Below the pieces are notes generated by a model that saw only the letters and a program-made list of their open reading frames with translations, searched no databases and was not told where the DNA came from. From contig NC_012863.1 of NCBI RefSeq assembly GCF_000026945.1, positions 124,001-188,000 of the forward strand: DNA of 64,000 bases. Direction: 5' to 3'. This DNA is from Candida dubliniensis CD36 (Eukaryota > Ascomycota > Pichiomycetes > Serinales > Debaryomycetaceae). The position numbers and the translations under genes are program-made. Positions 1 through 64,000 of this stretch are shown piece by piece (positions within the stretch are counted from its first letter, which is position 1; each line of letters starts with the position of its first letter).

Positions 1-1596
1 GCAGCACTTTTGGTGACAAATAGAGAATTTGGTGGCGAGAATCCAAAGTATGTTCCCTCAGAAGGTTTTTATTTTGCGGCATTCACATCTGGTAATTATT
101 TTGTATGTATGCTTATTTTGGTAATCAATTTCATGGGATTTAGTTTGAAGAAATATCCCCCCACATTTAATCTAGATCAAAAGCAGAGAACATTGATGTT
201 ATTCACGATTTTGTTTTCTAGTTGGACAATAATAGGAGCTTTCACTATGGGATCTTTGATAGATGATATAAGTTATGGTTCAGCATTGTATTACTGCATT
301 GTTTCTTTTTTAACTATTGGGTTGGGTGATATTTTACCTAAAACTTCCGGTGCCAAGGTTGCTGTCTTGGTGTTCTCTTTAGGGGGCGTGTTGATAATGG
401 GGTTGATTGTTGCTACTCTTCGTCTGGTTATACTATCTTCTGCAGCTCCAGCTATCTTTTGGAACGATGTGGAAAAGGCCAGAACAGCCCTATTGGCCCA
501 ATTGGAAAGAGAAAACAGAGAGCTAACACTGGAAGAAAGTTTCCATGAAATGAGGGTACTAAGACGTAAAGTGAAATCCAGACACAAGAAGGTATCGTTA
601 GTATTGACTATTACAGTATTCATGATATTTTGGCTTATTGGGGCGCTAATATTTCAAAGAATTGAGAAATGGTCGTATTTCAACGCCATGTATTTCTGCT
701 TTTTGTGTTTGATCACCATTGGCTATGGTGATTATGCACCCAAGACCAGTCTCGGACGTGTCTTTTTTGTTTCATGGGCTGTAGGGGCCGTCCCTTTGAT
801 GACCATCTTAGTCTCAAATGTTGGTGATGCATTATATGACATTTTCAACGACATAAGTGCCTGGTTTTCTACCTGGATGTTTTCCACAAAAGAAGAATAC
901 ACAGATTTGAAAAGGAGGAAAAAGAGGTTGCAGGAGGATCAAGAGGACCAGCTTACAGTAAACTCTGAGGCAGTTCGCAGTAGCGAGCTTGATGAAGATT
1001 TGGATCTTGCAAAAATGGAACGTGAAGCCAGCCTTGAAGCAAGTGATGGTGACTCCAATGGTAATATTAGGACCGTTAGCAATAACGAGGAAGATATTCT
1101 GAATGAGGATAATGATACTTGCATTACAAACGCAAGTGGCTCCAATATGCAACAAGACAAAGAGAATAATTCTTGTTCGGAAAGGTCTGTTTCTAAATCA
1201 GGAAAACAAGATTTCAACATTGAAAGAATACGGCAAAAGATTGCTTCTAAGAAACAAGTACATGAAATGCTAATAGATTATTTGGAAAAAATGAAACCTT
1301 TGATTGGGGACAGTATTGAATCACCAAACAGAAAGTATAGCTATAAGCAATGGAAAGGAGCATATGATGGGTTCTGGTTGAGTGAATCGTCGCCTTTGAG
1401 ATTGCCTTTAAAAGAGCCCAATTATTTAATTTTGAAAATTTATTTTGAAATTGAAATGATGTTGCGAGGTTTGGTCGACAAGGAGATAGAAGACTTAAAA
1501 GCGATGACTATACAGGATGTGCCTAATGGATCTTCTCCAAGTGCTTCAACTGATAGAAATATTGCAAGAACAATAAAGTTTGACGACGATAAATGA
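1..1596 (+). CDS. TOK1: Outward-rectifying two-pore K+ channel, 5' end missing
   Basis: Plasma-membrane potassium channel of the fungal TOK family, with eight membrane segments and two pore loops. The frame is already open at base 1 (Ala-Ala-Leu-Leu-Val-Thr), so the N terminus lies outside the window. The TTG at base 10 is not a start. Pore 1 carries the filter TIGLGD near bases 313-330 and pore 2 carries TIGYGD near 715-732; this GLGD/GYGD pair is the known TOK1 arrangement. Hydrophobic segments alternate up to about base 860. A long charged cytoplasmic tail follows, with Lys/Arg then Glu/Asp/Ser-rich stretches. The next gene, FUN26, is in the same direction after 362 bp. No breaks are seen in the visible part. 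Confidence 0.93.
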   Translation, partial: AALLVTNREFGGENPKYVPSEGFYFAAFTSGNYFVCMLILVINFMGFSLKKYPPTFNLDQKQRTLMLFTILFSSWTIIGAFTMGSLIDDISYGSALYYCIVSFLTIGLGDILPKTSGAKVAVLVFSLGGVLIMGLIVATLRLVILSSAAPAIFWNDVEKARTALLAQLERENRELTLEESFHEMRVLRRKVKSRHKKVSLVLTITVFMIFWLIGALIFQRIEKWSYFNAMYFCFLCLITIGYGDYAPKTSLGRVFFVSWAVGAVPLMTILVSNVGDALYDIFNDISAWFSTWMFSTKEEYTDLKRRKKRLQEDQEDQLTVNSEAVRSSELDEDLDLAKMEREASLEASDGDSNGNIRTVSNNEEDILNEDNDTCITNASGSNMQQDKENNSCSERSVSKSGKQDFNIERIRQKIASKKQVHEMLIDYLEKMKPLIGDSIESPNRKYSYKQWKGAYDGFWLSESSPLRLPLKEPNYLILKIYFEIEMMLRGLVDKEIEDLKAMTIQDVPNGSSPSASTDRNIARTIKFDDDK

Positions 1597-1958
1597 ACGG
1601 CAAGCTGTATTCATTTAAATAGACTGTATTATTTATCTATTTTTTTTAAAGTGTATAATTACTTGTTTGATCAACTACAGTGCAGGGGAAGAAAACTCTG
1701 CATACTTTTCTAAAATGATCGTCTCAAATATTGATGTTGTGACCTTGAAATTATACTAACTTTTTTTTAAAAGAAGTGTTTTAGTGTATGTAATTGAGAA
1801 AATGATTAGATAATGAAAATCTGGGCGTGGACGTCTCGCCAGAATAAAAAGAGTTTTTCTTTTTTTCTTTTATCAACACTACAATACAACCCAACATTTG
1901 ATTACTGTTTAACTAGTGTCAAGTGTGTGAAACCATTTAACTGTTTCCCGCATATACG
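1597..1958. other. TOK1-FUN26 intergenic region
   Basis: A 362-bp AT-rich stretch holding the TOK1 3' end and the FUN26 promoter. Poly-T and pyrimidine runs (about 1855-1875) precede FUN26. I see no RNA gene or convincing ORF. Confidence 0.6.
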
Positions 1959-3320
1959 ATGTCTACAGATAGCGCAGGCAACCTTACCACAAATAATACA
2001 CATGACCCAACTATTTTTCAAATCAAAGGGTTACTTAAAGTCAAGCTTTCGCAATTAAAGTATTTCACTTTTACAGTTATTGGCATAGCATTGCTATGGC
2101 CATGGAATTGTTTTCTATCTGCTTCAGCCTATTATGGTGAAAGGTTTATAAACTCACCTTCTTTGGTTAAAGTTTATTCCTCGACTATGATGAGTGTTTC
2201 CACAATTACCTCGACGGCATACAATTTTTACTTGTCCCAACGCCAGACAAATGTCAATTACAATTTCAGAGTGCAAGTTGGATTTTACATTACGATATTT
2301 GTGTTTTTATTTATGGCGGTTTCATGTGTAGCCGACTGGATTATTGATATGAACGACGTAGCATTTTTCATTGCTTTAATGTTTATGGTGTTGTTGTCAG
2401 CCATGGCCACATGTTTAGCTCAAAATGGTACCATGGCTATAGTCAACGTTCTAGGTGGTATCTATGCCAATGCGGTAATGGTGGGTCAAGCTGTTGCTGG
2501 GGTTTTACCGGCGTGTGCTTTGATTATATCAATATTATTAGTTGGTGACAAAGCGTCAGATCAGCATCATCGTGTTGAAAAGAACTACGGAGTATTTGTG
2601 TACTACATCACCGCTAGTTTAGTTTGTATTGTTTCTTTGTTGCTACTATATTTGGTCACCTACCACAAGAATGAAATTGGTTACCAAAGACTCGATCAAT
2701 TAGTAGAAGAAGACGATTCTGGTGCAGTTGAAGAGCAAGAGACGGTCGACCCAATACACACACAGAAGAAGTTTGTACCGTTTACGGTTTTATGGGGCAA
2801 ATTAAACCTTATTGTAATGACTATTTTTTTTACGTTCGGGGTAACCTTGATATTTCCTGTCTTTGCATCCGTGGTAGAATCCGTGCATACCGATTCTCAG
2901 TCAAGATTTCTTAATAAGAACATATACATACCGTTCATATACTTGGTTTGGAACCTTGGTGATTTGCTAGGTAGAGTTCTTTGTGGCTACCCAAGACTAC
3001 ATATGTTGATTGAAAGTCCAAAATCTCAACTAGTTTACGCTTTATCACGGTTGATATTTATCCCCTTGTTTTTGACATGTAATATACACCCAGGCCGGTC
3101 CGAACCATACATCAAGTCAGACTTATGGTACATTGGTTTACAGTTGCTTTTTGGGATATCAAATGGTCAATTGTGTACCTCAGCGTTTATGATTGTTGGT
3201 GACTATTGTGATACTGACGATGAAAAAGAGGCTGCTGGTGGGTTTACAACCGTGTTCTTAAGCACTGGCTTAGCGGTCGGCAGTGTATTGAGCTATTTAT
3301 TAGTGTTTGTAGTAAACTAA
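1959..3320 (+). CDS. FUN26: Equilibrative nucleoside transporter (SLC29/ENT family)
   Basis: Predicted vacuolar or other intracellular membrane transporter for nucleosides and nucleobases, like yeast Fun26. The 453-residue protein has about eleven hydrophobic segments. The first carries the ENT-like motif PWNCFLSASAYY (residues about 46-57). An acidic loop with EEDDSG (about residues 249-254) separates the two halves, as the large central loop does in ENTs. The C-terminal half ends in a hydrophobic helix and the stop codon. S. cerevisiae Fun26 is somewhat longer (about 517 aa), mostly at the N terminus. The start ATG at 1959 is followed by a short polar N terminus. Its stop codon overlaps the stop of the convergent DPH2. 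Confidence 0.88.
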   Translation: MSTDSAGNLTTNNTHDPTIFQIKGLLKVKLSQLKYFTFTVIGIALLWPWNCFLSASAYYGERFINSPSLVKVYSSTMMSVSTITSTAYNFYLSQRQTNVNYNFRVQVGFYITIFVFLFMAVSCVADWIIDMNDVAFFIALMFMVLLSAMATCLAQNGTMAIVNVLGGIYANAVMVGQAVAGVLPACALIISILLVGDKASDQHHRVEKNYGVFVYYITASLVCIVSLLLLYLVTYHKNEIGYQRLDQLVEEDDSGAVEEQETVDPIHTQKKFVPFTVLWGKLNLIVMTIFFTFGVTLIFPVFASVVESVHTDSQSRFLNKNIYIPFIYLVWNLGDLLGRVLCGYPRLHMLIESPKSQLVYALSRLIFIPLFLTCNIHPGRSEPYIKSDLWYIGLQLLFGISNGQLCTSAFMIVGDYCDTDDEKEAAGGFTTVFLSTGLAVGSVLSYLLVFVVN

Positions 3321-4933
3321 ATATCATATCCTCTAGCTATGCCTTTTCTCCCGTCTTCGACCAATGCTCCTGCAGCATTCTCGTCCTCAGTGTAATCACT
3401 TCCCAAACCTGTCCAGTGCCTATTTTGCAAATGAATAGCAGATGTGCTGACCGTTCCCTTGATGGCTACGGCATTTGAAAACCTCTTGACCAATTGACTG
3501 TCGTTGTCGTTGTCGTTGTCATGGCTTTGATCATTAGACTTGACCATAAGGTGGTTTATCTGTCTCAATGGTCTCGACGTACTGACATATCTCCCAGTCA
3601 CAGGATCAAACACTGGTGGCAAGTCTTCGTCCGAGTCCGCATCTTGATTCGGTTGAATAACCTCGTTGCCATACTCCTTCAACACACTTTTGTAATCAAC
3701 CACCCATTTGCCAGTCCACGATAGCTCGTCGCTCAACCCAAGCAACAACTCATAGGGTGTGACAATTGGTCTGTAGTATTCGTTCAATTGGTCGATTATG
3801 ATTCCCTGGTGGTCACACCCCAAAATACACCAGATATCAACACTCTCAAAATTTGCCAACTTGGCAACATTGGGTTTCCCAACAACAAATATATAGTGTT
3901 TTTTCCCCGCCTCTCTGATTTTCTCTTTGATTGTGTTCAACAAGATCTTGGTATTTGCTAGCGAAAGCGTGTTAACCAAAATACCCACTGTTCCGGCCAT
4001 TCTAGCTTGGTGGACATATTTGTATCTCCGCATTAAATTAGGAAACGGCCCAGTAGAGATGGTGCCACTAATCGGGTCGTACGTGGTGACAGACGCAAAG
4101 TTTGTCGCCAATTGTAGCAATCGTGGTGACTCGGGACTGGTTACGTGAAACAACTCATATTCTGCAAAATCAACTTCCTCAATGTTGAAAACTCGGTTGA
4201 ATTTCCTGTACCCTGTTGCTGGCGGCGTGTATCCTATTATTCTGCCTCTCGAAGTTTTTGGTAAGTTGGCAATCAAAATATCGTAATCTGGCAATTCCTT
4301 TGCTATCTCAGGCAATAAATATGTGTGTGGGGCATCAGACATGAGAACTACTTTCTGTTCAGGACTGTATGCTAAGCTAATCTGCTTCACTATTGCCTCA
4401 ACATCGAGTGTGGGTCTGCCCAATACAAACACTGCTTGTAGTTTATCAATCTCGTTTAGACATGCATCCCCAAAATGCACCACCAAATCACTTTTGACAT
4501 GCTCAGCTGCTACTTCATCCACACAACACGCTGAATAAGACGTGTCTGCCAATATCCAGATCCTTTGAGTAGCATTGGGTTCGCATGTGTCTTGACAACA
4601 GTCTGAGTTGTGCAAACTATTTTGGGGAGCAATATTCAATTCTCGTTGAAGCTCGTGCACTATGGTGGCAGAGTCGCAGATTAGTTCATCTGGAAACTGC
4701 AAAGTAATTCGTTTATATTTGAACTCGTTGTTTTCCTTTTGGCTTAGATATTGGATCAATTCTGACAACGAATAGTAGTTCCATATTTTGGATTTAATCT
4801 CGCTTGTGTCCAGTGGGTTTTTCAAATTCAAGTGCTTTCTTTCTTTGGTGGTAGATTTCACTTTGTCATAGGTAAATGTGCCATCATCTTGTGCAGTAGA
4901 CAATGATGGTGCTATTACAGTGTCTGATGACAT
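3317..4933 (-). CDS. DPH2: Diphthamide biosynthesis protein 2
   Basis: Partner of Dph1 in the cytosolic iron-sulfur enzyme that transfers the 3-amino-3-carboxypropyl group of S-adenosylmethionine to a histidine of translation elongation factor 2, the first step of diphthamide synthesis. The protein has the family block ADTSYSACCVDEVAAEH and a later cysteine in ILGCDHQG. I place the start at 4933 (protein begins MSSDTVIAPSLSTAQ), giving 538 aa, close to the 534 aa of the S. cerevisiae protein and with a similar N terminus. The frame stays open for 76 more codons to an ATG at 5161, but that extension is basic and runs through two poly-T tracts read as poly-Lys, so it looks like leader. The 3' end overlaps FUN26 by 4 bp. 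Confidence 0.92.
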   Translation of the reverse strand: MSSDTVIAPSLSTAQDDGTFTYDKVKSTTKERKHLNLKNPLDTSEIKSKIWNYYSLSELIQYLSQKENNEFKYKRITLQFPDELICDSATIVHELQRELNIAPQNSLHNSDCCQDTCEPNATQRIWILADTSYSACCVDEVAAEHVKSDLVVHFGDACLNEIDKLQAVFVLGRPTLDVEAIVKQISLAYSPEQKVVLMSDAPHTYLLPEIAKELPDYDILIANLPKTSRGRIIGYTPPATGYRKFNRVFNIEEVDFAEYELFHVTSPESPRLLQLATNFASVTTYDPISGTISTGPFPNLMRRYKYVHQARMAGTVGILVNTLSLANTKILLNTIKEKIREAGKKHYIFVVGKPNVAKLANFESVDIWCILGCDHQGIIIDQLNEYYRPIVTPYELLLGLSDELSWTGKWVVDYKSVLKEYGNEVIQPNQDADSDEDLPPVFDPVTGRYVSTSRPLRQINHLMVKSNDQSHDNDNDNDSQLVKRFSNAVAIKGTVSTSAIHLQNRHWTGLGSDYTEDENAAGALVEDGRKGIARGYDI

Positions 4934-5273
4934 AATGGTGGGAGATGATTTGATGGAGACCTTTTTTTTTTTTTTTTGCAGATTTCTTGAGGTGTGAGAT
5001 TTTTTTTTTTTTGTTTTTGTATCTTTGATGGTGATGCGATGCGCGGGAACTATCATATCGTTCAAGCTGAACCCGGGAACCACACTTTTATTAAGCAAAC
5101 CATCCATCGACTGAATTTTATTGACATGAAAGAGAAGAAAACAAACACTACAACTGCTCATCTTACACCCAAACCAACTTGTTGTTAGCTTTTATCATTT
5201 CGAATATTATACGTTTATAATTGTCTATATCTATAATTCCTTGAATTCCTCTATTCATAAGAAACGCCACTCT
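4934..5273. other. DPH2 5' leader / PHO13-like 5' promoter-side gap
   Basis: A 340-bp stretch upstream of DPH2 and downstream of the PHO13-like gene. It contains two T homopolymers (about 4963-4977 and 5001-5013) on the + strand, which are A tracts in the DPH2 leader. No RNA gene is seen. Confidence 0.5.
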
Positions 5274-6239
5274 TCACTCTAACAAATCTATGAGCTTACC
5301 TAAAGATTCGACAAAGTACAGTGGAACCAAACTTTCGCTATCTTTATATTCATGGCGATTTTTTAAAAAATGATTCAAGTCTTTCTTTTTTGTACCTCCA
5401 GATAACACCAACAATGTACCACCATTTTCATCTTCACTACCTAGATTCCCATCGTTACCAAATTTGATGTCAGTGTACAAAGTATCTCCCACCATTAATG
5501 TTTTGGACCTATCAAACTTTTGATCTTCCAAAATTATATCCAAAAACTGTTTACTTGGCTTCCCCACATTAATAAAGTCTCTATTTGAAGTATATGACAT
5601 GTAGTTGACTATACTACCACCAGCAGGTAATATCAACCCTTTTGGTCCTGGATAAGTTCTATCAATATTGCATCCAATAAATGGCAATGATTTATGATCA
5701 TGTAGTAAATACTGCAATGTCAGGGCTATTCTCATATAATTGAATTCCTTTGTTGATCCAACAACAATGGCTTTTACCTCAGGATCCACTGACAATATAG
5801 GACTTTGATGATCAAAAGCTTTATCTAGTAATTCATCGTTACCGCCCAATGGAAAATACCCCATTTCACGTAATTCATCGACAATTCCTTCATGTCCCAA
5901 AACCCAAACTTTGGATCCTTTAGGAATGTTTAATTTTTGTAATTCTAAAGCTGCAGAATAACATGTTGGGTAAAGTATTTCTTTGGTGACGTTGGGGATA
6001 TTTAAATTTTCAAACTTTTTAAGGTATGAATTACGTGATTTTGATGAATTGTTACTGACAAATGCAAATCTCTTGTTGTTTTTCGTTAACCACTCAAGAA
6101 ACTTTGCTACCCCAGGAATCAAATCTTCATCTAACCAGATAACTCCATCGCAATCGAATAAAAAATTGTCGTATTTCGATAAAATACGTTCTGCCTCCTG
6201 TTTGGAGGAAATATGTTGAGGATTAGGTTTAATTGTCAT
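5274..6239 (-). CDS. PHO13: HAD-superfamily phosphatase, 4-nitrophenylphosphatase / phosphoglycolate phosphatase type
   Basis: Cytosolic HAD phosphatase of the Pho13/PGP group, which removes toxic side products of glycolysis such as 2-phosphoglycolate-like metabolites and hydrolyses p-nitrophenyl phosphate. HAD motif I is FDCDGVIWLDE near the N terminus (nucleophile and acid aspartates), motif II is FVSNNSSKSR, and motif IV is MVGDTLYTDIKFG near residue 255. The length of 321 aa fits the S. cerevisiae protein (312 aa). I use the ATG at 6239; the frame upstream has only a TTG at 6248. CTG-clade genomes may have more than one paralogue (PHO13, PHO15), so the exact symbol is less sure than the family. 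The upstream region is shared with the divergent NTPase gene. Confidence 0.82.
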   Translation of the reverse strand: MTIKPNPQHISSKQEAERILSKYDNFLFDCDGVIWLDEDLIPGVAKFLEWLTKNNKRFAFVSNNSSKSRNSYLKKFENLNIPNVTKEILYPTCYSAALELQKLNIPKGSKVWVLGHEGIVDELREMGYFPLGGNDELLDKAFDHQSPILSVDPEVKAIVVGSTKEFNYMRIALTLQYLLHDHKSLPFIGCNIDRTYPGPKGLILPAGGSIVNYMSYTSNRDFINVGKPSKQFLDIILEDQKFDRSKTLMVGDTLYTDIKFGNDGNLGSEDENGGTLLVLSGGTKKKDLNHFLKNRHEYKDSESLVPLYFVESLGKLIDLLE

Positions 6240-6876
6240 TAATAACAAATGTATATATAGTTATGTGATTGGGAAATAGTAAAAAAATCAAATGGAAATA
6301 TGTTTCTTGATATGTTTTTCATGATGAGTCAGACCGTTCACAAACTAAAAGAGTGAGGGAAAAAAAGAAGTGGACAAATAAACGTTGAAATTGTAGTCAC
6401 GTGAATAATCTTTATATCTGGGACTATCAAAACAGTTTTCCCTTAACCTTTTTTTTCCAACCCAATGATTAAGGATTATAATGAAGTTACTTTGAATGTA
6501 TTTGGTGATTATACTTTACGATACAAGTTGCCCTGATTATGGAAAACTTTGGGTGTCAATAATTCTAGTGTCTTTTCATGCTGTGTAAGTTTCAACTTGA
6601 AACTAACCGAAATGCTTAGCTTAATTCACTTGTACCAAAACTTTTGTTTCCCCAACCAGAATCTATTTTTTTCATCACGAACAATTTTCAAAGTTATCGC
6701 CGCACCGCCTTGTTTATTCTCGCGTGTCCAATTTATTTCAATCTATTTTTTGTCATAGTTTCAGCAGATTTCATCTTATGGAACTAGATATATATATGTC
6801 CCTTTAACCTCGTCAATTTCTTGAAAATTTGCTTTTTTTTTTCTTGTCATAGAACGGTGTTGTTTAATAACTTGAG
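6240..6876. other. Divergent promoter region
   Basis: A 637-bp region between two divergent genes. It holds a TCACGTGA site (6397-6404) and T-rich leader sequence just before 6877. Small frames such as 6549-6758 have no sign of coding. Confidence 0.55.
6397..6404. promoter_or_regulatory. Cbf1-type E-box TCACGTGA
   Basis: Perfect 8-bp palindrome TCACGTGA, 158 bp upstream of the PHO13-like start and about 470 bp upstream of the mitochondrial NTPase. Cbf1 (RTCACRTG) and Pho4 (CACGTG) are the known binders of such sites. The assignment is by motif only. Confidence 0.4.
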
Positions 6877-8814
6877 ATGTTTAGACTGATGTCAAGAATA
6901 ACACGATCTTGTCAATCGTACCCTCGACATCCACATTTGCGACTTTTTCATAGTCCGACAAGATTGAAGTTTAACCAAATTGTTGATAATTTTTTACAAG
7001 ATTTAAAGCAAGACGAGCAGGAGAATTCAGGTGGGGATAAAAACAACGGTAAAAAGTCAGGATCAGGAAAGGGAGCTAATGATCGATTTGAAAAATTCAA
7101 AACTTTTTTATTGAAATGTTTTGAAACAATAGGTATCACGTTATCATCGGTCGGTGTATTAGGATTATCTGGGTTTTTATACCATCGTTATTACAACATT
7201 CATGTATTGAAGAAAATGAACGATGCATTTGAAGTCGGTGACCCTTCAGCTCAATTGAAAATGCATACACGAACTCATGACGATTCGTTGGATAATGAAA
7301 TCAATGCTCATTGGGTTGATCGACCGCAACAGAAACTATTAAACGATATTATTGCTGGTGATATAATTGGACGTTATTTCTTAATTATTGGAGAAAAGGG
7401 AACTGGTAAGACGTCATTAATTTTAGAGTCCATGAAACGAGTTAATGGGTTTAATGTTTGTATATTTGATGCCCATGCTGATCCGGAAATCTTTAGAATA
7501 CGATTAGGTAAAGCATTGAACTTTACTTTCAATGAAGATTACATTGGGTCATTGTTTTCTATTAGAGGACCCAGAGACACTACTGCGTTGTTGGATATTG
7601 AGAGAGCTTTTAGTAAATTGGAAGAATTGGCTATCAAAAGAGTTAATAAAGTCCATAAACCTTTGATAATGATTATAAATAATGCTCATTTGATTAAAGA
7701 AAATGAAGAAGGTGTTAAATTATTAGAACTATTACAACAAAAGGCAGAATCATTGAGTGGATCAGGATTGTTAACCATGATTTTCAACAGTGATGATTAT
7801 TGGGTTTATGAGAAATTGAAACAATTGGGCACTCGACTTGAATTAATCAATGTCAGAGATTTTAATCGTATCGAAACTATAAACGCCTTGAAGTTTGTCC
7901 GTCATCGTTATTTCCCCAAATTAGAGAAATTGGATGACGGCTTATGCAATGCCGTGTATGATTTGATTGGTGGGCGCCCACAACATATAACCCAAGTTGC
8001 AAGACACCGTGATATCATAAAAGCATGTCATCAAATAATTGATCGCGAAAAAACATGGTTTTTGAATCAGTGTGGATTATTAGGAAATGATATGGATGAT
8101 GATGTCATGGAAAGTGGGAAGTTTTCTAGTAGTGCCATGTTATTAATGAGAGAATTTGTTGAGATGGACCGACAGAAATCGAATCCATTATTAATTAACC
8201 TGTCATCTTCAGAAGAAATTAATGTCTCTCAGTTAAAAAATCATCGATTACCTGAACTCCCGCTTTGGAGAGCAAGACAAATTATGACTAGGCCGGATTA
8301 TATTCAAAGATTTGATAATTTGAATATATTCACCATTGATTCTGAATCGCGAGTGCGGGCTGATTCGGTACCAATGATGAGAGCATTTCATGAGATTGCA
8401 TCGCAACCACATTTTGATCAATTATTAGAAGATACTATCGATCGTGTAGCGGATATAGAAGCATTGGGAAGAACTAGAGAATTGGTTCTTAAAGATTTAC
8501 AATTAGGTAGTCATTATGAAATGTTGAAAAAGAAACACCCTGAAGGAGAAAATTTCAAATTTACTATGATTAAATCACCCAAACAAAATGATTTACATGG
8601 AGATTTTGATAAATATAACACTGAGGAAATTAATCAAGCTGGCGAGGATGACGAGGATGAAGATGATTTATATTTAGAAGAAATTAATCGCAAGGATTCC
8701 CGAAAATGGTGGAAGAAAAGAATGCAAAAATATGATCGTTTGTTTCTTCCTGATGATAACAAACATTCTGAAGAAGGTGATCTTGATATAAATAGACCTC
8801 GAGAAGATGAATAG
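6877..8814 (+). CDS. Predicted mitochondrial membrane-anchored P-loop ATPase
   Basis: The 645-residue protein starts with an Arg/Ser/His-rich, acid-free presequence (residues 1-35) typical of mitochondrial import. A Gly/Lys-rich linker and one membrane segment (about 84-103) follow. The Walker A motif GEKGTGKT sits at residues 172-179, and a Walker B-like strand IMIINNAH about 105 residues later has Asn where an acidic residue is usual. The rest resembles ATPase_2/AAA-like domains, and the C terminus is very acidic (DDEDEDD). The plan recalls Yme2/Rna12-type inner-membrane proteins, but I do not recognise a specific S. cerevisiae orthologue, so no symbol is given. It is divergent from the PHO13-like gene. 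Confidence 0.75.
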   Translation: MFRLMSRITRSCQSYPRHPHLRLFHSPTRLKFNQIVDNFLQDLKQDEQENSGGDKNNGKKSGSGKGANDRFEKFKTFLLKCFETIGITLSSVGVLGLSGFLYHRYYNIHVLKKMNDAFEVGDPSAQLKMHTRTHDDSLDNEINAHWVDRPQQKLLNDIIAGDIIGRYFLIIGEKGTGKTSLILESMKRVNGFNVCIFDAHADPEIFRIRLGKALNFTFNEDYIGSLFSIRGPRDTTALLDIERAFSKLEELAIKRVNKVHKPLIMIINNAHLIKENEEGVKLLELLQQKAESLSGSGLLTMIFNSDDYWVYEKLKQLGTRLELINVRDFNRIETINALKFVRHRYFPKLEKLDDGLCNAVYDLIGGRPQHITQVARHRDIIKACHQIIDREKTWFLNQCGLLGNDMDDDVMESGKFSSSAMLLMREFVEMDRQKSNPLLINLSSSEEINVSQLKNHRLPELPLWRARQIMTRPDYIQRFDNLNIFTIDSESRVRADSVPMMRAFHEIASQPHFDQLLEDTIDRVADIEALGRTRELVLKDLQLGSHYEMLKKKHPEGENFKFTMIKSPKQNDLHGDFDKYNTEEINQAGEDDEDEDDLYLEEINRKDSRKWWKKRMQKYDRLFLPDDNKHSEEGDLDINRPREDE

Positions 8815-9838
8815 AATTGTTAGATAACTTTGATTGAGTAAATACATATTCAGTAGTTGATTATTTTGGCTGTCCACAAAATGGTGTGTATTTTTATTTT
8901 GTAGAAAATTTGCAACAAAAATTTTTTTTCTTTAACCTGTGTTAGTTATATGTTGGAATAATATCAATACCACTAAACCCATAATTTGTTTATTGCATTA
9001 ATGCTAAGGGATAGTTTTTTTGGAGAGGGGTTACCATGGGGATGTTTTACTCAACAAAATGAGAATAATGGAATAGAAATATGAAAATGAAAAATGAGGA
9101 GATAGGTAATAGCAATTATTGTTATTTGTTTTAAATTCCTCTTCCAAACAACAAATAAAGTGATACACATCTACTTGTAATAATAATCATTTTAAATCAC
9201 AATTGGTTATAATTGAAGAGATTGTTCTGGGTTTTTGAGAGACCGAGTATTGTAACAAAAAATAATATGTGTATTGGTATTGTTTTTGTTATACAATCAA
9301 ATACAATAGATAAATTTATACTACTACACCGAAAAACATAACACCTACAATCTTAGAAGCTGAAAAATGAGTTGTTTAGATATACAAAGCCCAGTATAAA
9401 CTTCATCAAAACTTGAACCATATTCACTTTCTACAGTTAGCCTCTTCGTTTTCCAATTATGAACCAATATATCAAACTCATGCTTTTTTGAATGATGGAA
9501 ATATTATCCTTTCAGTAAATTGTGTTTAATTCCAAATCTGGATTGAAAATACACTCTCAAAATTTTTGGGTAAGGACAATAGAACTAAACCTAAACAATC
9601 ACACATACACACACTCGCATACACATCCATGAAAGCTACACCAGAAGTTTAGCAGCCAAATATTCATGATACGTGTATACTTGAATTGAAACCACATCAT
9701 CAAATCATCCCCCATCCAAGCACGCTGGCATTATGTTTCTAATTACTATAAATACTTGCAAATATCAAGTATATTCTCCCAGTTTTTGTTTTTTAATATC
9801 ATCACTAAACAAAATCTCAACTAACAACTTATCACAAT
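8815..9838. other. 1-kb promoter region of the Pir-like gene
   Basis: AT-rich, no ORF. It contains several T/A homopolymers, an ACACACAC stretch near 9603-9614 and a TATA box at 9747-9754. The length and TATA box are what one expects of a regulated cell-wall gene. Confidence 0.55.
9747..9754 (+). promoter_or_regulatory. TATA box of the Pir-like gene
   Basis: TATAAATA lies 85 bp before the ATG at 9839, at a usual distance for a TATA-driven yeast promoter. The leader between them is A-rich and lacks another ATG in frame. Confidence 0.55.
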
Positions 9839-10660
9839 ATGAAATTTTCTACAGCTGCTTTAACATTATCTTTGTTTGCCATTGTCAATTCTTCAGTTAC
9901 AACATATGGAGCTGGTTTTAGTGGCGATGATGACGACAATTCAAAACATCATAAATATGATTGTGAAATCGATACTTTTGATTGGAAATTTGCTTTGGCA
10001 GTCAAAGAATGGAAACATTGTCAAGATAAAAAATTCTGTCAAGATACCGATTTGGATTTGGTTTATGAAGGTGATGATGGTCAGTTATACCATGGTTGTG
10101 ACGGGACTTATCCATATTCCAAATGTAAACATTGTACCAATGTTTTCACCGGTGATGATGATGATGATGCTAATTGTGATGATGATTGCAAGAAAAAAAA
10201 GAAAAAAGTTTATTATGCCAAACGTGGTGACGATGATGATGATGATAATTGTGATGATGACTGTAAATATCCATACTGTGAAATCCACAACACTGATTGT
10301 GACTTGCTTATTACCTTATGTGGAGGTGTCTTGAAAGATGAAAAACATGCTACTGGAGAAATTGTTGCTAATCATCAATTCCAATTTGATAAACCACCAC
10401 AAAAAGATGCCTTACACAAGGAAGGATTTTCTATTGTTCATACTGAAGGAACTTATTATTTAGCTCTTGATCATAAAATTGATTTCTGGCATTGTAAAGT
10501 TGATGACAAAGGATTATACAAGATTTATGATAAATCTATTGGTGAACAATGTTCTAAAATCAAACTTATTGTATTGAAATCAGATGAAAGAGCCACTTTT
10601 TCAGATGACAATGATGATTGTGATGACGATTGCAAAAACAAAAAGAAACAACATGATTAA
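9839..10660 (+). CDS. Secreted Pir-type cell-wall protein with Asp-rich CDDDC repeats
   Basis: A 273-residue secretory protein. Residues 1-22 form a signal peptide. Residues about 146-247 match the C-terminal cysteine domain of Pir cell-wall proteins: the block IVANHQFQFDKPP corresponds to the Pir IVANRQFQFDGPP block, and IYDKSIGEQC to its YDQSIG-C end. The glutamine-bearing internal repeats that give Pir proteins their alkali-labile glucan link are absent. Instead there are three copies of a DNCDDDCK-like unit (about 112-118, 136-142 and 259-266), the first and third followed by Lys runs. A Lys-Arg pair at 128-129 (AKR|GDDD) could be a Kex2 site. It probably belongs to the wall, perhaps disulfide-linked or metal-binding (inference). 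Confidence 0.8.
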   Translation: MKFSTAALTLSLFAIVNSSVTTYGAGFSGDDDDNSKHHKYDCEIDTFDWKFALAVKEWKHCQDKKFCQDTDLDLVYEGDDGQLYHGCDGTYPYSKCKHCTNVFTGDDDDDANCDDDCKKKKKKVYYAKRGDDDDDDNCDDDCKYPYCEIHNTDCDLLITLCGGVLKDEKHATGEIVANHQFQFDKPPQKDALHKEGFSIVHTEGTYYLALDHKIDFWHCKVDDKGLYKIYDKSIGEQCSKIKLIVLKSDERATFSDDNDDCDDDCKNKKKQHD

Positions 10661-11084
10661 TTGCTTTGTCATATGAGAACACGATTCGATTCAATGGGGC
10701 GTGGTGGTCGTCGTTGTTGGTTTTAGCGAGTTGGCATTTCAAACCTAGCAAAATTTGTCAAGTTTCAATGGTCACACGAGGAGGGGTTTCTTTATCTTTT
10801 AGGTTTAATTTTCTTTATAAAAAAATATGTTTTTGAATGAATTTCGGTTTTTGATCTAGATGATCAAATAAATCAATTGCAATGTTTAAGGGTTTTTTAT
10901 ATATATATATATATAGTTTCGAATCAAATATATCAATTTGCATGCAAAAATAATTGTCAAAAAGTCATCAAAGTGAGCATGGCCATGCTTTAATAATCCC
11001 TTTAGTAACTAAAAACTAAACATGATAATTGGTATTAAGGCATTTAGGGAGCTATAAGCAATGCTCTATAATGGGTCAATTTGT
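10661..11084. other. Intergenic region with AT microsatellite
   Basis: A 424-bp gap between the 3' ends of two convergent genes. It holds an (AT)n tract at about 10898-10915 and an inverted repeat TTTGATC-tagat-GATCAAA near 10851-10870 that could help 3'-end formation. No gene is seen. Confidence 0.5.
10898..10915. repeat. (AT)n microsatellite
   Basis: Uninterrupted TA dinucleotide run of about 18 bp in the 3' region of the Pir-like gene; likely length-variable between strains. Confidence 0.8.
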
Positions 11085-11480
11085 TTACCAGTATGGACGT
11101 TGATAATAAGTTGATTCTTCATTACTACCTTCACTATCCAGTTTCACTTCTTCTTGTTGTTGTTGTGGTGGTGGTGGTTGTTGACATTGCAATTTCTCTT
11201 GTCGTTGTAGTTGCAATTGAGCATTCATCATTATTTCTATAGTATGTGTGTGTACTTCACTATGTATTTTATGTTTCTGAAACCGTTTTTCACCATCTGA
11301 CCTATTATTGATGGATGTGGGGAAGACGTTATAGTTACTATTGGTGGTTTCAGCTGGTGGTGGAGACGATGGAGGTAAACAATTGAATATATTGGTTTTT
11401 GTTGTGGATGTATCTTCAGAAAATGAAAAAGAATGGGATGTTGAGAATTCTTCAAATGTACGTTTTCTAGAGGTCATCAT
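11085..11480 (-). CDS. Uncharacterised Gln/Ser/Pro-rich protein, 131 aa
   Basis: Not recognised. The frame begins MMTSRKRTFEEFSTS and ends STYYQRPYW. It is polar, with Ser/Thr-rich, poly-Pro/Gln (PPPPQQQQ) and acidic parts, and has no membrane segment, signal peptide or known domain. Disordered regulatory proteins look like this. It is supported as a gene by a proper ATG, an own promoter shared divergently with POP7, and an ACGCGT site 98 bp upstream, which suggests cell-cycle (G1/S) expression. The low complexity leaves some doubt. A second ATG directly follows the first. Confidence 0.6.
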   Translation of the reverse strand: MMTSRKRTFEEFSTSHSFSFSEDTSTTKTNIFNCLPPSSPPPAETTNSNYNVFPTSINNRSDGEKRFQKHKIHSEVHTHTIEIMMNAQLQLQRQEKLQCQQPPPPQQQQEEVKLDSEGSNEESTYYQRPYW

Positions 11481-11577
11481 TATGAATGTTATTTAGGGAA
11501 GGTGTTAGTGGCTATTTTTTTTTGAATAGTGATGATAAGAATTGAAAAATAAAGCTGACTTTTATTTTCTTCTTTTT

Positions 11578-11583
11578 ACGCGT
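11578..11583. promoter_or_regulatory. MCB element ACGCGT
   Basis: MluI cell-cycle box between the divergent 131-aa gene (98 bp away) and POP7 (about 154 bp away). A 10-bp GC palindrome GGGCGCGCCC lies 16 bp further at 11599-11608. MBF is the known binder of ACGCGT in yeasts; function here is inferred. Confidence 0.5.
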
Positions 11584-11736
11584 ATGTTTTTATCGTGTGG
11601 GCGCGCCCATCTCTTTATTTGACGTAGAAGTCGAAGCGTTCACTAGTTCGAACAGTCTTGTTGATGAGAGCCTCTAAAAAAAAAAAACTCGATGGGATGA
11701 ACTCAGCCAACATCAATTAACCAACACACACCAATC

Positions 11737-12246
11737 ATGGGAACCAATACTAATAACCTTCACCACCAGTCTAGTAATAGAATCCAAGGCAAACGACATA
11801 TCAAACATAGTCCTAACTTGACTCCGTTCAATGAAACACAAAATGCTTCGAATTTCTTAATCAAATCATCAACTCCTTATATATCAGCTATTAAACAAAT
11901 CACCAAAAAATTGAATAAATTCTCCAAGTCAAAAAACAGTCATACAGTAAATAAATTTCAAAATGAACAATATAAAACCATCAAATATATAACGGTGAAA
12001 GGTATGGGTAAAACAATTGAAAAAGTGGCGAGTATTGGTATTCATTTCCAGAAAGATTATAAAGTTGATGTGTTAACAAGGTCTATTACAGTTTTAGATG
12101 AGTTTGCACCAATTGAATCAAACCAAGAGCCTAAAAATGAGGGAAGCAGTCATAATGATGATGAGGAGGACGAGGAGGAGGATACTATATATGAAAAACG
12201 TACGGTGAGTTCTATAGAGATTAGAATTTGGATAAAACGAGATTAA
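11737..12246 (+). CDS. POP7: RNase P / RNase MRP subunit Pop7 (Rpp20, Alba-like)
   Basis: Nuclear protein that, with Pop6, binds the P3 stem of RNase P and RNase MRP RNA and so serves tRNA 5' processing and rRNA maturation. The Alba-like fold is visible as FLIKSSTPYISAIKQI (about residues 40-55), then TVKGMGKTIEKVASIGIHFQ and a VDVLTRSITVLDE strand, all close to yeast Pop7. An acidic run (DDEEDEEED) and a final SSIEIRIWIKRD strand close the protein. Its 169 aa exceed the 140 of S. cerevisiae, mainly by N-terminal and linker residues. A GATGAG (PAC-like) site lies about 70 bp upstream, in keeping with ribosome-biogenesis control. It converges on the 182-aa gene with 55 bp between them. Confidence 0.9.
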   Translation: MGTNTNNLHHQSSNRIQGKRHIKHSPNLTPFNETQNASNFLIKSSTPYISAIKQITKKLNKFSKSKNSHTVNKFQNEQYKTIKYITVKGMGKTIEKVASIGIHFQKDYKVDVLTRSITVLDEFAPIESNQEPKNEGSSHNDDEEDEEEDTIYEKRTVSSIEIRIWIKRD

Positions 12247-12301
12247 CGGAATATTTTATTTAAATAATGTAATTATAAATATTTAATATATAAATCCAAA
12301 G

Positions 12302-12850
12302 TTATGATAATTTTGCAAGACATTTCATTTTGATATGATATAATTCTGCTATATTTTTTTCAATATTTTTATCCCATTTCACTTCTTCTTCTTCTTCTTC
12401 ATCATCTTCATCTTCAATCATCTGTTTATCATGTAGCTGTTTAATTTTATGACCCACTTTATTTAAATCTACTCCGTATAAAGACTCACCTATATTGATT
12501 ACTTTTAAACAAGTTGAATAATCTCTCTTATAATAATGCAATTCACACACATGTAACAATTTAACTCGATCTAGTTTATCATTAATATCAAGATCAGCTA
12601 AATTAAGTTCATTTAACCATGTGTCTGTATTTATCATTGGTCCCGTTTCTCTCCATCTATTTAATTGATAATTGTATTCTTCTTCTGTTTGAATTTTCCG
12701 TTGTCGTTTTTTCTTAGATGGGGTTATTGTGGAATTTGATTCTTGTTGTTTTGGTTCCTGTTGTTGCGATGATTTGTCCTCATCATCAGAATATAATGTT
12801 AATCCCAGGATAGCCTCATGAGGTAGTATTGATGATGAATCAGATGCCAT
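12302..12850 (-). CDS. Uncharacterised helical protein, 182 aa
   Basis: Not recognised. The N terminus is acidic and Gln/Ser-rich and is followed by a basic patch (KKKRQRK, about residues 46-52) that could be a nuclear signal. The middle, RVKLLHVCELHYYKRDYS, reads like a TPR-type helical pair, then an acidic run (EDEDDEEEEEE) and a helical C terminus. There is no signal peptide or membrane segment. Normal codon use, a clean ATG and a strong E-box palindrome 260 bp upstream support a real gene. It may be a small chaperone-like or complex subunit, but that is only a guess. Confidence 0.65.
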   Translation of the reverse strand: MASDSSSILPHEAILGLTLYSDDEDKSSQQQEPKQQESNSTITPSKKKRQRKIQTEEEYNYQLNRWRETGPMINTDTWLNELNLADLDINDKLDRVKLLHVCELHYYKRDYSTCLKVINIGESLYGVDLNKVGHKIKQLHDKQMIEDEDDEEEEEEVKWDKNIEKNIAELYHIKMKCLAKLS

Positions 12851-15800
12851 TGTATATCATATTTGGAGCATACTTGTAGCGTAGAGCTTTCTCTTCTCTT
12901 TTTTTTTTTTTTTTTTTTTCGAAATTATCAAATCTAAGATGATCTATAATGGGCAAATACGAATTTGCTGATATCATATACCGCTAATACAAAGAAGAGC
13001 ATATTACCATCATAAATTGGATGGTATCAATTTCTTACACTCTATACAATAAAATTGATGGAAGTCGATTAGTAGTTTCCAATCTAGAGTTTTGTATTAA
13101 CATAATATGCAGTCACGTGACTGTTATGATTATTTTGATAAGGTTTTAGAGATCATAAACGAAACTTAAGATATTAATCTGATTCAATAATCTGTAGGCG
13201 TAGTTAAACGTATGAATTGAGAACATTATACTTTTTTGAGATGATTGTCTTCCTTACAGGTATCACCGATAAGTTAGTTCTTATTTGTTGGGAAGTTTTA
13301 TCTACCCCAACAATCCTTGTTATAAAAGGTACAAAATTAGAAACTGGGCTTAAGAGTGTGACTTGTTTAGCATTATCAACAGGGCTTACTTTTCTATCGA
13401 TTGGTTATTAATACTTGCTACTACGCCTACTATTGTCAATTACATAGAGAGGACACATATATGAATATATATTTCTTCACTGGAAAACAATACATCAAGA
13501 GTAGACAAGATAGGAAGGTGCATAAACAGAAGCATATATGCCTTGTACATCCTCCCCTCCTTTGAATGAAATGATTTTGTTGCTATTATATTAGCATAAT
13601 ATAATAAAAATTTTTGATATTTTTTGGTATTGCTATTGCATGAAAATTAAACTTGCCTAGGTTTTTCCGACAAACACCGAAACTTATACGAATCAGTAAA
13701 ACAAGACAAAAAAAAAAAAGGTCAACACATTTTCTTTCCTTCATTTTGTGAATATAGTAATTGAATGTTTCACACATCACATGATTCAGACAAATATATT
13801 CCACTGGAATACTGAAAACTGTTTAGTGTATGTAACTGTCATCTCAAATGCTAATTGTAATAATGAGAAAATACGACTCCCATCAATGATGATTACGACC
13901 ATTAAATTACGACGATGATGATGGATTTAGTTTTAGTGAATTAATGAATGAAAAAAAAAAAGTAAGAAATTGATCGTTAATAGTAGTAGCAAATGAATAG
14001 TGTCGGTGTCTCTACACAAAAACTGATCTCTTGGCAAAGCCTTTTGATTGTTTTGTTTTCTTATACGTAGTTTTGTTCCCTCCCCTACTCTGAATATGAT
14101 TAAACTTGTGTCGTTAATGATGTTACAAGTATTGTTAGGTCAACAATGGTAATTACATTTTATTGTCGTATCAGATCTAGAATCGATTCGGTTCTGTTCT
14201 TGTCAACTATTGGCAAAAAGTAGAACATATTAGCCAATATTCAATTTACAGTTAAGAACAATTTTTAGTTTTAGGTTAATACCGATTCAATTTAACGCAA
14301 TTTTATTTCAAGGTGAAACTATATATTTCCACCGTAAGAAATACCCATTTTTTCTTGTTCTTCTTCTTCTATGCTAAATCTGATGAGCTTTGCTATATTC
14401 TATTCCTTGTTTTGTGTAGTAAACAGACTCGTAATGCACAAAAATAGCAGTTGTGTGTTGTCATTGATTCATTGTAAAAAGTAGCACCTTGATAGTTATA
14501 CCGAATAACAAACTGTAATAACAATCAAAACTAGTATAAACAGTGGTAAAACAAGAGAGCATTTTTTTGCATTATTTACTCTAACATACAAAGACCTCGG
14601 TTGTGAAGCAATTGTCGTGTATACCTGTCAAAAATTTATTGTGACTCGTATAATGGAAAAAAAAAAAAAAAAGAAAACAGGGAGAGCAAAATAATAAAAC
14701 AGCTAATAATTGCAGACTGCAGATAAATATGCACTCCTTAAATTTATTTCTTATTTTGGTCCTTAACTACTTCTACTTTACTATAGTATTCCTATTATTC
14801 ACTTTTCTTCTTTGACTTGCTTTGTATCTCTTCTTGACTTCTCATCTCATGATCAATATACACACATTACAATTTTTGTTCAGTAATAAAATAGCAAATT
14901 AAATATTAATTCAACCATGGGTACCGCTCAAAAGCAAATTGAGTTATTTTATCAGATCATTCTCAATCGTAATTTCAAAAGATGTTGTATTTTTCATAAA
15001 AAAATTTCTTGGCTAGTATTTTTAAATACAGTCTCGTTTATTTATACTTGCTATTCTTGTAAGTATGGAGAATTATACAATAGGCACATTGCGTAAATCT
15101 TTGTATAGTTTTTTTTGTTTCTAACATTCAATCATTCCATCACTGAGTATTGTTGTTATTGTTGCTACAATTATTTTGAAACGGATTAAAAAAACAATCA
15201 AGGTGTCAGGGGCAATGGTCGTGAGAAAAACGAGGCCGCCTCAAAAAAAAAAAAAAAAAGGCTGCAGTCATTTCACACGACCTTCGTATAAGATAGAAAA
15301 ATAAAATCAACAACACTGCGTAAAACAAGCATTAACAGGGTCAGGTCACCATCAACAACTTCATGGATATTGGAAGAAAGGTAAGCAACATGTAAATAAA
15401 GTAATGGTAATTATTAGTTCATTATATAATGAACATTGATAAGTTCACAATTATTGTTGAGGAATCTTTATAAACGCAAATTTGTGCGTAAAAACTATTA
15501 TTGACCTCGAATATTATTTTTGTCAATTTTGTACAAGTTTTTAAAGTATTACTATTATTATTTGCTCGATGGCTTAGGCGGTCCGATCTCTCTAACCTTT
15601 TTGGTTGCTTTGCTCTTTCTGTTGTTGGTTTGTTCATTTCTTTTTTCACCGAAATCATCAGGACAAAATCACACCAAGGAAATTAAAAATTGCATCATTT
15701 TCAAATATTTTCCAAATTTCTCCGCAATCCTTTATTCAAAAAGGAATAAATATATACTCCCACCCCCCCCACCAAATCACTTCCAACATGTAGCTGTAAT

Positions 15801-17640
15801 GGATCGTATACTCGTAATTATTTAGTCCCGGTATTCTTCTACACTAAATCACTTTTTTCCTCACTCAACCTATGTCATCAATTTATGTATATAGATGCTA
15901 GTTTTTAGGGCACGAAATTAAATATTATATTATCCATTACTATAAATCCGATTCGCTCACTTTTTATTGATCGATGACGACATAGGTTCTTTGTTTTAGT
16001 GATTCGGATTTAACTAAAATCGTGCTTAAATTATTTGTTTGTTTTTGGTGATTTTGCTATTTCCCAATTTTCGTCTGTCGGAACATATTGTCTCTTTGTG
16101 TTGTTTTTTTATCCGCTTATGCATGTATGAGTATGTACAGTAGTAACAAGTCTTAACAAAATGATCTATATTCCCGAAAAAAAAAAGAGAATACAGATCA
16201 TATGATTGAATAATTGTTTGTATCACAATAGTGTATGTGTGTTGGAAAAAGTATTGGTGTTTGATTTATTGCGTAGTTTCCAAGTGATGTGGAGTACAGT
16301 ACGAGAGGTACAAGTTGGAGCTATCAAGTGGAGTGCGTGAGAAATGCGAGTTGAAGTGGTGGTGGTGGTGTGTGTGTGTGTTCCTGGTTCAAAATTCCTT
16401 TTTTTTTCCTTTTCCTTGTTTCAACTGACAGACACAAACAAAAGAACCAAAAAAATTCCAAATTTGGATTAGTTTTTAGTGATTGTTGATTTTTGAATCA
16501 TTTTTAGTATGGACTAACCTCTATTAATTATGTTGTTTAGTTTGTGAATGAATGAATGATATATATATGTAGTTGGTAAATGGATTTCAAAGTATTGTTT
16601 GATATTGTGCAGTATTGTGTCGTGTTCTATCTTTGTTTCCTTGGGCAGTTGATGGGCGGTGGCAGACATAAAGGGAAAAATAGAACATTGCCTCGTTTAT
16701 TTCTGTGCTTCAAATTTGAAGTTACAAACATACATACACACACACAGTCTCTGTTTTTCAGTAGTCTGTTTATAGGTAGGCTTTTAGTTCAGTTTTAGTG
16801 TCAAGATTGTTCATTGGTAGTTTCTTATTGTTACTCATTTTTATTGTTATCATCTGGTGTTCTTGCTGTTATTGTTGGTTCCTGTTTTACCTCCTTTTCC
16901 TAAATTTACATTAAATTTAGTATACATGAATTGGCTTTTTAGTTGTTTTTTTTTTTTGTAGTGTTAGCCCTTTCAAGGAAAGCTGAAATTTCCCCCAATC
17001 TGAAAAAAATAAAAAAGACAACCGCCAACAGCAACTAGAGATTGGCAAATCATATTAATCAACTCTCCATGGTTTTTTTTCCATATCTACTTGATTTATA
17101 AAGAGAACTTTGGACAAATTGTATGAGAACTGTTTGGTTTTCTTGAAGTCGTTGTAATATTTTTGTCCAATTTCTTTCTCTGTCTCTCTATTTTGTTTCC
17201 TCTCCTAAAATTTTCGAGTTTTCATTTTGTTTCTTTTTTTTTTTTTTTTCTATTAATAATAAAAATATACGTAAGTAAGTAAGTAAGTAAAAGTATGTAC
17301 AAAAGCAAACACTTGTTATTATCTAATTCTTTCTGTTCCTCTCTCTCTAACTCTTTTATTTTCATATTACTTTCAAAGATTACGAACAGAAACCACATTT
17401 CTACATTTCTACATAATTCTTTTTCTTTAATATTTTTTAATTTATTCTATCTTTTTAATTTGGTTCCTTTCTTTTTCCTTTTTTTTTTTATAATTTTCTT
17501 TTATTAAACCTTCTTTTTCTTTTTTTAAATCATTTGATCATCTTTTTCATTCCTTCATTCTTTTTCTTTTGGTTCTGTTTGGTTTGGTTTGGTTTTCCCC
17601 CGATTAACTTTCAACTATAATTTCCTATATCATTCCAACG
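12851..17640. other. 4.8-kb gene-free region upstream of the zinc-cluster gene
   Basis: The longest non-coding stretch in the window. It is AT-rich with many homopolymers (for example poly-T at 12900-12919, poly-A at 14655-14671 and 15244-15259), a GTGTGTGTGTGTG run near 16369-16380, a fourfold AAGT run near 17272-17289 and a pyrimidine-rich leader from about 17160 to 17600 just before the ATG. Short frames such as 13217-13411 and 15520-15825 show no recognisable protein and are not called. I see no tRNA. Long 5' regions are common at Candida regulatory genes, so this is probably an extended promoter plus leader, possibly with unannotated non-coding RNA. Confidence 0.6.
13110..13123. promoter_or_regulatory. 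Cbf1-type palindrome CAGTCACGTGACTG
   Basis: A perfect 14-bp palindrome containing GTCACGTGAC, 260 bp upstream of the 182-aa gene. This matches the known Cbf1 consensus (RTCACRTG) on both strands. It may serve that gene or the far zinc-cluster gene. Confidence 0.5.
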
Positions 17641-19548
17641 ATGATGGATATTTATCAAAAGGCTCTTAAGAACCCTGATCCTCCCAAAAAACCCACATCA
17701 ACTACTACCACTCCACCTTCATCTACTAGCACAGATTATCCCACTCGTCTCCCACCGATAAACTACAATAACACTAATGTCAATAGTATGAATTATAACT
17801 ACTCCCCTGACAATGGTTCGATCACTGGTAATACCGCCATCACCGACACCAACACTACTACTACTACTACCAATGTTAGCAACGAAAATAGTAATAGTAA
17901 CAGCAGTACTAATAGTCCTAATAGCAGACCAGCATCTACCCATACTTCAGAAGAAATCAAAAATACTGTCATTAAAAAGAAGAAAAACTCAAGGCGAAAG
18001 CACCGTAATTCTCATTTGGGTTGTGGAACTTGTAAAAAACGAAGAATAAAATGTGATGAAACTTTACCTGCTTGTTTAAATTGTTTAAAGGGGAAGTTGC
18101 ATTGTGCTTATTTAAACTTGGATAATAATGCTAGAAATGCTCTTAGAGTTGCCCAATACAATCAAACCATTCGTCAAGAAAAATTGGATGCCAATAGTTC
18201 ATCATCCACAGCAAATATTACCAACAATACAAAACTAATTGATCCTTTGAAAGGAAATATCTTGGTACAACAACAACAACAGCCAGGCCTTGTCCAGTCT
18301 CTTGGTCATGGTATATCAATTATACCTCCTCATCCTTCCACATCTGCTGGTGCTGCTGCTGCTGGATCTCAAAACAACCCTTTAATGGCTGCAGGTCCAG
18401 GCTCTTATCCAATTGCAGCTACTGTTTTACCAAATAATCAAACACTTGTTACTGCAGTACCACAATCACTGCAGGCTAGTATGACCATGCCACCATTCGC
18501 CAATTCAATACTTGCACCAGGAATTCAAGCTAACGCATCTCCGCCTATTAGCACTACGAATTTAAATTCCTCAATTACTAATTCAACTTCTACCACTAAC
18601 ACCAATACTGGTACCGATATAACCCCTTCTGGCTCCACTTCTGATAATGTTCAAAATATAGCTCTGGCACCACAAGTTGTTCAATCACCATATGGACCAA
18701 TGATCCCGTTATTAACTCAAACTGGATCAGTGGTTTATGCTCCAACTCATTCATTAGTACCAGCACAACCATCACAATTAACACCGCAACAATTACTGAA
18801 TAATGTAGCATTTGCTAATGCAACTGTTCCTGCCACTGGTCCATTAGCACCAACATTGAGTCAACCTTCTATCCTACCAACAACAACAGCAACAACACAT
18901 ACTACATCCCCTAGTATTCCTACATCAGTTGCACCGCTAACAGTTTCTAGGACATCCACATCATCAGGTATTATGACTAATGTTTCACCAGTATTGACAA
19001 ATAAACAACAGCCTTCATCAACTCCAATCACATCATCAGCAGCAAGTGTAGCAACTATAGCGTCTCAAAGTATCCCTGTCAAAACTGGTAATGGTACTTT
19101 ATCAACTACTTCCGCTGGATCACCAACAACAGCAACAGTTTCACCACCAAACATTGCCAGTATTTTACCACCACCAATAAACACCCTCGGGAATAACTCC
19201 AATGGGGCTGGTAGCAATTCTGGAAATGATGTATTTAAACAGTCTGTATCTGATCCTCCAATTAAAGAATTGAAACCAATTAATGATTCCAATAGTAATA
19301 GTCCATCACTACCACCACTATCATCAACGACGCCTGCAACTGGAAATCCTAGTGAAGGGGTTAAACTTTCACCAAATTCATCAATGACAAATTTGAAAAA
19401 ATTGACAATTAAAGAAGATAATAATAGTGGTAATGATATAAAATTACCAAGTATAACCACGTTAAAACGAGAAACATCAAAATCACCATCTGAAACTAAT
19501 GGAGCAATTGATGAAAAAGTACCTACCATTTCCAAATTGATTACTTAA
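17641..19548 (+). CDS. ZCF21: Zn(II)2Cys6 transcription factor
   Basis: A 635-residue DNA-binding regulator. The binuclear zinc cluster is CGTCKKRRIKCDETLPAC (residues 128-145) then C148 and C155, spacing C-x2-C-x6-C-x6-C-x2-C-x6-C, with the basic tract KKKKNSRRKHRNSH just before it. The rest is low complexity: Asn/Thr/Ser-rich before the cluster, then Pro/Thr/Ser/Ala/Gln-rich to the end. No fungal middle homology domain is visible, so it is not a Gal4-type full-length regulator. The symbol rests on my recollection that ZCF21 sits near TOK1 and MLH1 in C. albicans; the family call is certain, the symbol is not. An in-frame CTG at 18469 would be serine. Its upstream region is 4.8 kb long. Confidence 0.8.
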   Translation: MMDIYQKALKNPDPPKKPTSTTTTPPSSTSTDYPTRLPPINYNNTNVNSMNYNYSPDNGSITGNTAITDTNTTTTTTNVSNENSNSNSSTNSPNSRPASTHTSEEIKNTVIKKKKNSRRKHRNSHLGCGTCKKRRIKCDETLPACLNCLKGKLHCAYLNLDNNARNALRVAQYNQTIRQEKLDANSSSSTANITNNTKLIDPLKGNILVQQQQQPGLVQSLGHGISIIPPHPSTSAGAAAAGSQNNPLMAAGPGSYPIAATVLPNNQTLVTAVPQSLQASMTMPPFANSILAPGIQANASPPISTTNLNSSITNSTSTTNTNTGTDITPSGSTSDNVQNIALAPQVVQSPYGPMIPLLTQTGSVVYAPTHSLVPAQPSQLTPQQLLNNVAFANATVPATGPLAPTLSQPSILPTTTATTHTTSPSIPTSVAPLTVSRTSTSSGIMTNVSPVLTNKQQPSSTPITSSAASVATIASQSIPVKTGNGTLSTTSAGSPTTATVSPPNIASILPPPINTLGNNSNGAGSNSGNDVFKQSVSDPPIKELKPINDSNSNSPSLPPLSSTTPATGNPSEGVKLSPNSSMTNLKKLTIKEDNNSGNDIKLPSITTLKRETSKSPSETNGAIDEKVPTISKLIT

Positions 19549-20136
19549 TGGATATAATAATATAGTTCTCTTTCTATATACATATATATTGGCATGGTAT
19601 TGGTATTGGTGTTGGTAATTTTTTTTAGTACATAGATAGATTTTTATATCTAAATGTATGAATAGGTGCATAGAATCTTTTAAATTATTAATATTTTATT
19701 CTGTAAAAACCAAATTGTATTATTTTTAGTATTGATCTTTAATGGTGTAATAGAGTTTGGTAAATATTGAAATAGGAGCTTTTATTTGTTAAGTTTTGTT
19801 GTGCTTGGTGTTGGACAAAATTGATTTCTTGCAGCCAACATTTCAATTTACCAAGCCCGTGTACGATTTTATTTCTCTTTCTGTTTTTTATGTCATTAAT
19901 TTAAGAATTCTGTGCTTTTACAATAGAGTTTACATTCCTTTAATATCTACATATTGGTTGTTGTAACAACATGAGTGCATATTGAATGAAGTAGACAAGA
20001 TTATAATGTCAGAAGCATTGTATATTTTGTAGTATTTATACAGGCAAATACAAAAAACAAAACCTTATCCTCATCTTCTTCTTCTTCTTCTTCTTACCTA
20101 ATGATCAACCAATGCGAAAAGAAATAGTAAGTACTT
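19549..20136. other. Intergenic region between convergent genes
   Basis: A 588-bp AT-rich region with a CTT repeat near 20073-20094. It holds both 3' ends and nothing else that I can recognise. Confidence 0.5.
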
Positions 20137-20877
20137 TCATTTCTTCTTTTTCAATTTATCATCAGTCAATTCAATTTTAATATCATTTAATCCTTGTTCT
20201 TGTAAAAGATTAATTATAAATTGATGAACTTCTTCGAAAACATCCCCTTGTATCAATATATCAGATTTATTTTCAGCATTTTTCACAACACTTGTCCCCG
20301 TAGCAAATTTAGATGAAAATTTTTTTTGTAAACTTTTAATTGATACTTTATTATTACTAGTAGTAGTACCTGTTGTTGTTTCTAAAATTTCTAATCCAGA
20401 AATTGAAACTATAGATTTCTTCTTATTACGAGATATTTTCTTAATAATAATTTTTGAATTGGAAATTTTTTCAAGTTGTTTCCTTTCTAATTTTAATTCT
20501 TCTTTAGCTGCTCGTTTATTTAATTCTTTTTGTAATTTTTCTTCTTTAGCAATTGATAATTCTGATACACCTTGTTCAAGTAATTTTTTCGTGACAATGT
20601 CATTATTATTATTATTCTCATCTTTTCCATCATTATTTTCTCCAATTATATCTTTTTTATCAATTGTATTTGATTTTGTATCTTTATCCAATTCATTAGT
20701 TGTGGTGGATGAAGAAGATAAATCCCCACCTGTTGGATATATTGATGGATATTTATCAGGATGATTTTCATTTAACCATGTTTGACATTTCTTTTTCGTG
20801 ATACCAAATTCACAAAATTCTGGTGGCCAAGAACAAATACCACAATATAAAATAGATTTAGGTTCAATATCTGTCAT
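20137..20877 (-). CDS. TMA22: Translation machinery-associated protein 22 (DENR/density-regulated family)
   Basis: Cytosolic partner of Tma20 (MCT-1) in recycling of 40S subunits and release of deacylated tRNA after termination. The N-terminal zinc-binding-like motif CGICSWPPEFCEF (about residues 12-24) and C33 (KCQTW) are typical of the family. The C-terminal SUI1 domain contains KSIVSISGLEILE, LQKKFSSKFATGTSV and a GDVFEEVHQFI strand. At 246 aa it is longer than S. cerevisiae Tma22 (198 aa) because of an Asn/Asp/Lys-rich linker (about residues 55-100). An A8-T8 tract at about 20938-20953, similar to the RRPE element, lies upstream. Divergent neighbours are absent; YPP1 lies upstream in the same direction. 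Confidence 0.9.
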   Translation of the reverse strand: MTDIEPKSILYCGICSWPPEFCEFGITKKKCQTWLNENHPDKYPSIYPTGGDLSSSSTTTNELDKDTKSNTIDKKDIIGENNDGKDENNNNNDIVTKKLLEQGVSELSIAKEEKLQKELNKRAAKEELKLERKQLEKISNSKIIIKKISRNKKKSIVSISGLEILETTTGTTTSNNKVSIKSLQKKFSSKFATGTSVVKNAENKSDILIQGDVFEEVHQFIINLLQEQGLNDIKIELTDDKLKKKK

Positions 20878-21314
20878 CTAGTCTTAGTTTGATACGATAC
20901 TTTTAATTGACTAAGAAGAATCCAACAATCAAGTGTAAAAAAAATTTTTTTTCTTCTTCTTTTGTAGTTTGCTTGCTTGTTAGTTGTTGCGGGACTCGGA
21001 TTTTCTCTTGATGTAGTTTTTGGTCTTGTTAATCTACATACATACATACACACACACACACACCATTTGAATATATTATATCAATCAAGTAATTTCTAAT
21101 ATATCCTATAAATTAACAGAGTTAGGTGCATATTGTTTATCAATACTATCATTATACTTAATTCTGTATCTATTTATAGATGTGTATCAATAAAAAAATC
21201 CTAACTAGCATTTTATTCAATTTTTTTTTTTATTTAAGATTTTATGATGATTTTACTCTCCGTTTTTTTTTTTTTTTTTGGTAATAGTCCTTGCTATCTC
21301 TATAACTTTTTATA
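20878..21314. other. TMA22 upstream / YPP1 downstream intergenic region
   Basis: A 437-bp AT-rich spacer. Contains an ATACATACATACACACACACACAC-like microsatellite at about 21037-21062 and T runs near 21222-21279. No gene is seen. Confidence 0.5.
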
Positions 21315-24300
21315 TTAAAGCTCATCAAATATAAATTCCCTAACTGGTCGTTTATCTTCCAATTCAATACATCTCCATAAACTTTTTGTCAATAATATTT
21401 TATCATCAATAAATTCATAAATCTTACTTAAATAAAACCAAATTTCTGGATTATTATATCCATAGGGCCAAGTCAATGAATAATCTTCTAATAAATTTTT
21501 CAATCGAATTATTCCTGAATTCAAATCTTTGGTCGATATAAATAATGAATTCTTAGGGTCATCATCAATTAAAAATAATTTCAGTAATCCCAATAAAGTT
21601 AATCCATAATCATATTTACTATTGTATTTATTATATGACGACAATGAATTATCTTTCTTGGTTAATATCTCTAATGATCGTTCAAATTCTTGTAATGATA
21701 AAAATTTTCTTGATTTACTAGTTAAAAATCCCAAAGCAGTATACGTTTTAAAATTAGGTTCGTAAATAGTTTCCGCCTCAACAATACATTGTTCACATTC
21801 ATCAATTAATCCAACTTTCAAAAATACTCTTGCCGTCCATAACCAAACTTGTTGTAATATTTTCCGTTCAATTAAATTATCATGTTGACGACGTGGTGGG
21901 TCTTTGATATATGCTGGTTTCAGTGGTTTTGATAAATGTTGCTCCGGAGGATGTAATGGCAATTTTGGTTGGTCAAAATGTGAATTTTCGTCTTCTAGTT
22001 GCTGCTGTTGTGATCCACTATTATCTACTGCAAAAGATTTGTTCACTGTAGATTTGGAATCAGATTTACGGATTTTCTGTTGAACACTATTATAAAGTAA
22101 TGACCCTCGTCTGCTAATTGGTCCCTCTTTTGATGAAATAGTTGTAGAGAGTCTTTTCAATTTTTCGACTCTGCTACCACCACTGATTGACCCAGTTCTA
22201 CTTTGTTTCTTATTCAACTCAGTAATCGAATCACCATCATTATTAATCAGTAACTTGGGTGCATCAAAAAATTGCAACTCATCTATTTCTTTGTTACTAT
22301 GGTGTGGATTCTTTTTCGCATTAGGAGAAGGATCAATAAAACTTGGACGATGTGACCATTTATCAGAAGCTCCAAATTGTCTCGAAGATTGAATTGCTGC
22401 ATTCTTATTACTATTGCTACTCAAATTGACTTCAAACAATTCATGATACAACACAAACACTTCAGATAAATAATCAATCATATATTGTGATCCATGAATC
22501 GACTCTAATACTGCCAATTGAGTTAATTTTAATTGCAAGATTTCATATTTGGTTTCGACCGTCAATTTAATATTACGTTGACGATGTTTTAAAATATATA
22601 ATCCAGCAATATTCAATGCCTTGCTAATAAATTTCTCTGGTTCTCTCAATTTAGATTTATTATCGTTGCTGCCATTTGCTGTTAAGCCACCATTGGCGCC
22701 ATTTCCATTTGTTAATTCGTCGGGTAAAATATTCACACTAGTATGGCTTGCAATGGGTTTATTGGTATCGCTATTATCATTGTCAAAACTAGACAACAAT
22801 AATACCAACAAATTCCATGTCTTGAACGATTCTGGGAATTTTTTTAAAATAAATTTACTCAATTTTAATGCTGGTTTTAAAGAACCAGAATTAGCTAATG
22901 CCAAGGCATAACTAAACAAATAAAGCACATTACCTGTCGAATTAACAATTAAACTATTCTTGTAAGTTTTCAAAACCATTGAGATATTGTGTTGTAAAAT
23001 ATTTTGATTTGACGATTCATACGACGACAAGTAATAATAGTAATAACCAATTGCATACCAAGCTTTTGAAATTAATTCAATAAATTGGGTGTTGTCTGAT
23101 TGCAAAATGTTTAAATTGTATTTACGATAAAGAAATGACAATGGGTTTTTATCGCCTGCAGCAGTGGTTTTGCCATTGCCATTTCCACTTTCTTCTTCTT
23201 CTTCTTCCTCATCATACGTTAAATCTATCAATTTTTGAAGTTCATTCAAGTATTTTTGCAATAATGTGACAAATTTTTTCAATTGTTGAAAAACTAATGA
23301 ATCATCGTTATGTTTAAATTTGTTACTAGATTTAAAACTTTTCAATGGGTTGAAATGGATAATACAAGTACTAAACGTATCGATTATTGATAATATATCG
23401 TCAATATACCCATCTTTCAATTCCTCATCTTTTTCCAAATAATCAATATAGGTGGTGAATGCTGCTAAAGCTTCGTCATATTCATTCAAATCAATTAATG
23501 TATAGATTAAATTTGATAAAATAATCTTGCTTTGGAAAGTCTTCAATGTAGCATTTAAAAGATAACGTTTTGATAGTGATGGTTTCAAAATAGATAAATT
23601 AAATGGCACATAACTTAATGATTCATAAAGATTATTAATAAAATTATTGATATCTTGTGATTCATCGTTATTAGCTGTATTTGCATTAGGAAATTGACTT
23701 TTAACCAAAATGCTTTCTTCAATCTCTGTAGTCAAAAACACTGTGTAATCCTGTTTGAATGAGGCATTGATTATACTACTATTTTCTGGACGTAATAAAT
23801 AATTTGAAAATGCAATCAAAGCCAATTTGTTTTTAGACAATGACAAATTCTTTACATGATTGATAAATGAAAACGGAATAGTCCCCTGCTGAGATAATTC
23901 CAAAGCTAATTTACCGAATAACAAATCTAGCCAATGATTAGCAATTACTTGGGACTTATTGAATGGGGTTTTAAAATTTTGTAAATATTCTAACCAAACG
24001 TTTACTCCATTGTTCCCCGCACTCAATCCAAATAAAACATAATATCTGGTTGTTAAGTACTCTATAAATTCAATTTGGTTGAAACTAACTGATGATGCTG
24101 AAGATACTGTTTCGATTTGATTATTAGATCTTGCTTGATAAGATACTTTGACCAAATTCAAATGTTTATTCACCTCAAATAAGTTATCTTGTAAATAGTA
24201 TAAATGTGACATTAATGTAGCATAATACAATTTTTCGTCGTAACTTTTTGGAGTATTTTCATAATTCAAACTTATTGAATTTGAATAATTGATCAATTGT

Positions 24301-24524
24301 TGTAATTTTTCATTAGCTGATACATTATTCTCTGATAATAATGAAATGGGCAATAATTCGTTTTGAAAAAATTCATTATCTATTAATAATTGTAATTGAT
24401 AATCAATAAATATTAATTGTTGGAAATAATCTTGTGATTGTTGGAATTCCAACACATTTTTAGGGAAACACCCAAAATTCAATGTACGAATGTATTTTTC
24501 GTTGATTGAACTTTCAATGTACAT
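21315..24524 (-). CDS. YPP1: Ypp1-like TPR protein of the plasma-membrane PI 4-kinase complex
   Basis: Large helical-repeat protein (1069 aa) resembling Ypp1/TTC7, which with Efr3 anchors the PI 4-kinase Stt4 at the plasma membrane. The sequence is a series of TPR-like helical pairs (for example LYYATLMSHLYYLQDNLFEV near residue 105 and ALALANSGSLKPALKLSKF near 545). A long disordered Ser/Gln-rich insert lies at about 740-880. The C terminus LWRCIELEDKRPVREF is like the end of yeast Ypp1. S. cerevisiae Ypp1 has 817 aa; the extra length comes from the insert. The identification rests on repeat type and end motif, so an alternative TPR protein is possible. Confidence 0.7.
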   Translation of the reverse strand: MYIESSINEKYIRTLNFGCFPKNVLEFQQSQDYFQQLIFIDYQLQLLIDNEFFQNELLPISLLSENNVSANEKLQQLINYSNSISLNYENTPKSYDEKLYYATLMSHLYYLQDNLFEVNKHLNLVKVSYQARSNNQIETVSSASSVSFNQIEFIEYLTTRYYVLFGLSAGNNGVNVWLEYLQNFKTPFNKSQVIANHWLDLLFGKLALELSQQGTIPFSFINHVKNLSLSKNKLALIAFSNYLLRPENSSIINASFKQDYTVFLTTEIEESILVKSQFPNANTANNDESQDINNFINNLYESLSYVPFNLSILKPSLSKRYLLNATLKTFQSKIILSNLIYTLIDLNEYDEALAAFTTYIDYLEKDEELKDGYIDDILSIIDTFSTCIIHFNPLKSFKSSNKFKHNDDSLVFQQLKKFVTLLQKYLNELQKLIDLTYDEEEEEEESGNGNGKTTAAGDKNPLSFLYRKYNLNILQSDNTQFIELISKAWYAIGYYYYYLSSYESSNQNILQHNISMVLKTYKNSLIVNSTGNVLYLFSYALALANSGSLKPALKLSKFILKKFPESFKTWNLLVLLLSSFDNDNSDTNKPIASHTSVNILPDELTNGNGANGGLTANGSNDNKSKLREPEKFISKALNIAGLYILKHRQRNIKLTVETKYEILQLKLTQLAVLESIHGSQYMIDYLSEVFVLYHELFEVNLSSNSNKNAAIQSSRQFGASDKWSHRPSFIDPSPNAKKNPHHSNKEIDELQFFDAPKLLINNDGDSITELNKKQSRTGSISGGSRVEKLKRLSTTISSKEGPISRRGSLLYNSVQQKIRKSDSKSTVNKSFAVDNSGSQQQQLEDENSHFDQPKLPLHPPEQHLSKPLKPAYIKDPPRRQHDNLIERKILQQVWLWTARVFLKVGLIDECEQCIVEAETIYEPNFKTYTALGFLTSKSRKFLSLQEFERSLEILTKKDNSLSSYNKYNSKYDYGLTLLGLLKLFLIDDDPKNSLFISTKDLNSGIIRLKNLLEDYSLTWPYGYNNPEIWFYLSKIYEFIDDKILLTKSLWRCIELEDKRPVREFIFDEL

Positions 24525-26130
24525 CTATAATGTAAATAAATAAAAATTTGCAAGCAGATTAACTGACCAAAAGGTGTAGTTGTTGTGTTCTGATATATAT
24601 GTGTATGTGTATGATTGAAATCCAAACTTGAAAGAACCAATGTGATATCAAATCAGTAGGAATGTGTGATAATTTTTTTTTTTTGTCTGTGTTGGACAAT
24701 CGGCTAAAACTGTTGGAAGTTGTTTAAAATATGATACCACTAATCAAACAAAGAAAAAAAAAAAACCAAAGGTGATGGGCCGTAAAGGATAAAGACCACT
24801 GTTTATAATGATGAGAATTGGGGTGGGAGTCAATTCAAAATAAATGTGAGATATAGAAGAAAGAAAAAGAGTGATAGAGGAAACGTTGGGAAGTAGATTG
24901 GACAACACCTTTAAATTATAAACGACTACTAAATGGTAAAGATTTATTTATTACTTAATTAAGGAAAAAACCCAAAAAGTAGGACATGCGAAAATATGGA
25001 AATGTGAAAATGTGAAAATGAGTGTGAAAAAAAAAATAGAATGAGGAGACACGACATTTTCTTCTTCTTCCTTACCATCTACCCAAATTTTAACTTCTTA
25101 ATTTCATTTACACATTTTCTTTATTAACTTCTTGATCAAATAAGACTTCCATTGATTGGCTAACCCCCTTCTTCTTCTTCTTCTTCTTCTGTATTGATCC
25201 TTCAAAATAGTTTAAAATCTTGTTCACAACCAACTCCTAAAGTCAAATATTTTGTTTTTTACGATTCATAGTAATAGTTGTATAATTTTAAGCTTATTCA
25301 GATTTCATCTCATATTGAGGTATCCCGATTCCTTTTCGTATTTAATTTTCTCATCAGTTAATTGGTGTTTGTTACCTTATGCAAGTATAGGAGTTAATTT
25401 GACTAAAATTATAAACTAAATGGAACTACAAAACGACAAGATCCATCTGAAAAATATTGACTTGCCAAGATTACAACAGTAAATTGGTCTGGCATTAAGT
25501 AAATCGTTCCATGGGGCCATCAATACCACCACTCTTAATACTTTTTTGCGACTTATGATTCCTTTTCATGTGAGAAGACTTCCAATTTCCTCCCGCCCCT
25601 CCCCTCCTCCTCCTCCTCCTCCTTTGCACTAAAATTTAATATTGTCAATTCGCAACCGTGGATATATTTTTTTTGTTGTTGTTTGGACAATTATCAGTGG
25701 TGGGGTGAGAGGGGCAGGCAGTTGTGGGTAGGACATTTCCTTCCACATGCATAGACACAATTAAATAATCATCACAGGGTTCAACCTTGTAGTTAACCAC
25801 TAATGTCGTAATACAATTTGCAACTCAAGTTTTATAATATTAAATACTATTCACTCGCTCGGAAATTGCTCTATTTTTGAAGGGTGACAATGTTCGCTGA
25901 TTGAACCGTTTTTATTGAATTACATTGTTTGTTGATAATAGAGATTAAAATGAGAAAACTCTGATAAAGGTTTAAGCTTTCTGTTTGCCTATTGCAACCA
26001 TCTTCTTTATTGGAAATTGATTATTTAGAATACACGATTTGAATTTGATAAACCATGCTCTATTAGAGTTAGCCAACGTAAATTTCACAGTATACTAATA
26101 AGAAGTTTGACACATCAACTTGAACCTTTC
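24525..26130. other. 1.6-kb intergenic region between YPP1 and MLH1
   Basis: AT-rich with scattered A/T homopolymers, a CTT run at about 25170-25190 and a CTC trinucleotide run at about 25605-25623. It spans the YPP1 promoter and the MLH1 3' flank. I find no reading frame with coding character, no tRNA and no repeat copy; a non-coding RNA cannot be excluded. Confidence 0.5.
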
Positions 26131-28272
26131 TTAACACCTTTCAAAAACTTTATATAATCCTGGTAAATCGGCAATTTGTATCACATCTCGAAGCAAGTTT
26201 TTCGGTGCTAAAAACTGTCGTTTTATTTCCGGGAACAAGATACTCTCCAATTGATTTTCAAATGCATTATTTTTGGTTTCATCATTAGTTGGTTCCGGTA
26301 AATAAAACAATGCAATTTGTCTCAATATACCCTTTAAACAATCCTTTTCATCTCCATAATTGATTTTAGCACCTAATCGGTATATCAAATATGGTAATTT
26401 GTTGAAATCTGGTTCAACTCCAACTAATAACATTGGTAATGTTGTCAATTGTTTATCGTTGTCAATAATAATTTGAAAATATTCTCTAAACATATCTTTC
26501 ATGAGGAAAACTGAATCGATAACTTTATCCATAGGTATCAAATCATCATTTTTATCATATAATGGTTGTAATATATCAATTAATTTAATTGGTTCATCAA
26601 ATTCAATTTCTCCAAAATTACAAAATTCATGTAGACCAATTTGATAATAAAATTCCAATAACACCGCAGCATAATCACATAAAAATAATTTGACATCATA
26701 TTGGAAACAACATAATCGTTTCAATGGATCAATTATCCCCACATAAACTGCATTATTAAAAATATTTGTCAATGGTTTATCTATTATTAAAGTCAAATCG
26801 TTTTTCAACAGAGCTATTGATTCTAAATTTACTTGTACTGGTTGACGTAAATGATTAGTCTCAATTTTTGTTGCTATTTTCGATGGCGACTCTAAAATTG
26901 AGTTAGATTCATTAGGGGGTTCTTCCTCGCTTTCTTTTTCAGGTATGTCTTGCTCGGTATTGATAGTGTCATCTTCAACTATCAGAGAAGAGTAATATTC
27001 AAATTCTTTCTTCATCACATCATGGTAATTCAGTGATGGTTGCAGTTGCATAAATGAACTCAATTTTGATTGACTAGCATCTACTCTCACCATCTTGTTT
27101 TCTTGTCGATATTTCTTTAAAGATGGCTGCAGTGCTTTTGGCAACAGATGTTCTTCCAACTCTTCATTACTATTCCTTCTCTTTGTAATTATACTCTGAG
27201 TTTTGAATTTTCTTGAAGTATCAACACTTGATAATTTTGTATGTATCTCACTAACAATAATATCAATTATTTCATCTTCATTTAAAAATCGAACTTCTCG
27301 TTTTGTAGGATGGACATTGACATCGAGGTTTTCTGGTTTAATTTCCAAGCTAAGATAGTAAAATGAATGACTTCCCTTTGGCAAAAAATACAGAAACACG
27401 GCATTAATTGCCCTTTTCAATGGCTCACATGTAACAAGTCTATGATTTATAAAAAATATCGGTTGGATTTTCTTTTTATTGTTATAATTGGCATTAGTCA
27501 TTACACCGGATACTTTCACTAAACCCAATTCACCATTTGAAATCCCATCAATTTCTAATAATTCATTGGCAATTCCTGATCCATATACAACTCTGATTCT
27601 TTCTTTAATGGGCATACTGGGACGGGTGTTTACCTGTTGTAATGGATCACCATATTTTTTGCAACTAAATCCCACAGTTTCACAATGAATGGCATATCGA
27701 CCAACAATATCCAAAATTTTGGCAAACTCATCACTTTTTGATTTTAGTCCTCGTAATCTTGATGGAATATTATAAAATAAATCTTCAACTATAATTTGGG
27801 TTCCATCTTTCCCAGCAATTGGTTTGGGTTCAACATTGGTATTTGATGGTTTGAAATTGGAACTACATAGTTGGCCATTCATATAATAGGCTTTGTATGC
27901 CACTTTGGAATCTGGTTGTTTGGTAATCACTGATAATCTCGATATATGGGAAATACTAGCTAATGCCTCACCACGGAATCCATAGGTGGCAATAGATTCC
28001 AAATCTTCAAATTTACTCAATTTCGAAGTGGCAAATCTCTCACACAATAAAGGTAAATCAACTTTGGATATACCATGGCCATTATCAGTAATTTGTAATA
28101 ATTTTAATCCACCATCTTTAACTAATATTTCAATCATGGTTGCCTTGGCATCAATCGAATTTTCCAACATTTCCTTTAACGCGTTTGCTGGTTGTATAAT
28201 GATTTCACCAGCAGCAATTTTGTTAATAACTGATTCATCTAGTCTCTTAATTGTACAAGTGGGTTCAGTCAT
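26131..28272 (-). CDS. MLH1: DNA mismatch repair protein MutL homologue 1
   Basis: Nuclear mismatch-repair ATPase that pairs with Pms1, Mlh2 and Mlh3 after MutS recognition, and acts in meiotic crossing-over. The N-terminal GHKL ATPase is complete: MLENSIDAKA, DNGHGIS and GFRGEALASISH. The MutL transducer domain follows with VHPTKREVRF near residue 330. A Ser/Glu-rich linker leads to the C-terminal dimerisation domain, and the protein ends in the invariant FERC of Mlh1 orthologues, which separates it from Pms1. Length 713 aa against about 769 in S. cerevisiae. It is divergent from NSE4 across 204 bp containing an MCB site. Confidence 0.95.
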   Translation of the reverse strand: MTEPTCTIKRLDESVINKIAAGEIIIQPANALKEMLENSIDAKATMIEILVKDGGLKLLQITDNGHGISKVDLPLLCERFATSKLSKFEDLESIATYGFRGEALASISHISRLSVITKQPDSKVAYKAYYMNGQLCSSNFKPSNTNVEPKPIAGKDGTQIIVEDLFYNIPSRLRGLKSKSDEFAKILDIVGRYAIHCETVGFSCKKYGDPLQQVNTRPSMPIKERIRVVYGSGIANELLEIDGISNGELGLVKVSGVMTNANYNNKKKIQPIFFINHRLVTCEPLKRAINAVFLYFLPKGSHSFYYLSLEIKPENLDVNVHPTKREVRFLNEDEIIDIIVSEIHTKLSSVDTSRKFKTQSIITKRRNSNEELEEHLLPKALQPSLKKYRQENKMVRVDASQSKLSSFMQLQPSLNYHDVMKKEFEYYSSLIVEDDTINTEQDIPEKESEEEPPNESNSILESPSKIATKIETNHLRQPVQVNLESIALLKNDLTLIIDKPLTNIFNNAVYVGIIDPLKRLCCFQYDVKLFLCDYAAVLLEFYYQIGLHEFCNFGEIEFDEPIKLIDILQPLYDKNDDLIPMDKVIDSVFLMKDMFREYFQIIIDNDKQLTTLPMLLVGVEPDFNKLPYLIYRLGAKINYGDEKDCLKGILRQIALFYLPEPTNDETKNNAFENQLESILFPEIKRQFLAPKNLLRDVIQIADLPGLYKVFERC

Positions 28273-28345
28273 GGTGGTTAGGCTGGCACTGGGACTGATT
28301 CGTGTAACCTTTTTTCAAAAAAGAAAATAAAAACGGTTGACAACA

Positions 28346-28351
28346 ACGCGT
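28346..28351. promoter_or_regulatory. MCB element ACGCGT shared by MLH1 and NSE4
   Basis: ACGCGT lies 74 bp upstream of the MLH1 start and 126 bp upstream of the NSE4 start. MBF acts through this hexamer on G1/S genes in budding yeasts, and both neighbours act during replication, so a shared G1/S promoter is likely (inference). Confidence 0.6.
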
Positions 28352-28476
28352 TTTGTTACACTAAAAAAAATACAAAAAAAAAAAAAAATTGTAGATTCGT
28401 CAAATTCCTAAAACCAATTTCATATATTCCAACAATAAACAATAATAACAACAACTCAATTCCCAATATCATCAGG

Positions 28477-29607
28477 ATGACGGATACACAACCAAGAAAA
28501 CTACGTAAAGTGACTACTCAAGAACAAATTGAAGATTATGAAAAACTTCGTCAACGAATTAAAAATCATTTCAAAGATGCTCTCAAGGGTAAAGGATCAG
28601 CTATGCTGTTGCATTATATTGATGAAATAACCGAATTATATAAAAGAGTACAATCACAAAAAGTCAGAGACACAAGAGTTCATTTAGAAGATTCTGAAGT
28701 TTTCAAAGAAGCATCCGATTTTGCTGCATTGAATGCTCGAAATATAGTTTTCGATGATTCAGGAATTGCTCTTGATGATAGAGAATTTTTCAAGTGTTTA
28801 AGAAGATTTGCTGTTACTGATCCTAGTCTTTTAAGTCGTAACGATATAGGAGATAATAATGACCATGATAGTTATGTGAATGCAGAAGACGATGACGATG
28901 ACGATGATGATGATGATGATCTGGACGAAGAAGAAGCCATTACTGATGAATATACCTTTAATAAAACCAATTGGTTAAAACTCGGAATCCTTTATCATCA
29001 AGTTAGTAAAAAATCTATACTGGTAGATTTTTTAAATGGACCATTAAAAGCAGAAAAGAGGAAAATTGTTCGAACAAGGAATGTTGATGATACCAAAAGT
29101 AGCGGATTGGCAAAAACTGCTCGACAAGTTCAAGCAAGTGATATTTCCGGCAATGAAGAACAAAATACTGCCAATATGGTCAAATCAGTTTATCAAACCT
29201 ATATTGAAAAATATGATGGTAATGGAGTAAATTTATTCAAATTTTTTATAAACCCAAGATCATTTGGTCAAAGTGTGGAGAATTTATTTTACACAAGTTT
29301 CCTCGTTAAAGATGGTCGATTAAAGTTATACGTAAATGACGAAGGAGTGCCTTGTATTCAGAGAGTGAGCAGTGACGAAATAAGAGAGGCACAATTGGAA
29401 AGCAATAAAATTTTTACAAGTCATCACATTGCTAGTTTTAATTACAAGGCTTGGAAGAAGTACACACAATTATATAACATAAGAGAAGCCTTTTTGGGGC
29501 ATCGTGATGAACCTGAAGACCAAATGCCACCTGAAGATATAATTGATTACACTGAGGATGAACCCATACCGACATCTCAAAGAAGAGATCTGAATTTATC
29601 TGAATGA
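28477..29607 (+). CDS. NSE4: Smc5/6 complex kleisin subunit Nse4
   Basis: Kleisin that bridges the Smc5 and Smc6 heads and binds Nse1 and Nse3, required for repair of replication-linked damage. The N-terminal half holds the helical region (YEKLRQRIKNHF; about residues 18-29) and the neck contact. An acidic run of about ten Asp lies at residues 137-150. The C-terminal winged-helix domain contains NPRSFGQSVENLFYTSFLVKDG (given in part: SVENLFYTSFLVKDG), followed by GVPCIQ, a family hallmark. The 376 aa compare with 402 in S. cerevisiae (QRI2). It is divergent from MLH1 and convergent with QRI7, 62 bp apart; NSE4 and QRI7 are also adjacent in S. cerevisiae. Confidence 0.93.
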   Translation: MTDTQPRKLRKVTTQEQIEDYEKLRQRIKNHFKDALKGKGSAMLLHYIDEITELYKRVQSQKVRDTRVHLEDSEVFKEASDFAALNARNIVFDDSGIALDDREFFKCLRRFAVTDPSLLSRNDIGDNNDHDSYVNAEDDDDDDDDDDDLDEEEAITDEYTFNKTNWLKLGILYHQVSKKSILVDFLNGPLKAEKRKIVRTRNVDDTKSSGLAKTARQVQASDISGNEEQNTANMVKSVYQTYIEKYDGNGVNLFKFFINPRSFGQSVENLFYTSFLVKDGRLKLYVNDEGVPCIQRVSSDEIREAQLESNKIFTSHHIASFNYKAWKKYTQLYNIREAFLGHRDEPEDQMPPEDIIDYTEDEPIPTSQRRDLNLSE

Positions 29608-29669
29608 TTTATATTAATGCTTGTTGTGTACGTATGCATATATATACAAGGATTATGTGTACTGTTTAA

Positions 29670-30992
29670 TTAATATTTACAAATTCTATTAAATTCTTCT
29701 TCTTCTACTCTAACCCACCCATCAACATCTAATAATTTGTTTAATGGCCATTTTCTTATAGGTAAAAAACTGAGATCAGTTCTCAAACGTAATTTTTCAA
29801 AAATCTCTATGCCAGCAGCTCCAATCATTATCGCATTATCAGTACATAATGATAAATCTGGAAAATGAAAATTCACATTGTCGGCACCTATCTCTTGAAA
29901 ATCAAGATTTTCTCGTAATTTCTCTCGAAGTCGTTTATTTGCAGCAACCCCACCAGAACAGATAAAGTCTTTAACCCCAATAAATGTGCCATCACTATTT
30001 CTATTTTTAATGCCATGTTTCTTGAATGCGATATTTATTCTATCAACAATATGATCAAATATAAATTCCTGTGTTTTGTATGCAATAAATTGTTTAGTCT
30101 CTTCGTCCAATGCCACGTCTATCTCACCACCTCCGCTTTTATTATAATGCATTGCTTTGTATTCCTGAATGTTACTTAGAAAATGAGAAAATGCAAATTT
30201 CACATCTTCTGGAATACCATATTTGGGTGCTGAATAAGGTAGAGTTAACCTAAAATTGTATGGATTGGCAATTCTTGTGTTTACACTTAATTTTTCATAT
30301 CTATTTCTAGTTTCTTCTGGAATAGAGTTTATGTATTTTTCCAATTCTTTACCTAACATGTTCCCATACATTCCTAATTCACGAGCACATTTATCCAATG
30401 AGTCTCCCACGGCTATATCTCCAACATTTACAACAATTTCGTGTTCAGTTAATGATTTCAGTAACACAAGCATAGTATGTCCACCACTACATAATAAACT
30501 TAAAAATGGATACTTTGGTGGTGGTGAATCTGGTTGCTCCAGTTTTGGCAAATTTGCAGTCAACAAATGGCCTAACATATGATGAACTCCAATTAATGGA
30601 ACACCCCATGCAACAGATAATCCTTTGGCAAATTCGGTTGAAGTACTTAAAGATCCCGCCATTCCTGGACCTCTAGTAACACAAAGTAAATCGGGAGGGT
30701 TCAATGCTGATATTTGATGTTTACTGCAAAATTCTTGAACCATATTGGCGATGGTTGCCATATGATAATTATAAGCTGCTGTGGGTAATATACCGCCTAT
30801 ATCAGCAGAATGTAGTGTCCGTTTAAATTGATCTATTATTTTGGGTGGAGTATCGGGATGAGATTTTTCAAGCAAGGCAACACAAGAATCGTCACACGAC
30901 GATTCTATGGCCATAACGCGATAAGTTCGTAAACTAGCTGGTATCCTTTTCAACGGTAGAGAACACCGAATTTTGAAAGTATTTAAAATCAT
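29670..30992 (-). CDS. QRI7: Mitochondrial tRNA N6-threonylcarbamoyladenosine transferase Qri7
   Basis: Mitochondrial member of the Kae1/TsaD/Qri7 family, which transfers threonylcarbamoyl to A37 of ANN-decoding tRNAs to make t6A. The N terminus (residues 1-24, Arg/Lys/Leu/Ser-rich, no acids) is a mitochondrial presequence. The ASKHA start MAIESSCDDSCVALL follows. The metal-binding His pair is in HHMLGHLLTA, and the sugar/phosphate motifs are LLCSGGHTML and SGGVAANKRLRE. At 440 aa it is slightly longer than the 407 of S. cerevisiae. Multiple internal Met residues are present, but the presequence favours the ATG at 30992. The upstream A/T-rich tract lies about 55 bp away. Confidence 0.94.
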   Translation of the reverse strand: MILNTFKIRCSLPLKRIPASLRTYRVMAIESSCDDSCVALLEKSHPDTPPKIIDQFKRTLHSADIGGILPTAAYNYHMATIANMVQEFCSKHQISALNPPDLLCVTRGPGMAGSLSTSTEFAKGLSVAWGVPLIGVHHMLGHLLTANLPKLEQPDSPPPKYPFLSLLCSGGHTMLVLLKSLTEHEIVVNVGDIAVGDSLDKCARELGMYGNMLGKELEKYINSIPEETRNRYEKLSVNTRIANPYNFRLTLPYSAPKYGIPEDVKFAFSHFLSNIQEYKAMHYNKSGGGEIDVALDEETKQFIAYKTQEFIFDHIVDRINIAFKKHGIKNRNSDGTFIGVKDFICSGGVAANKRLREKLRENLDFQEIGADNVNFHFPDLSLCTDNAIMIGAAGIEIFEKLRLRTDLSFLPIRKWPLNKLLDVDGWVRVEEEEFNRICKY

Positions 30993-31777
30993 ATCATATT
31001 ATTCATTCAAAAGATGTTTGTTTTCAATCATACAAAATGAGTGAAAAAAAAATTTTGTGGTATTCTCTTTTTTCTTTCATTCTTTGTTTTGAATGGAAGA
31101 TTTGAGATGGGAATATTTGTAAATTCAATATGTATTCTATCAGTAATATTAATCAATAGATAGGTTAATATGTTCCAAATGCATAATAAAGATTTAAATA
31201 CAATTTATTATCTATTTAAAAAGTGTAGAAATTGGTTTGACAGATGGACATTGAAGTAATTTTATTGGACAGACTGCATATTGACACTTCCCAAGTATAT
31301 TTCAATGGTTTATGGTGATGAGGTCTGGCAATTTTTGTTGTTTTTTTTTTTTTTTTGCAACGAGAATTGTTTATTACTTTAACGAGAGTAACTCAATCAG
31401 CGAATGAAAAAATAGACCTTGAGAATCTGAGAAACCACTCAAAGAAAAAAAAAAGCGTTATTTATACAATATTTATATATAATATTGTCAATACTTTCCA
31501 TTCCATTTGTTATTTTGAACCCTTCGCCCACTCCGCCCCCCCCCCCCCACCTCCTACCAGTTCTTAATTTAGACTTCAAGTTGATATAAGATAACTATTC
31601 ATTATTACTTTACTTTATTATTTCCAAACTCATTCCTTTTTTTTTTCATTTTGCACAAACTTTTAGTACATACTTTTTTGCATTTAACGTTATTCACCCT
31701 GTCATTCAACACTTTTTATGCATTTGAGATAATTATTTTGCCTTCTTAATTAAATCACTATTGTTTATCCATATGAT
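30993..31777. other. Divergent promoter region of QRI7 and MME1
   Basis: A 785-bp region. It contains a C8-10 run near 31541 and several A and T homopolymers, and pyrimidine-rich sequence upstream of MME1. No coding frame or RNA gene is recognised (the small frame at 31355-31567 is rejected). Confidence 0.5.
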
Positions 31778-32869
31778 ATGTCACAAATTTTCACTAGTTC
31801 CACAATACCGTTAACGTTTGAATCACGTGAACATAAAGAACATCATAATATTCGAAATAAGCCTCCGCTGTCTCAACCAGAAAGTAGAGAAAATGAAACA
31901 TTACAACCGATCTGGCAATGTATGTTGGCAGGAGGATTTGGAGGAGTTGTTGGGGATAGTGCTATGCACTCATTGGATACAGTGAAAACGAGGCAGCAAG
32001 GATTCCCATACAAGGTTAAATATAAACACATGATTCCAGCTTATTCAACAATCCTAAAAGAAGAAGGATTTTTCCGAGGATTATATGGTGGATATACACC
32101 AGCAGCATTAGGGTCTTTCCCTTCAACAGCGGCATTCTTTGGGACTTATGAATACTCCAAAAGAGTAATGATAAACAAATGGCACGTTAACGAAACATTG
32201 GCATATTTCATTGCCGGTATATTGGGAGATTTAGCATCAAGTATATTTTATGTGCCTTCGGAAGTGTTAAAGACTCGTTTACAATTACAAGGTAAATACA
32301 ATAATCCTTATACCAAAAAATGTGGTTATAATTACCGTGGTCTATGGAATGCAATTGTAACTATTGCCAAAACTGAAGGCCCTAAAACTTTTGTGTTTGG
32401 TTATAAAGAAACATTATTTCGTGATTTACCATTTAGTGCCCTACAATTTTCATTTTACGAAACTTTCCGTCAATGGGCTATTTACTCAAACAACGGGTCT
32501 GATGATTTATCCATATCAATGGAATTGTTGACTGGAGCAGCAGCTGGTGGTTTGGCTGGAACTTTGACAACTCCACTTGATGTTATAAAGACTCGTATTC
32601 AAACAGCTACAAATACTTCAGAATTGAGTAGCTCAATTTCCACTAAACAAACCATCACAAACCCAATAATTAGATTGTTAAATAGAAATGCAACTTTGAA
32701 AGCATTGGTATCGATATATAAACACGAAGGTATACTAGGGGCATTTTCTGGTGTTGGTCCTAGATTTATATGGACAGGTATACAGAGTTCCATCATGCTT
32801 CTATTGTACCAAGTGGCTCTAAAGCAATTGGATATATTATCTGATGACAGAGACAAGTTAGAGTCTTGA
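31778..32869 (+). CDS. MME1: Mitochondrial carrier, Mme1 (magnesium export) family
   Basis: Inner-membrane mitochondrial carrier; the S. cerevisiae orthologue YMR166C (Mme1) exports Mg2+ from mitochondria. Three tandem repeats carry the carrier motif: SLDTVKTRQQ, PSEVLKTRLQLQ and PLDVIKTRIQT. Six membrane helices are expected. Stretches such as GGVVGDSAMHSLDTVKTRQQ and GVGPRFIWTGIQSSIMLLLY match the yeast protein nearly residue for residue. Length 363 aa against 368. It precedes SPS19 in the same direction by 580 bp, with no sign of co-transcription. Confidence 0.9.
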   Translation: MSQIFTSSTIPLTFESREHKEHHNIRNKPPLSQPESRENETLQPIWQCMLAGGFGGVVGDSAMHSLDTVKTRQQGFPYKVKYKHMIPAYSTILKEEGFFRGLYGGYTPAALGSFPSTAAFFGTYEYSKRVMINKWHVNETLAYFIAGILGDLASSIFYVPSEVLKTRLQLQGKYNNPYTKKCGYNYRGLWNAIVTIAKTEGPKTFVFGYKETLFRDLPFSALQFSFYETFRQWAIYSNNGSDDLSISMELLTGAAAGGLAGTLTTPLDVIKTRIQTATNTSELSSSISTKQTITNPIIRLLNRNATLKALVSIYKHEGILGAFSGVGPRFIWTGIQSSIMLLLYQVALKQLDILSDDRDKLES

Positions 32870-33259
32870 TATAAATTTGTAAATAGCATTATAGATTATA
32901 ATACACTAAACGTTTTTATCAAAGTGAAGAGGATTTAAATTTTTGCATCTAGAGTTCAATTCAAGAAGAGAGAGGGGGACAATACATCTACCGGAGTTAA
33001 TGGCCATGAATGTTATCTCCAGGATCCCTTAAGTATACTACTCTGATTGAAATACTCATTTGTGTCAAGAAATTTTTGTATTTATAATATCCCCTATTGC
33101 TCATAACCTCCGTTGTTACAATGATAGTGGCAGCACCAGAAGTTCATATACTGTTCATAACTAAACCCAGCACAATCGTCTTTTCACATGTAAAAAAAAA
33201 AGTATCCCGCAGTAAATTTCAAGTAACAGGGACCAAAAAAAAGGGAACACAATCTTTCA

Positions 33260-33265
33260 CCTCGG
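33260..33265 (+). promoter_or_regulatory. CCTCGG fatty-acid response motif
   Basis: CCTCGG is the core bound by the FarA/FarB/Ctf1 zinc-cluster family that switches on beta-oxidation genes in Aspergillus and, through Ctf1, in Candida. It lies 185 bp upstream of an SPS19-type gene. The single motif is suggestive only. Confidence 0.5.
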
Positions 33266-33337
33266 GGCAGAATTTCACATTGTCAACCCCACATCTATAA
33301 AGCAACTGAAAAAAAAAAATGAAGGACTGATTTCCTT

Positions 33338-33345
33338 TATAAATA
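33338..33345 (+). promoter_or_regulatory. TATA box of the SPS19-type gene
   Basis: TATAAATA 105 bp before the ATG at 33450, as usual for an inducible yeast gene. Confidence 0.5.
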
Positions 33346-33449
33346 CATGTATTTGTTATCAATATAACTCTTATCTTCCTTTTTCTTTGAAACAACAAGT
33401 TACATTTTAAACAACTAAGTTCAATTTCACATATTTATTAGAACAAAAA

Positions 33450-34322
33450 ATGCCAAATACCTTAGACAAATCATATCTCGAAAAAAGTGTTTGGAAATCA
33501 GATATTTTTAAAGGTAAAGTTGCCTTCATTACTGGTGGTGCAGGTACTATCTGTCGTGTTCAAGCAGAAGCATTAGTTTTATTAGGTGCCAATGTTGCCA
33601 TCATAGGTAGAAATGCTCAAAAAACTGAAGATGCTGCCAAAGAAATTGCCACATTGAGACCAGGAGCCAAAGTTATCGGGATTGGAAATGTTGATGTTCG
33701 TAAAATCCAAACTATTAAAGACGCAGTTGACAGAACTGTGAAAGAATTGGGAAGAATTGATCACGTTATTGCTGGTGCCGCTGGTAATTTCTTATCTGAT
33801 TTCAACCATTTATCTTCAAACGCATTCAAATCGGTTATTGATATTGATTTGTTGGGTTCCTTCAACACTGTCAAAGTATGTTTTGAGGAATTGAGAAAGA
33901 ACAAAGGTAGTGTTATCTTTGTTAGTGCTACTTTACATTACTATGGTTTGCCAATGCAACTTCACGCAAGTGCTGCAAAGGCTGGTGTTGACGCTTTAAG
34001 TAATGCTCTTGCTGTTGAATTGGGACCTTTGGGTATTAGATTCAATTGTATTGCCCCTGGTGCTATTGGCGGTACTGAAGGTATGCTGCGTTTAGCTCCT
34101 CCTAGTGAAGTCCCAATGGAACTGAAAATCCCATTGCAAAGACAAGGTACTACTACTGATATTGCGGATGCCACTGTGTACTTGTTCTCACCAGCTGCAT
34201 CATATGTTACTGGTGATGTGTTGGTTGTAGATGGTGCTTGGTGGCAAGTTGGTGGTTTCCTTGGTGATCTTTACCCAAGTCTTGTTATTCACCAAAACGA
34301 AGACCCACAAGGGAAATTGTAG
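33450..34322 (+). CDS. SPS19: Peroxisomal 2,4-dienoyl-CoA reductase
   Basis: Short-chain dehydrogenase/reductase for beta-oxidation of unsaturated fatty acids with even-position double bonds. The Rossmann motif is TGGAGTICRVQAEAL (about residues 29-43), and the blocks IDIDLLGSFNTVK, NCIAPGAIGGTEG and FSPAASYVTGDVLVVDG match S. cerevisiae Sps19 closely. As in that family, the usual Tyr-x3-Lys reads HASAAKAG. Length 290 aa against 292. The C terminus ends GKL rather than SKL, a weak or variant peroxisomal PTS1. In C. albicans the orthologue is, I believe, named SPS20; the enzyme family is not in doubt. Confidence 0.9.
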   Translation: MPNTLDKSYLEKSVWKSDIFKGKVAFITGGAGTICRVQAEALVLLGANVAIIGRNAQKTEDAAKEIATLRPGAKVIGIGNVDVRKIQTIKDAVDRTVKELGRIDHVIAGAAGNFLSDFNHLSSNAFKSVIDIDLLGSFNTVKVCFEELRKNKGSVIFVSATLHYYGLPMQLHASAAKAGVDALSNALAVELGPLGIRFNCIAPGAIGGTEGMLRLAPPSEVPMELKIPLQRQGTTTDIADATVYLFSPAASYVTGDVLVVDGAWWQVGGFLGDLYPSLVIHQNEDPQGKL

Positions 34323-34727
34323 TTTTCATAGACTGTGTATAATTGCAATAGTTAAAAAAGAAACTATTCTGGGTTCTATCTATTTGAAATTTGAGTGATT
34401 GGTCACTATATGCTTAGCTAAATCAGGAGATTTTCTTAATTGATTACGTGGGGGGGTGGTGGAATTTACACCATACGATATCTACTGTTAGTAGATCTGG
34501 AAACTACTGGTCGCGAAAAATAGTACAAGCAAAAATTCAAAGAGTGATCACTCATGCTCGTTAAAACTTTCAGGTACACACACAAACCAATAGACGAGAG
34601 AAAGAAAACTGAAACAATTGATGAACAAACTCTAGCTTTAAATAAATACCTTCCCCCTCAAAAAAAAAAAAAAGAAAAACAAAAAGAAAAGAAAAGAATA
34701 CTCTACCCCTTAATCATTAATAACAAA
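34323..34727. other. Intergenic and leader region of the FYV8-like gene
   Basis: A 405-bp gap. Just upstream of the chosen ATG the leader is A-rich (34659-34700), with an in-frame ATG at 34554 that I do not use. A G7 run lies at about 34450-34456. No other gene. Confidence 0.5.
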
Positions 34728-37457
34728 ATGACAGATAGATTCGGAAGACAAAAATCAACTCGCTGGGTGAATTCTGTTCCAACTTACGGAGATTGGGGCG
34801 ATGATGATTATGAAGATGAGTACACGTATCAAGAAGATAATTCCTCACAACAACAAAGAAAAGTGACACCCCAGAGATTTGAGTTACCCAGTGATCATGT
34901 TCCCCCAGTGCCGGTTATTGACGAAAAGTATAAAAACTTTACTGCTGAAAACAACATAGAAAGCAATGTGAGTCAACCTAAAGAACTTGTGTTGTCGGTT
35001 GATGGACAAACTAATCTTGAAAGTGATAGCAGTGATGAAGAATCTGAGATCATTAGTCAAGGGTGTGTTAGTCCGTATAAACAAGCAAATAAGCAAACAT
35101 TCGGAATTTCCCAAAACTTTGATGAGAAGCTGACGACACCTGGTTATCTGGTTAACACCCCTGTTATTGTATCAAATAATGGATCCGATTCTAATGTGGA
35201 GAGAAACGATAATAATGAAGAAGATAATAAAAATTTTACTAGAGCATTGAAAGAGATTCAACTGAAGGAATCACATCATGAGGATTTGGAAAAATTAGAA
35301 CTTCAGCATAGACAGAAAGATGAGTCTGAGTCTGACAAACAAGTTTCAGAACTGTCTTCAACTAAAAAACAGCCAAACTTGATTTTATCAGTTGATAAGC
35401 ATAAGAACATTTATTCCGATAGCAGCGATGATGACGACAATGATGACGACATGGGTTCGAGTCTTAATTTTGGAGCATCGACTCATAGTCTTGGAAACAT
35501 CGCAAAGGCTACCACATCTAAAAATAACGTCACAACTTTGGAAGTGCAATCTAAAGAGGGGCATCAATTTGAACCTCCAACACCAACATATAGCTATTCG
35601 CAGCAATCGTCAAACTTACCACCAGAAAGTCCTTCTATGGAGTCTGAAAATAGTTTCAATTCAGAATACTCATTCCAAAGAGAACCTGTTAGCTTGCAAT
35701 TAGCTACTCACCATGAAGAAATTGAAACTATGTCACCGAAGAAAGATCTGTTACCGGAACCAAATGAACAGATTGAGGAATTGAATACCGCCGTGAAATC
35801 GCCTCAACCGGAATTAGTACTCTCGGTAGATAAACCGGACTTTAAAGCTAGTGATGACGAAGATGATGATGATGATTATAACTGGGGCTATAACAGTCAA
35901 AGCTCTAGTAATGATGAAAAAGAAGCTCTTAATGTTCCTGGAGAAAATTCAGCGTCAGATATAGATTCCTTTATTGATAATTTGAATAAAGTCTATAGCG
36001 GGGACCCTTCTGCAGAAGTTTTACCACCGATAGATCATGATTTGTCATTGCCAGATTTTGAGAATACTTCATTCAGTAAATATGAGGACGACGATGAAGA
36101 TAATTACAGTCCTATTAAACCGTTAGCTGTTTCTCAGCAAAAAGAAGCTCATGATGATTACTTGAGTTCATTCTCAGGAAGAACGCAATCAATAAGGAAA
36201 CCCCCAAGACATTCTGCAATTTTTACTGACGATTTCTCTGGTATTCCCAATGATGAAACTGAAAAGGCAACAGAGGAAGAAAAGGATGACTCCATTACAG
36301 AAGATCTGGTACCAGCTATTGCACAAACAAATGAATCTGAATTTGAACAAAAAGCATTGGGTAATAATAATACTGAGTTAGCTCCACCTGAACTACATCC
36401 AGTAGCCTCCTCGGGATCATTATCAACTGGTAAATTATCCTTGGATACTGCATCTCAGAAACAACAAGAAGCACAAGAGGAAGAAAGTATAACAAAAGAT
36501 ATCAAAGACTCTCGGAGAATTTCCACACTGAGTAATGCCACTTTCAACTTAGGTGGTTGGGCCCCTAATACTGATAATTTCCGTAATCAATTCATAAGCG
36601 AGAACGATAACGAGTCCGTAAACTTTAACACAGATAGAAGTGGTTATGACAAATTTACAAAAGTGAGAACTGAATCAAGTCTAGAGGAAGAGAATGTCAA
36701 TGCTAGTTTACCTTCAATCCCAGAGACTATTGATGCAGTTATGCCAATTATTCAAGAAGATGGTGGTAGTGAAGAAGAAGGAGAAGGTGATGATGACCAA
36801 GAGAAAGATGATGTTCAAGATTATAATGGTGATTCTCAGTCGGTGTTACCCACAATTACCATGACGTCAAAATCTGATTCTGTTTTGAATGAACATTTTT
36901 ATCCAAAGCCATTATTTAAAGAAGAGAGATTGACTCCTGCTGCTTCGAAAGAAAATTTATTGCCACAAAAGTATAACAGTTTGTTACCTCCTGAGAATAG
37001 AAGAGCTTCTGATAGTTCAGAAGTTTCTGAAAGACAAAGGTCGGAATCAACATCTACTGTTACCACCAACTCTACTGTACAAGTAACTCCCAAAGAGTTA
37101 GTTCCTGGTAAATATCCTGTTTCAGATTGGAAGAGTATTGTTACTATATCACAGCCTATTGACAGAATTGCAGCTTTTAAGGATGCATTACATAAGGAAC
37201 AACAATATGATAGTAAGTTGACGAGTTGGTTACATTATGCATTGAAACGACTGCCCAATACAAGCACAAACTTACTGATTGGTAGAGTTGCCTCTCAAGC
37301 ATATCAAAATGCTGAGCACAATGATCTTCGAAGACATGCTTCATTCAGAAGTAGAGTCAATATTGTCAAAGACAAGGTTGAAGGTACTGGATCTTTTGGT
37401 AAGAAATTGTTTAGCCGTAGTAAGAAGTTTATCAAATCGACCACAGGTGATAAGTAG
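34728..37457 (+). CDS. FYV8: FYV8-like acidic, repeat-bearing protein
   Basis: A 909-residue protein, mostly disordered and acidic. The N terminus MTDRFGRQKSTRWVNS, followed by an aromatic/acidic segment (W-G-D-D-D-Y-E-D), recalls yeast Fyv8, a poorly characterised cortical protein. Three copies of a LxLSVD-acidic motif occur at about residues 87, 218 and 363 (bases near 34984, 35379 and 35814). The folded part is the C-terminal 120 residues (DWKSIVTISQPIDRIAAFKD to the end), which is helical and basic. I choose the ATG at 34728 because the frame before it is a Lys-rich read-through of an A tract. The assignment to Fyv8 is by N-terminal and repeat likeness. Confidence 0.6.
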   Translation: MTDRFGRQKSTRWVNSVPTYGDWGDDDYEDEYTYQEDNSSQQQRKVTPQRFELPSDHVPPVPVIDEKYKNFTAENNIESNVSQPKELVLSVDGQTNLESDSSDEESEIISQGCVSPYKQANKQTFGISQNFDEKLTTPGYLVNTPVIVSNNGSDSNVERNDNNEEDNKNFTRALKEIQLKESHHEDLEKLELQHRQKDESESDKQVSELSSTKKQPNLILSVDKHKNIYSDSSDDDDNDDDMGSSLNFGASTHSLGNIAKATTSKNNVTTLEVQSKEGHQFEPPTPTYSYSQQSSNLPPESPSMESENSFNSEYSFQREPVSLQLATHHEEIETMSPKKDLLPEPNEQIEELNTAVKSPQPELVLSVDKPDFKASDDEDDDDDYNWGYNSQSSSNDEKEALNVPGENSASDIDSFIDNLNKVYSGDPSAEVLPPIDHDLSLPDFENTSFSKYEDDDEDNYSPIKPLAVSQQKEAHDDYLSSFSGRTQSIRKPPRHSAIFTDDFSGIPNDETEKATEEEKDDSITEDLVPAIAQTNESEFEQKALGNNNTELAPPELHPVASSGSLSTGKLSLDTASQKQQEAQEEESITKDIKDSRRISTLSNATFNLGGWAPNTDNFRNQFISENDNESVNFNTDRSGYDKFTKVRTESSLEEENVNASLPSIPETIDAVMPIIQEDGGSEEEGEGDDDQEKDDVQDYNGDSQSVLPTITMTSKSDSVLNEHFYPKPLFKEERLTPAASKENLLPQKYNSLLPPENRRASDSSEVSERQRSESTSTVTTNSTVQVTPKELVPGKYPVSDWKSIVTISQPIDRIAAFKDALHKEQQYDSKLTSWLHYALKRLPNTSTNLLIGRVASQAYQNAEHNDLRRHASFRSRVNIVKDKVEGTGSFGKKLFSRSKKFIKSTTGDK

Positions 37458-37726
37458 TTTTGATTAGAAATTGAATATACAAAAAGAGATATACTAGATA
37501 TTGAATTATTATCTCTTGGTACATTAACAAGCATAATGATTAAGACACACACAAAAAATAAAATAATATATATTGACGAATATTTAAATAATAACGATAA
37601 GAAAAGGGTAAAAATAATAAAACGAACTTGCTTTAAAAAAAAAAAAATTGGAAATAGGTTTCAGCCGTGTGTCAAAGCAGCAACACCAGAGATTTGGTAA
37701 TCACAATATCATTCATATCAACTTTT

Positions 37727-39865
37727 CTATTTCTTCATACATTCTTCGACAGAAACAATGTCGAGATTAGCAGCATTACAATAATTGTTGACATAACATG
37801 AAGTAGTAATGTTTTTACCCGATGGATGAGTACAGTTAGGAGTGTAAGGACTAAATCTGTACTGGTAGTCGGTATACATTTGGTTAAACTTGATGTTAGT
37901 GGGATCTTTCATTTTGCTAATAGCAAATTTATCCCAGAAGGTAGCGTTAAGTGGAGCACTTGCTGGCCATTCATTGTTTGGGTCGTAAGCAGCTCTAGCA
38001 GAATATTCATATTCCCAAACTGGTTCATCACCACCATTAACATAAGTTTCGTTCAATTTAGTATAGTAGTTGAAAGAATTGATAATGTTGAAACTTTCAT
38101 CTTCAACTTCATAGTATCTAAATGCTGGGTTATGGTTACCAAATGGAGTAAGTGATTGAATGACCCAAGCAGATGTGATTGGTTGGTTTGGTTTTGGTGA
38201 TTTGGCATCAGAATAAGCAACGATTTTTTGATCATTATGAGTGTGTCCATAATAAAGATTGGCAATGGTGTAAGGAGCAAATCTTCTAACAATTTTTTGG
38301 AAAATTAATGAATCAATTGGCATAACATCATCTTTGTTCGGTGGAACATGAGCACTAATCCAAACTCTTTGGTTTTTCTTTTCACTTTCGATCAATTCAT
38401 CAACCAAAAACTTCCAACCACCGAAAAGATCAGGATCAGATGAAGCATTAAGGAATCTCCATGTGTTAGATTGATAGTAAGTATTTGAGTTCAAAGTAAT
38501 GATTTTCAAGCCTCTTTCTGTTTCATAGGAGAAGGCAGCATAGTGGTCTTTCATAGTTTGTTTTTCACTTTTTTCAAACCATTCATTTCCAATCCATACA
38601 TCAACCATTTCATTATTGTTCCATGAGTAACTGTTGTTGTAATCAAGTTTCAAAGGAGCTAACAAACCATATGGAGCGGTATCGTGGTTACCCATACTTG
38701 GAAGAACTGGAATTCCATTAAGGTATTGTCTCATGGCTTTGAAAGTACGGATTTCTTCACTTTTAACCAAGTCAACAGTAACACTTTGCAAATCATGTTC
38801 AGCAGTGTCACCATTGTAAAGAGCAAATTCAAAGTTTTTCTCTTTGTGCATTTTAGCCATTTCAATTAAAGAATTGTTAACCAAGATTTCTGGTGTGTCA
38901 CTCAAATAAGCACCAAAGACAGTAGCAGGTTGAAAGTTAAAGTTCCAGCCACGAGATTTTGGGAAATCGTAATATTCACCTTTAACGTATTTTTCTCCAT
39001 CATAATGGGCATCAGGGTAAAAGGAGAATTTAAAGTCTTTTGGACTCTTGTTTGGATTGTCTGCAGCAAAGGCACTGGTGAAATTATAGTTTTTTTCAAC
39101 TAATTTGTTGTTAAAAGATTTGGTAAGACCACACACTAATTGGGAACATTTGGCTTCATTACCTTGTTCGTAAGTGAATTGGATATGAGCATCACTCATA
39201 TGCAAGACATTGAATCTTTCTCTGTTGGTCTTGTTGTAGATTGGTTCGGAGTAATGTTGTGGTTTTTTTTCTGGCCACCAGCTTTCAATGTTGAAGGAAT
39301 CAACCACAGTTTCAAGATCTGGAAGATCACAACTTCCCATTTGTGCATGACAATAATACTCAAGATCAAATTCATCTGAAGTATTGAATCTTCCTAAAAA
39401 GTCCAAGAAATCGTTGTCAAGAAAGTTGACAACATCGTAACCATCAATACCAGATTCAAATTTTTGGTCAAACTTTTTGTCAGTGTAAGCCTTGGTGGTA
39501 ACAAAGAAGTTTCCAATGGTACAGTACATATATGGAGTTGTATTCAAAACGCAATCCTTGTACATCATCAAAGTAGTCAAATGAGCTTTTTCTGGTTTTT
39601 CATCAATCAACTTTTTAACAAATCTCATTTTGTTTTTACATTGGTCACACTTGGAAACATTACCTTTAGCAATTTGCAATTGTTTCAATTGCAACATAAT
39701 GTAATCATAATCTTTGCTTGGCAAGTTTCTGAAAACAGGTTCCATAAGATCTTCATCTCTTTTTTGGAGGGATTGGGCTTTGAGTTGTTCAACATTAGGA
39801 ACAACTTGAGCAATAACAGCAGCAACAGCAAAACAAATGAAAGCTATCAAGAAATTGGCTTGCAT
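37727..39865 (-). CDS. ASM3: Secreted acid sphingomyelinase-like phosphodiesterase
   Basis: A 712-residue secreted metallophosphoesterase of the acid sphingomyelinase family. Residues 1-19 are a signal peptide, and Lys-Arg at 35-36 is a likely Kex2 site. A saposin-B-like region with paired cysteines (CDQCKNKMRFVKKLI near 76, then C106, C116) precedes the catalytic domain. Metal ligands are visible in MSDAHIQF, NGDTAEHD, GNHDTAPYG, WISAHVPP and GHTHND. Several N-x-S/T sites are present. Known Candida homologues are secreted and probably GPI-free; the substrate is likely sphingomyelin-like or unknown here. A CACGTG E-box lies about 185 bp upstream. Confidence 0.88.
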   Translation of the reverse strand: MQANFLIAFICFAVAAVIAQVVPNVEQLKAQSLQKRDEDLMEPVFRNLPSKDYDYIMLQLKQLQIAKGNVSKCDQCKNKMRFVKKLIDEKPEKAHLTTLMMYKDCVLNTTPYMYCTIGNFFVTTKAYTDKKFDQKFESGIDGYDVVNFLDNDFLDFLGRFNTSDEFDLEYYCHAQMGSCDLPDLETVVDSFNIESWWPEKKPQHYSEPIYNKTNRERFNVLHMSDAHIQFTYEQGNEAKCSQLVCGLTKSFNNKLVEKNYNFTSAFAADNPNKSPKDFKFSFYPDAHYDGEKYVKGEYYDFPKSRGWNFNFQPATVFGAYLSDTPEILVNNSLIEMAKMHKEKNFEFALYNGDTAEHDLQSVTVDLVKSEEIRTFKAMRQYLNGIPVLPSMGNHDTAPYGLLAPLKLDYNNSYSWNNNEMVDVWIGNEWFEKSEKQTMKDHYAAFSYETERGLKIITLNSNTYYQSNTWRFLNASSDPDLFGGWKFLVDELIESEKKNQRVWISAHVPPNKDDVMPIDSLIFQKIVRRFAPYTIANLYYGHTHNDQKIVAYSDAKSPKPNQPITSAWVIQSLTPFGNHNPAFRYYEVEDESFNIINSFNYYTKLNETYVNGGDEPVWEYEYSARAAYDPNNEWPASAPLNATFWDKFAISKMKDPTNIKFNQMYTDYQYRFSPYTPNCTHPSGKNITTSCYVNNYCNAANLDIVSVEECMKK

Positions 39866-41136
39866 GGTGTAGTGTTTGGAGAATGGGTTAGTGAGATAAA
39901 AATTAGTCTTTCAAACATTTCAACAGTAGGATTTGAGTAGCTTTTATATTGAAATATTGCAGTTGATTTTATTTCTTCGGATGATGAATTTTCTTTCTTT
40001 TACGTATACTTTTTGCAACCAAAAATTTTTGTTTTTCTATATTGGTTCCACGTGTGAATAAACCAGATCAAAAATTTTCTCAAGCAAGTACACATTGGCA
40101 AGTATCTCAACCATCTCTATCCATAGAATCTATTTAGCCTAACGGAGATTGTTTATTATTAGATTCCTAATTACGCTTCCTATTTAAGCGATTTACTCCT
40201 TAAAACGTGGGTCCACTGACACAGTAATTAAGATACTTGTTGAAATCACCAAGACAATATATCTAAATTGTTTACAATCTAATTTATTTGATTTATAATT
40301 CATTGTTACATTGAATATATTTCTTTGAATACCTGTTATGAGCAAAGGAATGGTAAAGGTAAGCAACCACTCGTTTTTAATGAAACTATGTTTATTATGA
40401 TCATTTATGTCCGCTGATTAGCTGATTATTGTTAGCTTTTTAGTCGAAAGTTAGTTTTGCAAAGGAAATTACGGACCAAGAACTAAACAATCAGATGAAT
40501 GATTACAGGACCACTAACGAAAGATGTTTCCCCTAGTCCGAGGTAATCAAAATACACCTTAAATATCCAGCATTTAGAAAATAAAATTCCAAAACATAGT
40601 TATCTTAATATGTTCAGAGGTAGCATCTTTGGAGGTCCATAAAACAAGGTTTATATGAATACAATATAAACATAAAGTAACGGCAAACTATCTTTGAAAG
40701 AAACAAAAGTAACCAGAAACTTTTCATATCCAGCATTTGCATTTGGGAACGTAGTTAGCCTAGATATTTGAAGCCGGTCTCATGTCCAAAGGGAACTATA
40801 TTCATAACCTAAGATCCTATTAGGAAAGTTGATACGGAAAACAAAAATAAACTTTAATAATCATCTACAAACAAAACTATAACCTACACATATACATAAC
40901 CGCCAAGAATTATAGTCTTGGAATACCCTAAACCTGAATAATTATGTTTGAATCGGATAAAAACAATTCCGAATAGGAAACCTCAAGATATGAGTTGTCA
41001 ATTGTTGTACAACTTCAAGTCTCGTAATTCACATAAATCTATCAATGCAATTTGAAAAAGCCCACAAAAAAAAGCACTCCAATAAGCTGGAAATAGGATT
41101 CATAACCAAAACATAAATTCAGCACTCTTCGCTTAC
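39866..41136. other. 1.3-kb promoter and spacer region
   Basis: A stretch between ASM3 and the PIN2-like gene (both on the minus strand). It holds a CACGTG box (40049-40054) and two copies of TATCCAGCATTT (about 40565 and 40728). No ORF, tRNA or transposon copy is recognised. Confidence 0.5.
40049..40054. promoter_or_regulatory. CACGTG E-box upstream of ASM3
   Basis: CACGTG hexamer 184-189 bp upstream of the ASM3 start. It fits Pho4 (phosphate starvation) or Cbf1; which one, if any, is unknown. Confidence 0.3.
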
Positions 41137-41634
41137 CTAATACTTGTATCGATCATTGAATGGACTTTGATAATTTGTGTTGTTGTTAACTGGTTCGTAT
41201 CCATCGTGATTAGTATAACCATATTCGGATTTCACACTATCATTACTTGGACCAGGATAAGCCGACGTTGGAGGAGGTTGTGGTTGGTAAGCATATCTTT
41301 GGTTATATTGAGCATCGGGGTACATATTTGGATTAATGTATGTTTGTGGTGGTTGTTGATAAGTTGCATTATTTTGATTTCGGCAACAACAGCAGCAGCA
41401 TGCTTCAATACACTTGACACCCATACATAAACACTGGACAATCGTCGATATGGCCCAAATAACAAGAAGCCCAAGAAGCACACATCCAACAATGAACACT
41501 ATCTTACATCCTGTATTAGCCATACAGGTATCGTAGTTTTTAAAGGACTTAGCAAAAGATGTGACCTTGTCGGCATCATTTGAAATGGTATCACGAACAT
41601 CTCTCCTGGTAATAAAATCATAAATTATCGTCAT
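41137..41634 (-). CDS. PIN2: Pin2-like single-span membrane protein
   Basis: A 165-residue membrane protein like S. cerevisiae Pin2 (YOR104W), which cycles between plasma membrane and Golgi/endosomes as an exomer cargo. The conserved block is FAKSFKNYDTCMANTGCKIV, then one membrane helix (about residues 45-65) and QCLCMGVKCIEA with a run of six cysteines (CCCCCC, about 79-84) likely to be palmitoylated. The Gln/Pro/Tyr-rich tail (PQTYINPN, QPQPPPTSAYPG) is disordered as in the yeast protein but shorter. Topology is inferred to be N-terminus outside. The symbol is by homology, not synteny. Confidence 0.7.
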   Translation of the reverse strand: MTIIYDFITRRDVRDTISNDADKVTSFAKSFKNYDTCMANTGCKIVFIVGCVLLGLLVIWAISTIVQCLCMGVKCIEACCCCCCRNQNNATYQQPPQTYINPNMYPDAQYNQRYAYQPQPPPTSAYPGPSNDSVKSEYGYTNHDGYEPVNNNTNYQSPFNDRYKY

Positions 41635-42386
41635 TGTGGATTCTCTTGATATGGTTATAGCTTTGATTCAGAATTTAAACTTAAATTGTGATTTTATACG
41701 TATATCCTTTTTTTTTTCTTTCAAACAAAACAAAAAGAAAAAGCGGTCTTTTATCTATATTTAACAATTTGATCAAATTGTTGGAAGAAAGAAAGAATAA
41801 GGGGGGATGAATGAACAAAATAGATAAAAATAGACTCAATATGTTTTTTTTTTTTTTCTCGTGTGGTTCCTGATCTATTTTGTAACGTACTTTACACTGC
41901 CTCGTAATTGATTTTCAGGAAGGAGGCTGGGGTTAACTGGTGGATGACCTATGCTAAAGTAAGTAATTGCCTCGATTGAGCCGATATATTATGAATTTTA
42001 TTTCAGTCTCTCGATTGATTCAATTAACTCTTGATAATGACAATGCCTTTGATAAAGAGATTCTTTTATATTGGACCATAATAGGTACACTTGTTATCTT
42101 GGGGTAAGCAAAATTCTCGCGTTTTTTTAGTAGACAATTCTGATTCGAAACATTCTCACACAACAACATCACGTGTGTGTATATTCTGACTATCACCACT
42201 GCAGCATTTCTGGCTGTCACTTCAGACCAGATACTTTAGTCAGTGATGACTTAAAACCACATGCTTTCTTAAAACACTGATAAACTTGTGTTAACAAAGA
42301 CTTGGCTAGTTGTTATTGCGCCACTTAAATAATCAATGTTTAGCCAACTCCAACGGTAACAGCTGTAGTGCAGCAGCTCGTCAACT
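41635..42386. other. PIN2-like/tRNA-Gly intergenic region
   Basis: A 752-bp region with a perfect 20-bp palindrome at 41763-41782, a G7 run near 41804 and a CACGTG site near 42169-42174. It holds the PIN2-like promoter. No coding gene is found. Confidence 0.5.
41763..41782. repeat. Perfect 20-bp palindrome
   Basis: AACAATTTGATCAAATTGTT reads identically on both strands. It lies 129 bp upstream of the PIN2-like start and could be a dimeric regulator site or a hairpin. Confidence 0.75.
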
Positions 42387-42456
42387 GGACGGTTGATGTA
42401 GTGGTAACATATGAGCCTTCCAAGCTCAATACACGGGTTCGATTCCCGTACCGTTC
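42387..42456 (+). tRNA. tRNA-Gly, anticodon UCC
   Basis: A 70-nt cloverleaf. The acceptor stem pairs GGACGGT with ACCGTTC, the D-arm is ATGT...ACAT, the anticodon stem TGAGC/GCTCA frames the loop CTTCCAA (anticodon TCC), and the T-arm ACGGG-TTCGATT-CCCGT is canonical. The DNA downstream has a T run (42471-42478, transcript terminator). No intron. It lies just before CCA1. Confidence 0.95.
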
Positions 42457-42609
42457 AAATTTTATTTTTTTTCCCATTGATTTCTAGACTAATCTTTATT
42501 TTTTGTGACTTCTATCTCTTCTATTTTTTTTTTTTTTCTTGAATGTTTAGTTTTTTTTTTTTTTTTCGTTTATCACATCATCTTGTATCTGGCTAAACTC
42601 CCACGGTCA

Positions 42610-42621
42610 ATGAATGTTTAG
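42610..42621 (+). promoter_or_regulatory. Overlapping 3-codon upstream ORF at CCA1
   Basis: ATGAATGTTTAG (Met-Asn-Val-stop) starts 4 bp before the first CCA1 ATG and overlaps it in another frame. Ribosomes choosing this ATG would miss the first CCA1 start, so it may favour the downstream start at 42662. Whether the mRNA begins upstream of 42610 is unknown. Confidence 0.45.
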
Positions 42622-44257
42622 AAAAGGACTTCTCCGATTCCAACACACCTTTACCCATACTATGAAACGTCTCGTCAGTAATTCCATAGTGTTGACAACT
42701 ACCGAGGAAAATATTCGCAATGTTTTGGTTGGTTACTGTGATTATTACAACAAGACTAATAATGACTCACTTGAATTGAGAATTACCGGAGGCTGGGTTA
42801 GAGATAAATTATTGGGTAATGAAAGCCATGATATTGACATTGCAGTGAATCATCTAACTGGTGAGGAGTTTGTCAATGGACTTCATGACTATCTACGTCA
42901 ACATGAACCGGAATTATCAATGAATCATGTTCATACCATCAAAATGAACCCAGAAAAATCAAAACATTTAGAAACATGTACTACAAAGTTATTTGGAGTG
43001 GACATAGATTTTGTTAACTTGAGATCAGAAGAATATACCCATGATAGTAGAGTGCCATCGATTGAGTTTGGAACTCCGGAACAAGATGCTGTTCGTAGAG
43101 ATGCGACATTGAATGCATTATTCTACAATTTAAATCAAGGGCAAATCGAGGATTACACGAAACGAGGTTTATCTGACTTGCAGAATGGTATATTGAAAAC
43201 CCCATTGGCTCCTATCAAGACATTTTTGGATGACCCATTAAGAATTATCAGATTAATAAGATTTGCCAGTAAATTTAACTTTGTGGTTGAATCGGAGACC
43301 TTGAACGCAATGAAAGAAGAACACAATAAGTCGGCATTACTGACAAAAATAAGTAAAGAAAGAATTGAAATTGAATTACGAAAAATCTTAACCAGTAACA
43401 ACCCTGGTTATGGATTACAGTTGATAAACTACGTCGATTTGGCAAGCAGCATATTCTATGTTCCTGAATTAGCAAAAGAATTTGACAACGAGTCTTTAGA
43501 ACAAGCACGCTCTCAACTTGCACGCCACATTGAAATTGCTAGTTTAATCTACCCAAACTTCAAGCAAACTATCATGAATTCAACAGAGAAATTTAAAAAA
43601 GAGTTCTCCGCATTAATGGCCAATGACGATTATAAAAGCGTTTTTTGGTTATCTGTTATATTGCATCCATACACTAATGTTAAGTCACACAAGCCAAACA
43701 GAGACATTTTTAACCAGTATTTGAGGTTAGGTCTTACCTCGAAAAAGAGCGATATTGCTAAAGTTTCAGCTATTAATATGAACTCTGCTGAACTCTCGAG
43801 ATTGTTCAGTGCACCTGAACTTGTTAAGAGATCGGATATTGGTCTTTATTTAAGGAAGTTTCCTGAATTTGCATCTTTGAATTTGATTGTCAATGCTCTT
43901 TTGGATTGTGTAAGAAATGTTGATCAATTTATACAATTACCAAAAGAGTTGCCTGTTCCATTTCCTGAAGTTGGTGAAAAGATTTTAAAAGATGAAAACA
44001 TCAACAAAGTTATTTCTGATGTCGTCAGTAGATATGAGAAATTGTTTATACAGATTGAAAATTGGGATTTGACTAATGTTCATTTGGTGAAACCTTTAAT
44101 TGATGGAACTACCTTATCAAAATCGTTCGGAATGAAACCTGGCCCATGGTTGAGACCAACTATAGAAGAAATACTAGTATGGCAATTAGATAATCCCCAA
44201 TCAAGTGTGGATGAGTGCTTTGAGTTTGTGAAGACCATTATTCCAAAATACAAATAG
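42614..44257 (+). CDS. CCA1: tRNA nucleotidyltransferase (CCA-adding enzyme)
   Basis: Adds or repairs the 3' CCA of tRNAs in mitochondria, nucleus and cytosol. Class II polymerase signatures are present: GGWVRDKLLG, the metal-binding DIDIA (Asp-x-Asp), the RRDATLNALFYNL block and the helix SKERIEIELRK. Length 547 aa against 546 in S. cerevisiae. The N terminus is Arg/Lys/His/Thr-rich and acid-free to residue 16, where a second ATG (42662) could initiate a cytosolic form without the presequence; yeast Cca1 is known to use several starts this way. The gene follows a tRNA-Gly. Confidence 0.94.
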   Translation: MFRKGLLRFQHTFTHTMKRLVSNSIVLTTTEENIRNVLVGYCDYYNKTNNDSLELRITGGWVRDKLLGNESHDIDIAVNHLTGEEFVNGLHDYLRQHEPELSMNHVHTIKMNPEKSKHLETCTTKLFGVDIDFVNLRSEEYTHDSRVPSIEFGTPEQDAVRRDATLNALFYNLNQGQIEDYTKRGLSDLQNGILKTPLAPIKTFLDDPLRIIRLIRFASKFNFVVESETLNAMKEEHNKSALLTKISKERIEIELRKILTSNNPGYGLQLINYVDLASSIFYVPELAKEFDNESLEQARSQLARHIEIASLIYPNFKQTIMNSTEKFKKEFSALMANDDYKSVFWLSVILHPYTNVKSHKPNRDIFNQYLRLGLTSKKSDIAKVSAINMNSAELSRLFSAPELVKRSDIGLYLRKFPEFASLNLIVNALLDCVRNVDQFIQLPKELPVPFPEVGEKILKDENINKVISDVVSRYEKLFIQIENWDLTNVHLVKPLIDGTTLSKSFGMKPGPWLRPTIEEILVWQLDNPQSSVDECFEFVKTIIPKYK

Positions 44258-49222
<4,965 letters not shown>

Positions 49223-49432
49223 TGAGGAGATGTCGGATTTGTTTTTACGTAAATTGAATAGAAAAAATTATATGTCACACTAGAAAATTTGAAAAAAAAA
49301 AAGTGCTCTTTAAGATGATGATTGTAAATACTGTTTAGTTACTTTGGAAGGGGGAATCCGTTTATGCTATTGTTTTATCAAAGATCATCAGTGTAAATTC
49401 AACGTTTGTAGGTGAAAAAAAAAAATAAAACT

Positions 49433-49502
49433 GCAAGAACCGGGAATCGAACCCGGGGCCCAACGATGGCAACGTTGGATTTTACCACTAAACCATTCTT
49501 GC
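49433..49502 (-). tRNA. tRNA-Gly, anticodon GCC (copy 1)
   Basis: On the minus strand: acceptor GCAAGAA/TTCTTGC pairs 7 bp, the D-arm is GTTT-AGTGGTA-AAAT, stem CAACG/CGTTG frames loop TTGCCAT (anticodon GCC), and T-arm CCGGG-TTCGATT-CCCGG is regular. A T-rich run follows on the transcript side. It is identical over 70 nt to the copy at 51188-51257, in opposite orientation. Confidence 0.96.
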
Positions 49503-49522
49503 GACTGAGCTATTGAAGTGCT
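49503..49522. repeat. Inverted-repeat flank of tRNA-Gly copy 1
   Basis: The 5' flank of this tRNA reads, on the tRNA strand, ACTTCAATAGCTCAGTC just before the gene, the same as the flank of copy 2 (51171-51187). The inverted duplication so spans tRNA plus about 17-20 bp of 5' flank. Confidence 0.7.
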
Positions 49523-50266
49523 TTTCTGACAGCTGAAATTTTTTACTTTTTCACACTCATACCTTTTTCTGTTTATTATTTATCAATATCTTATACAGAG
49601 GTTGAGAAAGCCAATTAACTTCTTTTGCTTGTTTCATTAAAAAAAAAACAAATTTAAGTGTAAACGGTTATTTTTACAAAATTTCTATTCAAATAATACT
49701 GTCAGATTATCAGCATAATAAAAATAGCTGGTGTATTGCGGAAATCTCTTATTCTAGTACATGCCAAGTACGATTTACTAGTTTATCTTAGAAGCTATGT
49801 TTAGATTCTTTGGAATTTGCTGTACTCAATTATACTAGTGTCTTAAGAAAATCACTGTCAATCACTGCTAGTTAAGCTTAGCATTGACAAAAATGTCATC
49901 TACAAAATATTAGTGCAATACAATAGTGTTCGTTAAGGTTACGACTTCTATAATTCAACTTAAAGATTAAACTTATCATTATGATGCTCAAATTAACCTC
50001 AATGCATGAGATCAGCTAAAAAGAGTAATTAAATTTACATGAAGAATTTGATATCAAATGAATATAAATAATAATAATAATAATATACATTGTTCTCAAC
50101 TAAATACAATCTAAATGAACACCAATTCGGTGAAGAATTGGTCAGCTATTTGTACTTCTGTTAGTAGACATTTGGTACATTTAAAATGTATCGATTATAG
50201 TCACTTGAATTTATGTGTAAAAGATCACCAACAATTAAAGGATTTGAGGGAAATCATTTACACAAC

Positions 50267-51063
50267 TTGTCGGGAGTACGACAAGGCAACCCCTTTTTCC
50301 CAATCCTATTTAACATTGCCTTAGAACCATTACTAATTGAATAAAAAAATAAAAAAAGGTTTAGCATATGCTGATGATATCACTATCTTTATCCTAAGGA
50401 TCTTCATAAAAGATGGAAAGTGGTGTCCTTTGATATATATTTGTGGAGACGAGGGCAATACGTCGTTCTTTTCGGAGAATTAATTAGTTTTTGGTATACT
50501 ACACACGACTGTTTTAGAAACTCGTCTACCTAAAACTTTATTACATTGGAAGAGTTTCCTCGATAAGGATATCCTGATCAATTTGTAAATCACTGATCAT
50601 TATTGCATGGCTAGGAAAATAATTTTAGTCTAGTTTACGTGATACTAGAAAAACGGAAAACTGAATGTGGGTTCTGTAACATCTGACAAAAAAGTCCTGT
50701 TAGTGTTAGATTAATTTTTGATGCAAAAAATTTACAAAGATCTCAAGAAAATGCTATAAATATACAAATGTATCTTCATTTATGTAAAAGTGTACAACTA
50801 TTACTGTAATTGATTAGTATGTACACTATAGAAATATTTAATAAGGAAGAAACTATACCACCTAAGTACTCTCATTAGACGATGGGATCTCTATGATAAA
50901 ACGTGCCATTGTCATTCTAGGTAACCACATGTTGTATCATAATAAGCTATTATTGAGAGCACGTCTACTACCTAACAGCTGTCAAATTGAAAACACAACC
51001 TAGCTGAACTTGAAGACTGAACTACATGGGATTTGGTATAAAAAGAATGTAAAAAATTATTAA
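50267..51063 (+). pseudogene. Decayed non-LTR (LINE/Zorro-like) retrotransposon, RT fragment
   Basis: Remnant of a reverse transcriptase of LINE type. Frame from 50267 reads LSGVRQGNPFFPILFN, IALEPLL then a stop (bases 50267-50344). After a one-base frame change, GLAYADDITIF follows (50358-50390), which is the catalytic YADD box. Further on, 50893-51063 reads RAIVILGNHMLYHNKL and LLLRARLLPNSCQIENT, then a stop and TELHGIWYKKN, like the region after the RT in Zorro elements. Between are stops, indels and missing sequence, so it is not functional. No 5' or 3' end or poly-A tail can be fixed. Confidence 0.75.
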
Positions 51064-51170
51064 TTCAGTTATATAGTTTAAGAATTCAAAGAAAAGAGTT
51101 TATGCTGCTTACTAGAATCAACTTTTAAGGCTAATAAATATTAAGTATTCTGCCAAGCTTTTATTCGAGT

Positions 51171-51187
51171 ACTTCAATAGCTCAGTC
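51171..51187. repeat. Inverted-repeat flank of tRNA-Gly copy 2
   Basis: ACTTCAATAGCTCAGTC directly before the tRNA; the reverse complement of the flank at 49503-49519. Confidence 0.7.
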
Positions 51188-51257
51188 GCAAGAATGGTTT
51201 AGTGGTAAAATCCAACGTTGCCATCGTTGGGCCCCGGGTTCGATTCCCGGTTCTTGC
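51188..51257 (+). tRNA. tRNA-Gly, anticodon GCC (copy 2)
   Basis: Same 70-nt cloverleaf as 49433-49502, on the plus strand, with anticodon GCC in loop TTGCCAT and intact acceptor, D, anticodon and T stems. A run of T follows within 20 bp. It lies upstream of ELP6. Confidence 0.96.
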
Positions 51258-51306
51258 ATTTGTTTTTCCCCCCTTATTTTTTTTGATTCACAATTTGCTC
51301 AAACAA

Positions 51307-51314
51307 CGATGAGC
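51307..51314 (+). promoter_or_regulatory. PAC-like box CGATGAGC upstream of ELP6
   Basis: CGATGAGC matches the PAC element of ribosome- and tRNA-biogenesis genes and lies about 113 bp before the ELP6 ATG. Motif evidence only. Confidence 0.4.
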
Positions 51315-51426
51315 TTAATAATTCTTATTTTTATTTTTATTTTTTTTTTCTAGTTTATGATACATTCAACAAATCCTACAACAACGACTAACTCGAACCA
51401 ACAATAGAGCTATCTACATTAAAAGA

Positions 51427-52344
51427 ATGTCATTGAATAATCCAAGTCAAGATTTAATTTTTTTTAAAGATAATTCCCTAATATCCAAAAAAATTCTTAA
51501 TAATGAAATCAATACAAAATCGAAGAATTCCAATTCTTATTTATCAGTTATAACTTATAATCAATCAACATCACCTAATTGGTTAATTAATGGATTAATT
51601 GAAGATACATTATTTGGTAATGCCAGTAAAAGTTTAAATAATCATGAATTATCCAATGTATCAAATGAATCCATCAGCAATACTAATAGGAGAATTATGG
51701 TTATATCATTTTTACATAATAAAGAATTTTATATTAAAAATTGTAAACGAATTGGAATAAATCTTGAAGATAAACAAGAGAAGGAGGGGAAATTCCAATT
51801 TATTGATTATTTTAATGATTTATTTATAAATTTAATTAAAAATCCTAATGATGCCCTTAAGGATATTAATAAAATGTTTGATGATATTATAAACAATTCA
51901 TCATTGGATAAGAATGATGATGATAATGGTAGTGATGTTGATGTGATTATTCTTGAAGGGGTAGAGATTTTATTATTTGCTACTAATATAGCATCAAATG
52001 AATTATTATTTAATATTAATCGATTAAATAAAAAATGTCGACAGTTATTTGTTGTTTCCAGTAAAGATTGCCTCAAGAAGCATGAAGAATTAGTTACACC
52101 AAGTGCTGATCCAATGGTTAAAATTAATGAATTTTTAATTAAATTATTACATCGATCACAATTAAATATTACATTAGAACCATTAATTACTGGTCGAGCA
52201 AAAGATATTACTGGAAGTTTAATAATTTCTAAAGGTTGTATTCCATATGATGATAATGATGAGAATTTATCAGTTTCTATCAATGAAAAAGAATATGTTT
52301 ATCATATTACTAAAGATTCTCAAGTTAAATTATTCTATCGATAA
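51427..52344 (+). CDS. ELP6: Elongator complex subunit 6
   Basis: Member of the Elp4-Elp5-Elp6 RecA-like ring of Elongator, needed for mcm5/ncm5 modification of U34 in tRNAs. The 305-residue protein starts MSLNNPSQDLIFFKDN, with the strand and loop pattern of yeast Elp6 (QDLVLFSDQS). Conserved pieces are PNWLINGLIED, the RecA-like strand DVIILEGVEILLF, KDITGSLIISKGC and the end VKLFYR, all as in S. cerevisiae (273 aa, ending TKLFYR). Walker A is lacking, as known for Elp6. The stop codon is only 18 bp from that of the convergent TGL3. Confidence 0.92.
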   Translation: MSLNNPSQDLIFFKDNSLISKKILNNEINTKSKNSNSYLSVITYNQSTSPNWLINGLIEDTLFGNASKSLNNHELSNVSNESISNTNRRIMVISFLHNKEFYIKNCKRIGINLEDKQEKEGKFQFIDYFNDLFINLIKNPNDALKDINKMFDDIINNSSLDKNDDDNGSDVDVIILEGVEILLFATNIASNELLFNINRLNKKCRQLFVVSSKDCLKKHEELVTPSADPMVKINEFLIKLLHRSQLNITLEPLITGRAKDITGSLIISKGCIPYDDNDENLSVSINEKEYVYHITKDSQVKLFYR

Positions 52345-52362
52345 AAATAAAATTCTTGATGT

Positions 52363-54390
52363 TTAACCTCGTTTTCTATGTAAATTATATAAATCATCCA
52401 ATGCAAATTCAATAGCACATCTTGACCATAATAATGGGAATAATGGCCAAACTGATCTTTCACCAACTAAAACCCAATAAGGAATATTTTCCATGGTTTT
52501 ATGAACATCAAATACTCGACCAAAATCTTTCATTAAATATCGTAATTCTGGAACTATAGTGACTTCTCTGATTGATGCTAATGATTGTAACGTTGGAGGT
52601 TTTTCATCAATGAAAAATCGTTTCATTACATCAGTTAATAATCCTAATTTATTCATCACCATTAATCGATGTTGAATTTCCATACCAATTATAGTTTTCA
52701 ATTTTTTCATTAAATTATAACTAGTGGCATCTTGAGTATATTTTTCAATATCTTTCTTCTTGGTAAATTCTATACCACTGCCTCCCCCTCCACCGGCACC
52801 ACCACCAGAAGAAGTTCTTTTCCGCTTGTTAATACCATAACTATCATTATTGTTATTGTTATTATTGGCGACCGTAGAAGTAGCAGCAGTACTAGTATTC
52901 TTATCATATCGGATTTTACCATATTCATGATAATGTTGTAAGTCATTACTTATTAAGGGAGCCAAATAAGGTCTTGCTAAGCTTATAACAAAATGATTAA
53001 CATTGAAAAGCTCAGTTAATTTTGTGTACGGTGATTGTTGTTGCAAAACAATGTTAGTAGTAGGTTTTTCTCCATCACCAGGAATACCATTACTACTACT
53101 ACTATTACCACTACCACTACCAACACCGTTGCTGCTACTTCCACCACTACTGGTCCCCCCACCACCACCTACACCTCCACTAAAATTATCATGAGGTTTA
53201 AATTTAAAATATTGTTGATGATAAGTAACATCTTGAGGTTTTAAAAATTTCACATCGACATCAGGAGTTTGTAAAACAATTTCATTATTAAAATCTTTAA
53301 CATATAATGCTACATCATCTGATAAAACCCCAGTACCAATTGAAGCATAAATAGCTGTCCATATAATTACATTTGGAGCAGTTATATAATTTAGTAATGA
53401 AGGAACACATTGATTAGTCGGATGAACAACAATATTTAAAATTTTTTCAGTTTTCATATAAGCTTCTTCAAAAGTTAAATCACCAATAGTATCACGAACA
53501 AATTTAAGAAATAACAAAATTTCTTGAGAATATCCCTTTTTAACGACATTTTCAATAACATTACCATATCTTTCATCAATTTCATGATTTAATAAATCAA
53601 TATTTTTCATTAAATCACCAATATTAACTAAAATAGGAATTAATTCTTCATCAGTTAATGTACATACTAATGATGCCACAGCAGCACCAACAGCACTTCC
53701 ACCAATGATCCTTGGCATTAATCCTTTAAAATACAATGCCTTAACCACCCCTAAATGACATAATCCAAATAATGATCCACCTTGTAATAATAATGCACTA
53801 CAACCAAATGATTGTCTTGCATCATGGAAAAAATCCAATTTTAATTGTTTACTATTCATAATATATTCATCATTATTATCATTATTTAAAGCTTCATTTA
53901 AATAATCCAAACAATTTAATACTTCATTAATATATTCTTCAATTTTAAATTTAGTACCCATATAAGATTTCAAATATAATCTTTTTTGAGCTACACCAGC
54001 AAAATTTCGTATTAATCCACTTCGTAATAATGACATCATTACTTGAGAATCTTGATTTAATCTAGCTTCACGTAATAATTTTAATCTTTCATCAATTAAT
54101 ACATAATCATAATGTTTTGAGATGAAATTTTGTCGCCAAAGATCCATATTAGTTAATTTATCAACTTCATAAGCAACTTCTTTCCAATCATTATAATTAG
54201 GTGCAGTTTTCAATTGTTTGACATATTCTTTGAGGGGATCTTTCCGATTATATATTTGATATAATTGTTTGACCCAAAAGAAACAAATATCCATAATAAA
54301 ATCAATAATGGCCCATATATAACTTGGGGTATTGTTTATTATATAAGCAATAATCGGTATAATCGTGGTTGTAATCAATGTCCTTATCAT
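52363..54390 (-). CDS. TGL3: Triacylglycerol lipase Tgl3 (patatin domain)
   Basis: Lipid-droplet triacylglycerol lipase. The 675-residue protein begins with a hydrophobic N terminus, then the family block NMDLWRQNFISKHYDYV. The patatin core has the oxyanion glycine loop LLLQGGSLFGLCHLGVV and the nucleophile elbow GGSAVGAAVAS (Gly-x-Ser-x-Gly, residues about 232-242). PTNQCVPSLLNYITAPNVIIW and RPYLAPLISNDLQHY match yeast Tgl3 (642 aa). The added length is two glycine/serine-rich inserts and an Asn run in the C-terminal half. The start at 54390 fits the hydrophobic N terminus. It is convergent with ELP6. Confidence 0.92.
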   Translation of the reverse strand: MIRTLITTTIIPIIAYIINNTPSYIWAIIDFIMDICFFWVKQLYQIYNRKDPLKEYVKQLKTAPNYNDWKEVAYEVDKLTNMDLWRQNFISKHYDYVLIDERLKLLREARLNQDSQVMMSLLRSGLIRNFAGVAQKRLYLKSYMGTKFKIEEYINEVLNCLDYLNEALNNDNNDEYIMNSKQLKLDFFHDARQSFGCSALLLQGGSLFGLCHLGVVKALYFKGLMPRIIGGSAVGAAVASLVCTLTDEELIPILVNIGDLMKNIDLLNHEIDERYGNVIENVVKKGYSQEILLFLKFVRDTIGDLTFEEAYMKTEKILNIVVHPTNQCVPSLLNYITAPNVIIWTAIYASIGTGVLSDDVALYVKDFNNEIVLQTPDVDVKFLKPQDVTYHQQYFKFKPHDNFSGGVGGGGGTSSGGSSSNGVGSGSGNSSSSNGIPGDGEKPTTNIVLQQQSPYTKLTELFNVNHFVISLARPYLAPLISNDLQHYHEYGKIRYDKNTSTAATSTVANNNNNNNDSYGINKRKRTSSGGGAGGGGGSGIEFTKKKDIEKYTQDATSYNLMKKLKTIIGMEIQHRLMVMNKLGLLTDVMKRFFIDEKPPTLQSLASIREVTIVPELRYLMKDFGRVFDVHKTMENIPYWVLVGERSVWPLFPLLWSRCAIEFALDDLYNLHRKRG

Positions 54391-55633
54391 TTAATAAGTT
54401 GCAGTTGCTTATCCAAGAATGCAAGTATTTCTTTAAGTGATTGAAGGTATTTGTGATAGGTGTAATGGTAGTAGTTATTGTTGATATTGGTATGACAAGG
54501 TTCTAAGTATATATAGATGTGCACCAGAAGTTATATCAGAAGAGTAGAAGAGTATTTTGCTTGTAGTGTTTAGTTTTGGCTGACGTTCGGTGTGGGGGAG
54601 TGTCCATGTGATATTTTTTTTTTTTTTATTGTCAGATAATTTTTGTTTAAAGAGGGACAGAAGTTGGACGCATTTTTTTTTGATCTTGTGTTGTCCCATC
54701 ACGACATCACCTCGCCCCCACTCCTCTCACTCCTCCCCGCCCCCTCCTGCCCCTCCCTCCGCAGGCATTACCTTTCGCGGTACATAACATTGGACCGAGC
54801 TGAAGCTAAATTGCCTAATATGCTTGTAGTAATTCTTCTTCTTCTGGGGCAACGTTTCACATATTTTTGTTAGCCAGATTTAGCAATTTAAAAATGGTTG
54901 CGAAAATGTATACATTCATATAAATGATGCAGGTTTGTGAACCTGTTCCAATTCTATATCCCTTGATATTATTAATATGAAGTCCTGATTATTTAGTTAG
55001 AAGGTACAACAAATATCATAATATTTATCCTTGAATTTATGAATCATAACAGACTGATGCCATTAGCTTTTACTTTTATAACCCATCCAATAAAAGATAA
55101 TAGAGAAAAACCTTTCAATGTGATAGATCCCATTTTTATACGATTTTTCAATTTAAACTCTCCATTTATGCTTTTTATCGAATTTATACTTTTTTTCAGT
55201 GGAAAGGGTGCTGGATTGTAGTAAAGGTAAAATCTCGAAACAAGGCTGGACACTTTCATTAACAATAATGATAATTCTAACCAGGCGTTGTCTATCGGAA
55301 AAACCAGGAAATCCACAAAATCATTCCAAATATCACAAAGTAACATTTAACACTATCAATCGGAGTCAGATAGATAGATAGACAGATGCAAACCACGCAA
55401 AAAGAAGTACAGGGTACATCACAACGGAAAAAAATTTTTGCGCGATACAAATTGAGGCGGATCGGACTTTTTTTTTGCCTCAACATTGAAATCCATTGGT
55501 ACCGAATATACAAAGTCATACTAACCTATTGAGATGTGTGGGGACGACATTCATTGAAAGCTCTGATCAATACAGTATCGGCTTCCAAGACAACAGATTA
55601 GTTAAAGACCCAGAAATTACACATCTCAAGGAC
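54391..55633. other. TGL3 upstream region before the inverted-repeat element
   Basis: 1.2 kb. A C/T-rich, unusually GC-rich block lies at about 54705-54772, and a TTGAGGC...GCCTCAA stem at about 55451-55486 encloses a T9 run. Short frames here (for example 54590-54787, 55039-55221, 55292-55519) have no homology or codon character. I call no gene. Confidence 0.5.
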
Positions 55634-55638
55634 TTATT
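55634..55638. repeat. Target-site duplication, left (TTATT)
   Basis: Five bases TTATT directly before the element terminus TGTTC; the same five follow the right terminus GAACA at 56532-56536. Confidence 0.7.
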
Positions 55639-55846
55639 TGTTCAAAATTAGGGTGTGTAACATGGCTAATTATTAAGGATCAGCGTAATGTTTTATGTTG
55701 GTAGAGAATGTACTAATGAAGATGATACACTAATCTACTTCCTTTTATGGTAACACTTGGACATAGTAGCTCGTCCAGTGTAGAAAGGATTTTCTAGTAT
55801 ATAAAGGGTAGAATCCTCATGATTTTGTTGTATATATTTTCTATGT
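55639..55846 (+). repeat. Left inverted arm
   Basis: 208 bp from TGTTCAAAATTAGGG to TATATTTTCTATGT, inverted copy at 56325-56531. Contains TATATAAAGG at about 55798-55807, about 120 bp before the first internal ATG. Confidence 0.85.
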
Positions 55847-55959
55847 AAGTAAGCTTAATACTATAGACACCTTTCACCTACGCAGGTATCGCTTTCGATT
55901 CCAAACAAGATTAGAATTAAAATGGCGTTGTTAACAGCATTAAAATCAGTTTCAAAATT

Positions 55960-56457
55960 ATGGGTCCCAAGAATAAATCAAGTATTCCTGACGATAATCA
56001 ATTAAGTAGTGACGACGTTGAAATGGTTTCCCCAATTCATGACCCATACATTGGTCTCCCACTGGAGCAATTCCGGAAACAACAACATACCCGGATTGAG
56101 TGGGAGACACACTCCAATATCATTTTGAAAGGAGCATTAGAACCCTGGGATAACAAAAAGGGTAAGCAATTTGATGGTACAGAAAAAGTTGAAATCTTTG
56201 AAGCTGCTTTCCAAGCATTTCCAGGAATTTATGAATACACTAAGAATCCAAGTGGTGGTTTCCAGGTTATGCGTGATATGAACGTCAATTACACGAATGA
56301 TGCTGAAAAGAATTTTATTGCTGAACATAGAAAATATATACAACAAAATCATGAGGATTCTACCCTTTATATATTAGAAATCCTTTCTACACTGGACGAG
56401 CTACTATGTCCAAGTGTTACCATAAAAGGAAGTAGATTAGTGTATTATCTTCATTAG
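55960..56457 (+). CDS. Unrecognised 165-aa reading frame inside the inverted-repeat element
   Basis: Not recognised. The frame begins MGPKNKSSIPDDNQ and is charged and polar, with LEQFRKQQHTRIEWETHSN and a Trp/Pro segment GALEPWDNKKGKQFDGTEK, then helical sequence. Residues from about 122 onward lie in the right arm, so the C terminus is arm-derived and the original protein was probably longer or truncated here. An earlier ATG at 55922 opens a short frame in another phase (27 codons). No transposase or zinc knuckle is seen; a retroelement gag fragment is possible but unproven. Confidence 0.4.
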   Translation: MGPKNKSSIPDDNQLSSDDVEMVSPIHDPYIGLPLEQFRKQQHTRIEWETHSNIILKGALEPWDNKKGKQFDGTEKVEIFEAAFQAFPGIYEYTKNPSGGFQVMRDMNVNYTNDAEKNFIAEHRKYIQQNHEDSTLYILEILSTLDELLCPSVTIKGSRLVYYLH

Positions 56458-56531
56458 TACATTCTCTACCAACATGAAACATTCCGCTGATCCTTAATAA
56501 TTAGCCATGTTACACACCCTAATTTTGAACA
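56325..56531 (-). repeat. Right inverted arm
   Basis: Reverse complement of the left arm with about four substitutions and one indel (about 97-98% identity by eye). It holds the last 45 codons of the internal frame. Confidence 0.85.
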
Positions 56532-56536
56532 TTATT
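56532..56536. repeat. Target-site duplication, right (TTATT)
   Basis: TTATT directly after the terminus GAACA, matching 55634-55638. Confidence 0.7.
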
Positions 56537-57771
56537 AATTATACTTTGAGGAATTAGTCGGGTTCGAAGGTTAATATTTTAAGATTCCTAAGTTTAATTG
56601 TATTCACACATCTGTATAAAGGTTTGCTGCATTGTAAGTGGTATTTTTCACTTTTAGTCTATTTGAATTTCTCGAGATATTGAATGATTATAATAGAGAA
56701 GGATATAATAATAATAGAAGTAAAATCAAATCACCTGATTATTTAGATAATACAGTATAGTAGTAGTAGTAGTATTAATTGAATTGGTTGTTGTTGTTGT
56801 TGTCAACCAAACATGTTTTGTTAAGAGTTTTGAACAAGCTAACCTCATCGCACTTAAGTGGCAATAAAAAAAAATTGTTTTCGAAACTCCGAAAAAAAGA
56901 AATTTTTTAATTTCTCCTCACCTCTCTATATGCAGTATGCAGTACATAACAACACCGCCAGCAACAAGAAGAAGAAGAAATTATCCACAATACACGAACA
57001 AAAAGAAGAACCAGCCTATAAATAAATATGCAGCCAATCGTAGCTGCTACCAAACACGGAAGAAAGCGAAATAGAATATATAAAAAAAAAAAGAAATATA
57101 ATAACGAACGGAATTTATCGGCTTAATTAAAGAGTTAATATAATACTTGCATACATTTATTATTATTAATCAATAAATCCACTTCCCCTCTTCTTCTACT
57201 ACTACTTGACATGATACATTATATATATATATATATATATATTCACACAAGTAATCGCCACATTCTTTTCCTTCTAATTATTCTACACTAAAAGTTATGG
57301 AATTATAGATCAACTTCCTACCACTACATTGACATTGACACTCACTTCCATTTCCACTTCCACCACATCTTTATCCCACACATCAAACTTATTCCCATAA
57401 CTAACTAGTTCTTACTCTTTCTCTTCCTTCCCCATTTTTGCATTCAACACGTCACCACAACACATCTCTTACCCATTTGCTTGATTTGTCATTTTTCATT
57501 TGCTTACATCGTGGATTCCTAGTTTTATTCATTCAGTCCCCCCCCCATAAACTTGAACTAGATTCAATAACTATCTAATTAAATTTTACTATTCTCCAAC
57601 TAGATTTAATACTATTCTGTTTTTCCCTATCGTGATTTGAAAGCTGTAGTTTAAAAACCAAACACACACATATATACACCTTTCCTTTCCATACCAATAT
57701 AAATCATTCAACATTTAATTTTTTTTTTTTTTACAACCCACTACTTTATAAAAGATATAACTTCTCATAAT
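56537..57771. other. 1.2-kb promoter region of PTC7
   Basis: AT-rich DNA with TAG repeats near 56758-56773, a long (AT)n at 57221-57242, a C8 run at about 57539-57546, and pyrimidine-rich sequence before the PTC7 ATG. No gene is seen. Confidence 0.5.
57221..57242. repeat. (AT)n microsatellite
   Basis: Uninterrupted AT dinucleotides over 22 bp upstream of PTC7; probably length-variable. Confidence 0.8.
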
Positions 57772-59025
57772 ATGTCATCTGCTAGAAAAATTCTACTACA
57801 ATCTATCCTCACAACATCATCTAAACAACTTACCACACTAACAAGTATAAGGCCAACCTATTCAATTATAATTAAACAAAGAAATTATTCTGGCTCATCC
57901 ATTTTCAAAGGTGCAAGAAATTATTTTCTTGGATTTCGAAATAATTCAGGAGAAGATTCTCAAACCAGCAATAACAACTCATCAATGCATTATGATTCAG
58001 TTGATGAACTGATTCCATATGTTCAATATCCATTATTTACAAAAGAACAATTAAAGAAAATTGCTACGGATAAATTTAATTTACAAGTTGGACATGCATC
58101 ATTTGGATATCATTCAGATTCAATTGTCCCCTCGATTAATTCATTGAGTGATTTAACTGATCCTACCCTGTTAAATAGTTTATTACCAAGAAGAAGACCT
58201 CAAGGATCACCTAGTGATACATTAAGTATTAAAGCTGGTGATGATACCATGTTAGTTTCCCCCACAGTAATAGCTGTTGCTGATGGAGTTAGTGGTTGGG
58301 AAAGTGATGGTATAACTTCATCTTCAGGTATTTGGTCAAGATCTATGGTGGAAACTTTTAGTCGATTAATGACAGAATATAAATTAAATCATTTCCCTCA
58401 TTATTTAAATCAACGAGATATTCAAGAAATTTTAGATGATTCTTATTTACATACTTCTCATTTAATGGATTTACAAAAATTAAATGGTTCATCTACATTA
58501 ATTTTAGGGATGCTTAATGGTGATTTATTATCAATTATAAGTATTGGTGATTCAAAAATTTTCATTATTAGAGATGGAAAAATAATTTTAACTAATGAAG
58601 AACAAACTAAAGCAGGATTATGTCCAGAACAAATAGGTACTCATACTTTAGATCATTTACCTTCAGATATTGCTTGGATCAAATCATTCAAATTAATGGA
58701 AGGTGATTATATTTTAATGTGTTCTGATGGTATTAGTGATAATTTATATGAATGGGAAATTTTAAATTATTTAAATGATTGGATTAATGCTAAACGTAAT
58801 AATGTTAAAACTATTGCCAGCAAATTATTGATTAAAGCTAAAGAAGTTGCATTTGATGATTATGCTTATACTCCTTATAATGAAAAAGTCAATTCATTAA
58901 GTAACACAGGTAGTGGTGGAACTAATCATCAACATAGTCAAGGTGGTAAAGTTGATGATATGTCAGTGATTATTGCTAAAGTTGAATTAAATAAAAAAGA
59001 TGGTTCTAAATTGATAATCAATTAG
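57772..59025 (+). CDS. PTC7: Mitochondrial type 2C protein phosphatase
   Basis: PP2C phosphatase of the Ptc7 (PPTC7) group, which acts in mitochondria, for example on Coq7 in coenzyme Q synthesis. The N terminus (residues 1-50, Arg/Lys/Ser/Thr, acid-free) is a presequence. Metal-binding and catalytic motifs are ADGVSGWESDG, SIGDSKIFIIRDG, CSDGISDNLYEWE and the C-terminal DDMSVIIAKVEL. At 417 aa it is longer than S. cerevisiae Ptc7 (343 aa), partly from a Ser/Asn-rich linker at 55-70. No intron is visible, so the spliced/unspliced dual localisation known in S. cerevisiae is not expected here. Confidence 0.88.
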   Translation: MSSARKILLQSILTTSSKQLTTLTSIRPTYSIIIKQRNYSGSSIFKGARNYFLGFRNNSGEDSQTSNNNSSMHYDSVDELIPYVQYPLFTKEQLKKIATDKFNLQVGHASFGYHSDSIVPSINSLSDLTDPTLLNSLLPRRRPQGSPSDTLSIKAGDDTMLVSPTVIAVADGVSGWESDGITSSSGIWSRSMVETFSRLMTEYKLNHFPHYLNQRDIQEILDDSYLHTSHLMDLQKLNGSSTLILGMLNGDLLSIISIGDSKIFIIRDGKIILTNEEQTKAGLCPEQIGTHTLDHLPSDIAWIKSFKLMEGDYILMCSDGISDNLYEWEILNYLNDWINAKRNNVKTIASKLLIKAKEVAFDDYAYTPYNEKVNSLSNTGSGGTNHQHSQGGKVDDMSVIIAKVELNKKDGSKLIIN

Positions 59026-59341
59026 AGATTGCTATTACCAGCAAATTTTTGCTAAATTAGGGAGAGTTATTTTTTTTTTTTTTTTGCATTAAAAGTTATT
59101 CATATACACATACACTTTTGGTTTTTGGGGTTTGGGATTTTTTTTTATATAATGTTACTCTTGATATTTGGGTTTAGTTAGTTTTAAATAAAGGAAGAAA
59201 TAGAGAAAGAAAGAAAGTGCTTTCACTTGCTAAAAAGTACATCTACTACTAATAATAATATACATATATAATGCATAAATTTTAAAAATAAGCAACTCTT
59301 TCTATTAAATTATACTTTTCTATTTTCAAATTCCTATTTGG
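59026..59341. other. PTC7-MDN1 intergenic region
   Basis: A 316-bp AT-rich gap between convergent 3' ends with a T run at 59070-59085 and GAAAGAAAGAAAG near 59204. No gene. Confidence 0.5.
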
Positions 59342-62300
59342 TTAAATTGATGATATTTCTGAAAAATATTGTCTTAATATCAAAGCCAACATTTCTGGTA
59401 ATTCTTGAATATTTTTAACCACTACATAAAATTCAAATGGGAAAGAATCTAAATATTTATCAACTTTTAAAATCATTCCTCCAGTGTTATTATCAGTTAC
59501 ATAACTCACTTGTTGCATATCCATAATTGATTCATTTTTACCAGTAGTAGAAGTGGTTATTCCATCAATAATAACAAATACCATCATGATTTTTTCTTCT
59601 CTAGCTTTTCTTACCATTCTTAATATAGTTTCATGATCTTCACATACTCCATCAGATAAAATAATTTGTAATTGCCATAAATCATTATTACCACCATTAA
59701 TAGTTGATTTTGCATCTTGGAATATTTTCAATGATTCATTACATAATAATTTCATATCAGTTTTAGTTTGTTGGAAATCAAACCATTGGAAAATTTTCGC
59801 TCCCATTTCTTGAGAATTATTAAATGGTTTATTAAATGATTGAACAACTTTAACATCTTCACCAAATCTAACAATTGATAATCCACCACTTTCTAATTGA
59901 CTTAATGCTTTAGAAACAAGTGCAATACTATGAAATGCCAATTCAGTGGATTTACTTTCACTCATTGATTTAGAATCATCAACTGCTATCATGATTTGAT
60001 ATTGTCTTTTCGATGGTTTGGTTCTTCTTAACCAAATTTTATCTTTTTTGAAATCAGAAGCAATATATGGAATAATTCGTTTCATATTTAATCTTTTCCC
60101 AGTTTTATAATCACCTCGTAATTTTGTCGCTAATGTAGGTTCTAAAATTAACCGTAATTGTTCACATAATCCTGAAGCTAATTCTTGAGTGGCCAATTCA
60201 CTATTTTTCCATAATTTACGAGCAACTTCTAATTCAATTGGTGGGGTATTATTAATTTCATCAAGTTCTATTGGTGATACATTCTCAGACATTTCTTCAT
60301 CATCCAATTCTTCTTCTTCTTCTTCTTCTTCCTCGTCATCAATTTCATTGGATTTCATCATATCTTCTAAATTATCAGTGATTTTTCTTTCTCCCATAAA
60401 GGCACTCTTTGCTTCACCTTCAAAATCACCATCAGGATTATCATCTTTAATTTCGCCCGATTCTAAATCATCCATTTCCTCTTCATTCTCCTCATCTTTT
60501 TCTTCCTTTATTTCAATATCTTCTTGACCTTCATTCTCTTCCTCCTCATCATCAATGGCTTTATCTTCATCAATTGATTGTACTTGCTCTTTATCAGCTG
60601 CTCCTAAGGCTTGAGTATCAAAATCAGCATTCTCACCATCAACATGTTGAAATTCATCCGGTTTAATATTTGCTGAATTTTCTTCTTCATTATCTTTCTC
60701 TTGTTGTTCTTGTTTAATAACATCCAAAATTTCTTGTCGACGACGATGAAATTCTTTTAATGAATCTCCTAATTGTTTTAATGATTCATTAGCTTTTTCA
60801 CGAGCATCATCTTGTACAGATTTATCTTCTTCTTCTTCCTCAGACTTTTGTTGGTTCTCTTGTTGATCCATTGAAGCAGCAGTTCCTGAGGCACCAATAT
60901 CATTATTTTCTTCCATAACTTGATTATCGGCACCTTCTCCTTTTTCTCCAGATTCTTGTTTTACAGCTGAATCCATATCAACATCTTCAGTATCAATATT
61001 ATTGGCTCCTTCAATACCTTCTGCTGTTGGTTCTTGATCATCATTATCATTGTCATTTCCTCCTTCTTCATTTTCTGGTGAAGGTTTTTCATTATCTTCA
61101 CCAACAAGATCATCTTCATTTTCTGATTCCATGACATCTTCATTGATTTCATTATTACCATTAGATTCGTTGTCAACATCATTTTCCTCAGGTTCTTCTT
61201 CAAGTTCTTCTTCTCTTTCTTCATTGGTTGGATCCATTTCTTCATCTTCTTCACCGTTATCATTGGATTTTTCCTCATCATGTTCATCATCTTTCATTTC
61301 AATATCATCATCCAAATTATCATCGAATTTATCACCATCTTCATCTTCTTCATCTTCTCCTTTCATTTCATCATCATCATCATTATCTAAATTCATATCT
61401 TCAGGTAAATCTAATGTCTCAGTTTCAGGCACATGATCTTCCAATTTTTCATTCTCATCTTCATTATTCTTTACATCATCTTCTTGTTCACCAACATCTT
61501 TCTCATCATCTCCATCATCGCCTTCTTCCTGTTGTTCCTCTTTTTCATCTTCATTACCTTCCTTATTGTCATTATTATCTTTAGGTTTAGTTTCATTTTC
61601 TTCATCTTCCATTGCTTCCATTTCATCATCATTATTATTATTGGAATTTTCTGGTAATTTATCTGAATCTTTCTCCTTTTTATCCTCTTTAACTTCTTCA
61701 TCCCACATTTTTTCATCAATGGCATTAGGATCTAAATCATCAATATCATCAATTTCTTCATCCAATTCTTCTTCATTATCGCTGTTCCCCTTTTCTTCAT
61801 CATCATCTTTTTCTTGATCTGATGCTTCTTCTAATTGTCCAGCCATATCACCTTCAATATCAACTGCATCATCATTTCCTTCTTCTTCTTCTCCTTCATC
61901 TTTTTCTTTATTTTCTTCATTTGGTTGTTGAGCTTGTTCAGATAAATCTTCATCATCTTCAACATCATTAGAATTATTTTGTGCCCCTTCTCCATCACCT
62001 AATCCAGTACCATCATGTAAATTATTATTATCATCTTTTTGTTCATTTGGTGCCTCTGGAGTACAAAACCCTTTCGTTGCCAATGTATAAAGTGATGACG
62101 ATAAGATAAATGTCGCTTTTGAAAGATCATAATAATTTAATCTAACTTTACCAAATATTTTCAAACATAATTGGTAATAATGATTCAATATGGGGAAGGT
62201 GAATGAAGTTAATGCTGATATCAATTTTGATGATTGTTGATTATGTTCCACTAATGATATATTTTCAATACATTTTTGTAATTTATTACCAATGGTTAAT

Positions 62301-64000
62301 AAATGAAGATTTTTCATGTAATTGGTGATTTTATGTTGTGATAAAATTAACCAATCATCATCATCTCGACTAATTTCTTGATTCTTTTCTTGAATTTCCA
62401 TGATTTTTTGAACAGCTACTAAAATTGATGTTGTGAAAATTCTAAATTCTTTTTCAACATTTTCAATAGTTTCCACACATGTTAAAGAAGTTGAAGATTC
62501 AATATTACCATTAGCATGTGAATTATTAGTTATCCAATTCAATATGGTATCTGCAACAAATGCAAGTTGTTTATGTTCTGATTTCCATTTTTCCAATGTT
62601 ATTATCAATTCATTAACGAATTTAGAAAAATTTTCAACATTTCCAATTGTAATACTAGTGGATTGAACAACATTACTTTCATCATTAATGGAATACACAA
62701 GCTCATTTAATTTATTCTTTAACATATAAAACATGGCAACATTTGTATCATTAAATCCAAATTTTGTAATTGATTCCAAAGTCGTTATACCATAATCCAA
62801 TAATTTAGGTAACCACATCTTAATAATTCTAATATTATCAACATTCAATTTAATGGAATCTTTTACACTAATAGGTGTCAATGTAGCTGATAAATTATTA
62901 AGATTAGCCACAGTATGGAATCCATTATACCAAGAATTAAATGTAGCAATATTATCTGCTAATTTCTTAATTGGGACTCGATTAACAATTAATGAATGAA
63001 TCAAATTTTCAGTAGCAGAAAGTCCCTTTTCTTTATCAACTTGAGGAACTTCATCAGCATGAGCAGAAGTAGAACTACTAACTGCAGCTCTAAGTCTTGG
63101 TAATAAATCCAATATTTTAAAGAAATAACAGTCAGATCCTTGAGCAATAGTATTTTGGAAACTAACGGAATTGGCAATTATAAGATTGACTGATTTTTGT
63201 GTAGCAAGGATATCAGAACGGGAACTTGTTTTCAATCCTGATCGTCTAATTTCACGTAATGTGTCACTCAATAATTTTCTTTTCTGGGTTTTCAATGCTG
63301 CAATCAATTTTTTATTTGATTCTTTAAATTCTGATGGAGTTTCTTTTCTTAATCTTTCCATATCAGATACAACTTCATGAGCAAAGTCTAAGAAATTTGG
63401 CAATTGTTCTTGGGAAATCCTCTCAACATACACTTTCATATTGTTTTCAATGACATTTAGATTTTGAAGTCTCTTTGGTCTTTCAATCCAACTAGGAATC
63501 TCTTTAACAATTTGTATTTCATTACCTGTAACAATAGATTGAATTTGTGGTAATTTAACCAGATCTAATGTACCAGCTGATTCGGTGATCCCTTGTTCAA
63601 TAATTGGTTGTACAGGAGTACCCAATACAGCACGATACTTTCTAACAATCTTATACAAATTATTATGTGAACGACGAGCACTTTGTTTCAATGCATCAAT
63701 ATTGACATCTTTCCAACTAGCCAATAAAATAACTTCAGTAATATCTTTTTCCAATCTCTTTTTAGAATCTTCAATAGTTGATAAAACCGTTGGTTGAAAT
63801 TGATCATAAAATGTAACAAAATTACACAAGGCATCAACAATTGGATGATTTTTATTAATTTCAAACGCATGATTTTTAAATGCCTTTAATAATTTCAATC
63901 GAATTGTAAATTCACCACATGTGACTTTACTCATAAATACATTCAATGCTGATAATAATTTGACTGCTGGTTCTTCTTCATTATCTCCAAGCATTGGAAT
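59342..64000 (-). CDS. MDN1: Midasin, C-terminal part (5' end outside window)
   Basis: Giant nuclear AAA+ ATPase of about 4,900 residues in S. cerevisiae (Rea1) that strips assembly factors (Ytm1, Rsa4) from pre-60S particles. The 1552 residues here are its end. The frame continues past base 64000, so the ATG at 63994 is internal. The first part is helical (linker domain). Next is a very long Asp/Glu-rich region (about 60300-61950), as in all midasins. The C-terminal MIDAS/VWA domain carries the metal site VDDSKSMSES (about 59952-59995), LSDGVCED and FVIIDGI. It is convergent with PTC7. Confidence 0.95.
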   Translation of the reverse strand: MPMLGDNEEEPAVKLLSALNVFMSKVTCGEFTIRLKLLKAFKNHAFEINKNHPIVDALCNFVTFYDQFQPTVLSTIEDSKKRLEKDITEVILLASWKDVNIDALKQSARRSHNNLYKIVRKYRAVLGTPVQPIIEQGITESAGTLDLVKLPQIQSIVTGNEIQIVKEIPSWIERPKRLQNLNVIENNMKVYVERISQEQLPNFLDFAHEVVSDMERLRKETPSEFKESNKKLIAALKTQKRKLLSDTLREIRRSGLKTSSRSDILATQKSVNLIIANSVSFQNTIAQGSDCYFFKILDLLPRLRAAVSSSTSAHADEVPQVDKEKGLSATENLIHSLIVNRVPIKKLADNIATFNSWYNGFHTVANLNNLSATLTPISVKDSIKLNVDNIRIIKMWLPKLLDYGITTLESITKFGFNDTNVAMFYMLKNKLNELVYSINDESNVVQSTSITIGNVENFSKFVNELIITLEKWKSEHKQLAFVADTILNWITNNSHANGNIESSTSLTCVETIENVEKEFRIFTTSILVAVQKIMEIQEKNQEISRDDDDWLILSQHKITNYMKNLHLLTIGNKLQKCIENISLVEHNQQSSKLISALTSFTFPILNHYYQLCLKIFGKVRLNYYDLSKATFILSSSLYTLATKGFCTPEAPNEQKDDNNNLHDGTGLGDGEGAQNNSNDVEDDEDLSEQAQQPNEENKEKDEGEEEEGNDDAVDIEGDMAGQLEEASDQEKDDDEEKGNSDNEEELDEEIDDIDDLDPNAIDEKMWDEEVKEDKKEKDSDKLPENSNNNNDDEMEAMEDEENETKPKDNNDNKEGNEDEKEEQQEEGDDGDDEKDVGEQEDDVKNNEDENEKLEDHVPETETLDLPEDMNLDNDDDDEMKGEDEEDEDGDKFDDNLDDDIEMKDDEHDEEKSNDNGEEDEEMDPTNEEREEELEEEPEENDVDNESNGNNEINEDVMESENEDDLVGEDNEKPSPENEEGGNDNDNDDQEPTAEGIEGANNIDTEDVDMDSAVKQESGEKGEGADNQVMEENNDIGASGTAASMDQQENQQKSEEEEEDKSVQDDAREKANESLKQLGDSLKEFHRRRQEILDVIKQEQQEKDNEEENSANIKPDEFQHVDGENADFDTQALGAADKEQVQSIDEDKAIDDEEEENEGQEDIEIKEEKDEENEEEMDDLESGEIKDDNPDGDFEGEAKSAFMGERKITDNLEDMMKSNEIDDEEEEEEEEELDDEEMSENVSPIELDEINNTPPIELEVARKLWKNSELATQELASGLCEQLRLILEPTLATKLRGDYKTGKRLNMKRIIPYIASDFKKDKIWLRRTKPSKRQYQIMIAVDDSKSMSESKSTELAFHSIALVSKALSQLESGGLSIVRFGEDVKVVQSFNKPFNNSQEMGAKIFQWFDFQQTKTDMKLLCNESLKIFQDAKSTINGGNNDLWQLQIILSDGVCEDHETILRMVRKAREEKIMMVFVIIDGITTSTTGKNESIMDMQQVSYVTDNNTGGMILKVDKYLDSFPFEFYVVVKNIQELPEMLALILRQYFSEISSI

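What the first reader, a model, noticed from the sequence alone, without database searches (positions are those of the whole stretch)
55634..56536. Unit-like 893-bp element with ~207-bp inverted arms, TG/CA ends and TTATT target duplication
The arms (55639-55846 and 56325-56531) are inverted, near-identical, and end exactly at TGTT/AACA. Directly outside each end is TTATT. A matching 5-bp flank at both exact termini is expected about once in 1000 by chance, more in AT-rich DNA. So the object seems to have integrated as one piece with its arms already inverted. Normal LTR elements have direct LTRs, and DNA elements with TIRs usually encode or borrow a transposase; neither fits simply.
Basis: partly seen in the sequence, partly recalled or inferred. 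Interest (0 to 1): 0.75.

Follow-up and report, generated by a model that had tools for sequence, protein, structure and literature searches.

The report
Retrotransposon fragment with two left ends
An 893-base insert in a yeast chromosome is a dead piece of a virus-like jumping element that seems to have been copied wrongly, so that it carries the element's left end on both sides, yet was still inserted into the chromosome much like a normal copy.

Summary
Window 55639-56531 is an 893-bp insert with inverted arms (55639-55846, 56325-56531; 4 substitutions, 1 indel) and TTATT at each exact end. It is not a new class of element. It is a scrambled copy of a Ty1/copia LTR retrotransposon of this genome (a relative's Gag is recorded from Candida dubliniensis CD36). 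Order: one complete 270-bp LTR, leader, first 370 nt of gag, then LTR nt 208-1 reversed (1 nt deleted). Both outer ends are therefore U3 ends. Gag and reversed LTR meet at a shared 5-bp ACATA. Four full-length relatives have ordinary direct LTRs and 5-bp duplications. Best reading: two plus-strand DNAs, both starting at the polypurine tract, were fused at their 3' ends (during reverse transcription, or by end-joining of cDNAs), and integrase inserted the two-U3-ended duplex in one event. Single insertion is well supported; the fusion step is inferred. It is the only such structure among 19 well-preserved insertions of four copia LTR families searched. The empty site in C. albicans could not be checked. 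New variant of a known kind; moderate interest.

The parts
55634..55638 (.). left target-site duplication TTATT
   Evidence: sequence; chance of a 5-mer match at this spacing 117/63,097
55639..55908 (+). complete LTR, 270 bp; 93.0-93.7% identical to nine LTRs of five other loci
   Evidence: blastn; LTR limits set by the duplications of 4 full elements
55639..55846 (+). left inverted arm = LTR nt 1-208 (U3, with TATA-like box 55798-55805)
   Evidence: box
55909..55959 (+). leader; its first 8 nt GATTAGAA are complementary to tRNA-Arg(UCU) around the anticodon (possible primer site)
   Evidence: homologous to the leaders of the four full elements
55960..56329 (+). first 370 nt of gag; 4 of 369 nt differ from the gag of L009, all silent
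56325..56329 (.). junction: 5-bp ACATA shared by gag and the reversed LTR (LTR nt 204-208)
   Evidence: overlap of 5 or more in 0.73% of 220,800 simulated joins
56325..56531 (-). right inverted arm = LTR nt 1-208 reversed, with a 1-nt deletion; ends exactly at U3 nt 1 (TATA-like box 56366-56373)
56532..56536 (.). right target-site duplication TTATT
   Evidence: sequence
55960..56457 (+). open frame of 165 codons: 123 Gag residues running on into antisense LTR
   Evidence: one search found no relative at E <= 0.001, but that search admits only proteins of 0.55-1.75 times the query length, so full-length Gag was out of its reach

Best explanation
The insert is one integration of an aberrant, head-to-head cDNA of a Ty1/copia retrotransposon. 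SHOWN: it is LTR(1-270)-leader-gag(1-370) joined through 5 bp to a reversed LTR(208-1), flanked by a 5-bp direct repeat. INFERRED: plus-strand DNA synthesis starts at the polypurine tract, so every plus strand has U3 nt 1 as its 5' end. One plus strand had paused at LTR nt 208 (3' end ...TATGT). Another had passed plus-strand transfer and paused 421 nt beyond the LTR (3' end ...ACATA). Their 3' ends paired over five bases and each was extended on the other, giving an 893-bp linear duplex with a U3 end on each side. Integrase used both U3 ends (GAACA-3') as it would a U3/U5 pair and inserted the molecule with its usual 5-bp stagger. The insert should not be copied again by normal retrotransposition: it has no second LTR in direct orientation to supply the 3' R and no polypurine tract like that of the full copies. 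The confidence given is for single insertion of a head-to-head two-U3 cDNA, however it was fused; fusion by mutual priming in particular I put at about 0.4-0.45.
For: Both outer ends match U3 nt 1 of the family LTR. The right end is followed by TTATT and not by the AGGGGAG tract that precedes the 3' LTR in 4 of 4 full elements; that tract is nowhere in the insert on either strand. The duplication is 5 bp, as in 4 of 4 full elements (the solo LTR also has AAAAA on both sides but sits in a run of A, so it says little). The arms share 10 differences from the nine other LTRs aligned, so they come from one sublineage. The 5-bp overlap at the junction is longer than expected at random (0.73%). The flanks are single-copy. 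RSV integrase is assayed for concerted integration with a gain-of-function U3 end alone, in vitro (PMC10209032, passages seen).
Against: One such object only, so nothing replicates it. No empty site was seen. PMC11054761 (passages) states that integration during virus infection requires integrase action on both U3 and U5 ends. Mutual priming over 5 nt is weak pairing, and end-joining of two broken cDNAs would leave the same product. Target-site repeats can also arise when cDNA is captured at a double-strand break (PMC4516963, passages). The arms differ at 5 sites, which a single self-copied strand would not show at birth; this may be later mutation or two templates. A DNA fold of the 691-nt plus strand does not pair its 3' end with the LTR site in the minimum-energy structure.
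Confidence: 0.78

Rival explanations
1. On the fusion step (inside the best explanation): two separately broken linear cDNAs were joined head-to-head by the cell's microhomology end-joining before integrase inserted the dimer.
For: 5-bp microhomology at the junction. In mouse zygotes, joints between captured retrotransposon cDNA pieces mostly show 1-5 shared nucleotides (PMC4516963, passages). Same end structure predicted.
Against: Needs two breaks plus a join before integration. Nothing in the sequence separates it from fusion during reverse transcription.
Confidence: 0.3
2. On the fusion step: one plus strand folded back on its own U3 and copied it (intramolecular snap-back).
For: Explains exact U3 ends and the inverted arm with a single molecule.
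Against: Gives a hairpin with one open end, which needs opening or copying (inference). Arms would be identical at birth, yet differ by 4 substitutions and 1 indel while the gag piece shows no amino-acid change or indel against L009 (probability about 0.064 if the arm changes all came after insertion; weak). The four full elements have identical LTR pairs. The minimum-energy DNA fold does not show the needed pairing.
Confidence: 0.12
3. A head-to-head cDNA, or two pieces, was captured at a staggered double-strand break and not inserted by integrase; the 5-bp repeat reflects fill-in of the break.
For: Such capture with short repeats is described in mouse (PMC4516963, passages).
Against: Those insertions were truncated at both ends and lacked LTRs, as that paper's legends say, whereas both ends here are exact U3 termini and the repeat has the family's length.
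Confidence: 0.07
4. Two independent, oppositely oriented elements inserted near each other, and a deletion removed all between gag of one and the LTR of the other; the TTATT match is chance.
For: Solo LTRs and LTR fragments occur elsewhere in this genome.
Against: Chance TTATT match 0.19%. Both arms would have to belong to one sublineage with 10 shared differences that the nine other LTRs lack.
Confidence: 0.04
5. Assembly or library artefact (fold-back chimera).
For: Single copy; inverted repeats are prone to artefacts.
Against: Each arm has private differences (arm 1 at LTR nt 48, 56 and 86; arm 2 a deletion at 152), and a 5-bp duplication at exact ends is not expected of a chimera.
Confidence: 0.02
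6. A terminal-inverted-repeat DNA transposon or MITE.
For: Inverted arms and target duplication.
Against: Arms and middle are LTR, leader and gag of a local copia family; the whole unit is found once in this genome.
Confidence: 0.01

Closest known systems
Ty1/copia (Pseudoviridae) LTR retrotransposons of Candida; nearest described that I found: Tca2 of C. albicans
   Same: The parent family has integrase before RT, 270-bp LTRs, 6.25-6.36 kb, and gag and pol in one frame parted by a stop codon. Tca2 is given as 6426 bp with 280-bp LTRs and gag and pol parted by a stop (PMC7175516, passages).
   Different: The parent family's gag stop is TAA in the two copies checked, Tca2's is UGA (PMC2194720, passages). 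The insert itself has one full LTR and one reversed partial LTR, no pol, no polypurine tract and no U5 terminus. No sequence comparison with Tca2 was made.
Solo LTRs and truncated LTR-element insertions
   Same: Dead, LTR-ended, 5-bp duplication.
   Different: Those arise after integration by recombination or deletion and keep one orientation (recalled); here the inverted form seems to predate integration.
Defective retroviral DNAs with inverted ends made by aberrant plus-strand synthesis (Olsen and Swanstrom 1985, recalled; not held)
   Same: As recalled, the same kind of error: plus-strand DNA serving as template for itself or a sister strand.
   Different: Recalled only, text not seen. Here the product is a chromosomal insertion in a yeast with a 5-bp duplication.
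DIRS-type retrotransposons with inverted terminal repeats (recalled)
   Same: Inverted termini.
   Different: As recalled they use a tyrosine recombinase and make no target duplication; this insert has a duplication and copia LTR sequence.

Membership tests
Ty1/copia LTR retrotransposon (derivative of) | Sequence homology to a full-length copia element | tested here: met
   LTR 93.0-93.7%, leader plus gag 98.3% identical to L009. L009 pol: RVT_2 and Pol_BBD over cut-off, rve below its cut-off (20.1 against 32.6 bits) and ahead of RT; RVT_2 over cut-off at the L011 and L012 elements too
Ty1/copia LTR retrotransposon (derivative of) | 5-bp target-site duplication | tested here: met
   TTATT both sides; 5 bp in 4 of 4 full elements
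Ty1/copia LTR retrotransposon (derivative of) | Two LTRs in direct orientation | tested here: not met
   Second LTR is partial and inverted
Ty1/copia LTR retrotransposon (derivative of) | Polypurine tract beside the 3' LTR | tested here: not met
   AGGGGAG precedes the 3' LTR in 4 of 4 full elements; absent from the insert on both strands
Ty1/copia LTR retrotransposon (derivative of) | Primer-binding site after the 5' LTR | tested here: inconclusive
   8 nt complementary to tRNA-Arg(UCU); that tRNA was tried because of a recalled Tca2 primer, and 8 nt is short
Tca2 family | Sequence similarity to Tca2 gag or pol | not tested
   No Tca2 record was reached; the Gag search returned one protein, from C. 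dubliniensis CD36
TIR DNA transposon / MITE | Several copies of the same unit with TIRs | tested here: not met
   The 903-bp query matches over its full length at one place only, its own
Single integration by integrase | Empty site with one TTATT in an outgroup | not testable with these tools
   No other fungal genome held; flanks are single-copy in this genome

The most novel reading that the evidence does not exclude
Reverse transcription of LTR elements has a short-cut in which two plus-strand DNAs fuse 3' end to 3' end and make small, integration-competent molecules with two U3 ends and no U5 end. Such molecules would be a natural source of TIR-like units derived from LTR elements, overlooked because LTR finders look for direct repeats. 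In this family the LTR's U5 end is ...ATAA (TG...AA), so a two-U3 molecule with CA at both ends may even be the better integrase substrate.
Probability: 0.3. Interest if true: 0.6.

Novelty: new variant of a known kind. Interest (0 to 1): 0.4.

Why it matters
It is a chromosomal fossil of a reverse-transcription error that would normally leave no trace. It suggests that integrase can use two U3 ends in vivo and insert them with a normal 5-bp stagger. If this recurs, annotation that looks for direct LTRs misses a class of insertions, and inverted-arm objects called TIR elements may sometimes be LTR derivatives.

Tried and rejected
Rejected: TIR transposon (single copy, LTR sequence); nested independent insertions; inversion of the 3' end of a normal element (the inverted piece stops at LTR nt 208 inside and at exact U3 nt 1 outside, with no polypurine tract); autointegration (would place an LTR terminus, not LTR nt 208, at the internal joint; inference).

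Led nowhere: protein search with the 165-aa frame (none at E <= 0.001 among 4 candidates; full-length Gag lies outside its length limits); Pfam with Gag and with the 165-aa frame (none); DNA fold of the plus strand.

Literature, 10 searches of an open-licence library: Tcd3 plus C. dubliniensis plus retrotransposon (0 papers); inverted LTR with template switch (0); Tca2 (13, passages of two read); 'inverted LTRs' plus retrotransposon (1, on Dictyostelium, not opened); Olsen/Swanstrom title words (0); plus-strand strong-stop plus self-priming (0); head-to-head/palindromic (29, 20 listed, passages of one read); C. dubliniensis CD36 plus LTR (1, passages read, on non-LTR elements); (16, 15 listed, none opened; none of the 15 rows had 'inverted LTR' or 'palindromic LTR'); concerted integration with U3 and U5 LTR (4, passages of two read). 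I saw nothing of this kind in print in these listings and passages; absence is not shown.

Base rate: 13 RVT_2 matches in the genome. Apart from this family, four of those loci regions were fetched; three gave an LTR pair, the fourth (L032) only overlapping tandem-like repeats and was dropped. The remaining RVT_2 places were not followed. LTRs of the three families and of this one were searched genome-wide. Well-preserved insertion loci: 6 (this family), 4, 4 and 5 = 19; 1 of 19 (this one) has oppositely oriented LTR pieces of the same family within 3 kb, judged from match coordinates. Seven further loci with only old or partial LTR matches were left out of the 19; none of these shows an inverted pair in the listings. 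Duplications of the three other families' loci were not checked. Ty3/gypsy families were not surveyed. Counts are lower bounds by the tool's own statement.

Full report
Observation. TTATT lies at 55634-55638 and 56532-56536, directly outside TGTTC and GAACA. At the same spacing, two 5-mers agree at 117 of 63,097 positions of the window (0.19%).

Identity. The window lies in a 14.6-Mb genome of 8 contigs. The Gag of a related copy (L009) is recorded as a putative retrotransposon protein of Candida dubliniensis CD36, 100% identical, on a contig as long as contig C4. A search of this genome with the insert finds four 6.25-6.36-kb elements with direct 270-bp LTRs (L009 on C4, L010 on C2, L011 and L012 on C6), one solo LTR (L013) and three short old matches. 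The four full elements have 5-bp duplications (ATAAC, ACAGA, AATCT, CTTTC) and identical LTR pairs. The solo LTR has AAAAA on both sides but lies in a run of A. The pol of L009 matches Pol_BBD and RVT_2 and, below its cut-off, rve, with integrase ahead of RT, so this is Ty1/copia.

Anatomy. From the left, the insert is: a complete LTR (55639-55908); a 51-nt leader whose first 8 nt can pair with tRNA-Arg(UCU); gag nt 1-370 (55960-56329); then LTR nt 208-1 reversed (56325-56531). The last two overlap by ACATA. Past the overlap, gag of L009, L010 and L012 reads TCAAG, while the insert follows the reversed LTR; L011 differs there and does not help. Of 220,800 simulated joins between L009 leader plus gag and the reversed LTR, 0.73% have an overlap of 5 or more. 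The right end is U3 nt 1 exactly and is followed by TTATT, not by the polypurine tract that precedes the 3' LTR of the four full copies; that tract is absent from the insert.

Why one integration. The LTR limits were set by the full elements, independently of the insert, and both outer ends of the insert hit U3 nt 1. The duplication has the family's length. The two arms share 10 differences from the nine other family LTRs (nt 6, 55, 59, 71, 79, 83, 100, 143, 145, 169), so they come from one sublineage. Two independent insertions joined by a deletion would need a chance match at 0.19% and the same otherwise unseen sublineage twice.

How the molecule was made (inferred). Both ends are U3 ends. 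Plus-strand synthesis begins at the polypurine tract (established for LTR elements; recalled), so each plus strand begins at U3 nt 1. Fusion of two plus strands at their 3' ends, one within its LTR at nt 208 and one 421 nt past its LTR, gives exactly this duplex. Mutual priming over ACATA/TATGT during reverse transcription is my first choice, because it yields a complete duplex in one step. End-joining of two broken cDNAs gives the same sequence and cannot be told apart here; in mouse zygotes, joints between captured retrotransposon cDNAs mostly have 1-5 shared nucleotides (PMC4516963, passages). A snap-back of one strand is less likely, since it yields a hairpin with one open end. In vitro, RSV integrase is assayed for concerted integration with a gain-of-function U3 end alone (PMC10209032, passages), so two U3 ends are not a bar in that system. 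Against this, a review states that integration in infection requires action on both U3 and U5 ends (PMC11054761, passages).

Age. The arms differ by 4 substitutions and 1 indel: arm 1 holds three private changes, arm 2 one deletion, and at one site each differs from the other and from the nine other LTRs. The gag piece differs from L009 at 4 of 369 nt, all silent, whereas LTR plus leader differ at 20 of 321 (17 of 270; 3 of 51). Of the four gag sites, one is private to the insert, two are shared with L010 and L011, and one falls where L010-L012 have a gap. If the arm changes all came after insertion, the chance of no amino-acid change and no indel in gag is about 0.064. This weakly favours arms that already differed at birth, that is two different templates, or a young insert. 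It is also what selection to keep a truncated Gag would give; I hold that as unlikely.

Fate. The insert lacks a direct second LTR, a polypurine tract and pol, so it should be dead. Both arms keep a TATA-like box (55798-55805, 56366-56373) pointing inwards, and a 165-codon frame (123 Gag residues plus antisense LTR) remains open. No relative of that frame as a whole was found within the search's length limits.

Frequency. Among 19 well-preserved insertion loci of four copia LTR families, this is the only one with inverted LTR pieces (7 old or partial loci set aside; other families not surveyed).

Limits. No C. albicans or second C. dubliniensis genome is held, so the empty site is untested. 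No reads were available. One case cannot show a pathway. The retroviral precedent is recalled and was not held.

Noticed in passing
L009-L013: The family's LTR is TG...AA rather than TG...CA: 4 of 4 full elements end in AAATAA directly before the 5-bp duplication; the solo LTR ends alike but in a run of A.
   Followed up: partly
L009-L012: L010, L011 and L012 share a 76-column gap early in gag; a gag frame of 200 codons or more is listed only from an internal ATG in L010 and L012 and not at all in L011. L009 has an open gag but pol in two frames. Pol is one long open frame in L011 and L012. Copies may depend on each other's proteins.
   Followed up: partly
L009 2540-2542; L012 6127-6129: gag and pol are in one frame parted by a TAA stop, so pol expression needs stop bypass or another start; Tca2 has UGA there (PMC2194720, passages).
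   Followed up: partly
window 49423-49522 and 51168-51267: Two tRNA-Gly(GCC) genes form a 100-bp inverted pair, 96% complementary.
   Followed up: no
window 55960-56457: Open 165-codon frame joining the Gag N-terminus to antisense LTR, downstream of an LTR with a TATA-like box; could make a truncated Gag.
   Followed up: partly
window 59342-63994: Very long acidic open frame, 1550 codons as listed, starting 6 bases from the window end; looks like the C-terminal part of a midasin-like AAA protein (from recall, not tested).
   Followed up: no
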